Under the pieces are notes generated by a model that ran no database searches, was not told where the DNA came from, and saw nothing but the letters and a program-made list of their open reading frames with translations. DNA of 64,000 bases from Alphaproteobacteria bacterium (GTDB lineage: Bacteria; Pseudomonadota; Alphaproteobacteria; Micropepsales; Micropepsaceae): positions 62,001 to 126,000 of the forward strand of contig JAGWMG010000008.1 in assembly GCA_028871795.1 (NCBI GenBank), given 5' to 3'. Of this stretch, positions 1-64,000 are shown piece by piece. The stretch's first letter is position 1, and each line of letters starts with the position of its first letter. Both the position numbers and the translations under genes were made by a program.

Positions 1-1157
1 CTTCTTCGGCGGGTGTGGTGGCTACCGCCGGGCAGAACGTCACGCAGCAAGGGCTGCTGACGACGACGTCGTCGTCCACGGATATGGCCATTTCCGGCAA
101 CGGCCTTTTCATCGTCAGCCAGACGCCGTCGACAGCGGGTATCAACGAATACACCCGCGCCGGAAGCTTCACGTCCGACGCCAGCGGCAATCTCAAGAAC
201 TCGAGCGGGCTTTACCTGCTTGGCTGGAAGCTCGACACCAGCGGCAAGCCGCCGACCAACCCGAACGATCTGTCGCTGATCAACGTCAACAACCTGTCGG
301 GCAAGGCGGTTGCTTCCGGCAAGATCGGCCTGCAGGCGAATCTGCAGGCGAGCGCCACCACCGTCGGCACCTACAACGTCGCCACCAACAACATGGCGTC
401 CGGCGCGGTGACACCCGACTTCCAGCGCACGGTCAGCATCGACGACAGCCAGGGCGGCACCCAGCCCCTGGAACTCTCCTTCGTCAAGACGGCCGCCAAC
501 ACCTGGGCGTACGAAGTTTCCTATCGGGGCGCGGCCGGCAACATCACGGGCAGCAATCCGATCGGTTCGGGCACGATGACCTTCAATTCCGACGGCTCGC
601 TCGCCAACGTGGTGCCGACCGGCGGATCGGGAACACCCGCCACCGGAACGATCTCGCTCACCGTCCCGTGGTCGGCCGCCTCCGGTCTCAGTTCGCAAGC
701 CTTGTCGGTGAACATGGGCACGGTGGGTGCGACCGATGGTTTCACGCAATACGACACCGCCTCCACGCTGACCAGCGCGAACGTGGACGGCGCCGTGTAC
801 GGCAGCGTCAGCGGAATCTCGATCTCGAGCGACGGCACCGTTTCGGCGAACTTCTCGAACGGTCTGAGTCAGGCGGTGTTCAAGATTCCGCTGGCCACCT
901 TCGCCAACCCGGATGGGCTGGCGGAAGTCTCGGGCAATGCCTACACCACGACGCCCGATTCCGGCACGCCGATCGTCAACGTGGCGAGCACCGGCGGCGC
1001 GGGCACCATCCAGTCGAAGGAACTCGAAGGTTCGACCGTCGACTTGGCCACGGAGTTCACCAATCTGATCACCACGCAGCGCGCCTATTCGGCGTGCTCG
1101 CGCATCGTCACCACCGCGTCACAAATGCTCGACGAGTTGTTGCAGATGTCCCATTAA
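1..1157 (+). CDS. flgE: Flagellar hook protein FlgE, C-terminal part (5' end outside window)
   Basis: The reading frame is already open at the left edge, so only the last ~385 residues are present. FlgE polymerises outside the cell into the hook joining basal-body rod and filament. The visible part begins just before the conserved region of flagellar axial proteins (QQG, then AISGNGLF and YTRAGSF), continues through the variable Ser/Thr/Gly-rich middle that forms the hook surface, and ends with the family signature VDLATEFTNLITTQRAYSA followed by a coiled C-terminus (MLDELLQM). A Cys near the end (YSACSR) is slightly unusual for an axial protein. A perfect hairpin follows the stop, so this is probably the last gene of its unit. 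The product is secure; FlgF/FlgG are less likely because of the long middle domain. Confidence 0.88.
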   Translation, partial: SSAGVVATAGQNVTQQGLLTTTSSSTDMAISGNGLFIVSQTPSTAGINEYTRAGSFTSDASGNLKNSSGLYLLGWKLDTSGKPPTNPNDLSLINVNNLSGKAVASGKIGLQANLQASATTVGTYNVATNNMASGAVTPDFQRTVSIDDSQGGTQPLELSFVKTAANTWAYEVSYRGAAGNITGSNPIGSGTMTFNSDGSLANVVPTGGSGTPATGTISLTVPWSAASGLSSQALSVNMGTVGATDGFTQYDTASTLTSANVDGAVYGSVSGISISSDGTVSANFSNGLSQAVFKIPLATFANPDGLAEVSGNAYTTTPDSGTPIVNVASTGGAGTIQSKELEGSTVDLATEFTNLITTQRAYSACSRIVTTASQMLDELLQMSH

Positions 1158-1164
1158 CAGAGAT

Positions 1165-1197
1165 TTCCGGCGTCTTTATCCAGTAAAGACGCCGGAA
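1165..1197 (+). terminator. Hairpin terminator after flgE
   Basis: A 14-bp perfect inverted repeat (1165-1178 with 1184-1197) with a 5-nt loop begins 8 bases after the flgE stop. No clear T-run follows, so it may act as a terminator or as a 3' end stabiliser. Confidence 0.65.
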
Positions 1198-1314
1198 GGC
1201 CAAGAATAGGTGCAAATCTACGGGTCGCTTTACGATGTCGTTTACCTTGTGCATAGAGCATTTTTTTAAGGCGTCACGGTTACTTTGCCTGCGGGTAGTG
1301 GAGTCAGGAGTACG

Positions 1315-1596
1315 ATGAACATGGGCGAAGACCGCAGAGGTCGCGTGAGCTACGTCATCGGGCCCGATGGAAGCCCGATGACGATGGCCGATCTGCCGCC
1401 TCCCAATACCAAGCGCTGGGTGATACGCCGCAAAGCGGAAGTGGTCGCCGCGGTGCGCGGCGGGCTTCTCAGCCTTGACGAAGCGTGCCGCCGCTACACG
1501 CTGACGGTCGAGGAATTCCTCGCCTGGCAGCGCGCGATCGACCGTTTCGGCCTGCCGGGCCTGCGTGCAACGCGCGTCCAGCAGTACCGCAACTGA
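1315..1596 (+). CDS. sciP: CtrA inhibitor SciP (DUF1153)
   Basis: A small DUF1153 helix-turn-helix protein. In Caulobacter, SciP binds CtrA and blocks transcription of CtrA-activated genes in G1 cells. The product from this ATG is 93 residues, the usual family length. It shows the conserved YVIGPDGSPMTMADLPPP segment, then KRWVIRRKAEVV and a helical region ending in EFLAWQRAIDRFGLPGLR. The ATG at 1315 is chosen because AGGAG (1306-1310) lies 4 nt upstream; an in-frame TTG at 1285 lacks this spacing. It sits alone between flgE and the fliF operon, a placement that fits its role in restraining flagellar transcription. A weak CtrA-like motif (TTAC-N7-TTTA) lies around 1230-1245. Function is from family knowledge. 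Confidence 0.9.
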   Translation: MNMGEDRRGRVSYVIGPDGSPMTMADLPPPNTKRWVIRRKAEVVAAVRGGLLSLDEACRRYTLTVEEFLAWQRAIDRFGLPGLRATRVQQYRN

Positions 1597-1670
1597 AGTC
1601 AGAAATCGGAAAACGGAAATCAGAAAGAATTTGTTAATTCCGATTTCCGACTTCTGATTTCCGATTTCTG
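1597..1670 (+). repeat. Inverted array of 7-nt tandem repeats
   Basis: Directly after the sciP stop there are four tandem heptads of the form AARTCRG (about 1597-1625), a short AT spacer (about 1626-1639), then at least four heptads of the complementary form CYGAYTT (about 1640-1670). The halves can pair in several registers; 1595-1611 pairs with 1638-1654 with one mismatch, and 1600-1612 pairs perfectly with 1658-1670. It could work as a terminator for sciP, but the tandem heptad design is not that of an ordinary terminator. Confidence 0.75.
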
Positions 1671-1676
1671 CGCGCG

Positions 1677-1691
1677 TTAAGCGCGCCTTTA
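1677..1691 (+). promoter_or_regulatory. Putative CtrA box upstream of fliF
   Basis: TTAA (1677-1680), seven bases, then TTTA (1688-1691): one mismatch from the CtrA consensus TTAA-N7-TTAA. It lies about 85 bp upstream of the fliF start, where CtrA control of the class II operon would be expected by analogy with Caulobacter. Confidence 0.5.
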
Positions 1692-1776
1692 CTACGCACA
1701 CGGCAATGTTTGCCTAGCACGGCGAATTGGCGGGACGATCCTCCGCTTTCTCGCCAGTTCGCCAGGGGAGCAGGCA

Positions 1777-3417
1777 TTGCCCGATTTCATCAAAGCCATC
1801 GGTGCCGCGCGGTTCGGCGTGATGGCGGGTGTCGCCGCCGCGCTGACCGCGTTCTTTCTCTACGTCGCCGGTGTGATCTCTGAGCCGCCGAAGACCATCC
1901 TGTTTTCCGGACTGGAGTCGCGCGATGCCGCAGCGGTTACCGCCAAGCTCGACGCGATGAACGTACCCTATGAAGCCAAGGGTGACGGCGCGACGATTCT
2001 GGTGCCCGCCGACCAGGTGACCAAGCTGCGCATGCAGCTGGCGCAGGAGAACCTGCCCGCCGCCGGCGTCGGCTACGAAATCTTCGACAAATCCGACGCC
2101 TTCGGAACCACCGCCTTCGTGCAGAATATCAACCGGCTGCGCGCGTTGGAAGGCGAACTGGCACGCTCCATCCAAACCATTGACGGCATCGAAAGCGTGC
2201 GCGTGCATCTGGTCATTCCCGAGCGGCAAATCTTCTCGCGCGACTCGCAGTCGCCGAGCGCCTCCGTCGTGGTCAAGACGCGCGCGATGCTGGCCCACGG
2301 CCAGGTGCAGGCCATACAGCACCTCGTCGCCGCCGCCGTGGCCTCGCTTTCGCCGGACCGTGTCGCCATCGTCGACGACCGCGGCAATCTCCTCGCCGGC
2401 GGACAGGAAAAGGCCGGCGACGACGCCGCGGCGGGGAATAGCGAACAGGACACCACGGATTTCGAAGACCGCATGCGCCGGCGCGTCGAATCCATGGTGG
2501 CGAGCATCGTCGGTCAGGGTCATGTTCGCGCCGAGGTCACCGCCGAAATGAACTATACGCATACGACCTCGACGTCGGAGGACTACAATCCCGACAGCAA
2601 GGTCGTGCGCTCCACGCAGACCGTCGAACAGAATTCCAACGACAGCAACGGCGCCGGCGCCGGCGCCGTTTCCGTCGGCAATGCGTTGCCCGGCCAGCAA
2701 AACAGCGCCGCTGCCGACAACACAAAATCGACGTCCGGTCGCACGGAAGAAACCACGAACTACGAAATCTCCAAGACGGTGACGACCAGCGCGACCGAAG
2801 GCAAGGATGGCAACACGCTGAAACGTCTTTCCATAGCCGTGGCCGTCGACGGGACCACCGACGGCGGCGGCTACAAACCGCGCAGCACGCAGGAACTGAA
2901 GCAGATCGACACGCTGGTGAGATCCGCCATCGGCTACGACGCCGCCCGCGGCGATCAGGTGCAGGTCGTCAACATGCCGTTCGCACGCGTCGATACGATC
3001 GGCGGCACGCCCGCGCCGTCGCCTTTCCTGGGCCTAGACGGACCCGATTGGTTCAAGATCATCGAGGCGGCCATCCTGTCGGTCACCGCCTTGCTCATCG
3101 GCCTGTTCGTCATGCGCCCGCTGATCGCGCGGATGTTCTCGCCCATATCCTTCGCGGCGGCGTCCACCCAGATCGCCTCGGGCACGCCCGCCGCGGGCCA
3201 GTTGGCGGCACCTTCCGCCCAAAGCGCGGAGGCGCACGCCTCCCAGGGGCACGCCCCGGCGCAGATCTCAGCGCCGCGCCGCGAAAGTATGATCGACATC
3301 AGCCAAATCGAAGGCCAAGTGCGGGAATCCTCGGTCAAAAAAGTGGGCGAAGTCGTGCAGGCGCATCCAGAGGAAGCTTTGGCGATCCTGCGCACCTGGC
3401 TCCACCAACCGGTGTAA
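1777..3417 (+). CDS. fliF: Flagellar MS-ring protein FliF
   Basis: FliF (546 aa) builds the MS ring in the inner membrane, the base of the flagellum and housing of the export gate. An N-terminal membrane segment (about residues 15-34) is followed by the YscJ/FliF ring domain (about 45-230), a low-complexity Asn/Gly/Ala/Ser stretch (about 285-320), a second membrane segment (about 427-450, LLIGLFVMRPL) and a cytoplasmic tail whose last ~50 residues (VRESSVKKVGEVV to AILRTWLHQP) form the FliG-binding region. The start is a TTG at 1777 with GGGGAG about 7 nt upstream; no upstream ATG fits and the N-terminus then matches the family. It is the first gene of the fliF-to-flhG unit. Length is normal for alphaproteobacteria. 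Confidence 0.95.
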   Translation: MPDFIKAIGAARFGVMAGVAAALTAFFLYVAGVISEPPKTILFSGLESRDAAAVTAKLDAMNVPYEAKGDGATILVPADQVTKLRMQLAQENLPAAGVGYEIFDKSDAFGTTAFVQNINRLRALEGELARSIQTIDGIESVRVHLVIPERQIFSRDSQSPSASVVVKTRAMLAHGQVQAIQHLVAAAVASLSPDRVAIVDDRGNLLAGGQEKAGDDAAAGNSEQDTTDFEDRMRRRVESMVASIVGQGHVRAEVTAEMNYTHTTSTSEDYNPDSKVVRSTQTVEQNSNDSNGAGAGAVSVGNALPGQQNSAAADNTKSTSGRTEETTNYEISKTVTTSATEGKDGNTLKRLSIAVAVDGTTDGGGYKPRSTQELKQIDTLVRSAIGYDAARGDQVQVVNMPFARVDTIGGTPAPSPFLGLDGPDWFKIIEAAILSVTALLIGLFVMRPLIARMFSPISFAAASTQIASGTPAAGQLAAPSAQSAEAHASQGHAPAQISAPRRESMIDISQIEGQVRESSVKKVGEVVQAHPEEALAILRTWLHQPV

Positions 3418-3423
3418 CAAACG

Positions 3424-4458
3424 ATGTCGCGCGCGCTCAAAGCCACCATAAAGGAAGACATCCGCTCGCTGTCGGGAGCGGAGCGCACCGCCATCCTCAT
3501 GCTGTCGCTTGGCGAGGAACACTCCGCCAAGCTCTGGCAGATGCTCGACGAGGACGAGATCAAGGAAATCTCGCAGATCATGTCCAACTTGGGCACGGTG
3601 AGTTCGAACCTGGTGGAGAAGCTGCTGGTCGATTTCGTCTCGCAGATGTCGGGCACCGGCTCGCTAATGGGTTCTTACGAATCCACCGAGCGTCTGATCG
3701 CGCGCATCATGCCGCAGGAAAAAGTTTCCCAGATCATGGAGGAAATCCGCGGGCCGGCGGGGCGCACCATGTGGGACAAGCTCGCCAACGTCAACGAGAC
3801 CGTGTTGGCGAATTACCTGAAGAACGAATATCCGCAGACGGTTTCCGTCGTGCTCTCCAAGATCAAGCCCGAGCATGCCGCGCGCGTGCTGGCGTCGCTG
3901 CCCGAGGAATTCGCGCTCGAAGTCGTGCAGCGCATGCTGCGCATGGAAAGCGTGCAGAAGGATATTCTCGACAAGGTCGAACGCACGCTGCGCGTCGAAT
4001 TCATGTCCAACCTGGCGCGCACGGCCAAGCGCGACGCCCACGAGCACATGGCGGAAATCTTCAACAATTTCGACCGCCAGACGGAGAGCCGCTTCGTCAC
4101 GGCGCTGGAAGAACGCAACCGCGATTCGGCCGAACGCATCAAGGCCTTGATGTTCACCTTCGAGGACCTGGGCAAGCTCGATCCCGGCTCCATCCAGACG
4201 CTGTTGCGCCACATCGAAAAGGACAAGCTGGCGCTGGCGCTCAAGGGGGCCACCGATTCTCTGCGCGACGTCTTCTTCTCCAACATGAGCGAACGCGCCG
4301 GGAAAATCCTGCGCGAGGACATGGAAGCGATGGGTCCCGTCCGCTTGAAGGACGTCGACGAGGCGCAGATGCGCATGGTCAACGTCGCCAAGGATCTCGC
4401 CAACAAGGGTGAGATTATGATCGCCAACAAGCAAGGCGAAGACGAGCTGGTGTATTGA
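3424..4458 (+). CDS. fliG: Flagellar motor switch protein FliG
   Basis: FliG (344 aa) links the MS ring to the C ring and carries the residues that interact with the stator. The N-terminal domain opens with [17 protein letters not shown], the middle domain has the EHPQ-like surface (seen here as [15 protein letters not shown]), and the C-terminal domain carries the charged torque helix (around [15 protein letters not shown]). It starts 6 nt after fliF and overlaps fliH at a TGATG junction, so translational coupling is likely. It is complete and of normal length. Confidence 0.96.
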
Positions 4459-5105
4459 TGAGCAGGACCCCGCATCCCACAGCCAAGTTCACCTTCGACA
4501 CCGAATTCCGCGCCGAGGGCGATCTGATCTCGAACGCGGCGCGCGCGCGTCAGCGCAAGGTCTACACCCAGGACGAAATCGACCAGTTGTGCGCCAAGGC
4601 GCGCAACGAAGGTCTCAAGGCGGGTCAGGTCCGCGCCGCGGAAGCGGTTGCCGCTTCCGTCGCCGACCTGGCGGAAGCAGTGCGCGCCGCACTTGTCTGC
4701 TCGCGGGGCGAAATCGAGACATTGCGCCAGGAAACCACGGGCATCGCGGTTGCCGCCGCCCGCAAGTTGGCGCCGGTCGCCATCGCCTCGCTGCCGCACG
4801 GCGACGTCGAAGCCTCGCTCAGGGAAGCGCTGCACCAGGCGATCGGCGAACCGCGCGTCGTGCTGCGCGCGTCGCAGGCCGTGCTGGACGCGATTTCCGC
4901 GAAGCTCGCGGAAATCGCCCATGACGAAGGCTTCGAAGGCCGCATCGTCGCCTCGGCCGACGTCGCCATCACGGGTGCCGACTGCCGCATCGAATGGCGC
5001 GGTGGCGGCGCGGAACGAAATCTGGCCGCACTGGAAGAGGCGATCGGCGAGTTGGTGGCGCGGCGCTTCACCCATGTCGACAAGACTGCGAACAAGAAAG
5101 GATAG
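4458..5105 (+). CDS. fliH: Flagellar export ATPase regulator FliH (FlbE-type)
   Basis: The position between fliG and fliN matches flbE of Caulobacter, a FliH-like protein. FliH binds and restrains the export ATPase FliI and ties it to the C ring through FliN. The protein (215 aa) has a short N-terminus (FTFDTEFRAEGD), an Ala/Glu-rich helical middle (about 60-120), and a C-terminal domain resembling the FliH/V-ATPase E subunit (LREALHQAIGEPRVVLRAS). The ATG at 4458 overlaps the fliG stop; a TTG one codon upstream is the alternative. FliH is poorly conserved, so the name rests partly on position. Confidence 0.85.
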   Translation: MSRTPHPTAKFTFDTEFRAEGDLISNAARARQRKVYTQDEIDQLCAKARNEGLKAGQVRAAEAVAASVADLAEAVRAALVCSRGEIETLRQETTGIAVAAARKLAPVAIASLPHGDVEASLREALHQAIGEPRVVLRASQAVLDAISAKLAEIAHDEGFEGRIVASADVAITGADCRIEWRGGGAERNLAALEEAIGELVARRFTHVDKTANKKG

Positions 5106-5108
5106 ACA

Positions 5109-5468
5109 ATGGCGGGAAACGACGACGTAGATCTGCCCGATCTCTCCCATGACGCAAGGGACGAGAGCGCGCCCGCCTTGTTGACGGGCGAGTCCGCTGC
5201 CGAGCTGGACGTCAAACGCTCCGCCCAGGACCTGGAAGCGGTGTTCGACGTGCCGGTCACGGTCTCGGCGGTGCTTGGAAAATCCGCGATGGAGGTCAGC
5301 CAGCTTCTGAAGCTCGGCAAGGGCACCATCGTCGAGCTCGACCGCAAGGTCGGCGAAGCCATCGACATCTACGTCAACGACCGTCTGGTCGCTCGCGGCG
5401 AGGTCGTTCTCGTGGAAGACCGCCTCGGCGTGACCATGACGGAAATCATCAAAGCCGGCCAAAGCTGA
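5109..5468 (+). CDS. fliN: Flagellar motor switch protein FliN
   Basis: FliN (119 aa) forms the lower C ring, binds FliH and helps in switching. After a ~35-residue acidic leader comes the SpoA/SurA fold: VFDVPVTVSAVLGKSAMEVSQLLKL then KGTIVELDRKVGEAIDIYVNDRLVARGEVVLVED (positions about 42-105), the classic FliN signature. It starts 3 nt after fliH. No fliM lies in the window. Confidence 0.95.
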   Translation: MAGNDDVDLPDLSHDARDESAPALLTGESAAELDVKRSAQDLEAVFDVPVTVSAVLGKSAMEVSQLLKLGKGTIVELDRKVGEAIDIYVNDRLVARGEVVLVEDRLGVTMTEIIKAGQS

Positions 5469-5491
5469 CCGGGTAGGCAAGGAACACGGAT

Positions 5492-6877
5492 ATGCGGCTA
5501 CTCATCGTCGGCACACTGCAAGGCCAGATCGGAGCGGCGACCAAGATCGCGATGGATCGCGGCGCCAAGGTCACGCATGCGAACGACATCGAACAGGGCC
5601 TCGCCAGTCTGCGCGCCGGCCAGGGAGCGGATCTCGTCCTCTGCGATGTCTGCTGCGACATCGGCACCCTGGTACGGGCCCTGGCGGCGGAACGCATCTG
5701 CACGCCGGTGGTGGCGTGCGGCGTGGGCACCGACGCGCGCAAGGCGGTGGACGCCATCCGCGCGGGCGCCAAGGAATATCTGCCGCTGCCGCCCGATCCG
5801 GAACTGATCGCCGCGGTGCTGGCGGCCGTCGCCGACGAAACCCATCAGATGATCTACGAGGATGAGGCGATGACGGCCGTCATCACCCTCGCCGATCAGG
5901 TTGCCTCGAGCGAAGCCTCCATCCTGATCACCGGCGAGAGCGGTTCGGGCAAGGAAGTGCTGGCGCGCTACGTCCACAAGAAGTCGCCCCGCGCCGAGAT
6001 GCCCTTCATTTCGGTCAATTGCGCCGCGATCCCCGAGAACCTTCTGGAATCGGAATTGTTCGGCCACGAAAAAGGCGCCTTCACCGGCGCCGTGGCGCGG
6101 CGCGTCGGCAAGTTCGAGGAAGCCAACGGCGGCACGCTCCTGCTCGACGAAATCAGCGAAATGGATGCGCGCCTGCAGGCCAAACTCCTGCGCGCCATAC
6201 AGGAGCGCGAAATCGACCGGGTCGGCGGCACCCGTCCGGTCAAGGTCGATATCCGCATCATCGCAACCTCCAACCGCGACCTTGCCGATGCGGCCAAGCG
6301 CGGCACCTTCCGCGAAGACCTGCTTTATCGCTTGAACGTCGTGAACCTGCGCCTGCCGCCGCTGCGCGAACGGCCCAAGGACATCCAGGCGCTGGCGCGG
6401 CATTTCGCGCGCAAATATGCCGAAGCCAACGGCGTGCCCTTTCGCGCGATCGCTCCGGCGACGGAGCGTCTGCTCGCGTCCCATTCCTGGCGCGGCAATG
6501 TGCGCGAACTCGAGAACACCATCCATCGCGCGGTCCTGCTGGCCACCGGCACCGAAATCGGCCCCGAGGCCATCCGCCTGCCCGACGGCACGCATGTCGG
6601 CAGCGGCGCACTCGGCGCCGGTCATGCCGATCTTCCCGATCACGTGCGCTCGGCGGTGGAATCCGCGGCAGCCGTCACGCGCGGGCTGGTCGGACGCACC
6701 GTGGCCGACGTGGAACGCGACCTGATCCTGGACACGCTCGATCACTGTCTGGGCAACCGCACCCACGCGGCGAACATTCTCGGCATCTCCATCCGCACGC
6801 TGCGCAACAAGCTGCGCGAATACACCCAGGCCGGCCTCGCCGTTCCCCAGCCGGGCGAACAAAGATTGGCGGGATGA
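5492..6877 (+). CDS. flbD: Sigma-54-dependent flagellar activator FlbD
   Basis: FlbD (461 aa) activates late flagellar genes from sigma-54 promoters and represses early ones in Caulobacter. The N-terminal receiver-like domain (1-115) keeps an Asp at position 52 but opens with MRLLIVGTLQ, so the usual pair of acidic residues of the phosphorylation pocket is absent. The AAA+ domain follows: Walker A GESGSGKE (148-155), the sigma-54 contact loop GAFTGA (195-200) and Walker B GGTLLLDE (213-220). A Fis-type helix-turn-helix is at the C-terminus (about 412-450, NRTHAANILGISIRTLRNKL). Operon position after fliN is as in Caulobacter; in that species activity is governed by FliX, which I do not see here. 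Confidence 0.93.
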   Translation: MRLLIVGTLQGQIGAATKIAMDRGAKVTHANDIEQGLASLRAGQGADLVLCDVCCDIGTLVRALAAERICTPVVACGVGTDARKAVDAIRAGAKEYLPLPPDPELIAAVLAAVADETHQMIYEDEAMTAVITLADQVASSEASILITGESGSGKEVLARYVHKKSPRAEMPFISVNCAAIPENLLESELFGHEKGAFTGAVARRVGKFEEANGGTLLLDEISEMDARLQAKLLRAIQEREIDRVGGTRPVKVDIRIIATSNRDLADAAKRGTFREDLLYRLNVVNLRLPPLRERPKDIQALARHFARKYAEANGVPFRAIAPATERLLASHSWRGNVRELENTIHRAVLLATGTEIGPEAIRLPDGTHVGSGALGAGHADLPDHVRSAVESAAAVTRGLVGRTVADVERDLILDTLDHCLGNRTHAANILGISIRTLRNKLREYTQAGLAVPQPGEQRLAG

Positions 6878-6885
6878 CAAGATAG

Positions 6886-8997
6886 ATGGCCGAGGTCTCC
6901 ACCACCGCACAGACGCCGGCTTTCAGCCTGTCGTTTGGCGCCATCGTCGATTTCGTCAAGCGCAGCGATCTGGCGCTGGCGCTCGGCATCATGGCCATCC
7001 TGGTGGTGCTGATCCTGCCGCTGCCGACCTGGCTCCTCGACATCAGCCTCGCCTTCTCGCTGTCGTTTTCGATTCTGATCCTGATGACGGCGGTGTTCAT
7101 CCGAAAGCCTCTCGAGTTCAGTTCCTTTCCCGCGATCCTGCTCATCACCACCATGCTGCGGTTGTCGCTCAATCTCGCCTCCACACGCTTGATCTTGAGC
7201 CACGGCAACGAGGGCACCGCGGCGTCCGGCTATGTCATCCAGGCCTTCGGCAAGTTGATCATGGGCGGTAACTTCGTGATCGGCCTGATTGTGTTCTCGA
7301 TCCTGGTGGTGGTGAATTTCGTGGTCATCACCAAGGGTTCCGGGCGCATCGCCGAAGTCGCCGCACGCTTCACCCTGGACGCCATGCCCGGCAAGCAGAT
7401 GGCGATCGACGCCGATCTGTCGTCCGGGCTGATCGACGAGAAGGAGGCCCGCAGGCGCCGCAAGGACCTGGAAGCGGAATCGAACTTTTTCGGGGCCATG
7501 GACGGCGCCAGCAAATTCGTGCGCGGCGACGCCATCGCCGGCCTGCTGATCGTCGGCATCAACATCATCGGCGGCATCATCGTCGCGGTGGCCCAACACG
7601 GCATGAGCTTCTCCGACGCCAGCCACACCTTCACGCTGCTCTCCGTCGGCGACGGCCTGGTCAGCCAGATGCCGGCGCTGATCGTCTCGACGGCGGCCGG
7701 CCTGATGGTCTCCAAGGCCGGCGTCGAAGGTTCCACCGACCGTGCCCTGATGCGCCAGTTGTCCTTCTATCCCCAGGCTCTGGGCATGGCGTCCGCGGTG
7801 ATGGGCATCGTCGCCGTGCTCCCCGGCATGCCGACCTTCGCTTTTGCCGGGCTTTCCGCCGGCGTCGGTGCGCTCGCCTGGAGCGCTTACAAGCGCAAGT
7901 CCACCGCAGAAACCAAGACCCGTGTCGCAGAAGAGAAAGCCAAGGCCGATGCCGCGCCGAAGGAAGAGCCCATCGCTACGGCGTTGGCGCTTGACCTGTT
8001 GCGCGTCGAATTGGGCTACGGCCTCCTGCCGCTCATCAACGACGTCAAAGGCCACCGCATCACCGACCAGATCAAGGCGCTGCGCCGCCAGCTCGCCCAG
8101 GAGATGGGTTTTGTCATGCCGGCCGTGCGCATTCTCGACAACATGCAACTCGGCAGCAACGAATACCGCATCAGCGTCAAGGAAGTGGATTCCGGCCGCG
8201 GCGAGCTTATTCCCGGCAGCCTGCTGATCATGGACCCCAAGGGCCTGCCCATAGACCTTCCGGGCACCCACACGACGGAGCCCGCCTTCGGCCTACCGGC
8301 GACCTGGATCGCGGGCTCGCTGCGCGAGGAAGCAAGCTTCCGCGGCTATACGGTGGTCGAACCCGGCACCGTCCTGACCACGCATTTGACCGAAGTGCTC
8401 AAGTCGCACATGTCCGAGCTGCTTTCCTACGCCGAGACCAAGAAGTTGCTCGACGATCTGCCCGCCGAGCACAAGAAGCTGGTCGAAGAGCTCATCCCCT
8501 CGCAAATCCCGGTCACAGGCGTGCAGCGCGTGTTGCAGACCTTGTTGGCCGAGCGCGTCTCGATCCGCGACCTTTCGGCAATCCTGGAAGGCATCGCTGA
8601 AGCCGTCGGCCATACCAAGAACGCCCTCTATATAACCGAGCATGTGCGCGCGCGGCTGGCCCGGCAGCTTTGCCACGCCAATCTTTCGTCCGCCGGCTAT
8701 CTGCCGATTCTGGCGCTGTCGCCCGCCTGGGAACAAGCCTTCGCGGAATCGATCATCGGCCAGGGCGAAGATCGTCAGCTTGCGATGGCGCCGAGCCAGC
8801 TTCAGCAATTCATCACCAGCGTGCGCGACCGCTTCGAGGAGGCCACTCAGAAGAACGAGGTGCCCGTACTGCTGACCGGTCCGCAGATCAGGCCGTTCGT
8901 GCGCTCCATCATCGAGCGCTTCCGCAACCAGACCGTGGTGATGTCGCAGAACGAGATTCATGCCTCGATCCGGCTGAAAACGCTGGGACAGGTCTAG
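6886..8997 (+). CDS. flhA: Flagellar export gate protein FlhA
   Basis: FlhA (703 aa) is the large inner-membrane component of the flagellar type III export gate; its cytoplasmic domain forms the nonameric docking ring for chaperone-cargo complexes. About eight hydrophobic segments fill the first ~330 residues, including the FHIPEP-family signature (TMLRLSLNLASTRLILSHG around 85-105) and the FHIPEP loop (RIAEVAARFTLDAMPGKQMAID around 155-176). A linker (about 330-360) precedes the soluble domain. It starts 8 nt after flbD and is full length. Confidence 0.97.
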   Translation: MAEVSTTAQTPAFSLSFGAIVDFVKRSDLALALGIMAILVVLILPLPTWLLDISLAFSLSFSILILMTAVFIRKPLEFSSFPAILLITTMLRLSLNLASTRLILSHGNEGTAASGYVIQAFGKLIMGGNFVIGLIVFSILVVVNFVVITKGSGRIAEVAARFTLDAMPGKQMAIDADLSSGLIDEKEARRRRKDLEAESNFFGAMDGASKFVRGDAIAGLLIVGINIIGGIIVAVAQHGMSFSDASHTFTLLSVGDGLVSQMPALIVSTAAGLMVSKAGVEGSTDRALMRQLSFYPQALGMASAVMGIVAVLPGMPTFAFAGLSAGVGALAWSAYKRKSTAETKTRVAEEKAKADAAPKEEPIATALALDLLRVELGYGLLPLINDVKGHRITDQIKALRRQLAQEMGFVMPAVRILDNMQLGSNEYRISVKEVDSGRGELIPGSLLIMDPKGLPIDLPGTHTTEPAFGLPATWIAGSLREEASFRGYTVVEPGTVLTTHLTEVLKSHMSELLSYAETKKLLDDLPAEHKKLVEELIPSQIPVTGVQRVLQTLLAERVSIRDLSAILEGIAEAVGHTKNALYITEHVRARLARQLCHANLSSAGYLPILALSPAWEQAFAESIIGQGEDRQLAMAPSQLQQFITSVRDRFEEATQKNEVPVLLTGPQIRPFVRSIIERFRNQTVVMSQNEIHASIRLKTLGQV

Positions 8998-9003
8998 CGC
9001 TCC

Positions 9004-10026
9004 ATGCAACTCAGGACCTTCCTTGCCAAGGACATGAAAGCGGCGCTGGTCAACGTGCGCGCCGAAATGGGTCCCGAAGCCGTCATCGTCGGCAGCGAAC
9101 GCACAAAAGGCGGCGGCGTCATGGTTCGCGCCGCACTCGAGGCAGTCGAGACGCCGGCGCCGGAGACCGGCGAACCCGCCAACGCCTTCGATGCCGAATA
9201 CCGCAACACCTTGATCCGCCGTTTGCGCGAGAAGCCGGCGGCCAAACCTGGCCGCCGCCGCTTCGATCGCAGCGAGCTTCTGGCCTCGTTTGCGCGCCAC
9301 CGCCTGCCCGACGCGTTGGGCCACATGCTCGCCGAAGCCAGTGCCAAGACGAATCTGAGCGACATGACGCTGGCGCTCGCCGCGGCCATCGACGCCAGAA
9401 TGAAATCCGCGCCCATCGATTTTGTAGAGGCCAAGGCCTTTCTGCTCATGGGCCCCAACGGCGTGGGAAAAACCGCGGTCGCCGCCAAGTTGGCGGCCCA
9501 CGCCAAGCTTGCCGGCCGCAACGTGACGCTGATCGCCGCAGACGTGGCCGGCGCCGGCGCCGTGGCCCGGCTGAACGCCTTCGCCGAACATCTCGACGCC
9601 GCCATCGTGACGGCCGATTCCGCTTTCGTGCTGGCGACCACGACCGGCGATGCCGTCGCCCAAGGCACGCTTGCCATCATCGATACGGCTGGTTTCGATC
9701 CGCGCCAGCCCAAGATCGCCGCCGTGTACGCGGCGTTGTCCAAGATAGAGTCGGTGGAGGCCGTCGGCGTGCTGTCGGCGCTGAGCGACGCAGAAGAAGC
9801 CGCCGAGATCGCATCCGCGCTGTCTCGCATCGGCGCGGAACGCCTGATCGTCACCGCCGTCGATCTGGCCCGGCGCGCCGGCGCGCTCGCCGCCGCCGCC
9901 ATGACGTCCGGCGTCCGTCTCGCTTACATCACGCGCTCGCCGTTCGTGGCGGGCGGCCTGGAGACGCTTACGGCATTGGCGCTGTCGCGCCTTCTTTCGG
10001 AAGGCGAACAGGAGAGCGCGCAATGA
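9004..10026 (+). CDS. flhF: Flagellar placement GTPase FlhF
   Basis: FlhF (340 aa) is an SRP-type GTPase that in polar flagellates sets the site of flagellar assembly. It has a variable basic N-terminus (1-90) beginning with MQLRTFLAKDMKAAL, a helical N domain (about 90-135), and the G domain with P-loop GPNGVGKT (150-157) and G3 motif DTAG (227-230). It lies 6 nt after flhA and overlaps flhG by 4 nt (ATGA), the classic flhA-flhF-flhG order. G-domain loops are intact but shorter than in Vibrio FlhF. Confidence 0.9.
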   Translation: MQLRTFLAKDMKAALVNVRAEMGPEAVIVGSERTKGGGVMVRAALEAVETPAPETGEPANAFDAEYRNTLIRRLREKPAAKPGRRRFDRSELLASFARHRLPDALGHMLAEASAKTNLSDMTLALAAAIDARMKSAPIDFVEAKAFLLMGPNGVGKTAVAAKLAAHAKLAGRNVTLIAADVAGAGAVARLNAFAEHLDAAIVTADSAFVLATTTGDAVAQGTLAIIDTAGFDPRQPKIAAVYAALSKIESVEAVGVLSALSDAEEAAEIASALSRIGAERLIVTAVDLARRAGALAAAAMTSGVRLAYITRSPFVAGGLETLTALALSRLLSEGEQESAQ

Positions 10027-10820
10027 CCTTGAAATCCCTCGCCCCGCGTTTGACCGCCATCGGTTCGGGCAAGGGCGGAACGGGCAAAACCTTCGTCGCC
10101 GTGGCGTTGGCGCAGGCGTTCGCCGATCTGGGCGAGAGCGTGCTGGTTTGCGACGCCGATCTCGGTCTTGCCAATACGGCGGTGCAACTCGGACTGGCGA
10201 ACGGCGGCGATTTGCCGGGACTGCTGGCGGGAAGGATCGCCTTGGCCGATGCGGTCGCGCACGTCGCCATCGCACCGCACGCGGGCTTCGATCTTCTGTC
10301 GGCGCCGGCGGGCACCGGTGCGCTGGCTGACGCCGATGGGGAAACGGCGGAGCGTTTGGCGGCGCTTCTCAAACGCGCCGCCGGTTACGATCGCGTGCTG
10401 ATCGATCTTGGCGCCGGCGTCGGCGCCGCCGCGATGACGCTGGCGGCACATGCCGACGACACGCTTGTGTTGGCGACGCCCGATCCCGCCTCTCTGACCG
10501 ACGCTTACGCCTTCGCCAAACTGATGCTGAAGCGCACGGGCGGACGCGCGCCGGCGATCGTCGTCAACATGGCCGCTGGAGCGAGTGAAGCCAAGCGCAC
10601 CGCCGATACGTTCATTCGTTCGGCGCAGATATTCCTGAAGACCGTTCCCACCTATCTCGGATTTGTGCCGACGGACGCGCGGGTTGTCGAAGCGGTGCGC
10701 CGGCAGACCATGCTGTGTGCGCTTTATCCTCAGAGTTCCGCCGTGGCGGCAATCGCTGCGCTGGCGGGTCAGCTTGGCGGGAAAACCGGCGGTTCGCCAG
10801 GCGGACAGTCGTTGCGTTAA
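10023..10820 (+). CDS. flhG: MinD/ParA-type flagellar number regulator FlhG (FleN/YlxH)
   Basis: A 265-aa P-loop ATPase of the MinD/ParA superfamily. In polar flagellates FlhG (FleN) antagonises FlhF and limits flagellar number. A deviant Walker A GKGGTGKT sits at residues 16-23, followed by CDADLGLANTAVQLGL (switch I region) and DLGAGVG (switch II). The C-terminus ends KTGGSPGGQSLR, without a clear membrane-binding helix. The ATG at 10023 overlaps the flhF stop; the frame stays open far upstream but only as a shadow of flhA/flhF. Together with flhF it points to a fixed flagellar position. Confidence 0.88.
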   Translation: MTLKSLAPRLTAIGSGKGGTGKTFVAVALAQAFADLGESVLVCDADLGLANTAVQLGLANGGDLPGLLAGRIALADAVAHVAIAPHAGFDLLSAPAGTGALADADGETAERLAALLKRAAGYDRVLIDLGAGVGAAAMTLAAHADDTLVLATPDPASLTDAYAFAKLMLKRTGGRAPAIVVNMAAGASEAKRTADTFIRSAQIFLKTVPTYLGFVPTDARVVEAVRRQTMLCALYPQSSAVAAIAALAGQLGGKTGGSPGGQSLR

Positions 10821-10975
10821 CTATACATTCCAGAGATACAGGCCCATTTTCACAACCTCGCGGCACCGTGAAATTGGTGTATGATGTTTTAACGGACATC
10901 GTTGGTGGGCTTCGCGTTCCGGGCGCGGCGGGGCGTGATTCCTGTGGGGTAAAAGCACGCGTTTAAGGGGGTAAT

Positions 10976-11314
10976 ATGTCTGCGTTCATCGATATCTGGC
11001 ACACGATTCAGGGCATCGTTACGCATGCCGATTGGATCACGCTTGCAATCATCGCGCTGGTGGCCATCGCGGGCGGATTCGCAATTCAGAGTCTCAACTC
11101 CATTCTGTCGGCGACCGTTCTGGCGCTGGTCGGCTTCGTGGCGCTGGTCTACTTGCGCGCCGTGACGATGGGACACCAGGATTTCACGGCGTACGCGCAC
11201 ACCGGCTGGCATGACATTCTCGGCCTGCAGATGATGACGCTCCTCGCCTATTTCGTCTTCTTCGCCGTGCTGATCGTGGTGGTGAAGCTCATTCGCGACA
11301 CCGTTTTCCGCTAA
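10976..11314 (+). CDS. Small hypothetical membrane protein
   Basis: 112 aa with three predicted membrane segments (about 20-38, 43-62 and 80-106) and few charges. I do not recognise the family. A good ribosome site (AAGGGGG, about 6 nt upstream) supports the ATG at 10976. It is 155 bp downstream of flhG in the same direction and is closed off by a strong hairpin, so it may be the last gene of the flagellar unit or a separate gene. No function is assigned. Confidence 0.7.
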   Translation: MSAFIDIWHTIQGIVTHADWITLAIIALVAIAGGFAIQSLNSILSATVLALVGFVALVYLRAVTMGHQDFTAYAHTGWHDILGLQMMTLLAYFVFFAVLIVVVKLIRDTVFR

Positions 11315-11336
11315 GGCTTTGTCGAAACGCTGAATT

Positions 11337-11370
11337 TTGCCCGGCGAGGAGCGTGCTTTTCGCCGGGCAA
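11337..11370. terminator. Bidirectional hairpin terminator
   Basis: An 11-bp perfect stem (11337-11347 with 11360-11370, TTGCCCGGCGA and its complement) lies between two convergent genes. It can serve the small membrane gene on the plus strand and the DoxX-like gene on the minus strand. Confidence 0.75.
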
Positions 11371-11377
11371 GGTTTGG

Positions 11378-11803
11378 TTACTTCTTTTTCTTCCCGCCCT
11401 GGCGGTTGTCGAGCGCAAACGGCCCCGGCCCCATGCCCACGAGCAGCAACAGGCCGCCCGCGATGGCGATGTTGCGCGCGAACAGTTCGAAATCGCCCTG
11501 ACGGGCGTCGAGACTGTGGTTGATCCGCCAGAAATCGTGCATGAGCACGGTGGCGATGATGGTCACCCCGAACAGCAGCATGGCGCCGTGGCGGGTGTGA
11601 AATCCCAGAAGCAGCGACAGGCAGCCAAGGATGAGCAGCATCAGCGCGACCAGCAACACGAAGGGCGCGGCAGGAATGCCCGAGAACGACAACAGCGAAA
11701 TCGTCTTGCCCCAATCGCCGCCGTAATGAAACGCCTGCGTGAGAAAGAACCAGACCAACACCAATCGTCCGACCAGCGGCGACAGATACTCGGAAACGGA
11801 CAT
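11378..11803 (-). CDS. DoxX-family membrane protein
   Basis: About 141 aa with four membrane segments, opening with a region typical of DoxX (LVGRLVLVWFFLTQAFHYG), a central GxxHTRHGAMLLFG stretch, then FWRINHSLDARQGDFELFARNIAIAGGLLLL, which resembles the conserved DoxX C-terminal half (phenylalanine-rich, NlaiaGGLL). The start at 11803 is preceded by AGGGGAGG; a longer frame upstream has no ribosome site. The C-terminus is a run of lysines. DoxX proteins are linked loosely to redox and membrane stress; the exact role is unknown. Confidence 0.75.
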   Translation of the reverse strand: MSVSEYLSPLVGRLVLVWFFLTQAFHYGGDWGKTISLLSFSGIPAAPFVLLVALMLLILGCLSLLLGFHTRHGAMLLFGVTIIATVLMHDFWRINHSLDARQGDFELFARNIAIAGGLLLLVGMGPGPFALDNRQGGKKKK

Positions 11804-11850
11804 GAGGGCCTCCCCTGCGGCGCAGGCGGAGGATTCTAAGGTTATTCGGG

Positions 11851-11889
11851 CGAATAGCGAATAGAAAACCATTCGCTATTCGCTACTCG
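11851..11889. repeat. Inverted array of CGAATAG heptads
   Basis: Two tandem CGAATAG heptads (11851-11864) face three complementary heptads (CATTCG, CTATTCG, CTACTCG; about 11870-11889) across an 8-nt spacer. A 12-bp perfect stem forms from 11851-11862 and 11871-11882. It lies just downstream of fliJ. The design parallels the heptad array after sciP although the heptad sequence differs. Confidence 0.7.
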
Positions 11890-11895
11890 CTTTGT

Positions 11896-12324
11896 TCACG
11901 CGCCCCGCAAAGCGTGCTTGCGCAGGTGGCGGACCAGTGCCATTTCGTCCAGGCGCGATTGCGCTCTGCGCGCTTCGATCTCGGCCAAGCGTTTTTCCTG
12001 TTGTTCGTTGGCGAACTCCAGGCTCTTCAGATCCTGAAACGCGGCGGCGAGATCGGATTGGCACTGGGCCCGCTCGCGCTCGATGTCCCTGAGCGTCGCA
12101 CGCAGGTTCTCACGCCGGTCTTCGATGGATCGCAGGAACGAAGGAAACGCCAGCCGGCCGATGTCGGTCTCGCCCGCGCGTTGGCGCTCGCGCGCCACGC
12201 TGTCCTCGAGATCGGCGAGCTTCTTATCGACGTCGGCTTTCATGCCGTCGAGCGTCGCCATGCGCCGCTTGAGGTCGTCGACGCGGAATCTGCGCAATCG
12301 GATCAACGTGTTTTGTCGTTTCAT
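11896..12324 (-). CDS. fliJ: Flagellar export chaperone FliJ
   Basis: 142 aa, almost entirely helical and rich in Arg, Glu and Ala, with heptad-like spacing through its length, as expected for the coiled-coil stalk FliJ that sits inside the FliI hexamer. It begins MKRQNTLIRLRRFRVDDLK and overlaps the end of fliI by 4 nt. FliJ sequences diverge strongly; the call rests on size, coiled-coil character and the fliI-fliJ arrangement. Confidence 0.82.
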   Translation of the reverse strand: MKRQNTLIRLRRFRVDDLKRRMATLDGMKADVDKKLADLEDSVARERQRAGETDIGRLAFPSFLRSIEDRRENLRATLRDIERERAQCQSDLAAAFQDLKSLEFANEQQEKRLAEIEARRAQSRLDEMALVRHLRKHALRGA

Positions 12325-13655
12325 AACGCCTTATCCTTCCCCCCGCTGATTATTTTGCTCAACGCTCCATACCCTTCGGTTAACGTAGCGCGTTCATCCT
12401 TTCTTTGTGCGAGAAAGTTCTCGAATTGAGGATGCATTCCGATCGCAACATCGACCTCGGCATTGGTGCCCATCTTGTAGGCGCCAAGTCTTATCAAATC
12501 GGCCATATCCTCATATGCGGAAATCTGTTTGCGCGCCTGCGCCACAACATCTTGTTCCGCCACCGTGTTGCAGGCCGGCATGGCGCGGCTCACCGACTTC
12601 AGAATATTGACGGCCGGAAACCTTCCGCGTTCCGCAATGGCACGGTCGAGCACGATATGTCCGTCCAAAATGCCGCGCACCGCGTCCGAGATCGGCTCGT
12701 TGTGGTCGTCGCCTTCGACCAGAACGGTAAACAATCCGGTGATCGACCCGCCGCAGCCTTCCACACCCGGCCCGGCGCGTTCCAGCAATCGCGGTAATTC
12801 CGCGAAGACCGTCGGCGTGTAGCCCTTCGACGCCGGCGGCTCTCCGGCGGAGAGACCGACTTCGCGTTGTGCCATTGCGAAACGAGTCACGCTGTCCATA
12901 AGCAACAGCACATGCAAGCCTTGGTCCCGAAGTTGTTCCGCTATGGTCAGCGCCGCGTAGGCCGCCTGCCGGCGGACCAAAGGCGGTTCGTCGGAGGTTG
13001 CTGCGACAACGACGGAGCGCTTCAGGCCTTCGTCGCCCAGATCGTCCTCGACGAATTCCTTCACCTCGCGGCCGCGCTCGCCCACCAGGCCGATGACGAT
13101 GGCGTCCGCGTCGGTGTTGCGCGCCAGCATGGCGAGCAGCGTCGATTTGCCGACCCCCGAGCCCGCGAAGATGCCCATGCGCTGTCCCTTGCAGCAGGTG
13201 ACGAAAGCATTGAGCGCCCGCACGCCCAAATCGAGCTTTCCGGCCACCCGCGCGCGCGACTGGGCGGGCGGCGGCTGTGCCTTGAGTGGATAGGCGACCT
13301 GGCCTTGTGGCAGCGGCCCCTTGCCGTCGATCGGCGACGCGAAGGCGTCGAGCAGGCGTCCGAGCCAGGCCTTGCACGGAAAAATCGACATCGCATGACC
13401 TTCGAAATCGGCCCGCGCCCCCAGCGTCATGCCGTCGAGCACGCCGAGCGGCATCGCCAGCGCGCGGCCCTCGCGAAACCCGACCACTTCGCAGGGAATC
13501 TGCTTGCCGGCATGGGGGGTTAAACGCACCAGCCCGCCCAGGCTGATGGCGCCCGAAGCGCCCGTCACCTCGACCAGCAGCCCCTCGATCCGGGCCACCC
13601 GGCCGAACCGGCGCAGGGCTGCAATCGCCTCGATTTCCTTCTGCAAAGCGCGCAT
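12321..13655 (-). CDS. fliI: Flagellum-specific ATPase FliI
   Basis: FliI (444 aa) is the hexameric ATPase that energises and orders flagellar protein export, related to F1-beta. It shows the N-terminal barrel (GRVARIEGLLVEVTG), Walker A GIFAGSGVGKST (about 160-171), GERGREVKEF, Walker B LLLMDSVTRFAMAQREVGL, and the family motif AGEPPASKGYTPTVF. The length is standard. It diverges from ctrA across a 258-bp intergenic region and is coupled to fliJ downstream. Confidence 0.96.
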   Translation of the reverse strand: MRALQKEIEAIAALRRFGRVARIEGLLVEVTGASGAISLGGLVRLTPHAGKQIPCEVVGFREGRALAMPLGVLDGMTLGARADFEGHAMSIFPCKAWLGRLLDAFASPIDGKGPLPQGQVAYPLKAQPPPAQSRARVAGKLDLGVRALNAFVTCCKGQRMGIFAGSGVGKSTLLAMLARNTDADAIVIGLVGERGREVKEFVEDDLGDEGLKRSVVVAATSDEPPLVRRQAAYAALTIAEQLRDQGLHVLLLMDSVTRFAMAQREVGLSAGEPPASKGYTPTVFAELPRLLERAGPGVEGCGGSITGLFTVLVEGDDHNEPISDAVRGILDGHIVLDRAIAERGRFPAVNILKSVSRAMPACNTVAEQDVVAQARKQISAYEDMADLIRLGAYKMGTNAEVDVAIGMHPQFENFLAQRKDERATLTEGYGALSKIISGGKDKAL

Positions 13656-13913
13656 TCCGCGTCCTTCCGCAGGCTGGTCCCAAAAAAGTCATCTTGCAGC
13701 AAAGGATTTAAATGGCAGTAAACTTAACAAACCGAATCAAGGGGATGTAACATAGAGTTCGGGTTCGTTCTGGCGCCGTTAAGGCACGTTCGCATCCCGT
13801 GAAATCGGAACCATGATAGAAAGTGGATGTTAACCAATTCCGCTTACCGTCTAGTGGGCGGTTAACCAAATCCGGCAGTAATCCTGTCGGCTGCATGACC
13901 AAAGGGGTCTGAC
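13656..13913. promoter_or_regulatory. Divergent fliI / ctrA control region
   Basis: The 258 bp between fliI and ctrA are AT-richer than the genes around them. They hold a GAATC (13734-13738), a GANTC site as methylated by CcrM, and a TTAA-N7-TAAA motif (13708-13722), one mismatch from a CtrA box, plus several more TTAA half-sites (near 13724, 13779, 13830 and 13862). In Caulobacter ctrA is controlled by a GANTC in its P1 promoter and by CtrA itself; the features here are consistent with that but no promoter can be fixed by eye. Confidence 0.45.
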
Positions 13914-14606
13914 ATGCGCGTGCTCTTGATCGAAGACGATAGCGCGATGGCACGGAGCATCGAACTGATGCTGCGGTCTGAGGGCTTTAACGTCTACACG
14001 ACGGATCTGGGCGAGGAGGGGATCGATCTCGGCAAGCTGTACGATTACGACATCATCGTGCTCGACCTGCAGCTTCCGGACATGAGCGGCTTCGAGGTCT
14101 TGAAGAGCCTGCGCGTCGCCAAGGTGCAGACGCCGGTTCTCATTCTCTCGGGCAACGCCATCGTCGAAGCGAAAGTGAAGGCGCTGGGCTTCGGCGCCGA
14201 CGATTACATGACCAAACCGTTCCACAAGGACGAACTGGTGGCGCGCATCCAGGCGGTCGTTCGCCGCTCCAAGGGCCATTCTCAGTCGGTCATCACCACG
14301 GGCAAGCTCACCGTGAACCTCGACGCCAAGACCGTGGAAGTCGACGGCGCCCGCGTGCATCTGACCGGCAAGGAATATCAGATGCTGGAGCTGCTTTCGC
14401 TCCGGAAGGGCACCACCCTAACAAAGGAAATGTTCCTCAACCATCTCTACGGCGGCATGGACGAGCCCGAGCTGAAGATCATCGACGTCTTCATCTGCAA
14501 GCTGCGCAAGAAGCTGGCGGCCGCGACCAACGGCGACAATTACATCGAAACCGTGTGGGGCCGCGGCTATGTGCTGCGCGATCCGGCGGAAGAAGCCGCC
14601 GCCTGA
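13914..14606 (+). CDS. ctrA: Cell-cycle response regulator CtrA
   Basis: CtrA (230 aa) is the master OmpR-type regulator of the alphaproteobacterial cell cycle; phosphorylated by the CckA pathway it activates flagellar, pilus and division genes and, in Caulobacter, blocks replication initiation. The receiver domain has the acidic pair (EDD, 7-9), phospho-Asp at 51 ([12 protein letters not shown]) and the conserved Lys ([10 protein letters not shown]). The winged-helix domain has [20 protein letters not shown] and a recognition helix in [15 protein letters not shown]. It ends in Ala-Ala-Ala, resembling the Ala-Ala degron recognised by ClpXP. Neighbouring rcdA and sciP act on this protein. Confidence 0.98.
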
Positions 14607-14627
14607 CAATTTCCCAGGGGGCAGTGA

Positions 14628-14654
14628 AAAAGGGCGCCGTCACAGCGCCCTTTT
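14628..14654. terminator. Terminator after ctrA
   Basis: AAAAGGGCGC (14628-14637) pairs perfectly with GCGCCCTTTT (14645-14654), loop 7 nt, ending in a T-run on either strand. It can serve ctrA and the convergent lactonase-like gene. Confidence 0.85.
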
Positions 14655-14665
14655 CGTTTGCCGGC

Positions 14666-15748
14666 TTACGGCAATTTGCAGTCCAGTATCTTGTCGCCGT
14701 ATGGCGAGCCGATCAGCAGGTGGCCGTCCGCCGCAGCCCCTACGCTGGAGCCGCTGATCTCCTCGCCCATGTTGGCATAGACGAGCGTGGCGGCTTGCGG
14801 GATGCCGTCCTTCACCGAGATGCGGAAGATTTCCGACGGCGCCAACTTCGACGGGTCGTTGCGGAATTGTGCCATGGCGTAGGCCTTGGGGTGACTGCCG
14901 ACCCACACGCTGCCGTCGGCGGCGACGTCCGCATCGTCGAGGTTCGACGCAATGGGCAGCGTATTCACCTGCTGGAGCTGGCCGGAGAGCGGATTGCGCT
15001 CGAAGGTCAACAGAACGCGCGGATAGGCTTCCGGCACATAGAGATAATGCCCGTCGGACGACAGCGCCGCGCCGTTGGGGAAATTCAGCCCGTTCGCCAC
15101 TTCCATGAACTTTATCCCGTCGAAATAGAGGATATTGGCGCGCGGCAGCACCAGATTGTCGTCCAGCCAGCGGCCGAGACCCGTCTTGCTGGCGTGGTCG
15201 TTGACGACATAGAAGCGGTCCTCATCGACGGCTGCCACGGCGTTCGGGCTCGACAGGATGCGCCCGCCGATGCTGCCGACCTCTTCCAATTTTGCCGTGC
15301 CGCCGGCGATCTCCACCGAAAAAATGTCGACGGTGTTGGTCTTGTCCATGCGGTGGTTGATCGCCATCAGGGTCAATGTGCCGTCCGCCCCGCGATACAG
15401 GCTGATGCCGTGCGGATGGAAATCCGCGGGCGTGCCGGAAAGCCTGACCGGCACGGCGCCGGGCTGCGCGTAGGCGTAAGAATAAAGGCCGTCTTGCCGC
15501 GAAGGCTTGCCTTTGCGGCGCGCCCGCCTGTCCGTCGCCGAGATGAAGGCGACCTTGTCCTCGCCGTCGATGTCGATGTCTTCCGGCCCCACGACGCCGT
15601 GGACCGTGCGGCAAATTCCCGCAAAGTCCGGTTTGACCGCGGTGAAGACCCCGTGCGAATCCAGCATTCGGTAGGCGCCAGCAATGACCGCAACGAGGAC
15701 GACCGCACCGGCCGTCGCCGCGATGCGATGCCACGGATCGATCTTCAT
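14666..15748 (-). CDS. Paraoxonase/arylesterase-like lactonase
   Basis: A 360-aa protein resembling the six-bladed propeller of animal paraoxonases. An N-terminal membrane anchor or signal (about 9-25) precedes the propeller. PON-like landmarks are visible: GPEDIDID (54-61, the Glu/Asp calcium ligands), the catalytic-loop HPHG (111-114), an Asn in the NGLNFPNG segment, LDDADVAADGSVWVGSHP near the end, and a Cys pair at 46 and 357 placed like the PON1 Cys42-Cys353 disulfide that closes the barrel. Members hydrolyse lactones and aryl esters in the periplasm or outside the membrane; the substrate here is unknown. It stands 10 nt after the ABC exporter gene and may be cotranscribed with it. Confidence 0.78.
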   Translation of the reverse strand: MKIDPWHRIAATAGAVVLVAVIAGAYRMLDSHGVFTAVKPDFAGICRTVHGVVGPEDIDIDGEDKVAFISATDRRARRKGKPSRQDGLYSYAYAQPGAVPVRLSGTPADFHPHGISLYRGADGTLTLMAINHRMDKTNTVDIFSVEIAGGTAKLEEVGSIGGRILSSPNAVAAVDEDRFYVVNDHASKTGLGRWLDDNLVLPRANILYFDGIKFMEVANGLNFPNGAALSSDGHYLYVPEAYPRVLLTFERNPLSGQLQQVNTLPIASNLDDADVAADGSVWVGSHPKAYAMAQFRNDPSKLAPSEIFRISVKDGIPQAATLVYANMGEEISGSSVGAAADGHLLIGSPYGDKILDCKLP

Positions 15749-15757
15749 CGCTTTCCC

Positions 15758-17578
15758 CTATCCAGCCAGCGCTGCCGCAGACGAGAATTGCAGATTCGCC
15801 AGCCGCGCATATAGCCCGCCGCGCGTGACCAGTTCGGCGTGGCTGCCCTCGCCGACGACGCGGCCTTGGTCCATCACAACAATACGCCTCAAGCGCTGGA
15901 TCGTCGCCAGCCTGTGCGCGATCACGATGGTCGTTCGTCCCGTCATCAGATTGGCGAAGCCTTGCTGCACAAGCCTCTCGTTCTCAGCATCGAGCGCACT
16001 GGTCGCTTCGTCCAGCAACAGCAACGGTGCATCGCGCAGGAACGCCCGCGCGATGGCGACGCGTTGGCGTTGGCCCCCCGAAAGCGTGACGCCGCGTTCG
16101 CCGACGCGCGTATCCAACCCTTCGGGCAGACGCGTGATGAATTCGTTGGCGGCGGCGGCGTCCACGGCGCGTCCAACGTCGCCGTCGCTGGCCTTGGGCC
16201 GTCCATATCGGATGTTGTCGGCGATGGTACCGGAGAAGATCACCGGGTCCTGCGCGACGATGGCGACATGGCGACGCAGTTCGGTGGGCTCGAGAGCCGC
16301 GATGTCTACGCCGTCGAAGGAAATCCGGCCTTCCTGGGCCGCGTAGAAGCGCAACAGGAGCTGGAACACGGTCGATTTGCCGGCGCCCGAAGGCCCGACC
16401 AGCGCCACCGCTTCGCCCGGCGCCACGGAAAACGAGAAATTGTCGAGCGCAGCCGCATCAGGCCGCGACGGATAACGGAAGACGACATGTTCGAACTTGA
16501 TGGCGCCGCGTGCGGGCTCGGTCAGCTTCTTCGGATGGGCCGGCGCGGCGATGGCGGGCGGGGCGTGCAATAACTCGACCAGGCGTTCCGACGCGCCCGC
16601 GGCGCGCTGCACATCGCCCCAGGTCTCGCTGATGGCGCCGACGCCGCCCGCCACCAGCACCGCATAGACGATGAACTGGATCAACTGGCCCGGGCTCATC
16701 GTATGGCCGACGACGCCCTGCGCGCCGACCCAGCCGACGCCGACGATACTTCCGAACACGGCGAAGACCGCAACCGCCGTCATCACGGCGCGCGCGCGGG
16801 TGCGCAGGATGGCGACGACGAACGACTCCTCCACGGCGCGCCCGTAACGGCCGCGTTCGTGGTCTTCGCGGGTGAAGGCCTGCACGGTGTGAACGGCGTT
16901 CAGCGTCTCGCTGGCATGCGCGCTGGTATCAGCGATCTTGTCCTGGCTTCTGCGGCTCAGCCGCCTGATCCAGCGGCCGAACGCGAGCAGCGGCAACACC
17001 ACGAGAAGCACCGCGGTGATGACGAGCAGCGTCAGCTTCAGGCTGGTCACGAACATCAGAATGAGACCGCCGACGAACATCACCATGTTGCGCAGCGCCA
17101 CGGATGCGGACGAACCCACCACCGTCTGGATCAAGGTGGTGTCGGCGGTGAGCCGCGACAGCACCTCGCCGGTACGCGTGACCTCGAAGAAGGCCGGCGT
17201 CATCGCGAGCACGTGGTCGAATACCGCCTTGCGGATGTCGGCGACGACGCGCTCACCCAGCCACGTCACGAAATAAAAACGCGTCGCGGCCGCCACGCCC
17301 ATCACCCCGGCCGCGGCCAGGAACAACAGGAAGTAGTGAGCGATCTCCGAGATCTGCGCGACGCTGAAGCCGCGGTCGATCAAGCCGCGCAGCATGGCCG
17401 GCAGAACCAGCGTCGCGGCGGCGGCTACCAGCATCGCCAGTCCGGCGCCCACGATGGTCCAGCGATAGGGCTTGAGGAACGGCAGCATCGCCTGCAGCGG
17501 CGCCAGCGAGCGGGCCTTGGCCCGCCCGGCGGCGACATATTGCAGCTGTTCGGCGTATTCCGCGCCCGATTGCGCCAT
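15758..17578 (-). CDS. MsbA-type ABC exporter, fused permease and ATPase
   Basis: 606 aa with one six-helix transmembrane domain (about 30-325) followed by a nucleotide-binding domain (about 355-590): a half-transporter that works as a homodimer. Walker [11 protein letters not shown]-loop [15 protein letters not shown], signature [15 protein letters not shown], Walker [13 protein letters not shown] and the switch His (IAHRLAT) are all intact. The subfamily is that of lipid or multidrug exporters in alphaproteobacteria; substrate is not predictable. The N-terminus ([28 protein letters not shown]) is cytoplasmic. Confidence 0.9.
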
Positions 17579-17646
17579 GTTTTACCGCCCTTCCGCGAAT
17601 GCCCCCCCTCTATATAGGAGTGGCGGGGGCGGTGCGAAGGCCATGC

Positions 17647-17675
17647 TTGAACCTTTCGGCCCGATCCCCTATAAG
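17647..17675 (+). promoter_or_regulatory. Sigma-70-like promoter of rpmE
   Basis: TTGAAC (17647-17652), a 17-nt spacer and TATAAG (17670-17675), 31 bp upstream of the rpmE ATG. Both hexamers are close to consensus and the spacing is ideal. Confidence 0.65.
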
Positions 17676-17706
17676 CCGCGCCTTGCTGAAAAAAGGGCCT
17701 GCCGCC

Positions 17707-17928
17707 ATGAAAAAAGGCATTCACCCCGACTATCACTTTGTGAACGTCCAGTTGAACGACGGCACGAGCTATCGCACGCGCACCACCTGGGGCCAGCCGG
17801 ATCAGAAGCTGACGCTCGACATCGACTCCACCACCCATCCGGCATGGACCGGCGGCCAGCAGCAACTGGTCGATCGCGGCGGTCGGCTGACGCGCTTCAA
17901 CAAGAAGTTCAAGGATTTCGTGAAATAG
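17707..17928 (+). CDS. rpmE: Ribosomal protein bL31
   Basis: 73 aa beginning [19 protein letters not shown] and containing [19 protein letters not shown], the bL31 signature. It has no cysteines, so it is the zinc-independent form usual in alphaproteobacteria. The ATG at 17707 gives the family N-terminus; longer in-frame starts are not supported. It is monocistronic with its own promoter. Confidence 0.95.
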
Positions 17929-17934
17929 CCGGTG

Positions 17935-17946
17935 GCGCTTAAGCGC
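17935..17946. terminator. Short palindrome after rpmE
   Basis: GCGCTTAAGCGC is a perfect 12-bp palindrome followed by AAAA, 6 nt after the rpmE stop. It is weak as a terminator because it has no loop bases. Confidence 0.35.
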
Positions 17947-18013
17947 AAAATCCTGGATCCCCTTCCCTCGCGTGCTCCGTACGCTCGTCGGAGATGGTAT
18001 CGCTGGCGCGATG

Positions 18014-18523
18014 TCACTTCCCGCCGAACGCCTGCTCCAATCGCGCGAATTGTCCGCGCGCACCCGGCGGGGCCGAACCGCCGTCGAATAACACTTGGTC
18101 CAGTCTGGCGATGCGGCGGTAGAGATTATCGCTGCGGGCGAGCAGATTCTGCAGCATCGCGGGCAGAAGCTCGATACCGTCCGCGCTGCCGCCGAAACAA
18201 ATCTCCCTCGAGCCGAGACGATAGCGTTCGCTCGCCGCGTCTTCGACGTTCATGTCGCCTTCGTGGACCGCGCGCTGAACGAGAAGCCAGCTCGCCGCCT
18301 GCATCAGGCGGGTTGTCACGCGCATGCTTTCGCCGGCATAGAGCATGGCGGCTTTGCGTGGCAGGTTACGCTGTTCCTCGCGGCCCGGCCCGTCGAGATA
18401 GCGCGCCGTCTCCTCGACCAGCGACATGCCTTCGTCGAAGGTGCGCTGGAAAAGCGCCGAACCCGTGAAAGACTGAAGCGTAAGCTCATGCAGATTGTCG
18501 TCGCCGACGTCTGAGTACGCCAT
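18014..18523 (-). CDS. rcdA: CtrA degradation adaptor RcdA (DUF1465)
   Basis: A 169-aa helical protein of the DUF1465/RcdA family. In Caulobacter RcdA works with CpdR and PopA to deliver CtrA to ClpXP. The family core is clear: FDEGMSLVEETARYLDGPGREEQ, then ESMRVTTRLMQAASWLLVQRAVHEGDM, predicted three-helix bundle, and a disordered C-terminal tail (GGSAPPGARGQFARLEQAFGGK). The start at 18523 (MAYSDVGDDN) is chosen because a GGGGGAA ribosome site lies upstream; a frame extending to 18616 lacks one. Its target ctrA lies 4 kb away. Confidence 0.88.
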   Translation of the reverse strand: MAYSDVGDDNLHELTLQSFTGSALFQRTFDEGMSLVEETARYLDGPGREEQRNLPRKAAMLYAGESMRVTTRLMQAASWLLVQRAVHEGDMNVEDAASERYRLGSREICFGGSADGIELLPAMLQNLLARSDNLYRRIARLDQVLFDGGSAPPGARGQFARLEQAFGGK

Positions 18524-18679
18524 ACAATTCCCCCGCCCAAGTCTCACCCAAGCTATCAACTCGTTCGCGCCGCGCAAGATGCGACAGCGTATGTGCGGCG
18601 AATAATCCAGCGCCATGGTGGCGAGGAGGCCACGTTCACGCTGTTCATATTAATCATTGATGTGCTGCGACTGCGAAGA

Positions 18680-18877
18680 TCATCGCTTGAAGAACGTGTC
18701 GGCTGCAGACTTCGTCGCCTGCCGCGCGCCGATGGCGTGGCGGCAGCGCGCGATTTCTTCTTCCAGGGCCATGATGCGCGCGGACAATTCGAATTCCGAC
18801 ATCGCGGAAATATCCTCGCCGAGCGTCACGCCGGCGGATTTCTTGCGGGGCAGCAGTTCATCAGGATCGATAGCCAT
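18680..18877 (-). CDS. DUF1192 family small protein
   Basis: 65 aa, with SEFELSARIMALEEEIARCRHAI, the DUF1192 core, a short coiled coil found widely in alphaproteobacteria and often next to the quinone oxidoreductase gene that diverges from it here. Role unknown. Confidence 0.82.
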   Translation of the reverse strand: MAIDPDELLPRKKSAGVTLGEDISAMSEFELSARIMALEEEIARCRHAIGARQATKSAADTFFKR

Positions 18878-18942
18878 CGTTTCGGTCCTTGCGACACGAT
18901 GATAGTTTCCTTCCGGGGCGCGCCGCCCGCAAGGACGAAACC

Positions 18943-19926
18943 ATGCCGACCATGGCTGCCATCGCCGTCGAATATCCGGGCCCCGCTTACGCGCTGACGC
19001 TGCGGAAAATCGAGAAACCTCGGGCTGGCGCCGGTGAAATCCTGATCAAAGTCGCGGCGGCGGGCGTTAACCGCGCCGATTTGCTGCAGGCGATGGGCCT
19101 GTATCCACCCCCGCCGGGCGCGCCGTTAATGCTTGGGCTGGAAGTGGCGGGCGAGATCGCTGAACTTGGCGACGGTGTCGTCCGGCACAAGGTCGGGGAC
19201 AAGGTTTGCGCCCTGCTGGCGGGCGGCGGCTATGCGCAGTATGCGGCCGCGCCGGCGGCGTGCGTGCTGGCGTTGCCCAAGGGTGTCGGCCTCATCGAAG
19301 GCGCCGCCTTGCCGGAGGCGTATTTTACCGTCTGGACGAATCTGATCGACACCGCCCGCCTCAAGCCGGGTGAAAGCGTGTTGATCCACGGCGGTTCCAG
19401 CGGCATCGGCACGGCGGCGATTCAGCTGTGCGCCGCACGGGGCCAAACGGTGTTCGCCACGGCAGGCAGCGTTGTAAAATGCGCGGCATGCCGGTCTCTG
19501 GGCGCGCACGCGATCAATTACCGCACCGAAGATTTTGTCCAGACGGTGCTCGAGGCGACCGGCGGCAAGGGGGCGGATGTCATCCTCGACATGGTCGGGG
19601 GCGACTACATCGAGCGGAATTTCCACGCCGCCGCGCTCGGCGGGCGCATCGTCAATATTGCATTCCAATCCGGGATGCGCGCGACCGTGAATTTCACGCC
19701 GATGCTGAGGAAGCGCCTGACGTTTTCGGCCACCACGCTACGCCCGCGCACCAACGCGGAGAAAGGCGCGATCCGCGACGCGCTGCTCCGCGACGTCTGG
19801 CCGCTGATCGAGGCCGGAAAGATCAAGCCGGTGATCGATAGCGCCTTCCCGCTCGCCGATGCAGGAGCCGCCCATGCGCGGATGGCCGGCGGCGAGCACA
19901 TTGGGAAGATTTTACTGCTTTCATAG
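18943..19926 (+). CDS. NAD(P)H-quinone oxidoreductase (PIG3-type)
   Basis: 327 aa, zinc-independent medium-chain dehydrogenase of the quinone oxidoreductase/PIG3 group. It has the GroES-like N-terminal domain (AAGVNRADLLQAMGLYPPPPGAP, a group hallmark), then the Rossmann fold with VLIHGGSSGIGTAAIQLCAARG (about 140-161). It reduces quinones or related enals with NADPH in the cytoplasm. The ATG at 18943 follows an AAGGACG ribosome site. Confidence 0.88.
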   Translation: MPTMAAIAVEYPGPAYALTLRKIEKPRAGAGEILIKVAAAGVNRADLLQAMGLYPPPPGAPLMLGLEVAGEIAELGDGVVRHKVGDKVCALLAGGGYAQYAAAPAACVLALPKGVGLIEGAALPEAYFTVWTNLIDTARLKPGESVLIHGGSSGIGTAAIQLCAARGQTVFATAGSVVKCAACRSLGAHAINYRTEDFVQTVLEATGGKGADVILDMVGGDYIERNFHAAALGGRIVNIAFQSGMRATVNFTPMLRKRLTFSATTLRPRTNAEKGAIRDALLRDVWPLIEAGKIKPVIDSAFPLADAGAAHARMAGGEHIGKILLLS

Positions 19927-19931
19927 CGTCG

Positions 19932-20474
19932 CTAGTGAGCGTATTCGACTTTGGCGCGGGGGTTAGGGTACAAACGACCGTAAAGTTCCAGAATCGCTTC
20001 ATACCCATCCGTATCAATCACTTTTGAAGGAAAAATCTCTTCGACTACTTTCTTGTACATGAGGCCCATATGATCTTTCACCATCGCTTCGAGATATAAT
20101 CCCTGTATGACACCAATGGCGATGCCGTCCATGTGGTTGAGTACGATGATGAGATCATGCTGGTTCACTTTCCCTGTCCGATAGTTTTTTCCGCCATCGG
20201 ATGCATCCCATATCCGGCGTTCCGCTTCAACGAGTACAGGTTCAGACTCATCGCGGCGACAGGCGTGAAGCGTCTCGATCTCTCTGGTACGTTGGTCGGC
20301 GGCTTGTGTCGCTTTTCGGGATTCTTCGATCTGGTTTGCGAGCATCGCCAGCTGCCCGTTGAGAATGGGAAGTTGGCGCCAAGCCACAACAACTAGCCCC
20401 GCCGTCGCAACGGCAAGTATCAATGTCCCGAGTGCAGTTATTTCTTCAGCTGGCAAGCCGAATAAAGATGCCAT
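19932..20474 (-). CDS. Hypothetical membrane-anchored protein, AT-rich
   Basis: 180 aa with one membrane segment (about 13-32), a short coiled region (about 38-68) and a soluble C-terminal domain with WDASDGGKN and HMDGIAIGVIQGLY. The layout resembles DUF4760-type proteins (one helix, then a helical cytoplasmic domain), but I would not name it. The gene and the region before it are clearly more AT-rich than the neighbours and use codons avoided elsewhere, which suggests recent acquisition. Confidence 0.6.
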   Translation of the reverse strand: MASLFGLPAEEITALGTLILAVATAGLVVVAWRQLPILNGQLAMLANQIEESRKATQAADQRTREIETLHACRRDESEPVLVEAERRIWDASDGGKNYRTGKVNQHDLIIVLNHMDGIAIGVIQGLYLEAMVKDHMGLMYKKVVEEIFPSKVIDTDGYEAILELYGRLYPNPRAKVEYAH

Positions 20475-20813
20475 AACTCGAATTCCATCCCAATTCGAGT
20501 GACGACGGGGAAATCAGATAGGGGATTTACCGAAGCACATATCATCTCCTGACTGCGCGCTATACACGCCGACAGTATCCTAGCTAGCTGACAATATAAG
20601 TACAGCTTAAGTATTTGTCCAGGTGAGAGCTTTCTCAACCTTATTCATGGCAAATTTAGCGTTATTCATAGCGGCTTAGGGGAAGCTGCCGTTCAAATCA
20701 CCCCTTCCCTTCCCGCTTCTTCCCCGCTAAAACCCCATCCTTCCTCGAAAGGTTAAGCCTTGAGAGGTCGGGTGGGACGGTGAACGCTCCCTCCGGCAAG
20801 GGAGAAGATTACA
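20475..20813. other. AT-rich intergenic region before trcR
   Basis: 339 bp with no gene I trust. The first half is AT-rich like the adjacent hypothetical gene. Near its right end CTCCCTCCGGCAAGGGAG (about 20788-20805) can fold into a small hairpin immediately upstream of the trcR start, its 3' arm providing the ribosome site (AAGGGAGAAG). This could affect trcR translation. Confidence 0.4.
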
Positions 20814-21500
20814 ATGGCCGTCGAAAACAAACCACTGATGCCTAAGGCCACCGCCGTCTGGCTGGTGGACAACACCTCGCTCACCTTCGAGCAGATCGCC
20901 GATTTCTGCGGCCTGCATCCGCTCGAAGTGAAGGGCATCGCCGACGAGGACGTCGCCAAGGGCATCAAGGGTCAGGACCCCGTGACCTCGGGCCAACTCA
21001 CCCGCGAATCCATCGAGGAAGCCGAGAAAAACCACAAGCTCCGCCTAAAGATGGCGCCGCCCAAGCACAAGATGCCCGTGGTGAAGCAGAAAAAGGCGCC
21101 GCGCTACACGCCCGTCTCCAAGCGCCAGGACAAGCCCGACGCCGTCTACTGGATCCTGCGCAACCATCCCGAATTCACCGACGCCGACATCATCAAGCTG
21201 GTGGGCACCACCAAGGCGACGATCCAGAAGATCCGCGAGCGCTCGCATTGGAACGCCACCAACATCAAGGCGGTCGATCCGGTGACGCTGGGGCTGTGTT
21301 CGCAGCTCGAGCTCGATCTCGCGGTAAGCCGCGCCTCGGCCAAGCGCGAGCGGGCGATGAAGCGCGCCGCAAAGCGGGGCGAGACGTTGAAGCCGGTGCA
21401 GGACGTGCCGGGCCAGCCCGAGATTCAGCCCGATGCGCCGGCACCGGCGATCGCCGAGGATTCTTCCGACAAGCCGCAAGACGAACCCAGCGAACCTTAG
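20814..21500 (+). CDS. trcR: Cell-cycle transcriptional regulator TrcR (DUF1013)
   Basis: 228 aa of the DUF1013 family, annotated as the cell-cycle transcriptional regulator TrcR from Caulobacter work. An N-terminal helix-turn-helix-like domain (about 8-60, ATAVWLVDNTSLTFEQIADFCG and LEVKGIADEDVAKGIKG), a second similar region (about 105-150, YWILRNHPEFTDADIIKLVGTT), and a Pro/Asp/Glu-rich tail that looks disordered are visible. It ends in a 4-nt overlap with the convergent MFS gene. Confidence 0.85.
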   Translation: MAVENKPLMPKATAVWLVDNTSLTFEQIADFCGLHPLEVKGIADEDVAKGIKGQDPVTSGQLTRESIEEAEKNHKLRLKMAPPKHKMPVVKQKKAPRYTPVSKRQDKPDAVYWILRNHPEFTDADIIKLVGTTKATIQKIRERSHWNATNIKAVDPVTLGLCSQLELDLAVSRASAKRERAMKRAAKRGETLKPVQDVPGQPEIQPDAPAPAIAEDSSDKPQDEPSEP

Positions 21501-22741
21501 GCCGCTTTTTCTTCTTCCGGCCCGCGCGGATCGAGCTCCAGCGAGGTCGGAGAAGCCTGATTCGGCAAGGGTTTGAACTTTTCGCGGTGTTCGGTGCCTG
21601 GCGCTTCCTTCTGGCGCAAGCGCACGACGGTGAACACGGTCATCGCCAGATGCACAGACGCCGTAAAGAAGAACAGCGCTTGCGCGCCGAACGCGTCCAT
21701 CACGCCCGCGGCGATCGTCGGTCCCAGCACCGCCGCCAGAGAGTTTATCAGCAGCAGCGTCGCCGAGGATTCCACGAAGGCTTCGCGCGGGATGCGGTCG
21801 TTGGCGTGCGCCACCGACAAGCCGTAAAGTGGCAGCATCAGAACGCCGAACCCGGCGATGGACAGCAGCATCAGGCCGCGTCCGTTACCCACGAACAGTG
21901 CGATGGCGATGCCGGCGGCAGCGGCCAGGACACAGATCGCCGCAATGATATAACGCCGGTCCGTGCGGTCGGAGAGGCGGCCCACCGGCACCTGTACCAG
22001 CGTTCCCCCAATAGTGAAGGCGCACATGAAGAGCGCGATCCAGCCGCTGGAAAGCCCATGGCTCTGGGCATAGACCGGCGCCAGAGTCCAGATCGCGTTG
22101 TTGGCGAGCCCCACGGCGATGCAGCCGGCGACGCCGACCGGCGAAATGCGGAACAGACGAAGCGGCCTCAAAACCGGTATCGGCGCCGGCGCCGGCTGCT
22201 TCAACTGCGTCAACCCCACCGGAATCATGCACAGCGCGTAGAAGATCGTCGCCAGACTGAACAGCACGAAGCTCTCCGACCGCGAGGTCGCGAACAGCAG
22301 CTGGCCGATTAAGAGCCCGGCGAAGTTGACGCTCAGATAGGAAGCGAAGATGCGGCCGCGCGTCTCGTTGCCGGCACGGTCGTTGAGCCAGCTCTCCAAC
22401 ACCATGTACATGTTGGCCGCGGCGAAGCCGAACAGCGCGCGCATCGCGATCCAGGCCGGCACGCTGATCAATATGGATTGCAGAAGCGTCGCCGCCGCGG
22501 CGATGCCTGCGCACACCATGAAGGTGCGGACGTGGCCGACGCGCGCCAGCCAGCGCGGTCCCGTGAAACAGCCGACGACGAAGCCCGCAAAATAGGCCGA
22601 GCCGATGACGCCGATGGCAAGCGTGGAGAAACCCTCCAGGTGCGCGCGCACCGGAATCAAAGTACCGAGCAGTCCGTTGCCGACGAGGAAGATCAGCGTC
22701 GAGGAGAGGATCGCGGCGACCGAGGCGAGTTGCGGGATCAT
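21497..22741 (-). CDS. MFS transporter, YcaD-like
   Basis: 414 aa, twelve membrane segments. The first helix region (LIFLVGNGLLGTLIPVRA) and FGFAAANMYMVLESWLNDRAGNETRGRIFASYL are typical of the YcaD branch of MFS carriers. A long cytoplasmic tail of ~45 residues ends in EEEKAA. Substrate unknown. It is the gene downstream of the yqaA-like gene, 15 nt apart, so probably cotranscribed. Confidence 0.87.
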   Translation of the reverse strand: MIPQLASVAAILSSTLIFLVGNGLLGTLIPVRAHLEGFSTLAIGVIGSAYFAGFVVGCFTGPRWLARVGHVRTFMVCAGIAAAATLLQSILISVPAWIAMRALFGFAAANMYMVLESWLNDRAGNETRGRIFASYLSVNFAGLLIGQLLFATSRSESFVLFSLATIFYALCMIPVGLTQLKQPAPAPIPVLRPLRLFRISPVGVAGCIAVGLANNAIWTLAPVYAQSHGLSSGWIALFMCAFTIGGTLVQVPVGRLSDRTDRRYIIAAICVLAAAAGIAIALFVGNGRGLMLLSIAGFGVLMLPLYGLSVAHANDRIPREAFVESSATLLLINSLAAVLGPTIAAGVMDAFGAQALFFFTASVHLAMTVFTVVRLRQKEAPGTEHREKFKPLPNQASPTSLELDPRGPEEEKAA

Positions 22742-22756
22742 GGGGCCATGCGGACT

Positions 22757-23380
22757 CTATTTGAGAATATAGTTCAGCAGCACGAAGCCCAGCACCACCA
22801 GCACCAGAAATCCGATCAGCGCGGCTTCCAGGTATTTCTCCAGGATGATGCGCGCCTGTTCGCCGAACCAATAAACCAGAAGCCCTTCGAGCACGATGAA
22901 GCGCAGGCTGCGCGTGATCGCCGAATACAGCATGAAGAGTGCGAATGGCACTCCCGCCAGGCCCGAGGTGATGGTGACCAGCTTGTACGGGATCGGGGTC
23001 AGGCCCTGCACAATGATGAAATAGGCGTGCTGGGTATATTTCAGACGCAGCGCCTCCACCTGTGCCGGCGGGAAATGGAACGCGTGAATGATCCACAGCC
23101 CCGCCGTGTCCCAGAACAGCGCGCCGATCGCATAGCCGAACATGCCGCCGATCACCGACCACAGGGCACACCAGCCCGCGAGCCGGAAAGCGCGCTTGCG
23201 GTCGGCCAGCATCATCGGCAGCAGCATGACGTCGGGCGGAATGGGGAAACACGACGCTTCGGCGAAGGCGAAGCCGGCCAAGGCCGCCCAGGCATGCTTG
23301 CCCTGGGCGTTCTTCATCATCCAGGCATAAAGGGCGCGCAGGGGTCCGCCTCGCCGTTCTGCGGTCTTTTCGTCGGTCAT
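22757..23380 (-). CDS. YqaA family membrane protein
   Basis: 207 aa of the DedA-related YqaA family (VTT/SNARE-associated domain). The family segment AFAEASCFPIPPDVMLLPMML near the N-terminus and QGLTPIPYKLVTITSGLAGVP in the middle are diagnostic. Four to five membrane helices. DedA-like proteins are linked to lipid scrambling and membrane homeostasis. The ATG at 23380 follows a GGAG site and gives the family N-terminus. Confidence 0.87.
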   Translation of the reverse strand: MTDEKTAERRGGPLRALYAWMMKNAQGKHAWAALAGFAFAEASCFPIPPDVMLLPMMLADRKRAFRLAGWCALWSVIGGMFGYAIGALFWDTAGLWIIHAFHFPPAQVEALRLKYTQHAYFIIVQGLTPIPYKLVTITSGLAGVPFALFMLYSAITRSLRFIVLEGLLVYWFGEQARIILEKYLEAALIGFLVLVVLGFVLLNYILK

Positions 23381-23499
23381 CGGCTCCACTCGCTTGGGCC
23401 ATCTTCCTAGCAACGCTCCCCGCCTCAGTCCATGCGCCTTGCCGTAAACAGGCCTGCGTCCTAGCCTCCCGGCAAAAATCGAGTCGGCGGGAAACGGCG

Positions 23500-25335
23500 A
23501 TGCGCAAGAGGACGAAGAAAAACTCCGGCAAACAGGGGTCGGGGAAGAAGAAACCGGCAACGAGACGTGTTATCGTGAAGGGTTCGAAGAAGAAACTTCG
23601 TAAACCGGCAGCGAAGATCGCGTTGCACCCCCGGCCGCGCCGGTCGCTGGTGCGGCGAAAGGGCGGTGGCGCGCGCATCACGCCACATCTGAGGCCGAAA
23701 CTGGGCGGCAATCCCTACGAAACCGGTCTCGACAAGAACCCGGCGAATTACCAGCCCCTGACGCCGATCATTTTCCTCGATCGCGCCGCGCGCACATTTC
23801 CCGATCACACCGCGATCATCCACGGCAACGCCACAACCAGTTATGCCGACTTCTACGCCCGCGCGCGGCGGCTGGCATCGGCGCTGTCGTCCGCCGGCAT
23901 CCGCAAAGGCGATACGGTGGCGGCGATGCTGGCGAATACACCTGCGATGTTGGAAGCCCATTACGGGGTCCCGATGTGCGGAGCAGTGCTGAACGCGCTC
24001 AACATCAGACTCGATGCGGCCGCCATCGCCTTCATGCTGGATCATGGCGAAGCCAAGGCGCTGATCGTGGACCGTGAATTCTCCGCCACGATCAAGGAGG
24101 CGCTGAAGCTGGCAAAGAGCAAACCGCTGGTCATCGGTTACGACGATCGCGAATTCCCGCAATCCGGCGAACTTCTGGGGCGCGTCGAATACGAGGAATT
24201 CCTCGCCGGCGGCGACCCGGAATTCGCCTGGAACTTTCCCGCCGACGAATGGGAAGCGATCGCCCTCAATTACACGTCGGGCACGACGGGCAACCCCAAA
24301 GGCGTCGTCTATCACCATCGCGGCGCGGCGCTGATGTGCTACGCCAATACGCTGGCCGCCAACATGGGACGCCACGCGGTGTATCTGTGGACGCTGCCGA
24401 TGTTCCACTGCAACGGCTGGTGCTTTCCCTGGTCGCTGTCCGCCGTCGCCGGCACGCATGTCTGCCTGCGCTGGGTGCGCGCCAAGGCGATGTACGACGC
24501 CATCGCCGACCACAAGGTCACCCATCTTTCCGGCGCGCCGACCGTGATGTCGGCGCTGATCAACGCCAAGCCCGAAGAGCGTCGCGCTTTCTCGCACAAG
24601 GTCGACTTCGTCCATGCGGCCGCGCCCCCGCCGCAATCGACGATCCTCGCCATGATGGATGCCGGCTTCGCAGTCACCCATGTCTACGGCCTCACCGAAA
24701 CCTACGGCCCCGCGACGGTGAACGAGTGGAAAGCGGCGTGGGACGATCTCGACAAGGACCAACGCGGCGTCAAGAGAATCCGCCAGGGCGTGCGCTATCA
24801 TGCGCTGGAAGGGCTCGCGGTGATGGATCCGCTGACCATGGAAACGGTGCCCGCCGACAGCCAGACTCTCGGCGAGGTCATGCTCCGCGGCAATATCGTG
24901 ATGAAGGGCTACCTCAAGAATCCCAAGGCGACCGCGCAAGCCTTCGCCGGCGGCTGGTTCCATTCCGGCGATCTGGGCGTGATGCACGAGGACGGCTATA
25001 TCCAGCTCAAGGATCGCTCCAAGGACATCATCATTTCCGGCGGCGAGAACATTTCCTCCGTCGAGGTGGAGGACGCGCTGATGAAACATCCCGCGGTGAT
25101 GTTCGCCGCGGTAGTCGCCAAGCCCGACGAGAAATGGGGCGAGAGCCCGTGCGCCTTCGTCGAAAAACGTCCGGGCTGCGATCACGTCTCGTCCGCCGAT
25201 CTGATCGCGCATTGCCGCACGGAGCTGGCGCATTACAAATGTCCGCGCCATATCGTGTTCGTGGAACTGCCCAAAACCTCCACCGGCAAGATCCAGAAAT
25301 TCAAGCTGCGCGAAATGGCCAAGGCCGTACCTTGA
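23500..25335 (+). CDS. Acyl-CoA synthetase (AMP-forming) with a Lys/Arg-rich N-terminal extension
   Basis: 611 aa. From about residue 70 onward it is a standard ANL-family acid-CoA ligase: GNPYETGLDKNPANYQPLTP start region, the P-loop LNYTSGTTGNPKG (about 255-267), VYGLTETYGP, and GWFHSGDLGVMHEDGYIQLKDRSKD leading to the C-terminal catalytic Lys (TGKIQKFKLREM). It activates a fatty or aryl acid as acyl-AMP then acyl-CoA. Homologues normally begin near GNPYE; here ~68 residues of Lys/Arg-rich sequence (runs such as KKKPATRR and SKKKLRKP) precede it in frame. The ribosome site before 23500 is weak, so the true start could lie later, at a GTG in the extension. Confidence 0.85.
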   Translation: MRKRTKKNSGKQGSGKKKPATRRVIVKGSKKKLRKPAAKIALHPRPRRSLVRRKGGGARITPHLRPKLGGNPYETGLDKNPANYQPLTPIIFLDRAARTFPDHTAIIHGNATTSYADFYARARRLASALSSAGIRKGDTVAAMLANTPAMLEAHYGVPMCGAVLNALNIRLDAAAIAFMLDHGEAKALIVDREFSATIKEALKLAKSKPLVIGYDDREFPQSGELLGRVEYEEFLAGGDPEFAWNFPADEWEAIALNYTSGTTGNPKGVVYHHRGAALMCYANTLAANMGRHAVYLWTLPMFHCNGWCFPWSLSAVAGTHVCLRWVRAKAMYDAIADHKVTHLSGAPTVMSALINAKPEERRAFSHKVDFVHAAAPPPQSTILAMMDAGFAVTHVYGLTETYGPATVNEWKAAWDDLDKDQRGVKRIRQGVRYHALEGLAVMDPLTMETVPADSQTLGEVMLRGNIVMKGYLKNPKATAQAFAGGWFHSGDLGVMHEDGYIQLKDRSKDIIISGGENISSVEVEDALMKHPAVMFAAVVAKPDEKWGESPCAFVEKRPGCDHVSSADLIAHCRTELAHYKCPRHIVFVELPKTSTGKIQKFKLREMAKAVP

Positions 25336-25491
25336 CCGCCGCCTGGAGACCACAACCCGAGTGCGGACATTAGACCGCTCTCGGTATACGGACATGTTCC
25401 GTCGCAAATCGCGCGGGCGGAACCCGGATGCGGCCAAATCGAATCGAAACCCATCGAAGGCCTTAACATCCGATTGACACCTGGCTGCTAA

Positions 25492-26106
25492 ATGCGGTCG
25501 ATGGGCATGCAAATCAGCATCGGTCTGTCCGATACCGCGAGCGCAGACGCCGCCAACGAAATCGCCAGGCGCAACGGCTGGCCGGTTCTGTACGATTCCA
25601 CCTGTCAATTCAGCCAACCCAAACTCAGCGAACTGCTGTCGTTATGGTACATCATGGCCGACCGCGGAGTTCCCCGACGGCAGGACATGACGGCGCGCTT
25701 GCTCCAGCCCTACATGCGGATGCTCGCGCTCTACGAGCGTATTCCGGCGGAGGGCGGCACACGGCGCTACCGCGTGCGGCTGATGGGAAGCGCGGTTGTC
25801 CAGGTCCTGGGGGAATTGACCGGCCGCTTCCTGGACGACGCCGTGCCGGAGAAATTCCTGCCGCGCTGGTACGCCATAAACGACATTCCTCTTGCCACCG
25901 GCGCGCCGCTGCGCGTTCTGGTCCGCAGCGATACATTCGACAAGAGCCACATCGTCGGCGAATTATTTTGCGCCCCGCTGCGGGCCGAGGACGGCGACAC
26001 CAGACTCGTCCTCCATGCCGCCAGCTTCGACGGCTCGCGCTCGTGGACCGAGGTTGCCGCGGAAACGCGCCAGCGTCTCGGCCTCGGACCGGCCGGGATC
26101 GTCTAG
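25492..26106 (+). CDS. PAS_5 family protein
   Basis: 204 aa resembling the alphaproteobacterial PAS_5 family: an N-terminal stretch with LSLWYIMADRGVPRRQDM, then LLQPYMRMLALYERI and RYRVRLMGSAVVQVLGELTGRFLDD, the family pattern of a single PAS-like fold. Such proteins probably sense a ligand; no output domain is present. Several ATGs (25492, 25501, 25507) are possible starts. TTGACA at about 25474 could be part of a promoter but no -10 is visible at the right distance. Confidence 0.72.
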   Translation: MRSMGMQISIGLSDTASADAANEIARRNGWPVLYDSTCQFSQPKLSELLSLWYIMADRGVPRRQDMTARLLQPYMRMLALYERIPAEGGTRRYRVRLMGSAVVQVLGELTGRFLDDAVPEKFLPRWYAINDIPLATGAPLRVLVRSDTFDKSHIVGELFCAPLRAEDGDTRLVLHAASFDGSRSWTEVAAETRQRLGLGPAGIV

Positions 26107-26389
26107 CCGCTTGCCCTTCCCTTGTTGAAATCGGCACTTGATCGCATTGCGCCGGGCGCATCGAATCGGCAATAAATATGACCTATTTGCCGGGCGCCCG
26201 TCGGATGGGGGAATTTCCAAATGCACGCCGTCGCCGCCGACTGTAACGACAAGGCCCAGGCGGATATTTCGTCGCACCGTTGATCGCGGACGGCGGTTCT
26301 GCAAGTTTCGTCCTGTCGGCAGGCCGTTTCAGCGGTGGGCGCAATTGGGAAGAAGTCAAAACCGAAGAACGCCGGGCGTTAAGGCCGAC

Positions 26390-27730
26390 ATGAGCGAAGG
26401 CAAGACCGGCAAGCACGCGCTGGTGTTCATCTTCATCACTATCTTCATAGACATCACAGGGCTCGGCATCATCATTCCGGTGGCGCCGAAGCTGATCGCG
26501 GAATTGGCGCATGTCGGGTTGAGCGATGCGGCGCGCTACGGCGGCTGGCTGTTCTTCGTCTATGCCGGCATGCAGTTTCTCTTCGCGCCGGTGATCGGAA
26601 ACCTGAGCGACCGCTTCGGCCGCCGTCCGGTCTTGATCCTGTCGCTGGTCGCCATCGCCATCGATTACGCGATCACCGGACTGGCGCCGACCATCGTGTG
26701 GCTCTTCGTGGCGCGCGTTCTGTCGGGCATGGCCGGAGCGAGCTACACCACGGCGGGCGCCTACATCGCCGACGTGACGCCACCCGAGAAGCGTGCGGCC
26801 AATTTCGGACTGATCGGCGCCGCCTTCGGGCTCGGCTTCATCGTCGGACCGGCGATCGGCGGAATTCTCGGCGAATACGGCACGCGCCTCATCGGCTACG
26901 ATGGCGCGCATCTGTCCTCATATGCGGCTGCCGGGCTCGCCTTCGCCAAGTGGATACTCGGCGCGCATGGCGTACGCTTGCCGTTCTTCGTTTCCGCCGC
27001 ACTGGCCTTTTCCAATGCACTTTACGGCTTCCTTGTCCTGGCCGAGTCGCTGCCCAAGGAGTCCCGCCGCAAGTTCGAGATCTGGCGCGCCAATCCGTTG
27101 GGTGCGCTGGTGGCGCTGCGCCGCTTTCCCTTCGTGTTGCCGCTGTGCGGCGTCATCGTGCTCATGCGCATTGCCCATGATTCCAATCCGGCGACCTGGA
27201 CCTATTACACCATGCTGAAGTTCCACTGGACGACGGCGCAAGTGGGCTATTCGCTGATGGCGGTGGGCGCCATCACGGCGCTGGTCTATGGCGGGCTGAC
27301 GCGCGTCGCCATTCCGCTGCTCGGCGAAGTGCGCGCGGTCTATCTGGGGCTCGCTGCCGCCGCGACCGCTTTCGCAGGCTATGCCTTCGCCACCGAGGGC
27401 TGGATGCTCTACGCCTGGATGGTTGTGGGTTCGCTTGCGGGGCTCGCCGCGCCGGCTTTGAGCGCGATCATGTCGAAAGAGGTCGGACCCACCGAGCAGG
27501 GCGAGCTACAAGGCGCGATCGCCAGCGTCGGCAGCCTCACCTCGGTGGGCGCGCCGCTGGCGATGTCCTATCTCTTCGCCTTTTTCACCAGCCGCGCGGC
27601 GCCGTTTTACTTTCCGGGCGCGGCTTTCCTCGCGGCGAGCTTGTGCGTCGTCTTGGCGGCGGCCGTGTTCGCCTGGGTCAGGCCGGAAACGACCGCCGCC
27701 GCGGCAAAATCATCGCAGGTTGCGGAATAG
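26390..27730 (+). CDS. MFS transporter of the TCR/Tet type
   Basis: 446 aa with twelve membrane segments. [27 protein letters not shown] at the first helix and [18 protein letters not shown] (motif A, loop 2-3) are typical of the TetA-like drug:H+ antiporter group, as is the [25 protein letters not shown] motif. The loop after helix 5-6 is longer than in TetA(B). Whether it exports a drug or a metabolite cannot be told. The 283 bp before it (26107-26389) are partly AT-rich and hold no other gene I can support. Confidence 0.85.
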
Positions 27731-27781
27731 ACTACACCTGCGGGCGCCGCTTGGCGGCGCCTCACGGGGCAGCAGCACGGA

Positions 27782-27955
27782 TCAGTGGACCGTGCTTCGC
27801 AGTCGTTGCAGTTCGTCTTTTATTCGGAGTTTTTGCTTTTTGAGGGCTGCGACCCGGCTTTCGTTCCAATCGGGGTGCGCCATCTCGTCTTCGATAAGTT
27901 CTTCCAGTTTCCTATGCTTTTCGGACAACTCCTGGATATGCCCTTGCAGTGCCAT
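27782..27955 (-). CDS. DUF465 (YdcH-like) small coiled-coil protein
   Basis: 57 aa: MALQGHIQELSEKHRKLEELI then DWNESRVAALKKQKLRIKDELQRL, the DUF465/YdcH pattern of two short helices. The start at 27955 is preceded by AGAGG. A second DUF465 gene lies 765 bp away beyond ubiX. Role unknown. Confidence 0.8.
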   Translation of the reverse strand: MALQGHIQELSEKHRKLEELIEDEMAHPDWNESRVAALKKQKLRIKDELQRLRSTVH

Positions 27956-28058
27956 GCATGCACCTCTTTGTTCTAGGCAGCCACAATTAGAGCACCAAGT
28001 CGCGGTTCTGTCACGAGCCTCTTCCGCCCATGCCTTAGGACCTGTAAAGGGTTGAGCC

Positions 28059-28718
28059 ATGGGAAGAAATGCGACCAGAACGGGCCTCCCCGGCAATCGC
28101 CTCGTGGTCGGAATTTCGGGGGCCTCGGGGGCGATCTACGGCATCCGCCTGCTGGAGGCGCTGGGCGAGCTGGGGGTGGAATCCCACCTGGTGATCAGCA
28201 AGGCCGCTCAACTGACAATCCGTTGCGAGACGTCTCTGGAGATCAAAGCCGTCGCGGCCAAGGCGGATTTTTCCTATGCCGTGGGCGACATGGCGGCCCC
28301 CATCGCCTCGGGCAGCTTCCGGACCAAAGGGATGATCGTGGCGCCCTGCTCGGTACGGACGATGAGCGAAATTGCCGCTGGCGTCACCACCACGCTTCTC
28401 ACCCGTGCGGCGGACGTGGTGCTGAAGGAACGGCGCACGCTCGTGCTCATGGTGCGCGAGACGCCGCTGCATCTGGGCCATCTCAGGACCATGACGGCGC
28501 TGACCGAGATGGGGGCGGTCATCCTGCCCCCCGTCCCCGCTTTCTACGCCTTGCCCAACACCTTGGAAGACCTGGTCGATCACACGGTTGCCCGTGCCCT
28601 CGATTCTTTCGGCTATGATTGGCCCAAGGCCAAGCGTTGGGGCGAAGGCCCGCCGGAAGCGGCTTCCGGCGACAGGCGCAGCGGTTCGCCGCGGAAGTCC
28701 CGCTCCAAGAAGGCGTGA
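28059..28718 (+). CDS. ubiX: Flavin prenyltransferase UbiX
   Basis: UbiX (219 aa) prenylates FMN to make prFMN, the cofactor of UbiD-type decarboxylases in ubiquinone synthesis. The sequence shows VVGISGASGAIYGIRLLEAL at the flavin site, IVAPCSVRTMSEIAAG, and the C-terminal RETPLHLGHLRTM, all diagnostic. There is an unusual ~35-residue Arg/Ser/Gly tail. It is followed 1 nt later by a DUF465 gene. Confidence 0.95.
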   Translation: MGRNATRTGLPGNRLVVGISGASGAIYGIRLLEALGELGVESHLVISKAAQLTIRCETSLEIKAVAAKADFSYAVGDMAAPIASGSFRTKGMIVAPCSVRTMSEIAAGVTTTLLTRAADVVLKERRTLVLMVRETPLHLGHLRTMTALTEMGAVILPPVPAFYALPNTLEDLVDHTVARALDSFGYDWPKAKRWGEGPPEAASGDRRSGSPRKSRSKKA

Positions 28719-28719
28719 A

Positions 28720-28932
28720 ATGACCGGCGAAGTCACCGCTCCGGACGAAGTCACGTTGCGCGCCAAGCTCGCCGAGCTGGTGCAAGAGCATCGCGACCTC
28801 GACACCGCCATCGCCGCGCTCACCGGCGCGCACGATCAACTGCAGTTGACGCGGCTGAAAAAGCGCAAACTGCAGCTCAAGGATCAGATCCAGAAAATCA
28901 ACGACCAGCTCTTGCCGGACATCATCGCTTAG
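28720..28932 (+). CDS. Second DUF465 family small protein
   Basis: 70 aa with LRAKLAELVQEHRDLDTAI and LQLTRLKKRKLQLKDQIQKI, the DUF465 two-helix pattern. It starts 1 nt after the ubiX stop and is surely translated with it. Its end overlaps the convergent diguanylate cyclase gene by 4 nt. Confidence 0.85.
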   Translation: MTGEVTAPDEVTLRAKLAELVQEHRDLDTAIAALTGAHDQLQLTRLKKRKLQLKDQIQKINDQLLPDIIA

Positions 28933-29651
28933 CGCGCCGTGCGCTTGTGCGCGTACATCGCTTCGTCGGCCCTGGCCATGGCGAGGTCCGCCGTATCGCC
29001 GGGCTTGAGCTCGAAAGCCCCATAGGAAAAATTCGTCGGGATGGGCTTGCCGCTCCAGACGGTCGGCGAGGCACGCAGCTTGTCGGCGAGCTGATCCGCC
29101 TTCTTGGCACCCTGTTCCTGGTTGGCATGGGTCAGGAGCACGCCGAATTCGTCGCCGCCAAGCCGTCCGACCACGTCGCTGTCGCGCACATGGCTGAGCA
29201 GCGTTTCAGCGAAATGATTGAGCACCGCATCGCCGCCCGCATGGCCATGCGTGTCGTTCACCGCCTTGAAGCCGTCGAGATCGAAATAGATGAGCGTCGC
29301 AGGCGTGCCGTAGCGGCCGGTGAAGGCGATGTAGCGCGTCAGCTCGCGCACGAAGGCGCGCCGGTTGAGAAGCGGCAAAAGGTGATCCTGATCGGCCGCC
29401 TTTTCCACTTCTTCCAGGCGTTCGCGCGTGCGCTGCAGCTCGCGGCGCAAATTGTCGACTTCGCCCATCAGCGTCATAACGGCGTCGCGCACGCGCGGCG
29501 TGAACTCGGCCTCGGGAATGCCCAACACGCTGGCCGTAGCGCTGACGACGGCGGGGCCTTCGGCGGCGGTAACGGCCTGGGTTTGCTTGGCATAGGCAGC
29601 GGCCCCCACCGCACGTGCTCCGCCGACAGAGCCCGTTCTCTCCACTTTCAT
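28929..29651 (-). CDS. Diguanylate cyclase (GGDEF)
   Basis: 240 aa. A low-complexity Ala-rich N-terminus and a helix (about 50-87) lead into a GGDEF domain with an intact active site GGDEF (165-169), DLDGFKAVND upstream, and an RxxD inhibitory site (RDSD, 156-159) five residues before it. It should therefore make cyclic di-GMP and be inhibited by it. No sensor or membrane segment is present. A TTAA-N7-TTTA motif lies upstream (29706-29720), so CtrA control is possible. Confidence 0.9.
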   Translation of the reverse strand: MKVERTGSVGGARAVGAAAYAKQTQAVTAAEGPAVVSATASVLGIPEAEFTPRVRDAVMTLMGEVDNLRRELQRTRERLEEVEKAADQDHLLPLLNRRAFVRELTRYIAFTGRYGTPATLIYFDLDGFKAVNDTHGHAGGDAVLNHFAETLLSHVRDSDVVGRLGGDEFGVLLTHANQEQGAKKADQLADKLRASPTVWSGKPIPTNFSYGAFELKPGDTADLAMARADEAMYAHKRTAR

Positions 29652-29705
29652 GTGCCGCGCGCCCCTTGGCCAGTTGGCCGACAGAGTGAACTTATTGCCG
29701 GCTCG

Positions 29706-29720
29706 TTAATAACGCGTTTA
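29706..29720. promoter_or_regulatory. Possible CtrA box before the diguanylate cyclase gene
   Basis: TTAA (29706-29709), seven bases, TTTA (29717-29720): one mismatch from consensus, about 55 bp upstream of the diguanylate cyclase start. Confidence 0.35.
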
Positions 29721-29781
29721 TGAAGACGAACAAATGGTTAAGAATTCCGAAATGCGCGCTTTTCTTGCCCTTTTCCACCTC

Positions 29782-29787
29782 TATAAT
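29782..29787 (+). promoter_or_regulatory. -10-like TATAAT upstream of purEK
   Basis: A perfect TATAAT lies 97 bp before the purE start. No good -35 is seen at 16-18 bp, so this is only a partial promoter match. Confidence 0.35.
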
Positions 29788-29883
29788 GCGCCGCTTCCTC
29801 GACGGCCGATTCGCGCCTTGCGGCGCAATCCGGTGGTTGAATCGCGGCTCCCCGCGAGGTTCGGACAGCTTAGGTAAGGAAGC

Positions 29884-30372
29884 ATGACCATTCCTCTCAT
29901 CGGCCTCATCATGGGGAGCCAGTCCGATTGGCCGTGCCTGCGCGCGGCCGCCGACATGCTCGACGCCTTGGGTGTTGCCTATGAAAGCAAGATCGTTTCG
30001 GCGCACCGCACGCCCGACCGGATGAACGCCTATGCCAAGAATGCCGCCGGACGCGGACTGAAGGTGATCATCGCGGCAGCCGGAGGCGCGGCGCACCTGC
30101 CCGGCATGACGGCGTCGATGACGACGCTGCCGGTCCTCGGCGTGCCCGTCGAATCGAAGGCGCTCAAGGGACTCGACAGCCTCCTTTCCATCGTCCAGAT
30201 GCCGGGCGGCGTTGCGGTTGCGACCTTTGCCATCGGCGAGGCCGGCGCCAAGAACGCCGCATTGCATGCCGCCGCCATCCTGGCGCTTTCCGACGCCGCG
30301 CTGGCGGCAAGGCTTGCCGCCTGGCGCCAGAAGCAAACCGACGCCGTAGCGGAGACGCCGTCCGACAAATGA
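29884..30372 (+). CDS. purE: N5-carboxyaminoimidazole ribonucleotide mutase PurE
   Basis: PurE (162 aa) converts N5-CAIR to CAIR in de novo purine synthesis. The class I signature is present: [16 protein letters not shown] at the start, [24 protein letters not shown] and [26 protein letters not shown]. The last codons overlap purK (ATGA), so the two are coupled and form the classic purEK pair. Confidence 0.97.
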
Positions 30373-31469
30373 GCGCCGCCAAGCGACTTTCCCGTCCGGT
30401 CGCGCCCGGAAGCACGATCGGCATTCTCGGCGGCGGCCAATTGGGGCGGATGCTGGCGCTTGCCGCCGCCAGACTTGGCTTAAAAGCGCACGTTTATTGC
30501 GACGAGGACGATGCTCCGGCATTTGATGTCTGCCATGCGCACACCTTCGCGCGTTATGACGACGAAAGGTCGCTGGCGCACTTCGCCGGCGCCTGCGAGG
30601 CGATCACCTTCGAATTCGAAAACGTGCCGGCGCAAGCTGCGTCGTTCGTCGCCGAACGTGCGCCGCTCAATCCGGGGGCGGGCGCGCTGGCGCTGACGCA
30701 GGACAGACTGGCGGAAAAGAATTTCCTCGTCTCTCTGGGTCTGCAGACGCCTGCTTTCACCGCGGTGTCTTCGCCGGAAGAGGCGCGCGCGGCATTTGGC
30801 GCCATCGGCGCGCCGGCGGTTCTGAAGACCCGCCGGTTCGGCTACGACGGCAAAGGCCAGGCGAAGATCGCTTCCGCCGATGGCGTGATGGCTGCCTGGA
30901 CGGTCTTCGAGGACGCACCTTCGATCCTCGAAGCTTTCGTCGACTTCGAATTCGAGGCTTCCATTATCGCCGCGCGCGGGCAGGACGGCGACTTCGTCGC
31001 TTACGATCCGCCGCAGAACGTCCACGAAAATCACGTTCTGCGTCGCTCGCGCGTGCCTTCGCCGTTGAGCGCCGCTCAAGTGGCCCAGGCCAAGACCATC
31101 GCGCGGCGCGTCGCGGACGGCCTCGACTATGCCGGCGTGCTCACCGTCGAGTTGTTCGTGACGAAGGATGGGGCGCTGCTGGTCAACGAAATCGCGCCGC
31201 GCGTTCACAATTCCGGCCATTGGACGATCGACGCGTGTCTGGTCAGCCAGTTCGAGCAGCACATCCGCGCCATTGCCGGCTGGCCTTTGGGATCGCCAGA
31301 ACGCCACGCGGACGCCGTCATGGAAAACATCATCGGCGAAGAAGCGGCGGATTGGCACAAGCTCGCGGAAAGCTGCGGCGCTCTGCACCTCTACGGAAAA
31401 AAGGTGCGGCGCACGGGACGCAAGATGGGCCACATCACGAGACTGGGACCTAAGACCGCCGCGCGCTGA
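30369..31469 (+). CDS. purK: 5-(carboxyamino)imidazole ribonucleotide synthase PurK
   Basis: PurK (366 aa), an ATP-grasp enzyme that carboxylates AIR with bicarbonate and feeds Pur[21 protein letters not shown] at the N-terminus, [12 protein letters not shown] in the ATP-grasp loop and [19 protein letters not shown] at the C-terminal lobe are diagnostic. The 3' end overlaps the convergent coq9-type gene by 20 nt. Confidence 0.97.
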
Positions 31470-32121
31470 AGCGGGAAAGAACCTCGGTCAACGTCGGAAG
31501 CTTTTTCGCCCGCTCCCTAATCTGTCCTTTAAACTTCTCGAATTGCATGACGTTTGCGATGCGGGCGCCGAGGAAGACGTTGGTGGCGGCTTCGTCTTCG
31601 CTGTCGTCGGCGAACCAGCGCATCAGCGTCGCCGAATAGACCCCCGCCAGAATTGCGCGCTTGGTGTAGAAATTGAAATCCGTGGAGACGTCGCCGACCG
31701 CGCGCCACATCGCGTCCACCGTGCGATAGACGAGCTTGGCCCCGAGAGGCACATTCGGCGGCAGGCTGAGATGCGCGACGGCGCGGCGCGCCGCTTCCTT
31801 ATGGGGTTTCAGGATCGCCAGCCGCGTCGTGACCGCCGTGGCGATGCGTTTTCGCACGGGCGTGGATGCCAGTTTCACCTTCGCCAGGTGACGTTCCATT
31901 TCGGCATCGACGCGGTCCGAGTAGGCCTCCAACAGGCTGAGCGCCCCTTTGGGAAAAAGGCGCGGCACGTCCTTCGCGTCTGCACTCGCCTCGCCGGCCG
32001 CACGCCGCAGGAGCTTGTCGGTGAAACCGTCGAAGGCGATATGGGGAAGTGCCGCCTCGATGATGGCGTCCTTCAGCGCCGCATCGTTCTTCACACTTGT
32101 CTTGTCTTTCTGCGCGGTCAT
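31450..32121 (-). CDS. COQ9 family protein
   Basis: 223 aa, related to the mitochondrial ubiquinone-synthesis lipid-binding protein COQ9, which has a TetR-like helical fold. The family features seen are an N-terminal TetR-like helix region (AALKDAIIEAALPHIAFDGFTDKLL), DVPRLFPKGALSLLEAYSD, and the C-terminal DFNFYTKRAILAGVYSATLMRWFADDSED. The ATG at 32121 follows GGAGG; an upstream ATG at 32139 overlaps def. Together with ubiX nearby it supports an aerobic ubiquinone pathway. Confidence 0.9.
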   Translation of the reverse strand: MTAQKDKTSVKNDAALKDAIIEAALPHIAFDGFTDKLLRRAAGEASADAKDVPRLFPKGALSLLEAYSDRVDAEMERHLAKVKLASTPVRKRIATAVTTRLAILKPHKEAARRAVAHLSLPPNVPLGAKLVYRTVDAMWRAVGDVSTDFNFYTKRAILAGVYSATLMRWFADDSEDEAATNVFLGARIANVMQFEKFKGQIRERAKKLPTLTEVLSRFSARRS

Positions 32122-32669
32122 TCGCTTGCCTCCGTCCAATGGCGGACTTCACTCTCGAAAATGAGCTTCTTCAAGTCGCTCATGCGCTGCGGGTAGAGAA
32201 TGCCGTCGAGGTGATCGCATTCGTGCTGCACGACACGGGCGTGAAAGCCCTTGGCGGTGCGTTCGATCGGATGGCCCTCGTGGTCGAAGCCGCTGTAGCG
32301 GATATGGGCGGGGCGTTCGACGAAGCCGCGCAGGCCGGGGACGGACAGGCATCCCTCCCAACCGCCTTCCGTCTCTTGGCTCAGAACCTCGATCTCGGGG
32401 TTGATAAGCACCGTCAGAGGCGCGGTGTGGTCGAAACGCTCGGCCTCCGCCAGCTCACCCTCGGTCCGCTCGGCGGGCGCCTGGAACACGACGACCCGCA
32501 ACGGAACATACACCTGTGGTGCGGCCAAACCCGCTCCATTGGCGTCGGCCATGGTCTCCAGCATGTCCGCCACCAGACGGTGGATCGAAGGAGCCGTCGG
32601 ATCCGGGACCGGATCGGCGCGACGCCCCAGAAGCGGATGTCCCATGCGGGCGATCTTCAGGATTGCCAT
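32118..32669 (-). CDS. def: Peptide deformylase
   Basis: 183 aa. The three PDF motifs are present: GAGLAAPQ (motif 1), EGCLS (motif 2, Cys metal ligand) and HECDH (motif 3, two His ligands and catalytic Glu). It removes the formyl group from nascent proteins. The sequence between motifs 1 and 2 is slightly longer than usual. It is the first gene of a def-coq9 unit; the downstream start lies next to its stop. Confidence 0.94.
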   Translation of the reverse strand: MAILKIARMGHPLLGRRADPVPDPTAPSIHRLVADMLETMADANGAGLAAPQVYVPLRVVVFQAPAERTEGELAEAERFDHTAPLTVLINPEIEVLSQETEGGWEGCLSVPGLRGFVERPAHIRYSGFDHEGHPIERTAKGFHARVVQHECDHLDGILYPQRMSDLKKLIFESEVRHWTEASE

Positions 32670-32890
32670 GGTTGAACTATGGGATTCAGAGGCTTAGGGG
32701 TCAAATGGCGGGCCGCCCAATTGAACCTCGACAATGGCGCCGGGCACCCCCACGCCCACAGCCGAGGAAAAGACACCACAGCCCGCCGCTAAAGATAGGA
32801 ATTCATTTGAAGATTGGAAGAGGCGTGTGGACATGACAGACCCCTTCTGTTATCTAGCCGCCCCTCTGGAAACCGCTCAGGAGCTTGCCT

Positions 32891-33103
32891 TTGCAGATCA
32901 TCGTTCGCGACAACAACATCGACCAGGCGCTGAAGGCGCTGAAAAAGAAGATGCAGCGGGAAGGCATCTTCCGCGAGATGAAGCTGAGAGGCCATTACGA
33001 GAAGCCGAGCGAGAAGCGGGCGCGCGAACGCGCGGAAGCGATCCGCCGTTACCGCAAGCTCCAGCGCAAGCGCATGCAGCGCGAAGGCCTGCTGCCGAAA
33101 TAG
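32891..33103 (+). CDS. rpsU: Ribosomal protein bS21
   Basis: 70 aa. From the TTG at 32891 the protein begins [19 protein letters not shown], matching the family N-terminus. AGGAG (32879-32883) lies exactly 7 nt upstream of this TTG but only 1 nt from a TTG at 32885, so 32891 is the better start. The rest ([22 protein letters not shown]) is diagnostic. Rare start codons on ribosomal protein genes can tune expression. A terminator follows. Confidence 0.93.
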
Positions 33104-33133
33104 GCGCGCCCTGTCTTTCGGCAGGATTTCAGA

Positions 33134-33157
33134 GGCCGTCCGCGCGGGCGGCCTTTT
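33134..33157 (+). terminator. Terminator after rpsU
   Basis: 33134-33141 pairs with 33146-33153 (one G-T wobble, 4-nt loop) and is followed by TTTT. Confidence 0.8.
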
Positions 33158-33162
33158 CGTTG

Positions 33163-34098
33163 TCAGCGATCGGCGCACTCGGCGCAGACGGAGACTTCCA
33201 CCGTAACGTGGCTGAGGCCGGGATAGCGTTCCACGAGCATTCGTTTGATCCGCTCGTTGTCCGCTTCGCCGCCGCCGACGAGCGAGACGATCAGGCCGCG
33301 GTGCCCCGGCCCCAGCCGCCACAGGTGCAGATCGGAAACCTGCGATCCCGCCTCGCGCTCGACCAGCACTTTGATGTCGCGCGCCAAATCGGGATCGTCT
33401 TCCGCATCCAGCAGCACCAGCGCGCTCTGGCGCACCAAGCCGTAAGCCCAGGACGAGATCACCGCCGCGCCGACGACGCCGACAACGGGGTCCGCCCAGG
33501 CGATGCCGAAAAGCAGGCCGGAGCCGAGTGCGGCGATGGCCAGAACGCTGGTCGCCGCATCGGCCAGCACGTGCACATAAGCGGCGCGCAGATTGTGATC
33601 GCGATGCTCTAGACGGCGATCGTCGTGGTGCTCATGCGAATCATGCAGCAGGGCCGCGCTGGCCACATTCACCGCCAAGCCGACGGCGGCGATGGCAAGC
33701 GCCTCGGCATAATGCACATGAACCGGCGCCATGAGACGGCGAACCGATTCGATGACAACCCCCAGAGCGATCAAGCCCAACACGATGGCGCTGGTGAAAG
33801 CGGCGAGATCGCCGAACTTTCCCGAGCCGAAGGAGAAGCGCGTATCGGTGGCGTGGCGGCGCGCCAGCCAGTAGGCCCCGGCCGCGAGGCTGAGCGCGCC
33901 GACATGAGTGGCCATGTGAACGCCGTCGGCAAGCAGCGCCATGGAGCCGAACACAAACCCTGTCGTGATCTCGAAGACCATGAACGAGGCCGTCAGAATC
34001 ACGACCAGCCGGGTGCGCGCTTCCGCCCGTTCGTGGGCCTGTCCCAGGAACATGTGATCATGGGTCCAATCCGCGTGATCGTGTGTCTTGGCCGTCAT
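33163..34098 (-). CDS. DmeF-type cation diffusion facilitator (Co/Ni efflux)
   Basis: 311 aa with a His-rich N-terminus (HDHADWTHDHMFLG), six membrane segments and a cytoplasmic ferredoxin-like domain. The transport-site pattern HxxxD/DxxxD is visible as LLADGVHMATHV in helix 2 and YVHVLADAATSVLAI in helix 5. A His-rich cytoplasmic loop (HDSHEHHDDRRLEHRDHN) matches the DmeF branch, which exports Co(II) and Ni(II). Start 34098 gives the family N-terminus; the frame is open to 34185. Confidence 0.87.
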   Translation of the reverse strand: MTAKTHDHADWTHDHMFLGQAHERAEARTRLVVILTASFMVFEITTGFVFGSMALLADGVHMATHVGALSLAAGAYWLARRHATDTRFSFGSGKFGDLAAFTSAIVLGLIALGVVIESVRRLMAPVHVHYAEALAIAAVGLAVNVASAALLHDSHEHHDDRRLEHRDHNLRAAYVHVLADAATSVLAIAALGSGLLFGIAWADPVVGVVGAAVISSWAYGLVRQSALVLLDAEDDPDLARDIKVLVEREAGSQVSDLHLWRLGPGHRGLIVSLVGGGEADNERIKRMLVERYPGLSHVTVEVSVCAECADR

Positions 34099-34198
34099 GC
34101 GCACAAGATTATGGGCGGCCGACGCATCGCGCAAAACAAAACGGGCCGCGGGATCTGGGAATCTCGCGACCCGCACAGCCGTCAAATCGATGGGGGGT

Positions 34199-34528
34199 CT
34201 AACGGCTTAGTATGAGGGTACGTCCGTCGGAGAAACGCTTGCCGGCGTAGGTATCACCGTTTGCGTAGAGGATGCCGACCGTCTCGCCGGATGCCGTCCT
34301 CAGTTCGATCCTGTTCGCCGCCGCGTTGTAACGCGCGACGCGGTCGCCGGCCGTGCAGACGGCGGTGTAGGTCGCCGTTCCGTCAGTGGACAGCATCAAG
34401 GTGCAGACCGTGTTCGCGCCGATCGCAAGCTTCCAGGTGCCAGAGATGTCCGCGGAAGCCGCATTGGCTGCAGCGGCGCCGAGTGTGACTGCGAACGATG
34501 TGAGGAGAAGAGTGCGGATTGTTTTCAT
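34199..34528 (-). CDS. Secreted small beta-barrel protein, AprI/Omp19-like
   Basis: 109 aa with a signal peptide (MKTIRTLLLTSFAVTLGAAAANA, cleavage near residue 23-25). The mature part reads like a small eight-stranded barrel of the alkaline protease inhibitor/Omp19 group: ISGTWKL, a Cys pair about 16 residues apart (VCTLML and AVCTAG), IELRTASGETVGIL and YAGKRFSDGRTLIL. The fold assignment is an inference from this spacing. The ribosome site GAAGGGAG is good. It stands alone; no protease gene is adjacent. Confidence 0.6.
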   Translation of the reverse strand: MKTIRTLLLTSFAVTLGAAAANAASADISGTWKLAIGANTVCTLMLSTDGTATYTAVCTAGDRVARYNAAANRIELRTASGETVGILYANGDTYAGKRFSDGRTLILSR

Positions 34529-34731
34529 CTGAATACTCCCTTCAGAATTTATTATTCAGCAATCTATGTATGCACATCGTGCCGCCATGAAAAGAGGGCA
34601 TATTGGCACTGTGACGGCATGAAGCCCCTGGACAAGGAAATTTCGTTCCGCTGGAAAGGAATAGTTAGATATGTGTAAAACGCATGACAGATTAGTAAAA
34701 TTTGCAAGTCTAAACAGGCCCTGCGACGCCT

Positions 34732-35781
34732 TCAGGTCGGGCCGCGCAGCCCCTCGCCGACGCGGGCGCCCGCCTCGTACCAGCCGCGGCTGGCGTTGAC
34801 GATCCTGACCACCGAAAGCATGACGGGAACTTCCACAAGCACGCCGACGACAGTCGCCAGCGCCGCTCCCGAACTGAAGCCGAACAGGCTGATGGCCGCC
34901 GCGACCGCAAGCTCGAAGAAATTGCTGGCGCCGATGAGCGCCGATGGCGCCGCCACGCAATGCGCCTCGCCCGCCGCGCGGTTCAAGAGATAGGCGATCC
35001 CCGCGTTGAAATAGACCTGGATCAGAATCGGCACCGCCAGGATGGCGATGATCAGCGGCTGCGCCAGAATCTGCTCGCCCTGGAAACCGAACAGAAGCAC
35101 AAGCGTGGCCAGCAGCGAGACCAGCGAGATCGGCTGCAGCGCCGACAGCAGCCGGGCCAGACTGCCCCCGCCGGCCAGCACGCTTCGCCGCGCGATCTGC
35201 GCGATCAGCACCGGCACGACGATGTACAGAACGACGGACAGAAGCAGCGTCTCCCACGGCACGGCGATGGCTGAAAGGCCGAGGAGAAACCCCACGATCG
35301 GCGCGAAAGCGAACACCATGATAACGTCGTTCAGCGCCACCTGGCTCAAGGTGAAATGCGGCTCGCCTCCGGAAAGATTGCTCCACACGAACACCATCGC
35401 GGTGCAGGGCGCCGCGGCGAGCAGGATGAGGCCGGCGATGTAGCTGTCGATCTGCCCGACCGGCAGATGGGACCTGAACAGCCAGCCGATGAAGAGCCAG
35501 CCCAGGAACGCCATCGAAAAAGGTTTGACGGCCCAGTTCACGAACAGCGTCACGCCAATGCCGCGCCAATGCTCCTTGACCCGCGACAGGGCCGCGAAAT
35601 CGATCCTCACCAGCATCGGAACGATCATCAGCCAGATCAGCACCGCCACCGGCAGATTGACCTTGGCGATCTCGGCAGAGCCGATGAGGCGGAATGCGGC
35701 CGGAAAGAAATGCCCGAGCGCGATTCCGACGACGATGCACAAAGCGACCCAGGCCGTGAGATACCGTTCGAAGAAAGACAT
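34732..35781 (-). CDS. acr3: Arsenite efflux transporter Acr3
   Basis: 349 aa, ten membrane segments, of the ACR3/BART family. FPAAFRLIGSAEIAKVNLPVAVLIWLMIVPMLVRIDF is typical for the first two helices (shown by landmarks NLPVAVLIWLMI and MLVRIDF), and AAPCTAMVFVWSNL contains the conserved Cys required for arsenite transport. It pumps As(III) out using the proton gradient. It is the last gene of an arsR-arsC-acr3 unit, 10 nt after arsC. The AT-rich stretch beyond its stop (34529-34731) holds no gene I trust. Confidence 0.94.
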   Translation of the reverse strand: MSFFERYLTAWVALCIVVGIALGHFFPAAFRLIGSAEIAKVNLPVAVLIWLMIVPMLVRIDFAALSRVKEHWRGIGVTLFVNWAVKPFSMAFLGWLFIGWLFRSHLPVGQIDSYIAGLILLAAAPCTAMVFVWSNLSGGEPHFTLSQVALNDVIMVFAFAPIVGFLLGLSAIAVPWETLLLSVVLYIVVPVLIAQIARRSVLAGGGSLARLLSALQPISLVSLLATLVLLFGFQGEQILAQPLIIAILAVPILIQVYFNAGIAYLLNRAAGEAHCVAAPSALIGASNFFELAVAAAISLFGFSSGAALATVVGVLVEVPVMLSVVRIVNASRGWYEAGARVGEGLRGPT

Positions 35782-35791
35782 GATTGCTCCG

Positions 35792-36295
35792 TCAATCGGC
35801 CGCGCGGCCGATGTCGTCGAGGCGGGCTTTGAGCTTGATCCGGTCGAGCTTGTCGAACGGCAGTTCGGTGAAGACGCCGATACGGTTGCTGAGCTGCCTC
35901 AGCGCTTCGCGAAATGCCTGCATCTTCTCCGCGTCGGATCCTTCCGCCGCAGCCGGATCTGGAATACCCCAATGGGCGGTCACCGGCTGCCCGGGCCAGA
36001 CGGGACAAACCTCGCCCGCCGCCCGATCGCAGACAGTGAAGACGAAATCCATTTTTGGCGCGCCGGCCACGGCGAATTCGTCCCAGCTCTTGGAACGCAA
36101 GCCGTCGGTGGGAAATCCGATCTGCTTGAGCAGCGCCAGGGCGAAAGGATTGACCGCGCCTTTGGGAAAGCTGCCCGCCGAGAAGGCGCGAAAGCGGCCT
36201 TGGCCTTCGGCGTTCAGGAAGGCCTCCGCCAGGATCGAGCGCGCCGAATTGCCGGTGCACAGGAAAAGCACGTTGTAGGTCCGTTCAAGCGTCAT
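35792..36295 (-). CDS. arsC: Arsenate reductase ArsC (LMW-phosphatase type)
   Basis: 167 aa. The P-loop CTGNSARS (Cys13-x5-Arg19) and two more cysteines, Cys89 (TVCDRA) and Cys97 (EVCPVW), match the thioredoxin-coupled arsenate reductases related to low-molecular-weight tyrosine phosphatases. It reduces As(V) to As(III), the substrate of Acr3. It overlaps the end of arsR by 11 nt and is 10 nt before acr3. An LWPTP without arsenate activity is unlikely because of the operon. Confidence 0.93.
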   Translation of the reverse strand: MTLERTYNVLFLCTGNSARSILAEAFLNAEGQGRFRAFSAGSFPKGAVNPFALALLKQIGFPTDGLRSKSWDEFAVAGAPKMDFVFTVCDRAAGEVCPVWPGQPVTAHWGIPDPAAAEGSDAEKMQAFREALRQLSNRIGVFTELPFDKLDRIKLKARLDDIGRAAD

Positions 36296-36617
36296 CGCAG
36301 CATTCCTTCATCGCGATGTCGCAGATTTCCGGACGGCCGCCGCAGCAATCGTTCATCAGGAAGCCCAGCAGTTCGCGCATACGCGCGATGCGCACGGCAT
36401 AGATGAGATTGCGGCTTTCGCGGCGCTGGCTGATCAGCCCGGCGCGCTCCAGTTCTTTCAAGTGGAAGGACAAGGTCGGCGCCGGCGTGTTGAGTGCTTC
36501 CGCGATGGCGCCGGCCGTTTCGCCGGACGGACCGGCGCGCATCAGCCGCCGAAAGATCGCAAGACGCGTTTCTTGGGAAAGGGCGGCCAAAGCAGCCAAG
36601 GCTTCAGATGATTTCAT
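36285..36617 (-). CDS. arsR: ArsR-family metalloid-responsive repressor
   Basis: 110 aa with the winged helix of ArsR/SmtB proteins (ALAALSQETRLAIFRRLMRAGP, then TLSFHLKELERAGLISQRRESRNLIYA). Cysteines cluster at the C-terminus (DCCGG, ICD, ECCDD), suggesting a C-terminal As(III) site rather than the helix-alpha3 CxCxxC site, which is missing. It probably represses its own operon. The gene begins an arsR-arsC-acr3 unit. Confidence 0.92.
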   Translation of the reverse strand: MKSSEALAALAALSQETRLAIFRRLMRAGPSGETAGAIAEALNTPAPTLSFHLKELERAGLISQRRESRNLIYAVRIARMRELLGFLMNDCCGGRPEICDIAMKECCDDA

Positions 36618-36695
36618 ATTTCTACAATAATGAAAATATTGGAGAAAGCAATCCTGCTTGGGAGATTTCGTCTGGAATGAACGGAATCCGGAGTC

Positions 36696-36739
36696 TCAGC
36701 CCGGCGGCGGGCCGAGCTTTCCACCAGCGAGCCGGAGAT
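36696..36739. repeat. Direct repeat, copy 1 (remnant of the fliP 3' end)
   Basis: 44 bases identical in order to the 3' end of fliP (38861-38911) except for a 7-base gap. Similarity continues weakly for about 20 bases on the left (AATCCGG). It has the same orientation as the genuine fliP end. It lies between arsR and the curli-like genes. Confidence 0.85.
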
Positions 36740-36842
36740 CAACGCGCATCTTGCCGACGGTCATTCGGCTTGCGGCAACTTTGCGCCATTTCCTGCCGTT
36801 CCGCACCTGCTCAGGGCGAAGCAGGAGCTGGCCCAAAACCGC

Positions 36843-37364
36843 TTAATCCAGGTTCCTCATCGCTGTGGCCCGGCCGCGGTACCGGCGAGGTGGGTTGTTG
36901 TCCCAGACCGGTTGAGCCGGCGCGCCGTTCCACTGATCAATCAGAGTTACATTGTGATCGCCGGATTGGGACGGCGATGCGTTCAAATCAGACCCTAGCT
37001 GGTTGACATAGGTAGTGTTTGCCGCGCCGCTTTGACGAATGGCGGCGGAGTCGTTGCTGCCATACTGGGAGGCGGCGGCAAAATGGCCTCTGCCGCTCTG
37101 ATCTAGCGTGGCGGTGTTGCTTTGGCTTCCGGCGTGGGATCCGGCATTGGCGGCGGCACTCTGGGCTACGTCTACCAGCTGGTTGCGAAGCCGGTTGTAT
37201 TGCTCGGCATCGATTCTCTGTCTGCTGACCAATACACGCCCGTTATACTGGCGCACCCAGGTGAACTGGTAGCTGCCGGATTGGTTGTCCCGGGCAGGGT
37301 CCCCTGCAAAAGCAGCGGAGAATAGGACCGCGCAGGTCAAGGCTGCAAAGATCGGGCGGCGCAT
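36843..37364 (-). CDS. Curlin-repeat protein, possible minor subunit
   Basis: 173 aa, secreted (signal MRRPIFAALTCAVLFSAAFAG). After a ~70-residue non-repeat part (WVRQYNGRVLVSRQRIDAEQYNRL, then an Ala/Ser/Gly linker) come about three curlin-type repeats with the Q-x-G-x2-N/D pattern every ~22 residues (LDQSGRG, ASQYGSND, IRQSGAAN, VNQLGSD, SQSGDHN). By analogy with CsgB it might nucleate an amyloid fibre. The start at 37364 is favoured because GGAG lies 6 nt upstream; ATGs at 37370 and 37376 overlap that site. It diverges from the second curlin gene. Confidence 0.72.
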   Translation of the reverse strand: MRRPIFAALTCAVLFSAAFAGDPARDNQSGSYQFTWVRQYNGRVLVSRQRIDAEQYNRLRNQLVDVAQSAAANAGSHAGSQSNTATLDQSGRGHFAAASQYGSNDSAAIRQSGAANTTYVNQLGSDLNASPSQSGDHNVTLIDQWNGAPAQPVWDNNPPRRYRGRATAMRNLD

Positions 37365-37608
37365 TTTCATCTCCATTCTTCGAACTTTTCACCATGCAGT
37401 ATGCCCTGTCTCCTCTGAGCTTCAGCTGAAGACCGCGTTCAGCCGCGGTTCAGAAAGCGCCCTCTCGACGGTAAGCGGCGGGACGGTCGCGCCGAACGGT
37501 TCTGAACGGGTGGTGAATTCGGCGTTCAGGTGTCGCTCAGACGCAATCCTCTAGAACCATCGCCATACGAACGTACCACAACGGTCGTTCCGAATTAGGA
37601 GAACAGCA

Positions 37609-38112
37609 ATGAGACGGACTCTATTGGCTACAGCGGCTCTGGTTGCCTTCTTCGCCGCCGATGTGACTGCGGCGAATGCCCAGAACGCCGCATCGGTTTA
37701 TCAGTACGGTTATCGGAACACCGGGTCGTTCGCGCAGAACGGCCGGTATAACCGCGGCACGATCCGTCAGGACGGCGAGTATAATTATTCGCGCGCCGTT
37801 CAACAGGGGAGATGGAACTACCTCTATCAACAGCAGCTCGGCAACCGCAACCGCTCGCTGATCGATCAGTTCGGAAACAACAACTATGCCGTCACCGGCC
37901 AGCAGGGCTGGGACAACGCGGCCACCACCTATCAGACGGGCCGGTCCAATACCGCGGGAATCGCTCAGATCGGCTCGAACCACAGGGCGTATGTCGAACA
38001 GGAAGGCCAGAACAACACCATGGCGACGATCCAGGTCGGCAACGGACAGCATGCTGAAGCGCACCAGTCGGGTGACGGCAATGTCGGCGTGATCATTCAG
38101 GGTGGCGACTGA
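37609..38112 (+). CDS. Curlin-repeat protein, possible major subunit (CsgA-like)
   Basis: 167 aa with a signal peptide (about 1-24) and then six to seven ~22-residue curlin repeats almost end to end, each with Q-x-G-x2-N spacing (VYQYGYRN, FAQNGRYN, IRQDGEYN, VQQGRWN, QQLGNRN, IDQFGNNN, TGQQGWDN, YQTGRSN, IAQIGSN, VEQEGQNN, IQVGNGQ, HQSGDGN). Asn, Gln and Gly are abundant and Cys absent, as in CsgA. It probably forms an extracellular amyloid fibre. GGAG at 7 nt supports the ATG. No CsgG-type secretion channel is in the window. Confidence 0.8.
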   Translation: MRRTLLATAALVAFFAADVTAANAQNAASVYQYGYRNTGSFAQNGRYNRGTIRQDGEYNYSRAVQQGRWNYLYQQQLGNRNRSLIDQFGNNNYAVTGQQGWDNAATTYQTGRSNTAGIAQIGSNHRAYVEQEGQNNTMATIQVGNGQHAEAHQSGDGNVGVIIQGGD

Positions 38113-38126
38113 GGGAACCCATCGGG

Positions 38127-38152
38127 GGGAGGCGGATCGAACCACGCCTCCC
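38127..38152 (+). terminator. Intercistronic hairpin between curlin and csgH genes
   Basis: GGGAGGCG (38127-38134) pairs with CGCCTCCC (38145-38152) across a 10-nt loop and has no T-run. It may act as an attenuator or mRNA stabiliser that keeps expression of the upstream curlin gene higher than csgH. Confidence 0.5.
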
Positions 38153-38180
38153 ATCGGCACGCAAACGAGGAGTGATGGCG

Positions 38181-38558
38181 ATGAAAAAGTTTTGGGTATG
38201 GATCGGTATCGTTCCGCTAGCTTTCGGCGTCTTGGCCACTACCGGTGCTTTTGCCATGCGAAATCCGTTGTCGCAGCGATGCGAAATCCGGGTGTCGCGC
38301 AGTGGGTCGATTGTGCGCATGGACGGCGTCGTCAGCGGGCCGGCTGGTTCGAAGGGGCAATACCGCTTCATTCTCGCAAAGAGCGGCCCGAACGGCGATT
38401 CGCAAATCGGGCAAGGCGGCGAATATGCAATTGGACGTTCCGGCGCGGCGGTCGTTTCCTCGAATGAATTGAATATCGACAGCCGTGACCGCTATCGTGC
38501 CATGATGCTGATCAGCCACGAAACCGGTGATACCAACTGCAGCCAGACCAGCCCGTGA
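38181..38558 (+). CDS. csgH: Curli assembly chaperone CsgH
   Basis: 125 aa with an N-terminal signal or anchor (about 1-25). The mature domain reads CEIRVSRSGSIVRMDGVVSG, QYRFILAKSGPNGDSQIGQGGEYAI and ends with a second Cys (TNCSQ), the pattern of CsgH, the alphaproteobacterial counterpart of CsgC that keeps curlin from aggregating in the periplasm. The ATG at 38181 has GAGGAG 8 nt upstream; the ATG at 38175 is too close to that site. It follows the curlin gene in the same direction, which supports the curli reading of the neighbours. Confidence 0.75.
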   Translation: MKKFWVWIGIVPLAFGVLATTGAFAMRNPLSQRCEIRVSRSGSIVRMDGVVSGPAGSKGQYRFILAKSGPNGDSQIGQGGEYAIGRSGAAVVSSNELNIDSRDRYRAMMLISHETGDTNCSQTSP

Positions 38559-38860
38559 CGGTAAGGCGGCGTCAGCTGCGCGCTCTTCCGGCCACCCGGC
38601 TCGATCCGGAGCCGAATAAGCGCGCCCCCGTCTTCGACAGCGGAAATATCGATACCGCCGCCATGGGCTTTGGCGATATGGCTGACCTGAGCCTTCGAGT
38701 TTTGTCCAAATGGGGGGGAAATTTTCCGCTGCTGGCAATATCTGCTCTTGGCGCAAAGCAGTCGTCAGCCACCTTCGGGGAATGTCCGCTTTTCACCGAG
38801 CCGGCCGGGCGCGCCGATTGCTCGGCCAAGCGCCGCGCATGACGCGCGCAATCCGGTCCG
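38559..38860. other. Intergenic region between csgH and fliP
   Basis: About 300 bp with no intact gene. The left half contains a histidine-kinase-like fragment on the minus strand (listed separately). The right half (about 38745-38810) has open frames on both strands that look like decayed non-coding sequence. The left arm of the fliP 3'-end repeat ends the region. Confidence 0.5.
38590..38707 (-). pseudogene. Remnant of a histidine kinase C-terminus
   Basis: In one minus-strand frame the sequence reads AQVSHIAKAHGGGIDIS then EDGGALIRLRIEPG. This is the end of a HATPase domain (histidine kinases usually have ...I.xxHGGxIxVxS....G..xxLxLP). No start codon or upstream kinase sequence is attached and the frame is broken a few codons on, so it is a leftover fragment. 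It is too short for certainty. Confidence 0.4.
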
Positions 38861-38911
38861 TCAGCCCGGCGGCGGGCCGTGCAGGTAGCTTTCCACCAGC
38901 GAGCCGGAGAT
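38861..38911. repeat. Direct repeat, copy 2 (genuine fliP 3' end)
   Basis: The last 51 bases of fliP, from the stop codon inward. 44 of these bases recur in the same orientation at 36696-36739 on the far side of the curli-like genes. Confidence 0.85.
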
Positions 38912-39634
38912 TAGCCGCCAGCCGTCCACCAGTACGAAGAAGATGAGCTTGAACGGCAGCGAGATGATCACGGGGGGCAGCATCATCATGCCCATACTCA
39001 TCAGGATGGAGGCCACCGCCATGTCGATGATGAGGAACGGCACGAAGATGAGAAAACCGATCTCGAAGGCGCGCTTCAGTTCCGACAACATGAAGGCCGG
39101 CGCGATGGTGGTGAGCGCCACCGCTTCGGCGGCCGGCGGCGCCTTCTTGCCGGACATGTCCAGGAACAGCTTGAGGTCGGCTTCGCGCACGTGGGCGAGC
39201 ATGAACTTCTTCATCGGCACCGCGGCGCGGTCGAAGGCCTGTTCGGTGGTGATCTGATTGTTGACCAGCGGCTCGATGCCCTGCGTGTAGGCGTCCTTCA
39301 GCGTCGGCGTCATCACGAACAGGGTGAGGAACAGCGCGAGCGAGACGATCACGCTGTTGGGCGGGCTTTGCTGCAGGCCCAGCGCCGTGCGCAGCAGCGA
39401 CAGGACCACGACGATGCGCACGAAGCTCGTCATCATAATGAGGATCGACGGCGCCACGCTGAGGATGGTGATCAGCGCGATGATCTGCATCATGCGGTCG
39501 GTGAACAGCCCGCCGCCGGAGAAATCGATCGACAGTCCGCCCGCCGCAGCGGCGGCCGGGGCCGCGGCATGGGCCGCGCCGGGGATCGTCAGCGCGAGCA
39601 GGAGCGCAGCCGGGATTATGAGACGCCTGGTCAT
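38861..39634 (-). CDS. fliP: Flagellar export protein FliP
   Basis: FliP (257 aa) is a core subunit of the FliPQR export gate. A signal peptide (about 1-22) precedes four membrane segments. Family landmarks: PSILIMMTSFVRIVVVLSLLRTALG, VSLALFLTLFVMTPTL, and FLIFVPFLIIDMAVASILMSMGMMMLPP. The ATG at 39634 overlaps the fliO stop by 2-4 nt; the frame stays open upstream only as a shadow of fliO. Its last codons form one arm of the repeat around the curli island. Confidence 0.97.
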   Translation of the reverse strand: MTRRLIIPAALLLALTIPGAAHAAAPAAAAAGGLSIDFSGGGLFTDRMMQIIALITILSVAPSILIMMTSFVRIVVVLSLLRTALGLQQSPPNSVIVSLALFLTLFVMTPTLKDAYTQGIEPLVNNQITTEQAFDRAAVPMKKFMLAHVREADLKLFLDMSGKKAPPAAEAVALTTIAPAFMLSELKRAFEIGFLIFVPFLIIDMAVASILMSMGMMMLPPVIISLPFKLIFFVLVDGWRLISGSLVESYLHGPPPG

Positions 39635-39906
39635 GCCCGCGGCTCTGCGGGCGCAATGGCCGCTTCGATGACCGAGGCGCCTTCCGGCCCGATCATCACC
39701 AGATGTTCGACGCCGTCGCGGCGCACGATGACGAGACGCTGGCGCGGCGAGATCATCAGGGTTTCGACGATCTTGAGACGCCGTGCGGATGCCGGCTTGG
39801 CGAGCCCCGGCAGACCGAAGCGCCGTGCCGCCAATCCCGCGACACCGATCAGCCCCAGCACCAGCAGCAGGGCGCCCAGATAGCGTGCGATGTCGAGAAG
39901 CTCCAT
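39631..39906 (-). CDS. fliO: Flagellar biosynthesis protein FliO
   Basis: 91 aa (ATG 39906; ATGs at 39915 and 39918 add a few residues). One N-terminal membrane segment (LLDIARYLGALLLVLGLIGVAGLAARRFG) is followed by LKIVETLMISPRQRLVIVRRDGVEHLVMIGPEG, the FliO cytoplasmic signature. FliO helps FliP assemble. It is the first gene of a fliO-fliP unit that diverges from flgB across two CtrA boxes. Confidence 0.88.
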   Translation of the reverse strand: MELLDIARYLGALLLVLGLIGVAGLAARRFGLPGLAKPASARRLKIVETLMISPRQRLVIVRRDGVEHLVMIGPEGASVIEAAIAPAEPRA

Positions 39907-39930
39907 GGCGCGCATCAAATGCCGTCAAGC

Positions 39931-39945
39931 TTAACCGCCGGTTAA
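39931..39945. promoter_or_regulatory. CtrA box 1, fliO/flgB divergent region
   Basis: TTAA-N7-TTAA, perfect (TTAACCGCCGGTTAA). It lies 25 bp from the fliO start. Confidence 0.75.
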
Positions 39946-39984
39946 GTGCGGGAACAATTTGCCCGGCAGGTTTTTCCGCTTTCG

Positions 39985-39999
39985 TTAAGCGTGGCTTAA
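39985..39999. promoter_or_regulatory. CtrA box 2, fliO/flgB divergent region
   Basis: TTAA-N7-TTAA, perfect (TTAAGCGTGGCTTAA), 60 bp upstream of flgB. Two perfect boxes 54 bp apart make CtrA control of both divergent flagellar units very likely. Confidence 0.8.
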
Positions 40000-40059
40000 T
40001 CGTTGCCGCGCAGCATGGGGCGTCTTAAGGCTAATTTTCCGTGTACGGAGTTGGGAGCG

Positions 40060-40479
40060 ATGGAAGTATCGAACATTCCGCTGCTTTCGATGTTGAAGGA
40101 CCGCATGGCCTGGCTGAGCCAGCGCCAGAACGTCCTTTCGCAGAACGTCGCCAATGCGGACACCCCCGGCTACGTCGCGCGCGACCTCAAGCCCGTCGAC
40201 TTCGAGCAGGCGCTGAAAAACGTCACCTCGCAGAACCGGTTTTCGGGTGGACTGATGACCGACGACCCGCACCACATCGCCATCGCCTCGCAGAGCGGCG
40301 GCAATTTCACCGATTTCGATGCGCCGGACGTGGAAGCCAATCCGTCGGGCAATTCCGTGTCCCTGGAGCAGGAGATGATCAAGGTGTCCGACACGCAGGC
40401 GCAGTTCCAGGCCGCAACCAACCTCTACGCCAAGACTATTTCGATGATGAAGACCGCCATCGGCCGGACCGGCATGTAA
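40060..40479 (+). CDS. flgB: Flagellar proximal rod protein FlgB
   Basis: FlgB (139 aa), a rod subunit. WLSQRQNVLSQNVANADTPGYVARDL is the axial N-terminal motif and the C-terminus shows EMIKVSDTQAQFQAATNLYAKT. The ATG at 40060 gives the family N-terminus. It leads a unit flgB-flgC-fliE-fliQ-fliR-flhB-cckA. Confidence 0.96.
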   Translation: MEVSNIPLLSMLKDRMAWLSQRQNVLSQNVANADTPGYVARDLKPVDFEQALKNVTSQNRFSGGLMTDDPHHIAIASQSGGNFTDFDAPDVEANPSGNSVSLEQEMIKVSDTQAQFQAATNLYAKTISMMKTAIGRTGM

Positions 40480-40491
40480 CAGGAGCAAAGC

Positions 40492-40902
40492 ATGGACTTT
40501 TCGACATCGATGGCGGTCGCCGCGTCGGGAATGCGCGCGCAGTCGGACCGCATGAAGACCATCGCCGAGAACATCGCCAACGCCCACTCGACTTCCCCCG
40601 TCGCCGGCGGCGAACCTTACCGTCGCGAGATCGCCTCCGTGAAGAGCGAATTCGACCGCACGCTGAACGCCACCGTCGTCGAGGCGGGAAAGCCCATCCA
40701 GGACATGAGCCCGTTCCGCATGCAATACGATCCGGGCAATCCCAATGCCGACAAGCAGGGCTACGTCAAGCTGCCCAACGTCAACAGCCTCGTCGAAATC
40801 ATGGACATGCGCGAGGCGCAGCGGTCCTACGAAGCCGACCTCACCGTGATGGACGCCACCAAGGCGATGCTGGCGCGCACGGTGGATCTGCTCAACAAAT
40901 GA
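40492..40902 (+). CDS. flgC: Flagellar proximal rod protein FlgC
   Basis: FlgC (136 aa), rod subunit. MAVAASGMRAQSDRMKTIAENIANAHST is the N-terminal motif, VEIMDMREAQRSYEADLTVM the C-terminal one. Start 12 nt after flgB with a good ribosome site (AGGAGCAAAGC). Confidence 0.97.
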   Translation: MDFSTSMAVAASGMRAQSDRMKTIAENIANAHSTSPVAGGEPYRREIASVKSEFDRTLNATVVEAGKPIQDMSPFRMQYDPGNPNADKQGYVKLPNVNSLVEIMDMREAQRSYEADLTVMDATKAMLARTVDLLNK

Positions 40903-40910
40903 CGCAAAGC

Positions 40911-40937
40911 GTCATCCCCGTGAAGGCGGGGATCCAG
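40911..40937. repeat. REP-like palindromic element
   Basis: GTCATCCCCGTGAAGGCGGGGATCCAG, written as arms GTCATCCCCG and CGGGGATCCAG around TGAAGG, has the form of the GTCATTCCCG...CGGGAATCCAG element seen dispersed in many proteobacterial genomes. It lies between flgC and fliE. Confidence 0.55.
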
Positions 40938-40952
40938 TAAGAGGAGTCTTCG

Positions 40953-41276
40953 ATGGCCGTCTTGCCCGCAGCCGCAGCAGCAGCCTATCAGGCGATCGCC
41001 CAGATGGGCGCCAATGCGACGCCGACGGCGGGCGCCGTTCCCGCCGACGTGTCGGGAGCCGCAAGCTTCTCCAATTTCCTCAGCGACGCGGTGAAGGACA
41101 GCATCGACACCATGAAGCACGGCGAGGCGATGGCCACCAAGCAGGTCGCCGGCCAATCCAATATCGTCGACGTCGTCAATGCCGTGAACGCTGCCGAACT
41201 CACGCTCGATACGGTCGTCGCCGTACGCGACAAGGTCGTCGCCGCATATCAGTCCATTATGAACATGCCGATTTGA
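40953..41276 (+). CDS. fliE: Flagellar hook-basal body protein FliE
   Basis: FliE (107 aa) joins the MS ring to the rod. The N-terminus is Ala-rich (AAAAAAYQAIAQMG); the C-terminal half has the FliE core ASFSNFLSDAVKDSIDTMKHGE and LTLDTVVAVRDKVVAAYQSIMNMPI. Confidence 0.94.
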   Translation: MAVLPAAAAAAYQAIAQMGANATPTAGAVPADVSGAASFSNFLSDAVKDSIDTMKHGEAMATKQVAGQSNIVDVVNAVNAAELTLDTVVAVRDKVVAAYQSIMNMPI

Positions 41277-41285
41277 GAAAGCGCC

Positions 41286-41549
41286 ATGACCCCCGCCGAC
41301 GCCATCGATTTCGCCCGCACCTCGATCTACGTCCTGCTCGAGGTCATCACTCCGGCGATGCTGACCGCGCTGGTGGTCGGACTGGTCATCGGCCTGCTGC
41401 AGGCCCTGACCCAGATCCAGGAGATGACGCTCGTCTTCGTGCCGAAGATCATCGCCATCTTCGTGGTGCTGTTGATCGCGCTGCCCTTCGCGGGCGAGGC
41501 GATGGGCGGGCTGATGACCGACATCGCCCAGCGCATCGCGGCGTATTGA
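41286..41549 (+). CDS. fliQ: Flagellar export protein FliQ
   Basis: FliQ (87 aa), two membrane helices, export-gate subunit. VITPAMLTALVVGLVIGLLQALTQIQEMTLVFVPKI is the family signature (landmarks GLLQALTQIQEMTL and FVPKI). Confidence 0.95.
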   Translation: MTPADAIDFARTSIYVLLEVITPAMLTALVVGLVIGLLQALTQIQEMTLVFVPKIIAIFVVLLIALPFAGEAMGGLMTDIAQRIAAY

Positions 41550-41556
41550 AAGTGCG

Positions 41557-42324
41557 ATGACGATCACCCTTCCCGGCCTTTCCGGCGCGGTTCTCGTCTA
41601 TCTGCTCGTCTTCGCGCGCACCGGCGCGATGGTCATGCTGCTGCCGGCGATCGGCGACAGCAGCGTGCCGGGCCGCGTGCGGCTGATGCTCGCCCTGGCG
41701 ATCTCGCTGGCGCTGGCTCCCACGGTGGCGGGCGCTTATCCCCAGCAGGCGCCGGCGTCGAGCCTGGCGCTGGGACTGTTGATCGGCCAGGAAGTCACCG
41801 CCGGCGTCCTCATCGGCACCATGGCGCGCATCATTATGAGCGCGCTTTCCGTCGCCGGCTTCCTGATCGCCAGCCAGACGGGGCTTTCCTATGCGGAGAC
41901 GCTCGACCCAACGTCGAACGGACAGCAAGGCGCCGTCATCGGCAATTTCTTCTCGCTGCTCGGCGTGGTGCTGATCTTCGTCACCAACCTGCATCATTTG
42001 GCGATCGGCGCGATCGCCGGCTCCTATCACCTGATCCCGCCGGGAACCAGCCTGCCGACCGGCGACATGGCACAATTGACCATCCGGCTGGTGAGCGGCT
42101 CCTTCGCGCTGGGCTTCCAGCTCGCCGCGCCGTTCCTGGTGTTCGGCTTCGCCGTGAACGCCGCCTTCGGTCTGTTGGCCCGCATGATGCCGCAACTGCA
42201 GGTTTTCTTCGTCGCCATGCCCGTCAATATCCTGCTGGGCTTCCTCCTGCTCGCGCTGTTGCTCGGCTCGATGATGACGCTGTTCCTGGACTTCTACACC
42301 AGCCAGATGGGGACGTTCCTCTAG
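41557..42324 (+). CDS. fliR: Flagellar export protein FliR
   Basis: FliR (255 aa), polytopic export-gate subunit. VFARTGAMVMLLPAIGDSSVPGRVRLMLALAISLA opens the family pattern, and QTGLSYAETLDPTSNGQQGAVIGNFFSLLG follows. It ends one codon before flhB with no gap. Confidence 0.95.
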   Translation: MTITLPGLSGAVLVYLLVFARTGAMVMLLPAIGDSSVPGRVRLMLALAISLALAPTVAGAYPQQAPASSLALGLLIGQEVTAGVLIGTMARIIMSALSVAGFLIASQTGLSYAETLDPTSNGQQGAVIGNFFSLLGVVLIFVTNLHHLAIGAIAGSYHLIPPGTSLPTGDMAQLTIRLVSGSFALGFQLAAPFLVFGFAVNAAFGLLARMMPQLQVFFVAMPVNILLGFLLLALLLGSMMTLFLDFYTSQMGTFL

Positions 42325-43401
42325 ATGGCCGACGACCGCGATCCATCCCAACAGACCGAAGAACCGACACAAAAACGCCTCGACGATGCGCGCGAACACG
42401 GCGACGTCGTCAAAAGTCCCGAAGTACAGACGCTGGTGCTGCTCCTGGGCGGCACGCTTGCGATTGCCGTGTTCGGCCAGTCCGCGGCGCTGGGACTGGC
42501 CCGCACCTTCCAGTTGTTCCTGGCCGAGCCGGACCAGATCGGCATCAACCCCGGCGAATTGATGGGAATGATGCGCGAGCTGCTGGGACAGCTGGCGCTG
42601 GTCCTGGGGCCGTTCTTCACGGTTATGATGGTCGCGGCTTTGGCCGGAAACCTTGTCCAACACCGTCCCGGCTTCACCTTCGAGAAGATCAAGCCGGACC
42701 TGTCCAAGCTCTCGCTGACCTCCGGCCTCAAGCGGATGTTCGGGCTCGACGGTTTTGCCAATCTGTTCAAAGGACTGCTCAAGATCGCGATCGTCAGCGC
42801 GGCGATCTGGACCCAGCTGTGGCCCGCGCGTGGAGGCCTCGAAGCGGTGCTGCAGCAATCCCCCGCTGGAATCGCCGGCGACATGACCCAGCTGCTGTTC
42901 AAGGTGCTGATCGCGGCGCTGTCGGCGATGGCCTTCATCGCGGGCGCCGACTACCTGATGCAGCGCTACCAGTTCCTCAAGCGCAACCGGATGTCGAAGC
43001 ACGAGGTCAAGGAGGAATTCCGTCAGAGCGAAGGCGATCCGATGATCAAGGCCAAAGTCCGCCAGATCCGTCAGGAGCGGGCCAAGAGGCGCATGATCGC
43101 GGCGGTGCCGGGGGCCACCGTGGTCATCACCAACCCGACGCACTTCGCCGTCGCGCTCAAGTACGAATCGGGCAAAATGGCGGCTCCGGTCTGCGTCGCC
43201 AAGGGCGTGGACGCCCTGGCGCTGCGCATCCGCGAGGTGGCAAAAGAGCATGATGTGCCCATCGTCGAGAACCCGCCCTTGGCGCGGGCGCTGCACGCCG
43301 CCGTGGACGTCGACGAGGCAATTCCGGTCGAGCACTACAAGGCGGTGGCGCAGGTCATTGGCTACGTCATGCGCCTTACCGGAAAGATCAGACAGAATTG
43401 A
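42325..43401 (+). CDS. flhB: Flagellar export substrate-specificity switch FlhB
   Basis: FlhB (358 aa). Four membrane helices (about 33-210) precede a cytoplasmic domain with the autocleavage site NPTH (270-273, VVITNPTHFAVALKYE). Cleavage there switches export from hook to filament. The N-terminus has the typical EEPTQKRLDDAREHGDVVKSPEV. The ATG directly follows the fliR stop. Confidence 0.97.
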   Translation: MADDRDPSQQTEEPTQKRLDDAREHGDVVKSPEVQTLVLLLGGTLAIAVFGQSAALGLARTFQLFLAEPDQIGINPGELMGMMRELLGQLALVLGPFFTVMMVAALAGNLVQHRPGFTFEKIKPDLSKLSLTSGLKRMFGLDGFANLFKGLLKIAIVSAAIWTQLWPARGGLEAVLQQSPAGIAGDMTQLLFKVLIAALSAMAFIAGADYLMQRYQFLKRNRMSKHEVKEEFRQSEGDPMIKAKVRQIRQERAKRRMIAAVPGATVVITNPTHFAVALKYESGKMAAPVCVAKGVDALALRIREVAKEHDVPIVENPPLARALHAAVDVDEAIPVEHYKAVAQVIGYVMRLTGKIRQN

Positions 43402-43460
43402 ATCGTCGGAGGCCGTTCGTGGCTCTCGCCGCCGCCGATAATGACGGGTAATGTCCGCGC

Positions 43461-45566
43461 ATGATGGCGACTCGCAGCATCGTGGGCGGCAATCTGGGCG
43501 TTCCAGCCGGCAGTTGGCGCTGGGTGGCGTTTGGTTTCGTCCTTCTGGCGCTGGGCGCGGCCGGGCTGGCGGTGGCGGCGCCCGACGCGGCGCGCTGGGC
43601 AGGCGTGGCCCTGCTCTGCGGCATCATGGCGGTCGGCAGCCTGTTCCTTTATGCCGTGTGGCCGCGCGAATCGATGAGCGCCGCCGAAGCCCGCCGTATC
43701 GCCGAAGCCGCCGCGCGCGCCAACGTCGCCTGGGCGATCACGGGAACGGACGGCGCGGTGCTCGAATGCAACGACGTTTACAGGCGCATGGCGGGCGCCG
43801 CCGATGGAGAATCCGCCGCGCCGCCCGAACTGGCGCTGGCCGGAGAGCCTTCGGCCTCGGTCCTCTATCGCCTGACGCGCGGCGCGGCGGAAGGCGTGGC
43901 GCGCGAGGAATCCTTCACCGTGGCGCCGGGGCTAGAAATCGTCGCCGCCGTGCGCCCCTTGGCCGGCGGGCAGACGACCTGGTGGTTCACGCCGCGTCTG
44001 TCGCCGGGTGCGCGCGCCCCGGCGAAGCCCGCCGCGGCGGCGATGAATCTCGGCGCCAACGACGTCTTCCGCGACGCGCCGATGGGCGTCGCCTTTGCCG
44101 ATGCGAACGGTAGACTGCTCGACGCCAATGCGGCCTTCAAGGCGTTCTTCGGCACCGCCGGCGCGCTCTCCGGGCGCCCGCTTGTCGATCTGGTCGAGCC
44201 TTCCGACCGCGAGCGCGTCGACAGCCTGATGGCCTTGGCGGCGAAAGGAACCGCCGGCATCGGCTCGGCGGAACTGCGCGCGGCCGGACAAGACGAGCGC
44301 ATGGCGGAACTGTTCGCCAGCCCGATGAGCGACGGCCGCGCGATCCTTTATCTGCTCGACGTCTCGGAGCAGAAGGCGCTGGAGATCAAGTTCGCCCAGT
44401 CGCAGAAGATGCAGGCGGTGGGACAGCTGGCCGGCGGCGTGGCGCACGATTTCAACAACCTGCTCACCGTCATCATCGGCAATTCGGAATTCCTGCTAAT
44501 GCGCCATCAGGCGGGCGACCCGTCCTTCAAGGAGATCAACGAAATCCATCAGAACGCGCTACGCGCCGCGACTCTGGTGGGGCAGCTTCTCGCCTTCTCG
44601 CGCAAGCAGACGCTGCAGCCGCGCGTGCTGGCGGTGCGCGACGTGGTGGGCGAGCTGGCGCTGATGCTGCGCCGACTGCTGCGCGAAGGCGTCGATCTGA
44701 AACTGGAGCACGGCGCGCAGGTGTGGCCCGTGCACGCCGACGAAGCCCAACTGTCCAACGCAATCATCAATCTCGTCGTCAACGCGCGCGACGCCATGTC
44801 CAAGGGCGGCACCGTCACCATCCGCACGGCCAACGAAACCGCAACCGCGCCGGCGGCGCTGGGCACCGCCATCATGCCGGCGGGCGACTATGTGCGCATA
44901 GAAGTCGCCGACACCGGCATCGGCATTCCCAAGGAACATCTGGGCAAGATCTTCGATCCCTTCTTCACCACCAAGCCGGTGGGCCAGGGAACCGGCCTGG
45001 GACTTGCCACCGTCTATGGCATCATCAAGCAGACGGGCGGCTTCATCACCGTGGATTCGGAGGTCGGCAAGGGCACGACCTTCACCATCTTCTTGCCGCG
45101 CTTCCGCGCCGAACAGAGCGCCATCCAGGCCGAACCGGAGCGCGCCCAGCCGCGCGACGTCACCGGCCAGGACACCATCCTCTTGGTCGAAGACGAGGAA
45201 GCTGTGCGCAGTTTCGCCGCGCGGGCGCTGCGCATGCGCGGCTACAACGTCATCGAGGCGGCGGGCGGCGAGGAGGCGCTGGAGATCGTGCGCACGGCAT
45301 CGGCGCCGATCCATCTCTTGGTCACCGACGTCGTGATGCCCAACATGGACGGACCGACGCTGGTGCGCGCCGTGCGCCGCATCCGGCCGGAAATGGCGGT
45401 CATTTTCATGTCGGGCTACGCCGAAGAGGCGTTCAGGCGCAACGACGAGAAGGCCGAAGACCTCCACTTCCTGCCCAAGCCGTTCGGACTCAAGCAACTG
45501 GCGGCGAAGGTGAAAGAGGTGCTGTCGGGCGCCCCCGCGCTGAAGCGCGCCGGGATGGGGCAATAG
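43461..45566 (+). CDS. cckA: Hybrid histidine kinase CckA
   Basis: CckA (701 aa) is the kinase/phosphatase at the top of the CtrA phosphorelay. Two membrane helices (about 20-40 and 47-66) are followed by two PAS-like domains (about 75-175 and 195-300), a HisKA domain with phospho-His329 ([11 protein letters not shown]), a HATPase domain ([30 protein letters not shown]) and a C-terminal receiver with Asp623 ([11 protein letters not shown]). In Caulobacter, CckA passes phosphate to ChpT and on to CtrA and CpdR. The flhB-cckA neighbour pair is typical. The membrane part is short, as expected. Confidence 0.95.
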
Positions 45567-45638
45567 GGCCAGTCCTTTGGCCTTTGTCTGGGCACAATCA
45601 GGGCCTATGAACATCGGGAAACCCCGAGAGCGTCCTTT

Positions 45639-45773
45639 ATGCCCAAGCTTCCAAGTATGTCCGCGGCTGCCGTCCTGAAGCGGTATGCCATGACAAAGGC
45701 CCAGCAAGCGGAGAGGGCAAAGGAGCCGCCTCCTGCTCCGGTCGTCAAAGTGCGAATGGCAAAGCCGAGGTAA
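45639..45773 (+). CDS. Possible 44-residue small protein
   Basis: A short open frame encoding a basic, Ala/Pro/Lys-rich product (MPKLPSMSAAAVLKRYAM...). The ribosome site is poor. It fills an otherwise empty gap between cckA and the convergent HPt gene. It may be chance; listed because nothing else explains the gap. Confidence 0.2.
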   Translation: MPKLPSMSAAAVLKRYAMTKAQQAERAKEPPPAPVVKVRMAKPR

Positions 45774-45821
45774 GGCCGCGAAAGGCGCGCTTTATCCCAG
45801 CGTCCGGCGCGAAGGAGCGCT

Positions 45822-46208
45822 CTACGCCCGTTCGGCAACCGGCGCCGTTCGCGCGGCGAGCCAGGCGCGCAGGGCATCGCAGGCGGCGCGGCCGGCGGTC
45901 TGCAACTCCTCGATCCGCTCCGCGACCACGGCGCGATCGCCGTTGCGGCAGGCTTCTTCGAGGCGGCGGGCGCTGATGCTGACGGCCATGGCGCCGACAT
46001 TTCCCGCCGTGCTCACCAGCACGTGCGCCGAGCACGCCACGCCGGCCAGGTCCGTGGCCGCGCCGGCGATGGCCGCCAGCCTTGCGTCCGCATCCGTCAG
46101 ACACATTTCCACGAAGGCGTTGACCTCGGCGAATGGAAGGACGCCGTCGAGGCTCCGCAGTTTCTCGAGATCCAGGATGGAATCGTCGGCCAGCGTCGAA
46201 TTTTTCAT
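45822..46208 (-). CDS. HPt-domain phosphotransfer protein
   Basis: 128 aa consisting mostly of an HPt helical domain: LDLEKLRSLDGVLPFAEVNAFVEM, then the phospho-site region SAHVLVSTAGNVGA, which matches the A-H-x-L-K-G-S-x-G-N-x-G pattern but has Val and Ser/Thr for the usual Lys-Gly, and LEEACRNGD with ERIEELQTAGRAACDALRAW. A protein like this can pass phosphate between a hybrid kinase and a regulator; cckA is the adjacent gene but runs in the opposite direction. It is not ChpT, which is a larger kinase-like fold. ATG 46208. Confidence 0.8.
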   Translation of the reverse strand: MKNSTLADDSILDLEKLRSLDGVLPFAEVNAFVEMCLTDADARLAAIAGAATDLAGVACSAHVLVSTAGNVGAMAVSISARRLEEACRNGDRAVVAERIEELQTAGRAACDALRAWLAARTAPVAERA

Positions 46209-46548
46209 AGCAACCCTCGGTACGAGCGGGCGCCGTCCGCGCGGCCCGCGGACGAATGCCGGGACTTCGGTTCGCACCGCCGCCATTGCGGTTTGCAGCA
46301 AGACACCACACCAAGTGGGACTGATTAGAGGCGGCGTGCGGTTAAGGTGGTACTAACACTTCGCCGTGTCGGAATCGGGTTCAAAAAAAATCGAACGATA
46401 GTGGAACGGTATTACTTTTTATCGTTTAATATCATTTTGTTAGATACCACTTGCCAATAGGAACAAACCATGTACTTTATCCTTCATCCCGGCGGCGAGA
46501 AATTCATTGGGAATAGGGCGCGCGCCGTGGAATAAGGAGGGCGATCAC
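46209..46548. promoter_or_regulatory. HPt / recA divergent control region
   Basis: 340 bp without a gene. It contains the LexA box described separately, an AT-rich stretch (46381-46470), and TTAA-N7-CTAA (46342-46356), one mismatch from a CtrA box. AAGGAGG for recA is at its right end. No other strong signal is seen. Confidence 0.5.
46393..46407. promoter_or_regulatory. LexA SOS box of recA
   Basis: GAAC-N7-GAAC (GAACGATAGTGGAAC), the direct-repeat operator used by LexA in alphaproteobacteria, 142 bp upstream of the recA start. A further GTTC (46379-46382) precedes it. Confidence 0.8.
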
Positions 46549-47628
46549 ATGAGTCAGGCGGCATTGCGCGTCGTGGGCAAGGAAGACGCATCCGACAAGA
46601 AACGCGCGCTGGAAGCCGCGCTCAGCCAGATCGACCGCGCCTTCGGCAAGGGCTCGGTGATGAAGCTCGGCCAACGCGATCCCGTGACGGAGGCCGACAC
46701 GGTTTCCACCGGATCGCTGGGGCTGGACATCGCGCTGGGCATCGGCGGGCTGCCGCGCGGGCGCGTGATCGAGATCTACGGGCCAGAATCCTCCGGCAAG
46801 ACGACGCTGGCGCTGCATGCCGTCGCCGAAACGCAGAAGAAAGGCGGCATCGCCGCCTACATCGACGCCGAGCACGCGCTCGATCCCGGCTACGCCAGGA
46901 AGCTGGGCGTCGACATCGACGAGCTTCTCATTTCGCAGCCCGACACCGGCGAGCAGGCGCTGGAGATCACCGATACGCTGGTACGCTCCGGCGGCGTCGA
47001 CATCGTCGTCATCGACTCGGTCGCGGCGCTGACGCCCAAGGCCGAACTCGAAGGCGAGATGGGCGATCAGTTGCCCGGCCTGCAGGCCCGCCTGATGAGC
47101 CAGGCCCTGCGCAAGCTGACCGGTTCGATCTCCAAGTCCAACACCATCGTCGTCTTCATCAACCAGATCCGCATGAAGATCGGCATCATGTTCGGCAATC
47201 CGGAAACCACCACCGGCGGCAACGCGCTGAAATTCTATTCTTCCGTTCGCCTCGACATCCGCCGCATCGGCGCCATCAAGGACCGCGACGAGGTGGTGGG
47301 CAATCAGACCCGCGTGAAGGTGGTCAAGAACAAGGTCGCTCCGCCCTTCAAGCAAGTCGAGTTCGACATCATGTACGGCCAGGGCATCTCCAAGTCCGGC
47401 GAGCTTCTGGATCTGGGTGTCAAGGCTGGGATCGTGGAGAAGTCCGGCTCCTGGTTCTCCCATGACGGCACGCGAATCGGCCAGGGGCGCGAAGCGGCCA
47501 AGCAATATCTCGAAACCAACAAGGACGCCGCGGCCAAGATCGAGGCCGCGATCCGCCAGAACGCCGGCCTAATCGGCCAGAGCCTGGCGCTTGGCGGCGA
47601 CGAACCGACGGAGGCTGCCGAAAGCTAA
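46549..47628 (+). CDS. recA: Recombinase RecA
   Basis: RecA (359 aa), strand-exchange ATPase and SOS co-protease. Walker A GPESSGKT (78-85), the Walker B region [21 protein letters not shown] and the L2-region pattern [27 protein letters not shown] (landmarks [12 protein letters not shown] and GGNALKFY) are intact. The ATG at 46549 has a full AAGGAGG site; an upstream ATG at 46507 is not needed. An SOS box lies upstream. Confidence 0.98.
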
Positions 47629-47672
47629 GCGCAATCCGGCGAAGTGGAAACCGGTTCGCCGTCAGATTGCGC
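47629..47672. repeat. Hairpin 1 after recA
   Basis: 15 bases (47629-47643) pair with 47655-47661 and 47665-47672 around a 3-nt bulge, starting 1 nt after the recA stop. It can serve as the recA terminator although no T-run follows. Confidence 0.6.
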
Positions 47673-47685
47673 GACAATTAAAGAA

Positions 47686-47717
47686 CCCAGCGCACGATCT
47701 CTAGATCGTGCGCTGGG
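47686..47717. repeat. Hairpin 2: 15-bp perfect inverted repeat
   Basis: 47686-47700 is the exact reverse complement of 47703-47717 with only 2 bases between. Such a tight palindrome could form a cruciform in DNA or a stable RNA stem. Confidence 0.7.
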
Positions 47718-47757
47718 ACCCTGTCCGTTCCCTTATTGGCATGAGGGAGCGACTCCA

Positions 47758-47791
47758 GAAAGGGCGTGCCGGGCGACCGGCGCGCCCTTTC
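47758..47791. repeat. Hairpin 3 before alaS
   Basis: GAAAGGGCG (47758-47766) pairs with CGCCCTTTC (47783-47791). It lies 70 bp upstream of the alaS start. Confidence 0.5.
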
Positions 47792-47860
47792 GCCAATCCC
47801 CCTGCGGCCAATATTTCCCCCCGGGATGACAAGATTTTGGGCGGCGGCTACAACGTCTCC

Positions 47861-50503
47861 ATGAAGAGTCTCTCCGACATCCGGGCCGGTTTCCTGGAAT
47901 TCTTCCGCGAGCGGGTACACACCATCGTGCCCTCTTCGCCGCTGGTGCCGCGCAACGACCCCACGCTCTTGTTCACCAACGCGGGCATGGTGCAGTTCAA
48001 AAACGTCTTCACCGGCGCCGAGAAACGCACCTACGCCCGCGCCACCTCGGTGCAGAAATGCGTGCGCGCCGGAGGCAAGCACAACGACCTCGACAATGTC
48101 GGCTATACGGCCCGCCACCACACCTTCTTCGAGATGCTGGGGAACTTCTCCTTCGGCGATTACTTCAAGGAGGAGGCGATCAACTTCGCCTGGGATTTCG
48201 TCACCAGGACGGCGGCGCTGACCAAAGACAGGCTGTTGGTCACGATCCATCCCACCGACGAACAGGCGCGCGCGCTATGGAAGAAGATCGCGGGGCTTCC
48301 CGACGCGCGCATCATCGGCCACGGCGATAATCTGTGGGCGATGGGGCCGGTGGGTCCGTGCGGCTTCTGCTCGGAGATCTTCTACGACCAGGGACCCTCG
48401 GTCGGCGGCGGCCCGCCCGGCAGCGCGCAAGAGGACGGTGACCGCTTCCTCGAATTCTGGAATCTCGTTTTCATGCAGTTCGAGCAGGTGGACGAGAACA
48501 CCCGCGTCGACCTGCCCAAGCCTTCCATCGACACCGGACTGGGGCTGGAGCGCCTCGCCGCCATCCGCCAGGGCGTGCACAACAACTACGACATCGATCT
48601 GTTCCGCCACATCATCGAAATGTCCGTCGAACTGTCGGGTGCCGCGGCCGCGGGTGCGGCACTCTCAAGCCACCGCGTCATCGCCGACCATCTGCGCTCG
48701 ACCTCGTTTCTGATCGCCGACGGCGTGCTGCCTTCGAACGAAGGGCGCGGCTACGTGCTTCGCCGCATCATGCGCCGCGGCATGCGCCACGCGCATCTGA
48801 TCGGCTCCAAGGAGCCGCTGATGTATCGCCTGGTGCCGGCGCTGGTCGCCGAGATGGGCACCGCCTATCCGGAATTGATGCGCGCCGAAGCGCTGATCGC
48901 CGAAACGCTTAAGCTCGAAGAGACCCGCTTCCGCGAAACGCTGGCGCGCGGGCTGAAGCTGCTCGACGAAGCCACTGGCGCGATGAAGGCGGGCGACAGC
49001 CTAGCGGGCGAGGTCGCCTTCAAGCTCTACGACACGTTCGGCTTCCCGCTCGACCTGACGCAGGACGCGCTGAAGTCGCGCAGCATTGGGGTCGATACCG
49101 AAGGCTTCCATGCGGCGATGGCCAAGCAGAAGGCCGACGCACGCAAGGCCTGGGCCGGATCGGGGGAAGCTGCCACCGACGCGCAATGGTTCGCGCTCCT
49201 CGACGAGATCGGCAAGACGGAGTTCCTGGGCTACGACAGCGAAGAGGCCGAAGGCACGGTCGTCGCGTTGCTGAAGGATGGCGAACGAATTCAAAAAACC
49301 AAGGCAGGCGACACCGTCCTGATGCTGACCAATCAGACGCCGTTCTATGCCGAATCCGGCGGCCAGGTGGGCGATGCCGGCACGCTCAAATCCGCGCGCG
49401 CCGAAGGCAAAATCACCGACACCGAAAAGAAGCTCGGCGCCCTGCACGTCCATGTGGTCGCGTTGACCAAAGGCGATTTGCGGCCGGGCGACTCCGTGGA
49501 CCTGAAGGTCGACGGCGAGCGCCGCCGCGCCACGCGCGCCAACCACTCGGCGACGCATCTTCTGCACGCGGCGCTCAAGCGCGTGCTCGGCGCGCACGTT
49601 TCGCAAAAGGGCTCGCTGGTGGCACCCGACCGGCTGCGCTTCGATTTCAGCCATCCCAAGCCGGTCACGACGGACGAACTCGAACGCGTCGAAATCCTGG
49701 TCAACGACGTCGTGCGCCAGAACAGCGATGTCGCCACCCGCCTGATGCCGACCGACAAGGCGATCGCGGCGGGCGCCGAAGCCTTGTTCGGCGAGAAATA
49801 CGGCGACGAGGTGCGCGTGCTGACCATGGGCGAAGATGCCGACAAACCCTATTCGGTGGAACTGTGCGGCGGCACGCATGTGCGCCGGCTGGGCGACATC
49901 GGGCTGTTCACGATCCTGTCGGAAGGCGCGGTGGCGTCGGGGGTTCGCCGTATCGAGGCGCTGACCAGCGAAGGGGCGCGGCAATATCTTTCGCACCAAG
50001 CGGAGCTGGCGCGCGAGGCGGCGGCGGCGCTGAAGACGAACGTGGCGGAATTGCCCGCGCGCGTGGCCCAGCTTGCCGACGACCGCCGGCGCCTGGAACG
50101 CGAGCTTAGCGAAACGAAAAAGGCTCTCGCCCTCGCCGGCCCCGCAAGCGGCGGAAACGGCGGCGATGTCAAAACGATCGCGGGAATCTCGACGGTGTTG
50201 CGCGTCGTGGAAGGCGTCGCCGCGAAGGACCTGAAAGGCCTCGCCGACGACGCCAAAGCAAAACTCGGGTCCGGTGTCGTGGCCTTCGTCGCCGTGGCGG
50301 ACGGCAAGGCGTCGCTCGTCGTCGGCGTCACCGACGACCTGAAGAACCGCTTCAGCGCCGTCGATCTGGTGCGGCTGGGCGCCGAAGCGTTGGGCGGCAA
50401 AGGCGGCGGCGGACGTGCCGACATGGCCCAAGCCGGCGGGCCCGACGGTACCCGCGCCGCCGCCGCGCTGGCGGCCATCGAGAAACGTCTCGCGGCACCT
50501 TGA
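47861..50503 (+). CDS. alaS: Alanyl-tRNA synthetase
   Basis: AlaS (880 aa). The class II catalytic core ([57 protein letters not shown]), the editing domain with HSATH and CGGTH metal ligands, and the C-terminal DHHA1-type domain ([13 protein letters not shown]) are all present. The ATG at 47861 gives the family N-terminus; the ribosome site is weak, so the long leader with its hairpins may matter for control. Confidence 0.97.
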
Positions 50504-51759
50504 AAGGGGCTATCACGGCCAGGATCGCGAAATATCGAAGCTTCCGCCGCCAAGTCTATCTGGTGCTCGAAGGCGGACACACCGGCGGACCGGTCGGCCG
50601 TTTCGTCGAAAGCTTCCTAATTATTCTCATCATCCTCAATGTCGTCGGCTTCACGCTGCAAAGCGTGCCGTCCATCCGCCAGCCATACTGGTTCGATCTC
50701 GACGTGTTCGAAGCGGTTTCCGTCGCGATCTTCACCGTCGAATACGGACTGAGGCTTTGGGTTTCCGTGGAGGACCCGCTGATCCGCGAGATGGGCCGCT
50801 GGCGCGGCCGCCTCGGCGCGGCCCTCAAGCCCCTGATGCTGATAGATTTCTTCGCGGTGGCGCCGGTTTATTTCACGCTGTTCTTCCCGGCCCTCGATTT
50901 GCGCTTCCTGAGGCTGGTGCGGCTTCTGCGCCTTCTCAAGATCGCACGCTATTCGCCGGCGCTGTCGACACTGGGCCGGGTGGTGGTGAACGAGCGGCGT
51001 GCGCTGTTCGGCACCCTGCTGGTGTTGCTCTGCGCCACCATCTTCGCCGCCGCCGCCATGCACGCCGTGGAAGGCGCGGTGCAGCCCGAGCGCTTCGGCA
51101 CCATACCGAGCTCCATGTGGTGGGCGATCGCGACGCTGACCACCGTCGGCTACGGCGACGCCGTGCCGATCACGTTTCTGGGCCGGCTGGTGGCCGGCTG
51201 CACCATGGTCGTCGGTCTGGGCATCCTGGCTTTGCCGGTAGGCATCGTGGCGACCGGCTTCATGGACACGATCCGCCGGCGCGATTTCGTCGTCACTTTC
51301 GGCATGCTGGCGCGCGTACCCCTGTTCAAGGATTTCGACGCGCACTTGTTGAGCGAAATCCTGGACCTGCTGCGCGCGCAGTCGGTGTCGAAGGGCGACA
51401 TCATCGCCGTGAAGGGCGCCCCCGCCCATGCTATGTACTTCATCGTTTCGGGCCAAGTCGAGGCCGAGCTTCCGCATCGCAACATCCGCTTCGGCCCGGG
51501 CGATTTCTTCGGCGAACTGGCGTTGCTGCACGAAACGCAGCGCCGGGCGACGCTCGTGGCGCTATCGCAATGCCGCCTGCTGGCGCTGGCCGCGGAGGAT
51601 TTCGCCATGCTGATCCGCAAGCACCCCGCGCTCAAGAAGCGCCTCGAGGAGGCGGCCCAGGAGCACATCAAGGCCTATGGCGGCGACGAAAGCGACTTCA
51701 CGCGGTCGGAAATGGCCGCCGCCGGCAAAGTCCACGGCTGGTTCCGAGAGGACGATTAG
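50500..51759 (+). CDS. Cyclic-nucleotide-gated potassium channel (MlotiK1-type)
   Basis: 419 aa. Six membrane segments: S1 (about 38-55), S2 (about 70-88), S3 (about 112-128), an Arg-rich S4 ([18 protein letters not shown], about 134-151), S5 (about 170-188) and S6 (about 228-250), with the K+ filter TVGYGD at 215-220. A cytoplasmic cyclic-nucleotide-binding domain follows (about 280-390, including [20 protein letters not shown] with the Arg of the phosphate cassette). The TTG start overlaps the alaS stop, so it is coupled to alaS. Family examples open with cAMP. Confidence 0.92.
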
Positions 51760-51767
51760 AGAAACCG

Positions 51768-52148
51768 TCAGGCCTTGAAATAGACGCAGAGCTTGTTGCC
51801 GGTGGGATCGCGCAGATAAGCCCCGTAGAAGCTGGTCGAATCCGCCGGACGCGGGCCGGGCTTGCCTTCGTCGCTGCCGCCATGGGCGAGCCCCGCCGCG
51901 TGCGCCGCATCCACTTCGGCTTTGGAATGGCCCTTGAACGCCAGCATGCTGCCATTGCCGAAAGTCGCGGGCTTCTTGTCGTGCGGCGGGCAGACATAGC
52001 AGTAGTGGCTGTCCTCGCCCTTGGGGCCGTAACCGATCCAGCCGTTGTCGGCGAATTTGCGCTCGTCGCCCAGCGCCCCCAAAACCGCATCGTAGAACTT
52101 GCCCGACGCCGCCGTATCGAGTGCGCCGATGGTGACGTAACCGATCAT
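51768..52148 (-). CDS. VOC family (glyoxalase/bleomycin-resistance fold) protein
   Basis: 126 aa: MIGYVTIGALDTAASGKFYDAVLGALG, GPKGEDSHYCYVCPPHD, and AYLRDPTGNKLCVYF at the end, typical of the small VOC enzymes with two beta-alpha-beta-beta-beta repeats. Substrate unknown. GGAGG lies 7 nt before the ATG at 52148. Confidence 0.85.
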   Translation of the reverse strand: MIGYVTIGALDTAASGKFYDAVLGALGDERKFADNGWIGYGPKGEDSHYCYVCPPHDKKPATFGNGSMLAFKGHSKAEVDAAHAAGLAHGGSDEGKPGPRPADSTSFYGAYLRDPTGNKLCVYFKA

Positions 52149-52238
52149 GCCGTTCCTCCGAAAAATTGCTCCGAAAACTCTATCCAATTGATACGAACAA
52201 ATCAAGAACAAATTTACGTGAATTGGAAACCAAACCGG

Positions 52239-53450
52239 CTACCCCATCGCCTTCTTCAGGTTCTCGTCCACCTTGTCGAGGAAGGCTTCGGTGGTCAGCC
52301 ATTTCTGCTCGGGACCGACGAGCAGCGCCAGGTCCTTGGTCATAAAGCCCTGCTCCACCGTATCGACGCAGACCTTCTCCAGCGTGCCGGCGAACTTCGC
52401 CAGCCGCTCGTTGCCGTCGAGCTTGGCGCGATGGGCCAGCCCGCGCGTCCAGGCAAAGATCGAGGCGATGGAATTGGTCGAGGTGGAATTGCCCTTCTGA
52501 TGCTCGCGATAATGGCGCGTCACGGTGCCGTGCGCGGCTTCCGCCTCCACCGTCCTGCCGTCGGGCGTCATCAAGACGCTGGTCATCAGCCCCAGCGAGC
52601 CGTAGCCCTGCGCCACGGTGTCCGACTGCACGTCGCCGTCGTAATTCTTGCAGGCCCAGACATAGCCGCCGCTCCACTTGAGCGCGCTCGCCACCATGTC
52701 GTCGATCAGCCGATGCTCGTAGGTGATGGCCGCGGCCTTGAACGGGCCCGCGAACTCCGCCTCGAACACCTCCTGGAACAAATCCTTGAAGCGGCCGTCA
52801 TAGGCCTTGAGGATGGTGTTCTTGGTGGAAAGATAGAGCGGATATTTGCGCCCCAGCGCGTAGTTCATCGAGGCGCGCGCGAAATCGCGGATCGACGCGT
52901 CGAGATTGTACATCGCCAGCGCCACGCCCGACGCCGGATAGTCGAACACCTCGTGCTCGATGGTCTTTCCGTCATGGCCGGTGAACACCATCTTCAGCTT
53001 GCCCGGACCCGGCACGCGGAAATCGGTGGCGCGGTACTGATCGCCATAGGCGTGGCGGCCGATGACGATGGGCTTGGTCCAGCCCGGCACCAGGCGCGGC
53101 ACGTTCTTGCAGATGATCGGCTCGCGGAAGATCACCCCGCCCAGGATGTTGCGGATGGTGCCGTTGGGCGACTTCCACATCTTCTTGAGATGGAATTCCT
53201 TCACCCGGGCTTCGTCGGGGGTGATGGTGGCGCATTTGACGCCGACGCCATGCTTCTTAATCGCCTCCGCCGCGTCCACGGTCACCTGGTCGGAGGTCGC
53301 ATCGCGATGCTCGATGCCGAGGTCGTAATAGTCGAGCTTGATGTCCAGATAGGGCAGGATCAGCTTGTGCTTGATGAGGTCCCAGATGATGCGGGTCATC
53401 TCGTCGCCGTCGAGTTCGACGACGGGGTTTGCTACTCTGATCTTGTCCAT
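52239..53450 (-). CDS. icd: NADP-dependent isocitrate dehydrogenase
   Basis: 403 aa, TCA-cycle enzyme converting isocitrate to 2-oxoglutarate, of the homodimeric type shared with eukaryotes and alphaproteobacteria. [22 protein letters not shown] is the N-terminal signature; [19 protein letters not shown] and the NADP-binding end ([19 protein letters not shown]) are diagnostic. Monocistronic, diverging from the beta-propeller gene. Confidence 0.97.
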
Positions 53451-53526
53451 GGAACTCCTCGGAAGGGCGTGGCGCAGATGCGCGATATAGCGGGGTCAGG
53501 TTGGTGCGTCAAAGAGAACTAGGATC

Positions 53527-54543
53527 GTGAAATTTGTCCTGACAGCCTTCTTGTTGCTCGTCGTATGGGATAGCCGACCGGCGCAGGCGGCGGGCGGATT
53601 GCCGCTCAGGCTGGTCGCGGATGTGCCTTTGTCCGGAAGCATCGCGCGGTTCGATTATCTGAGCGTCGATCCGGCCTCGCGGCGGCTTTTCATTTCCCAC
53701 ATGGGCGCGGGGCGCGTGATCGTGTTCGACCTGGCGGCACGGCGCGAAGTCGCGAATCTGCCGGGATTTCCCGGCGCCACCGGGATCACCGTTGTGGGAC
53801 CGTTGCATCGCGTTTTCGTCAGCGTCACGGGCGGCTGGTTGAACAGCGTGATCGGTGGCGGAAAAATCACCGCCGTCGATGAGCAGACGCTGAGAACCGC
53901 CTGGACCGTACCAGCCGGTCGTTTCCCGGACGGCAGCGCCTTCGTTGCCGGGCGTCTGTTTGTCTCCGACGAGAGCGGCCGGCAGGAGATCGTCATCGAC
54001 GCGCGCGCAGGCAAATCCGTCGCCACGATTCCGCTTGGCGGCGAAGCGGGCATGACCGCCTTTGATCCAGCCGGCGGGCGCATCTACGTCAACGTCCAGA
54101 CCGCCGGCGAGCTGGTGGCCATCGATCCAGAAAGCGCCCGGATCGCCGATCGCACGACGTTGCCGGTGGCGTGCAAGAACAATCACGGCCTCTCGATCGA
54201 CGCCGCCTCGCGCCGTGCCTTCATCGCCTGCGACGGCAACGCCACCTTGTTGGTGTTCGATCTATCCGCCATGAAAACGATCCAAACGTTTGCGGTCGGC
54301 GACGAGCCCGACGTGCTGGCGGTCGATGCGCAGCGCCGCCGCCTTTATGTCGCCAGCGAAAGCGGAACGGTTTCGGTCTTCGACATCTCCCTGCAGCGTA
54401 TCGTCAAGCTCGGCGAAGGACCGGCGGGCGGCGACGCGCACTCCGTCGCTGTGGACCCCGCGACCGGACTGGTCTATCTGCCACTCAGGAACCGGAACGG
54501 ACATCCGGTCTTGCGGATCATGGAATACGTTCCTGCACGGTGA
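53527..54543 (+). CDS. Secreted YncE-like beta-propeller protein
   Basis: 338 aa with a signal peptide (about 1-21, ending AQAA). The rest is a seven-bladed propeller of YVTN/YncE type: repeated modules such as YLSVDPASRRLFISHMGAGRVIVFDL, AVDAQRRRLYVASESGTVSVFDI and AVDPATGLVYLPLRN. Such proteins bind partners or metals in the periplasm; exact role unknown. GTG start at 53527. It is 10 nt before trmJ. Confidence 0.75.
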   Translation: MKFVLTAFLLLVVWDSRPAQAAGGLPLRLVADVPLSGSIARFDYLSVDPASRRLFISHMGAGRVIVFDLAARREVANLPGFPGATGITVVGPLHRVFVSVTGGWLNSVIGGGKITAVDEQTLRTAWTVPAGRFPDGSAFVAGRLFVSDESGRQEIVIDARAGKSVATIPLGGEAGMTAFDPAGGRIYVNVQTAGELVAIDPESARIADRTTLPVACKNNHGLSIDAASRRAFIACDGNATLLVFDLSAMKTIQTFAVGDEPDVLAVDAQRRRLYVASESGTVSVFDISLQRIVKLGEGPAGGDAHSVAVDPATGLVYLPLRNRNGHPVLRIMEYVPAR

Positions 54544-54553
54544 ACAGCAATTG

Positions 54554-55285
54554 ATGTCCCCTGCCATCATCCTCTGCCGGCCCCAGCTCGGCGAGAACAT
54601 CGGCGCCGCGGCCCGCGCCATGAAGAATTTCGGGCTCGCGGAATTGCGGTTGGTGGCGCCGCGCGACGGCTGGCCGAACGAAAAGGCCGAGGCCATGGCG
54701 GCGGGCGCCTGCGACATCGTCGCCTCGGCGAGCGTTTTCGAAACCCTGCACGACGCCCTGGCGGACTTGAACCTGGTCTATGCCGCCACGGCGCGCGAGC
54801 GCGGCTTCACCAAGCCGATCCTGACGCCCACCGAAGCGGCCGCACGGCTGCTGGCGGCGGGAGGTGCGGCAACCGGGCTGCTATTCGGCAACGAGCGCGC
54901 CGGGCTGGACAACGAGGACATCTCGCTGGCCGACGCCATCATCACCATCCCCACGGCGGAGTTCTCCTCCCTCAACCTGGGACAGGCGGTGCTGATCGTG
55001 TGCTTTGAATGGTTCCGTGCCGGCGACAAGACGCCGGCGGAGCGCCTCGATCACGGGCCGCTCTCCAAGCCCGCGTCGCGCGAGGAGATGTTCCAGCTCT
55101 TCGATCATCTCGAAGGCGAACTGATGAAATCGGGCTTCCTGTATCCGCCCGACAAAAAGCCGCCGATGATCCGCAACATCCGCGCCATGCTCCACCGGGC
55201 CTCGTTGACGGATCAGGAAGTGCGGACTTTGCGCGGCATGATCGTGGCCCTGACCAAGGGCAAACATCGAGAGAAGAAGGAATAA
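54554..55285 (+). CDS. trmJ: tRNA/rRNA 2'-O-methyltransferase TrmJ-type
   Basis: 243 aa of the SPOUT family. ILCRPQLGENIGAAARAMKNFGL is the N-terminal signature, GLLFGNERAGLDNEDISLAD contains motif 2, and IPTAEFSSLNLGQAVLIVCFE the SAM-binding knot motif 3. It probably 2'-O-methylates position 32 of certain tRNAs. ATG 54554 starts 10 nt after the propeller gene. Confidence 0.9.
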   Translation: MSPAIILCRPQLGENIGAAARAMKNFGLAELRLVAPRDGWPNEKAEAMAAGACDIVASASVFETLHDALADLNLVYAATARERGFTKPILTPTEAAARLLAAGGAATGLLFGNERAGLDNEDISLADAIITIPTAEFSSLNLGQAVLIVCFEWFRAGDKTPAERLDHGPLSKPASREEMFQLFDHLEGELMKSGFLYPPDKKPPMIRNIRAMLHRASLTDQEVRTLRGMIVALTKGKHREKKE

Positions 55286-55292
55286 GGATGGC

Positions 55293-55322
55293 TGGCCGGG
55301 TCAGGCTGACGCCGCCCGGCCA
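55293..55322. terminator. Bidirectional hairpin between convergent genes
   Basis: TGGCCGGG (55293-55300) pairs with CCCGGCCA (55315-55322), loop 14 nt. It lies between trmJ and the convergent small gene; no T-run. Confidence 0.5.
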
Positions 55323-55337
55323 TGACGAGCAGTTTGG

Positions 55338-55613
55338 TCAGCCCGAGACGCGGCCCTGCCAGACGGGCCAGCAGGCCGGGCGGCCCACGGCCTTGACGGC
55401 CTGGTAGAGCTTCATCTGGGCGTCTTCGGCGGATCTGCCTTTTTGGATGGCCGTATAGTCGTTGCCCGCCGCGCACCAGACGTAGAACTGGTGCTTGCCC
55501 GGGGAGAAGAAATCCGTCTGTTTCGCGGACGCGTAGCTGTCGGCAACCGCAACGCCGCCCGCAACGATCACCGCTCCGCCGACAACGGCGGCCAGAATTC
55601 GATTTAACGCCAC
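55338..55613 (-). CDS. Hypothetical small exported or membrane protein
   Basis: 91 aa from a GTG at 55613 (an ATG at 55643 adds ten residues). A single hydrophobic segment (ILAAVVGGAVIVAGGVAVAD) looks like a signal peptide; the mature part has two cysteines (YVWCAAG and RPACWPV) that could form a disulfide, and DAQMKLYQAVKAVGRP. I do not recognise it. GGGGAG 5 nt before the GTG supports that start. Confidence 0.6.
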   Translation of the reverse strand: MALNRILAAVVGGAVIVAGGVAVADSYASAKQTDFFSPGKHQFYVWCAAGNDYTAIQKGRSAEDAQMKLYQAVKAVGRPACWPVWQGRVSG

Positions 55614-55795
55614 TTCCACTCCCCGGAGGTTGCGGCACGCCACCCGAAGAGATCCGGCGCGCCGTCCGTCTTGTCTGTATGGGGCCCCAATGCCCGGCGA
55701 CCGGACTTCGCGACCGCCCTTACCCGCAGGCGACGATACTCTTTTCGTCCCGAATTGCCATTCTATTCTGCAAATATGACAGAGCCTTAACGCGG

Positions 55796-56551
55796 TCAGG
55801 ATGAATGCCGGGTTGGCTTGGCGCCGGCATTTCGAACGATCTCCTCGACCGCCTGCGCCACTTTTTCCACCTCGGCGGCGTCGCGGCCGCGGGCCACCAG
55901 CTGTACGCCGTATCCGCCGTCCCGATAATGGGGATAGCTGCCGATGGCCACCGCAGGGTATTGGCCCTGGAGGCTTGCCAAAGCGGCCGCAATTGTGCCT
56001 TCGCCGATGCTCGCAGAAATTGTAACCGCCCGGACGACCCGGCCCCGGCGCAGCCCCGGCGCAATATCCTCCAGCATCGCCTGCATGATCTTTGGCACCC
56101 CGGCCATAACGAAGACGTTTTCGATCTGGAAGCCCGGCGCCGCCGACACACCGTTCTTCACCAGGCTGGCGCCCAAGGGGATGCGGGCCATGCGCCTGCG
56201 CATTGCGTTGAAATCTTCCGGCTTGATGCGCGCCGCAAGGATCGCCAGCGCCTCGGGATGATAATCGATGCCCACACCGAAAGCCTTGGCGACGGCATCG
56301 GCGGTGATGTCGTCATGCGTCGGGCCGATGCCGCCGGTGGTGAAGACGTAGGTATAGCGGACCCTCAGCGCATTCAGCGCCGCCACGATCTCGTCTTCCA
56401 CGTCGCCCACGACGCGGACTTCCTTGAGGTCGATGCCAAGCGCGCCCAGGAAGCGGGCGATCGTGCCGGTGTTGGTGTCCGCGGTGCGGCCGGACAGGAT
56501 TTCGTCGCCGATGATCAGCACTGCGGCGGTGGGCGCACATTCCAAGGTCAT
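55796..56551 (-). CDS. CinA N-terminal/MoaB-like molybdopterin-binding protein
   Basis: 251 aa. The molybdopterin-binding fold is seen: AAVLIIGDEILSGRTADTNTGTIARFLG, then FTTGGIGPTHDDITADAVAKAFG, and GVPKIMQAMLED. It is usually labelled competence/damage-inducible protein A; the C-terminal deamidase domain of full CinA is absent. Role in alphaproteobacteria is unclear. Confidence 0.88.
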   Translation of the reverse strand: MTLECAPTAAVLIIGDEILSGRTADTNTGTIARFLGALGIDLKEVRVVGDVEDEIVAALNALRVRYTYVFTTGGIGPTHDDITADAVAKAFGVGIDYHPEALAILAARIKPEDFNAMRRRMARIPLGASLVKNGVSAAPGFQIENVFVMAGVPKIMQAMLEDIAPGLRRGRVVRAVTISASIGEGTIAAALASLQGQYPAVAIGSYPHYRDGGYGVQLVARGRDAAEVEKVAQAVEEIVRNAGAKPTRHSS

Positions 56552-56592
56552 CGCGCACTTTCGCCCAGAAGGCGCGGGGATTTCAATACGAC

Positions 56593-56826
56593 TTAAGGCG
56601 ATGGCTGCGGGTCGCTGTTAAACCAGTCGCACGCCAGCCAATTATCGTTTTCCGGCACCAAGGCCTCTTCGCAATCGCTCTTGCTGGCATAAGGACCGGA
56701 CCACAACGAGATGGAGCCCGTTAAAGAGTACACATACCAGCCCGGCCCTTTCCAGGTGTCGTCGGCCCGCGCGGAACTCGCCGCCAGACAGAGACCGGCC
56801 GTCAACAGGACACCGCTCCACCGCAT
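56593..56826 (-). CDS. Small secreted hypothetical protein
   Basis: 77 aa with a signal peptide (MRWSGVLLTAGLCLAASSARA) and a mature part rich in Trp, Ser and Asp (TWKGPGWYVYSLTGS, ENDNWLACDWFNSDP) with two Cys that could pair. Related small proteins occur in alphaproteobacteria but I cannot name it. AGGGGGG lies 5 nt before the ATG. Confidence 0.6.
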   Translation of the reverse strand: MRWSGVLLTAGLCLAASSARADDTWKGPGWYVYSLTGSISLWSGPYASKSDCEEALVPENDNWLACDWFNSDPQPSP

Positions 56827-57005
56827 GTCCACCCCCCTGCGCACCCGCGCTTTGGACGGCTTATCCTTGCGTCACGCGGGCAAAGGGTCATTGACGAAAC
56901 TCAATGCGACACTGGCGGACGCGGCCTTCGGCGCCATTAAAGAGGTGACGGCGCTGGCAATATGGGGAACCGAGCTTTACATTCGGCGTCCGGACAGGAC
57001 CAATC

Positions 57006-57842
57006 ATGTTTTCCTTGATGCCAGAAGCCGAGACTTTCGAAGCCGCGCGGCGCGCCCATTTCGCCGTGGCGCTGCACGCGGAAAAGGATTTCGAAGGCAT
57101 GCGCCGCGCCGGACGGCTGGCGGCCGAGGTGCTCGATCTGCTGGTGCCGGAAGTGAAGCCCGGTGCGACGACGGCACATCTCGACAAGCTCGCCTACGAT
57201 TTCACGCTCGGCCACGGGGCATTGCCCGCCTGCCTGGGCTATCGCGGCTATCGGCACACCTTGTGCACCTCGATCAACCATGTCGTCTGCCACGGCATTC
57301 CTTCCGACAAGCCGTTGCGTGAGGGCGATATCCTCAACATCGACGTGACCGTGATCCTCGACGGCTGGCACGGCGACACCAGCCGCATGTTCCTGGTCGG
57401 CGAGGTCAAGCGCAAAGCCGCCCGCCTGGTCGAGATCACCTACGAATCCATGCTGCGGGGGATCGCGGCGGTGAAACCGGGCGCCACCACCGGCGACATC
57501 GGCCACGCCATCCAATCCTATGTCGAAGGCGAGGAGCATTGCTCGGTGGTGCGAGATTTCTGTGGGCATGGCGTGGGCCGAGTCTTCCATGCCCTGCCCA
57601 ATATCGTGCATTACGGTAAGGCGGGCCACGGCCTCGGCCTGAAGCCCGGCATGTTCTTCACCGTCGAGCCGATGATCAATCTGGGCGGCTACGGCGTGAA
57701 GGTCCTGGGCGACGGCTGGACGGCGGTCACGCGCGACCGTTCGCTCTCCGCGCAGTTCGAACATACGGTGGGTGTCACCGATGACAGCGTCGAAGTCTTC
57801 ACGCGTTCTCCCAAAGGCTGGGACAAGCCTCCATATTTCTGA
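57006..57842 (+). CDS. map: Methionine aminopeptidase, type I
   Basis: 278 aa. The five metal ligands are in place: [19 protein letters not shown] (two Asp), GHGVGRVFH (His), FTVEPMIN (Glu) and [10 protein letters not shown] (Glu), together with the active-site His in [23 protein letters not shown]. It removes the initiator Met after deformylation. Its last ~60 nt overlap the radC frame. Confidence 0.96.
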
Positions 57843-58536
57843 CGTCGAACAGCCGTTCGAGGAGGCGCCGCACTATTTCGGCCATCGCGAGCGTCTGCGC
57901 CAGCGCTTCCTGGCGGGCGGTCCGGAGGCCATGCCCGATTACGAGTTGATGGAACTGGCGCTGTTCGCGGCGATTCCGCGGCGCGACGTCAAACCGCTGG
58001 CGAAGGCGCTGATCGCCCGCTTCGGCGGCTTCGCCGAGGCCATTGCCGCGCCGCGCGAACGCCTCCTGGAAGTGGAGGGGATGAGCGAAAGCGCGGCCGT
58101 CCAGTTGAAAATCGTGGCTGCGGCGGCGCTGCGGCTGTCGCAGACGCGCGTCCTCGGCCGGCCGGCTTTAAGCTCATGGGCGGCGCTCATCGATTATTGC
58201 GCCGCGGCCATGGCCCGTTCGCCGAAAGAGGAGTTTCGCATCCTGTTCCTCGACCGCAAGAACGTGCTGGTCGCTGACGAGGTGCAATCGAGCGGCACCA
58301 TCGACCACACTCCCGTCTATCCGCGCGAGATCGTCAAGCGTGCGCTGGAGCTGGGCGCGTCGGCGGTGATCCTGGTGCACAACCACCCCAGCGGCGATCC
58401 GACGCCGAGCCGCGCCGACATCGAGATGACGCGCGACGTGGCGGCGGCGGCGAAAGCTTTGCGGATTGCCGTCCACGATCACGTCATCGTCGGGCGCAGC
58501 GGCCACGCCAGTTTCAAAGCTTTGGGACTCTTGTGA
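57781..58536 (+). CDS. radC: RadC family JAMM-fold protein
   Basis: 251 aa. N-terminal helix-hairpin-helix region ([33 protein letters not shown], landmarks [11 protein letters not shown]) and a JAMM/MPN metal site: [17 protein letters not shown] with a downstream D. Despite its name RadC is not proven in repair; its function is unsettled. The start is uncertain: ATG 57781 follows GGTGG, GTG 57772 is alternative, and both overlap map. Confidence 0.88.
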
Positions 58537-58609
58537 ATTCGCTGACAGCCGTCTTGCCTCTCGGGGCCGCGCGACTGATATAGTCCATCCGCGAAAGAGT
58601 GGGGCATGC

Positions 58610-59494
58610 ATGCTGGAATTTGCTGCTCGCCAAGCGGGACGCTTTGCGCTTGGTCTCGTGGGTGCGGCGGTGCTGGCGACGGCGATCTCAACGATCGCGT
58701 CGCCGCGGGCGCCCGGATTGGCGCCGTTCCTGGAAGCGGCCGCCCGGCGGCTGTGGGCTTTCGTCCATCTCGATTTCGGCCGCAGCGCCATCAGCGGCTT
58801 GACGGCGGTCGACGTGCTCGGCCTGCGCCTGCCGGCAACGCTGGAGCTGGTGCTGGCCGGCGGCGCCGTGGCGCTGATCGTGGGCACGCCGCTGGGACTG
58901 CTGCTCGCAGCCGGTCCGGTCAGGCGGGCGGCGGCGCCGTTGATGCAGATCGTGACGGCGGCGCCGGTGTTCTGTGCCGGCCTGGCATTGGCTTACGGAG
59001 CCGCGCATCTGCTGCATTGGCCGCTCGAGGTCAACACCGCGGTGGCGACGGCGGCGCCGATTTTCTCCCGCGACATGCCGGCTTTGAAACTTGCGGCTTT
59101 GCCGGTCCTCACCGTCGGGTTTGCAGGAGCCGCCGCCGTGCAGCTGGCGCTGAGAAGGGTTACCGCCGAGGCCGCCGGCGAAGCGTTTCGCAGCGGGCTG
59201 AAGCGCCTGGGCCTTTCGGCGCTGGAGATCGAATGGGTCTATGCCGTGCCGCAAGTGATCGCCGGCCTGCTGGCGAGCGCCGGAGAGATCATGCTGGCGC
59301 TGCTGTCCGCCGCCGTGGTTGCGGAGTGGGTCTTCCACCGCTCCGGCGCCGCCGATCTGTTCGTGAAGTCCGTCGCTCTGCAAGATTGGAACATGACGGC
59401 GCTGATCCTGTTCATTTTCGCGGGCCTCGCCTTCGCGGCGGACTTTCTGGGCCGTGTCGGCGCTTATGCCTTGGCCAATGAGGGCAAGAGTTGA
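58610..59494 (+). CDS. Peptide/nickel-type ABC transporter permease (DppB-like)
   Basis: 294 aa, five to six membrane segments. ATLELVLAGGAVALIVGTPLGLLLAAG and the coupling-loop region SGLKRLGLSALEIEWVYAVPQVIAGLLASAGEIM resemble the BPD permease pattern, though the family EAA motif is weakly conserved. It is shorter than most DppB proteins. It overlaps the DppC-like gene by 4 nt. No substrate-binding protein gene is adjacent. Confidence 0.78.
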   Translation: MLEFAARQAGRFALGLVGAAVLATAISTIASPRAPGLAPFLEAAARRLWAFVHLDFGRSAISGLTAVDVLGLRLPATLELVLAGGAVALIVGTPLGLLLAAGPVRRAAAPLMQIVTAAPVFCAGLALAYGAAHLLHWPLEVNTAVATAAPIFSRDMPALKLAALPVLTVGFAGAAAVQLALRRVTAEAAGEAFRSGLKRLGLSALEIEWVYAVPQVIAGLLASAGEIMLALLSAAVVAEWVFHRSGAADLFVKSVALQDWNMTALILFIFAGLAFAADFLGRVGAYALANEGKS

Positions 59495-60309
59495 GCGCCA
59501 TCGACACCGCCCCCGCGCCCGTGTTGCGCAGCTTCCTTCGCCTTGTCGGCTGGAGCGGCCTCGGCCTGATCGCGGTGGCGGTGACGCTCAGCGATTTCCT
59601 GGCGCCCGCGCCGGCCGGTGCCAGCGGACTGGGGCCGCTGCTGGCGGCGCCTTCGACCCTCCATCCGTTCGGAACCGACCTGCTCGGCCGCGACGTGCTG
59701 AGCGAGACTCTGCATGGCTTGAGCGTGACGGTCGGCCGGGCGCTGCTGGCGTCGGCCGTCGCCATCGCCGTCGGCGGGCTGTTCGGCGCCGTGGCCGCCC
59801 GTCTGCCGCGCGCCGCCGGCGCCACGCTGCGCGCCGCCATGGGCGTATTCGCGGCGATTCCGGCGCTACTGCTTGCTCTCCTGGCGATCGGGCTGACGGC
59901 CCGGCTTTACGCTCCCTTGGCCGCCGGCCTCGCCGCGGCACCGCTGGCGTTCGTGCGCACCCACGACCGGGTGGCCGCGCAAAGAAGATCCGCCCATGCC
60001 GAATATGCACGCGCCATGGGCATCGCCGCCGCCACGCTGTTGCGCCGCGACCTCATCTACGAATTCCGCGACACCTTTGCGACCGTGGCGGCGCGGGCGC
60101 TGGCGGCGGTGACCATCATCCTGTCGACCGTCAGCTTCCTGGGCTTCGGCGCGACGCCTCCGGCGCGCGACCTGGGGCTGATGATCGCCGCGGCAAAGAC
60201 CAGCTACCTGTATGCGTGGTGGGCGGCGGCGTTTCCCGCCCTTGCCCTTGTCGTCCTGATCCTGTGCGCGCGTCTGGCGGCGGGCCTAGAGGAAGGCGAA
60301 CGGCCATGA
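59491..60309 (+). CDS. Peptide/nickel-type ABC transporter permease (DppC-like)
   Basis: 272 aa, about five membrane segments. HPFGTDLLGRDVLSETLHGLSVTVGRALLAS is a clear DppC N-terminal periplasmic/helix pattern; the coupling loop is AHAEYARAMGIAAATLLRRDL, and LGFGATPPARDLGLMIAAAK near the end is diagnostic for the family. It overlaps its neighbours by 4 nt on both sides. Its C-terminal half is more conserved than DppB. Confidence 0.85.
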   Translation: MSAIDTAPAPVLRSFLRLVGWSGLGLIAVAVTLSDFLAPAPAGASGLGPLLAAPSTLHPFGTDLLGRDVLSETLHGLSVTVGRALLASAVAIAVGGLFGAVAARLPRAAGATLRAAMGVFAAIPALLLALLAIGLTARLYAPLAAGLAAAPLAFVRTHDRVAAQRRSAHAEYARAMGIAAATLLRRDLIYEFRDTFATVAARALAAVTIILSTVSFLGFGATPPARDLGLMIAAAKTSYLYAWWAAAFPALALVVLILCARLAAGLEEGERP

Positions 60310-61886
60310 GCGACGTCAGACGCATCTTGGAAATCGCCGAGCTGACGGTCGCCAAGCCGGGCGGCGGGGCGCCGGAACTTGATCGCTTCTCGCTGACGCT
60401 GGATGCGGGCGAAAGCGTCGTGGTGCTTGGCGAAACCGGATCGGGCAAGGAAGCGCTGGTGCGCGTGCTGGGCGGGTTCGCAGACAGGACGGATCAGATC
60501 GCGGGCACCATCCGCTTCGGCGACGGCGAAGCGCGTCCCGCAGCAAAACGCCCGCGCGCGCCCATCCGCATCGCTTACCTGCCGAAACCTTCGCCACGGT
60601 CATTCGTGCCTCACGTCGGCGTCTTGGGGCAATTGACACGGGTGGTGGCGCGCAAGCTGGGATCGCCCTTGGCGAGCGCGGGCGAAGAACTGCGCCTCGC
60701 CCTCGAACGCCTCGAAGGTGCTCCGGCGCCGGCGCTCTTGAACGTGAAGCCGCGCCTGCTCGATCCGGTGTGCATGGCCTGGGGGCTGCTGGCCTGCGCC
60801 TGCGCCCAGACGCCCGATCTGGTGCTCGCCGATCATGCTCTGGCCGATCTGGGGCCGAAGGCGGTGCGAACGCTGCTCGCGGTTTTGGCGGCGGAACAAA
60901 AGCGGCTGGGCTTTGCGCTGCTCTACGCCACCGGCGGCCTGCAGCCCGCGGCGAGACTCGGCGGGCGCGTGGTGGTGATCCGCCGCGGAAGGATCGTCGA
61001 AGAAGGCGATGCGGCCCGGCTGGCGAGCGGCCATGCTCACGGCTATACCCAAACATTGTACAAGGCGATTCCGCGGCTCTCGCTCGCTGAGTCCAAGGGC
61101 CGCGCCGCCGCCCGCGGTCAGCCCTTGTTGCAGGTCTTCGGCCTCGATCTGGTGGCGACCGGCCGGCGCGAGGGCATCACCTTCGAATTGCGCCGCGGCG
61201 CGTCGCTGGCCTTGGTCGGCGAAGAGGGCTCCGGCCGGCGCGAACTGGTGCGCGCGGTGCTGGGACTCGCCCGGGCGCCCGCGGGGCGCGTGGTGTTCGA
61301 CGCCGTCGATCTCAATATCCTGTCGCAGGCCATGGCGTCGCGTCTGCGCCGGCGCGTCGCCTTCATCACCGGCGCCGACGATGCCCTCGACCCGCGCATG
61401 ACGCTTTGGGACACCGTCGACGAGCCGCTCAGGGCACACCTGAAACTCCCGCGCGACCTGGTCGCCGGCTACCGCGAAGCGGCGCTGAAACGCGTCGGGC
61501 TGGCATCCCATGACGGCAGGCGGACCGTCGCCTCGCTGGGCGCCTTCGACAAGCGGCGTCTGCAGGTCGCGCGCGCCATCGTCGCCGCGCCGCTGCTGGC
61601 GGTGGTGGACGAGCCCTTGCGCGGGCTCGACGCCTTCGCCCAGACGATCATGCGCGAGGTCCTGACCGATTTTCGCGCCCAACAAGACTCGGCGTTCTTG
61701 GTCGTCACCTCCGATTTCACCGTGGCCCAGGCGCTGGCCGACGAAGCCATGGTCTTCAAGGACAAGAAACTCGTCGAACGCGGTCTGATCGTGGACATCC
61801 TGCGCTCGCCCAAAGACCCCCACACCAGCGGACTGATCGAGGCGGTGACCTTGCCGGGTCTTTCGCAAAACCCGCCGCCGGTCTAG
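60306..61886 (+). CDS. Fused two-domain ABC ATPase with degenerate nucleotide sites (DppDF-like)
   Basis: 526 aa with two ABC domains in one chain. Domain 1 has Walker A GETGSGKEA (42-50; Glu replaces the usual Ser/Thr after Lys), no recognisable LSGGQ signature (LLDPVCMAWG at that place) and Walker B ending LADH (no catalytic Glu). Domain 2 has GEEGSGRR (305-312; Arg replaces the Walker A Lys), SLGAFDKRRLQVARAI in place of the signature, but an intact Walker B VVDEP. Position after dppBC-like genes fits peptide/nickel importers. Either it hydrolyses ATP poorly or its role has changed. Full length; no frameshift is seen. Confidence 0.8.
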   Translation: MSDVRRILEIAELTVAKPGGGAPELDRFSLTLDAGESVVVLGETGSGKEALVRVLGGFADRTDQIAGTIRFGDGEARPAAKRPRAPIRIAYLPKPSPRSFVPHVGVLGQLTRVVARKLGSPLASAGEELRLALERLEGAPAPALLNVKPRLLDPVCMAWGLLACACAQTPDLVLADHALADLGPKAVRTLLAVLAAEQKRLGFALLYATGGLQPAARLGGRVVVIRRGRIVEEGDAARLASGHAHGYTQTLYKAIPRLSLAESKGRAAARGQPLLQVFGLDLVATGRREGITFELRRGASLALVGEEGSGRRELVRAVLGLARAPAGRVVFDAVDLNILSQAMASRLRRRVAFITGADDALDPRMTLWDTVDEPLRAHLKLPRDLVAGYREAALKRVGLASHDGRRTVASLGAFDKRRLQVARAIVAAPLLAVVDEPLRGLDAFAQTIMREVLTDFRAQQDSAFLVVTSDFTVAQALADEAMVFKDKKLVERGLIVDILRSPKDPHTSGLIEAVTLPGLSQNPPPV

Positions 61887-61895
61887 AAACGGTCC

Positions 61896-63200
61896 ATGAT
61901 TCCGCGATACGCCCGCGCCGAAATGACGGCCGTCTGGTCGGCCGAAACGAAATTCCGCATCTGGTTCGAGATCGAGGCCCATGCCGCCGACGCGCTGGCC
62001 AAGCTCGGCGTCATCCCCAGAGAAGCCGCCGCGAAAATCTGGGAGAAGGGCAAAGCGGCCGCGTTCGACATCGGCCGCATCGACGAGATCGAACGCGAGG
62101 TGAAGCACGATGTCGTCGCCTTCCTGACGCACCTGTCGGAAATCGTCGGCCCCGAGGCGCGCTTCGTGCATCAGGGCATGACTTCGTCGGACGTGCTGGA
62201 CACCTGTCTTGCCGTGCAGCTTCGCCGCGCCGCAGATATTCTTATCAGCGACGTCAACCGCCTGCTCGCGGCGCTGAGGGCGCGCGCCCTGGAGCACAAG
62301 CACACGCCCACCATCGGGCGCAGCCACGGCATCCATGCCGAGCCGACGACCTTCGGTCTGAAGCTCCTGGGCTTCTACGCGGAATTCGAGCGCGCCAGGG
62401 ACCGGCTGACGGCGGCGCGCGAAGAGATTTCCACCTGTGCGATCTCGGGCGCGGTGGGCACCTTCGCCAATATCGATCCGGCGGTGGAAGCCCACGTCGC
62501 CAGCAAGCTGGGCCTCAAGGTCGAACCGGTTTCGACGCAGGTGATCCCGCGCGACCGCCACGCCGCCTATTTCGCGGCGCTGGGCGTTGTCGCAAGTTCG
62601 CTGGAGCGGCTGGCCACCGAAATCCGCCATCTGCAGCGCACCGAGGTCCTGGAAGCGGAAGAGCATTTTTCCGAAGGCCAGAAGGGCTCCTCCGCCATGC
62701 CGCACAAGCGCAATCCGGTCTTGAGCGAGAACCTCGCCGGGTTGGCGCGGATGGTGCGCGCTTACGTGACGCCCGCGCTGGAGGACGTGGCGCTGTGGCA
62801 CGAGCGGGACATCTCGCATTCCTCGGTGGAACGCTATATCGGGCCCGACGCGACGGTGACGCTCGATTTCGCGCTGGTGCGCGCGGCGGGCATCGTCGAG
62901 AAGCTGGTCGTCTATCCCGAGCGCATGTTGGAGAATCTGGAGAAGACGCACGGCCTGGTGCACAGTCAGCGCGTGCTGCTGGCGCTGACGCAAAAGGGCC
63001 TGGGGCGCGAGGACGCTTATCGCCTGGTGCAGAAAAACGCCATGCGGGCATGGAAGGGCAAAGGGGCGCTGCTCGATCTGCTCAAGGCCGATCCCGAGGT
63101 GACGGGCGCGCTGTCCGCCAAGGAGCTTGAAGGGCTGTTCGACCTCGCCCACCACTTCAAGCAGGTCGATACGATCTTCGCGCGCGTGTTCGGCAACTAA
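61896..63200 (+). CDS. purB: Adenylosuccinate lyase PurB
   Basis: 434 aa, used twice in purine synthesis (SAICAR to AICAR, adenylosuccinate to AMP). The fumarase-superfamily signature [16 protein letters not shown] (about 265-280), TSSDVLDT and [11 protein letters not shown] are intact. It lies 9 nt after the ABC ATPase gene and may be read from the same transcript. purC follows beyond the zeta-subunit gene. Confidence 0.97.
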
Positions 63201-63209
63201 CCGGACCGG

Positions 63210-63536
63210 CTACCGCTTCGTTTCGCGCATGATCTGGTCTTTGGCTTCGGCAAGCAGCTCTTCCATCTTGTGCCGGATGACGTGGTCGGAACGGGCGAGC
63301 TTGGCTGCGTCGAAATCGGCGCGGAGCTTGGCGAACACGGCCTCGGAGCCCGCCAGATCGGCGGCGACGACCGCTTTGGCATAATTTTCGGCGGCGGCAT
63401 CGGAAAATCCCAATTCGGCGGCCGCCCACAATCCCAGAAGCTTGTTGCGGCGTGCGCCGATCTTGAATCGCAATTCCTCGTCATGGGCCCATTTGTCCTC
63501 ATGTTTCTTCTTGCGGTCCTCGAACCCGTCAGCCAT
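63210..63536 (-). CDS. F1-ATPase inhibitor, zeta subunit (DUF1476)
   Basis: 108 aa matching the alphaproteobacterial zeta subunit first described in Paracoccus, which blocks rotation of F1Fo-ATP synthase in the hydrolytic direction. Landmarks: FEDRKKKHEDKWAHDEEL, FKIGARRNKLLGLWAA, HVIRHKMEELLAEAKDQIM. The inhibitory region is the N-terminal ~20 residues. ATG 63536 follows AGAGG. Convergent with purB, opposite to purC. Confidence 0.9.
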   Translation of the reverse strand: MADGFEDRKKKHEDKWAHDEELRFKIGARRNKLLGLWAAAELGFSDAAAENYAKAVVAADLAGSEAVFAKLRADFDAAKLARSDHVIRHKMEELLAEAKDQIMRETKR

Positions 63537-63581
63537 GTCCAACCTCTTGAAAAACAATAAAGAACTCCGTCAAACGCTCCC

Positions 63582-63641
63582 GGCGCATCCGTACCATAGC
63601 CCAGCCGGACGGCGCCGACGACCGGGCGCGGCGGATGCGCC
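63582..63641. repeat. Inverted repeat between zeta-subunit and purC genes
   Basis: GGCGCATCCG (63582-63591) and its perfect complement CGGATGCGCC (63632-63641) are 40 bases apart. They might be an operator or form a stem in a transcript. Confidence 0.4.
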
Positions 63642-63742
63642 CTCCAAGCACGTTGCCGCGCGCGCTTCCCGTCGCTATTTTGCCGCTTCGACGGGGACTC
63701 AAAAGTCGGGGCCCCGTTTCGCGTTTTAGGCGGAGAAAAACC

Positions 63743-64000
63743 ATGAAGCGCCGGCGCATGATCTACGAGGGCAAGGCCAAAATCCTCTACGAGGGGCCGG
63801 AACCCGGCACGGTCATCCAGTATTTCAAGGACGACACCACCGCCTTCGACGCCCAGAAGAAGGCGGTGATCGAGGGCAAGGGTGTGCTCAACAACCGCAT
63901 CAGCGAATACCTGATGACGCAGTTGAACGCCATCGGCGTGCCCACCCATTTCGTGCGCCGCCTCAACATGCGCGAGCAGCTCATCAAGGAGGTGGAGATC
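63743..64000 (+). CDS. purC: SAICAR synthetase PurC, 5' part (continues past window)
   Basis: 86 codons are visible before the window ends. [39 protein letters not shown] is the PurC N-terminus (landmarks [11 protein letters not shown] and FKDDTTAFD), with [22 protein letters not shown]. It joins CAIR to aspartate in purine synthesis. ATG 63743 follows CGGAG. Confidence 0.95.

Follow-up and report, generated by a model that had tools for sequence, protein, structure and literature searches.

A curli gene set that appears to have entered the 3' end of fliP in a Micropepsaceae genome, with a second species carrying other cargo at the same place

How the end of a flagellar gene came to stand on both sides of a set of curli genes was the question raised by a 64,000-nucleotide stretch of DNA (the window; positions 62,001 to 126,000 of contig JAGWMG010000008.1, assembly GCA_028871795.1) from an alphaproteobacterium of the family Micropepsaceae, the genome of which is referred to as G000. 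The last 51 bases of fliP were found a second time in the same orientation (left copy), beyond two curlin-repeat genes, csgH and the end of a kinase gene; all features are collected in Table 1. Left and right copies were identical at 44/44 aligned bases and differed by one 7-base gap, the motif TGCAGGT being absent from the left copy, and their longest common exact run was 25 bases at most. The original prediction had described this pair from the letters alone, and its coordinates, orientation and gap were all exact. In the 8 kb beyond fliP the second end reached a Smith–Waterman score of 77, whereas 60 Markov resamples averaged 24 and did not exceed 38. A possible extension of 14 bases past the stop (36682–36695 versus 38847–38860), identical at 9/14 positions and weaker than the core, may also be part of the repeat. 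Searching G000 with a 151-base stretch around the left copy returned that stretch and the fliP end only, a 68-base fliP-end query led to the same two places, and no third copy of the fliP end was found with either query; the repeat thus occurs at two places in the genome and not at many unrelated loci.

Table 1. Features of the arsR–fliP interval, in positions of the window.
Feature	Position	Strand	Basis
arsR-type regulator, next to the fliP end ancestrally	36285..36617	-	Pfam HTH_20/HTH_5
arsR–fliP intergenic stretch; its last 14 bases (36682–36695) may be a repeat extension	36618..36695	.	blastn similarity, conserved arsR spacing
Left copy, a vestige of the fliP 3' end that lacks 7 bases and stands where fliP ancestrally stopped	36696..36739	-	sequence comparison
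Left arm of the insert	36740..36842	.	outside the stretch common to the G067/G072 curli modules
Curlin-repeat gene 1 (csgA/B type), intact	36843..37376	-	PF07012, E 2.7e-8
Curlin-repeat gene 2, intact	37609..38112	+	PF07012, E 7.6e-22
csgH, intact	38172..38558	+	PF21112, E 2e-9
Histidine kinase 3'-terminal remnant (C-terminal ATPase end)	38543..38686	-	partial matches in G026, G067, G062
Dispersed repeat copy, the only one found in G000, ending 68 bp from the fliP stop	38737..38792	+	sequence search
Right copy, the present functional fliP 3' end	38861..38911	-	sequence comparison
fliP, intact	38861..39631	-	PF00813, E 5.1e-80

The layout without the insert was available from relatives in the genus. 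In G026 and G031, and in the more distant G029 and G022, a single fliP end directly adjoins arsR, in the first two at the arsR promoter; this is the empty site with one repeat copy that the original prediction had named as support for an insertion. By FliP protein identity to G000 (91% for G026, 89% for G031) these are two of the four closest relatives and not the sole closest, because G067 and G072 are about as close. Between 28410 and 45569 of the window, G026 keeps the same order with three differences: the curli module is absent, about 440 bp more lie between arsC and arsR, and 2.3 kb more lie behind flhB. The last of these, about 2.3 kb that the window lacks (43385–43460), is present in both G026 and G031 (L037 13236–15583). 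The blastn similarity of the arsR–fliP intergenic stretch reaches 36656 with G026 and 36652 with G031. The distance from the fliP stop to arsR was 70 bp in G026 and 75 bp in G031, and the left copy in G000 stands 79 bp from arsR by the same measure (2244 minus 2165); the left copy therefore marks the ancestral fliP stop, so that the insertion point would lie inside fliP, about 51 bp before the stop. Curli genes beside fliP were found in no relative among the 47 genomes examined, and neither was the arrangement that would speak for a different history, curli genes next to fliP without a second copy of the repeat. On these four points (empty sites, a vestige at the ancestral stop, a repeat that is not scattered, no relative with curli beside fliP), the earlier claim of an insertion into the gene end is supported.

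The 3' flank of fliP is very variable in the genus, many members having a cation-efflux gene no more than 400 bp away and others inserts of up to several kb. arsR was found within 4 kb of fliP in 11/47 genomes; four of these intervals were empty and seven filled, two of the latter with a second fliP end and the others with seemingly ordinary genes (judged by eye). In G067 (L174, at the 60 bases before the fliP stop), the DNA next to fliP looks by eye like the promoter region of arsR; no arsR match was found in this flank, and arsR has perhaps been lost there from an empty-type site.

The PF07012 matches of both curlin genes and the PF21112 match of CsgH exceeded the Pfam cut-offs, and the kinase remnant, 48 residues long and with no Pfam match, was recognised by partial identities of 51, 52 and 64% to G026, G067 and G062. 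In G062 the match falls on the C-terminus of an intact ORF (L090 208–1590), which by eye reads as a putative histidine kinase (H-box, GSGLGLAI). Membership of the remnant in a wider curli module was rejected, no convincing match being present in other curli loci. Against G067 and G072, respectively, dN/dS was 0.16 and 0.20 for curlin gene 1, 0.17 and 0.15 for curlin gene 2, and 0.12 and 0.30 for csgH, a range (0.12–0.30) that points to working genes; the two curlins and CsgH probably function as an alphaproteobacterial curli set. Relatives of curlin 2 occur in 5/69 genomes of the genus (G000, G067, G072, G076 and G085), with 69–81% identity between G000 and the other four, in whose available fliP flanks no curli genes were found. 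csgH adjoins curlin 2 in 14/14 distinct loci (those of the same four genomes and L077–L086; L073–L076 repeat the four and were excluded), and most of the more distant curli relatives bear the label Parvibaculum or Rhodobiaceae. The stretch that resembles the G067 and G072 curli modules runs from about 36867 to 38561 and covers the interval between the end of curlin 1 and that of csgH, and the likeness to both genomes around curli is confined to the module itself, 36740–36842 and 38562–38860 not being common to it. Curli dS was 0.78–1.81 versus fliP dS of 0.32 (G072) and 0.54 (G067), a contrast that is a weak gauge of vertical inheritance because fliP codons are constrained. Three matches over the cut-off to PF03783, the CsgG-type exporter, were found in G000; since such exporters are present in all 7 genomes searched, including the curli-less G026 and G031, this evidence holds at the level of the family only.

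A DNA search with 38562–38846 led to a second genome, G066, in which the order is fliP, ParD, ParE (both by Pfam), a second fliP end, a TPR gene and arsR. This second end comprises 59 bases, compared with 51 in G000, and lies 698 bases from the first; the G066 fliP contains two ambiguous residues in the assembly. The two ends differ at 6/59 sites, five of which are third codon positions, and in both the end of the reading frame and the stop are kept, with one V/I change. As decay in place would seldom give that pattern (about 2%, binomial by hand), one of the two was probably derived from another fliP gene. The sequences just inside the G000 and G066 inserts were unlike, 322/500 shuffles scoring as well. 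With G066 the reading as a gene-end insertion gains a second species with other cargo, beyond the evidence that the original prediction had. On the fliP tree, an unstarred branch (94/95) takes in G000, G072 and the group of G066, and adjoins a starred branch of G026, G031 and G067; G066 is nearer to G000 than G026 and G031 are, again on the branch without a star. Because G066 groups near G000, the two may share a single older event, against which stand the identical copies in G000, the differing copies in G066 and the lack of a second copy in G072. A vestige of an older, tandem double insertion was considered beside arsR in G066, where 13/15 bases match (p about 0.055). Genes 52–55% identical to the G066 parE were also seen about 1.2–1.3 kb from the fliP stop in L102 (G021) and L114 (G033), loci without a second fliP end.

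The rarity of such an end was gauged in two ways. Second fliP ends were present in the available flank of 2/48 fliP ends from 47 genomes (G000 and G066), and the other 46, among them intervals filled with other genes, had none; all remaining rows scored z ≤2.6. For this, 49 rows were scored (G029 twice, G063 with two loci), with flanks of 349 to 8000 bases; the flank was ≤1.5 kb in 8 rows and reached the full 8 kb in 21. A search of all 69 genomes with the 68-base fliP end matched 40 and gave no further pair on one contig. Duplication of the fliP end as a common feature of the genus was thus rejected. Extra matches in G026 (C1) and G072 (C67) are gapped (80% over 49 and 84% over 38 positions), lie inside ORFs of other proteins and were put down to chance, further short ones were seen in G071 (C154) and G079, and a second match in G063 (C117), tried as a scattered copy, is a second fliP-like locus. 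In the other comparison, 614 ORF ends from 60 loci (755,566 bases; at least 150 aa, longest non-overlapping frames, spurious ones included) were screened at ≥40 bits, and two were duplicated, both of them fliP; the loci had been chosen around fliP and curli, so that this is not a whole-genome survey. fliP ends make up at least 28 of the 614 by a strict motif and at most about 43 by locus count, and both duplicated ends would be fliP by chance with a probability of about 0.2–0.5% (calculated by hand).

Judged from sequence, both genomes appear to hold an insertion inside the gene end that brought a replacement end, in two species and with different cargo. The explanation ranked first, which we put at a probability of roughly 0.45, is site-specific integration into the fliP 3' end by a recombinase that has since disappeared or works from another part of the genome. 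The fliP 3' end would be the attachment site, at which an element with a matching end recombines: the DNA would enter the coding sequence about 51 bases before the stop codon and bring a substitute 3' end, so that fliP remained intact, and a 44-base vestige of the original end would be left behind next to arsR. Site-specific integration accounts for the geometry at the gene end, for the restoration of fliP and for the fact that the place was used more than once. It is favoured by direct repeats of the gene end flanking foreign DNA in G000 and G066, by an intact fliP with a replacement end, and by the empty sites, the low dN/dS of the cargo and the second species with other cargo. Because G066 has the same layout with a toxin–antitoxin pair, the fliP end looks like a landing site. 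Counting against site-specific integration are that no recombinase was recognised in the insert and no mobile form found, the single ends in 46/48 cases and the unlike inner arms, the same gene end having been hit in both genomes with repeats of different length; the 44/44 identity in G000 is equally explained by local duplication. Of the integration proposed in the original prediction, the insertion into a gene end is supported; both the involvement of a recombinase and its identity are points that we infer.

No recombinase was recognised among the ORFs of the insert and PF00589 (tyrosine recombinases) had no match on the contig (C5), in line with the absence of an integrase noted in the original prediction. 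Elsewhere in G000 there were 14 PF00589 matches, 13 of them over the cut-off, and these proteins could act in trans; in G066, PF00589 had no match on the fliP contig (C95) and six elsewhere. Three adjacent same-strand PF00589 genes were observed in G000 (C6:119273–121661), a candidate for what is known as a recombinase-in-trio element. The fliP end was not found in plasmids, phages or IMG/VR (two exact patterns for the latter), the insert DNA had no match in plasmids and curlin 2 none in phages, and csgH had only two plasmid matches (33–35%, Rhizobium and Sinorhizobium plasmids). A plasmid or phage source of the insert was accordingly rejected, no mobile form having been found in plasmids, phages or, by exact patterns, IMG/VR. 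A FliP protein scan of IMG/VR gave one relative of 46% identity, on a contig (L184 87–746) where the FliP-like gene lies near phage tail-type genes (types assigned by eye); it may mark the border of a prophage close to fliP in a different group. A more specific form of site-specific integration, which we regard as rather doubtful, would make the fliP 3' end the attachment site of small cassettes without recombinase genes (curli, parDE) that carry their own spare fliP ends and would rely for movement in trans on a recombinase, either chromosomal or visiting; a dispersed repeat 68–69 bp from the core would perhaps form part of the element end.

The same dispersed repeat bears on the second-ranked explanation, a homology-assisted import, which is unlikely but fares better than those that follow. 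DNA from a related strain, in which that strain's fliP 3' part was followed by the cargo, would have been joined by homology on one side and illegitimately inside the recipient fliP end on the other, which would leave the last 50–60 bases stranded. Such a process is described in the available part of PMC3240628, and the high variability of the fliP 3' flank in the genus and the resemblance of the two G066 ends to alleles of different fliP genes agree with it. In G000 the 57-base repeat piece lies 68 bp from the present fliP stop; in G066 (L131 10276–10331) the distance, measured to the stop of the distal copy, is 69 bp. The repeat core, with up to one mismatch, occurs once in either genome, at these fliP-linked places, which also favours import; the spacers between repeat and stop are unlike (p 0.54), which does not. 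The core was found in 23/69 genomes, some with tens of copies (multicopy in G079, G071, G080, G035 and others) and G026, G031, G067 and G072 with none. As the repeat lies inside the insert in G000, and in G066 past the distal copy towards arsR, no single simple scheme fits both positions. Import would further predict random join points, yet the vestiges measure 51 and 59 bases; fliP directly followed by curli was found in no relative among the 47 genomes; identity along fliP has no clear switch of affinity near the end (by eye); and donor and recipient ends in G000 would have to agree at 44/44 sites.

Third, and improbable, is a local duplication through break repair or template switching, in which replication would copy the fliP end, jump to curli DNA and re-enter fliP slightly upstream. 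For G000 it gives the best fit of all readings to the copies, identical at 44/44 aligned sites, and the insert looks pieced together from curli genes, the truncated end of a kinase gene and part of a repeat. No second curli copy that might have served as template was found in G000 (95.6% complete), and no other duplicated ORF end was present among the 614 tested. In G066 the 6/59 differences, five at third positions, would be reached by unconstrained decay in about 2% of cases (binomial by hand). The ectopic duplication that the original prediction had named as its alternative thus keeps a place for G000 alone, where the copies are without substitutions, and is opposed by the pattern in G066. 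An assembly artefact is very improbable, for although the draft is in 22 contigs, the 7-base gap and the at most 25 exact bases shared by the copies make a simple repeat-driven misjoin unlikely, the G066 copies differ by 10% and the genes of the cargo read as intact.

Replacement of a gene end on integration is known from genomic islands, of which the well-studied ones are large and carry their own recombinase. The fliP locus resembles such islands but has no recombinase, and was for that reason kept apart from them. According to the available text of PMC4482086, dusA-specific islands insert at the 5' end of dusA, have a mean size of 42.6 kb and possess an integrase gene in common; as here, the end of a protein gene is hit, a new end is supplied, the old one is displaced and imperfect direct repeats result, whereas at fliP it is the 3' end, the inserts measure about 0.64 and 2.1 kb, and an integrase is lacking. 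The SGI1-type islands at the trmE 3' end, as described in the accessible portion of PMC8409611 and compared by description only, likewise use the 3' end of a protein-coding gene and, unlike the present inserts, are mobilised by conjugative plasmids. Homology-facilitated illegitimate recombination, in the part of PMC3240628 at hand, would produce the layout from one homologous and one illegitimate junction, but the sequences do not single it out and the join points seem similar in both species. Among the best matches of longer literature lists, at the level of titles and the beginnings of abstracts, none gave fliP as an integration site, which is no proof of novelty; a mention of 'flip' was discarded as the name of a phage.

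That one flagellar gene end received very small cargo of unrelated kinds in two species, with no recombinase found there, suggests a landing site the machinery of which is missing or remote. For the curli genes, the placement of csgH beside csgA/B-type genes agrees with alphaproteobacterial curli operons as outlined in the available sections of PMC3521004, where about half of the alphaproteobacterial genera are without CsgE/CsgF and horizontal transfer is judged a minor player from tree comparison. Unlike that picture, the curli set occurs here in 5/69 genomes of the genus and once inside fliP, and the locus would offer, set against the view of minor transfer in those sections, a specific example in which a curli set has been relocated.
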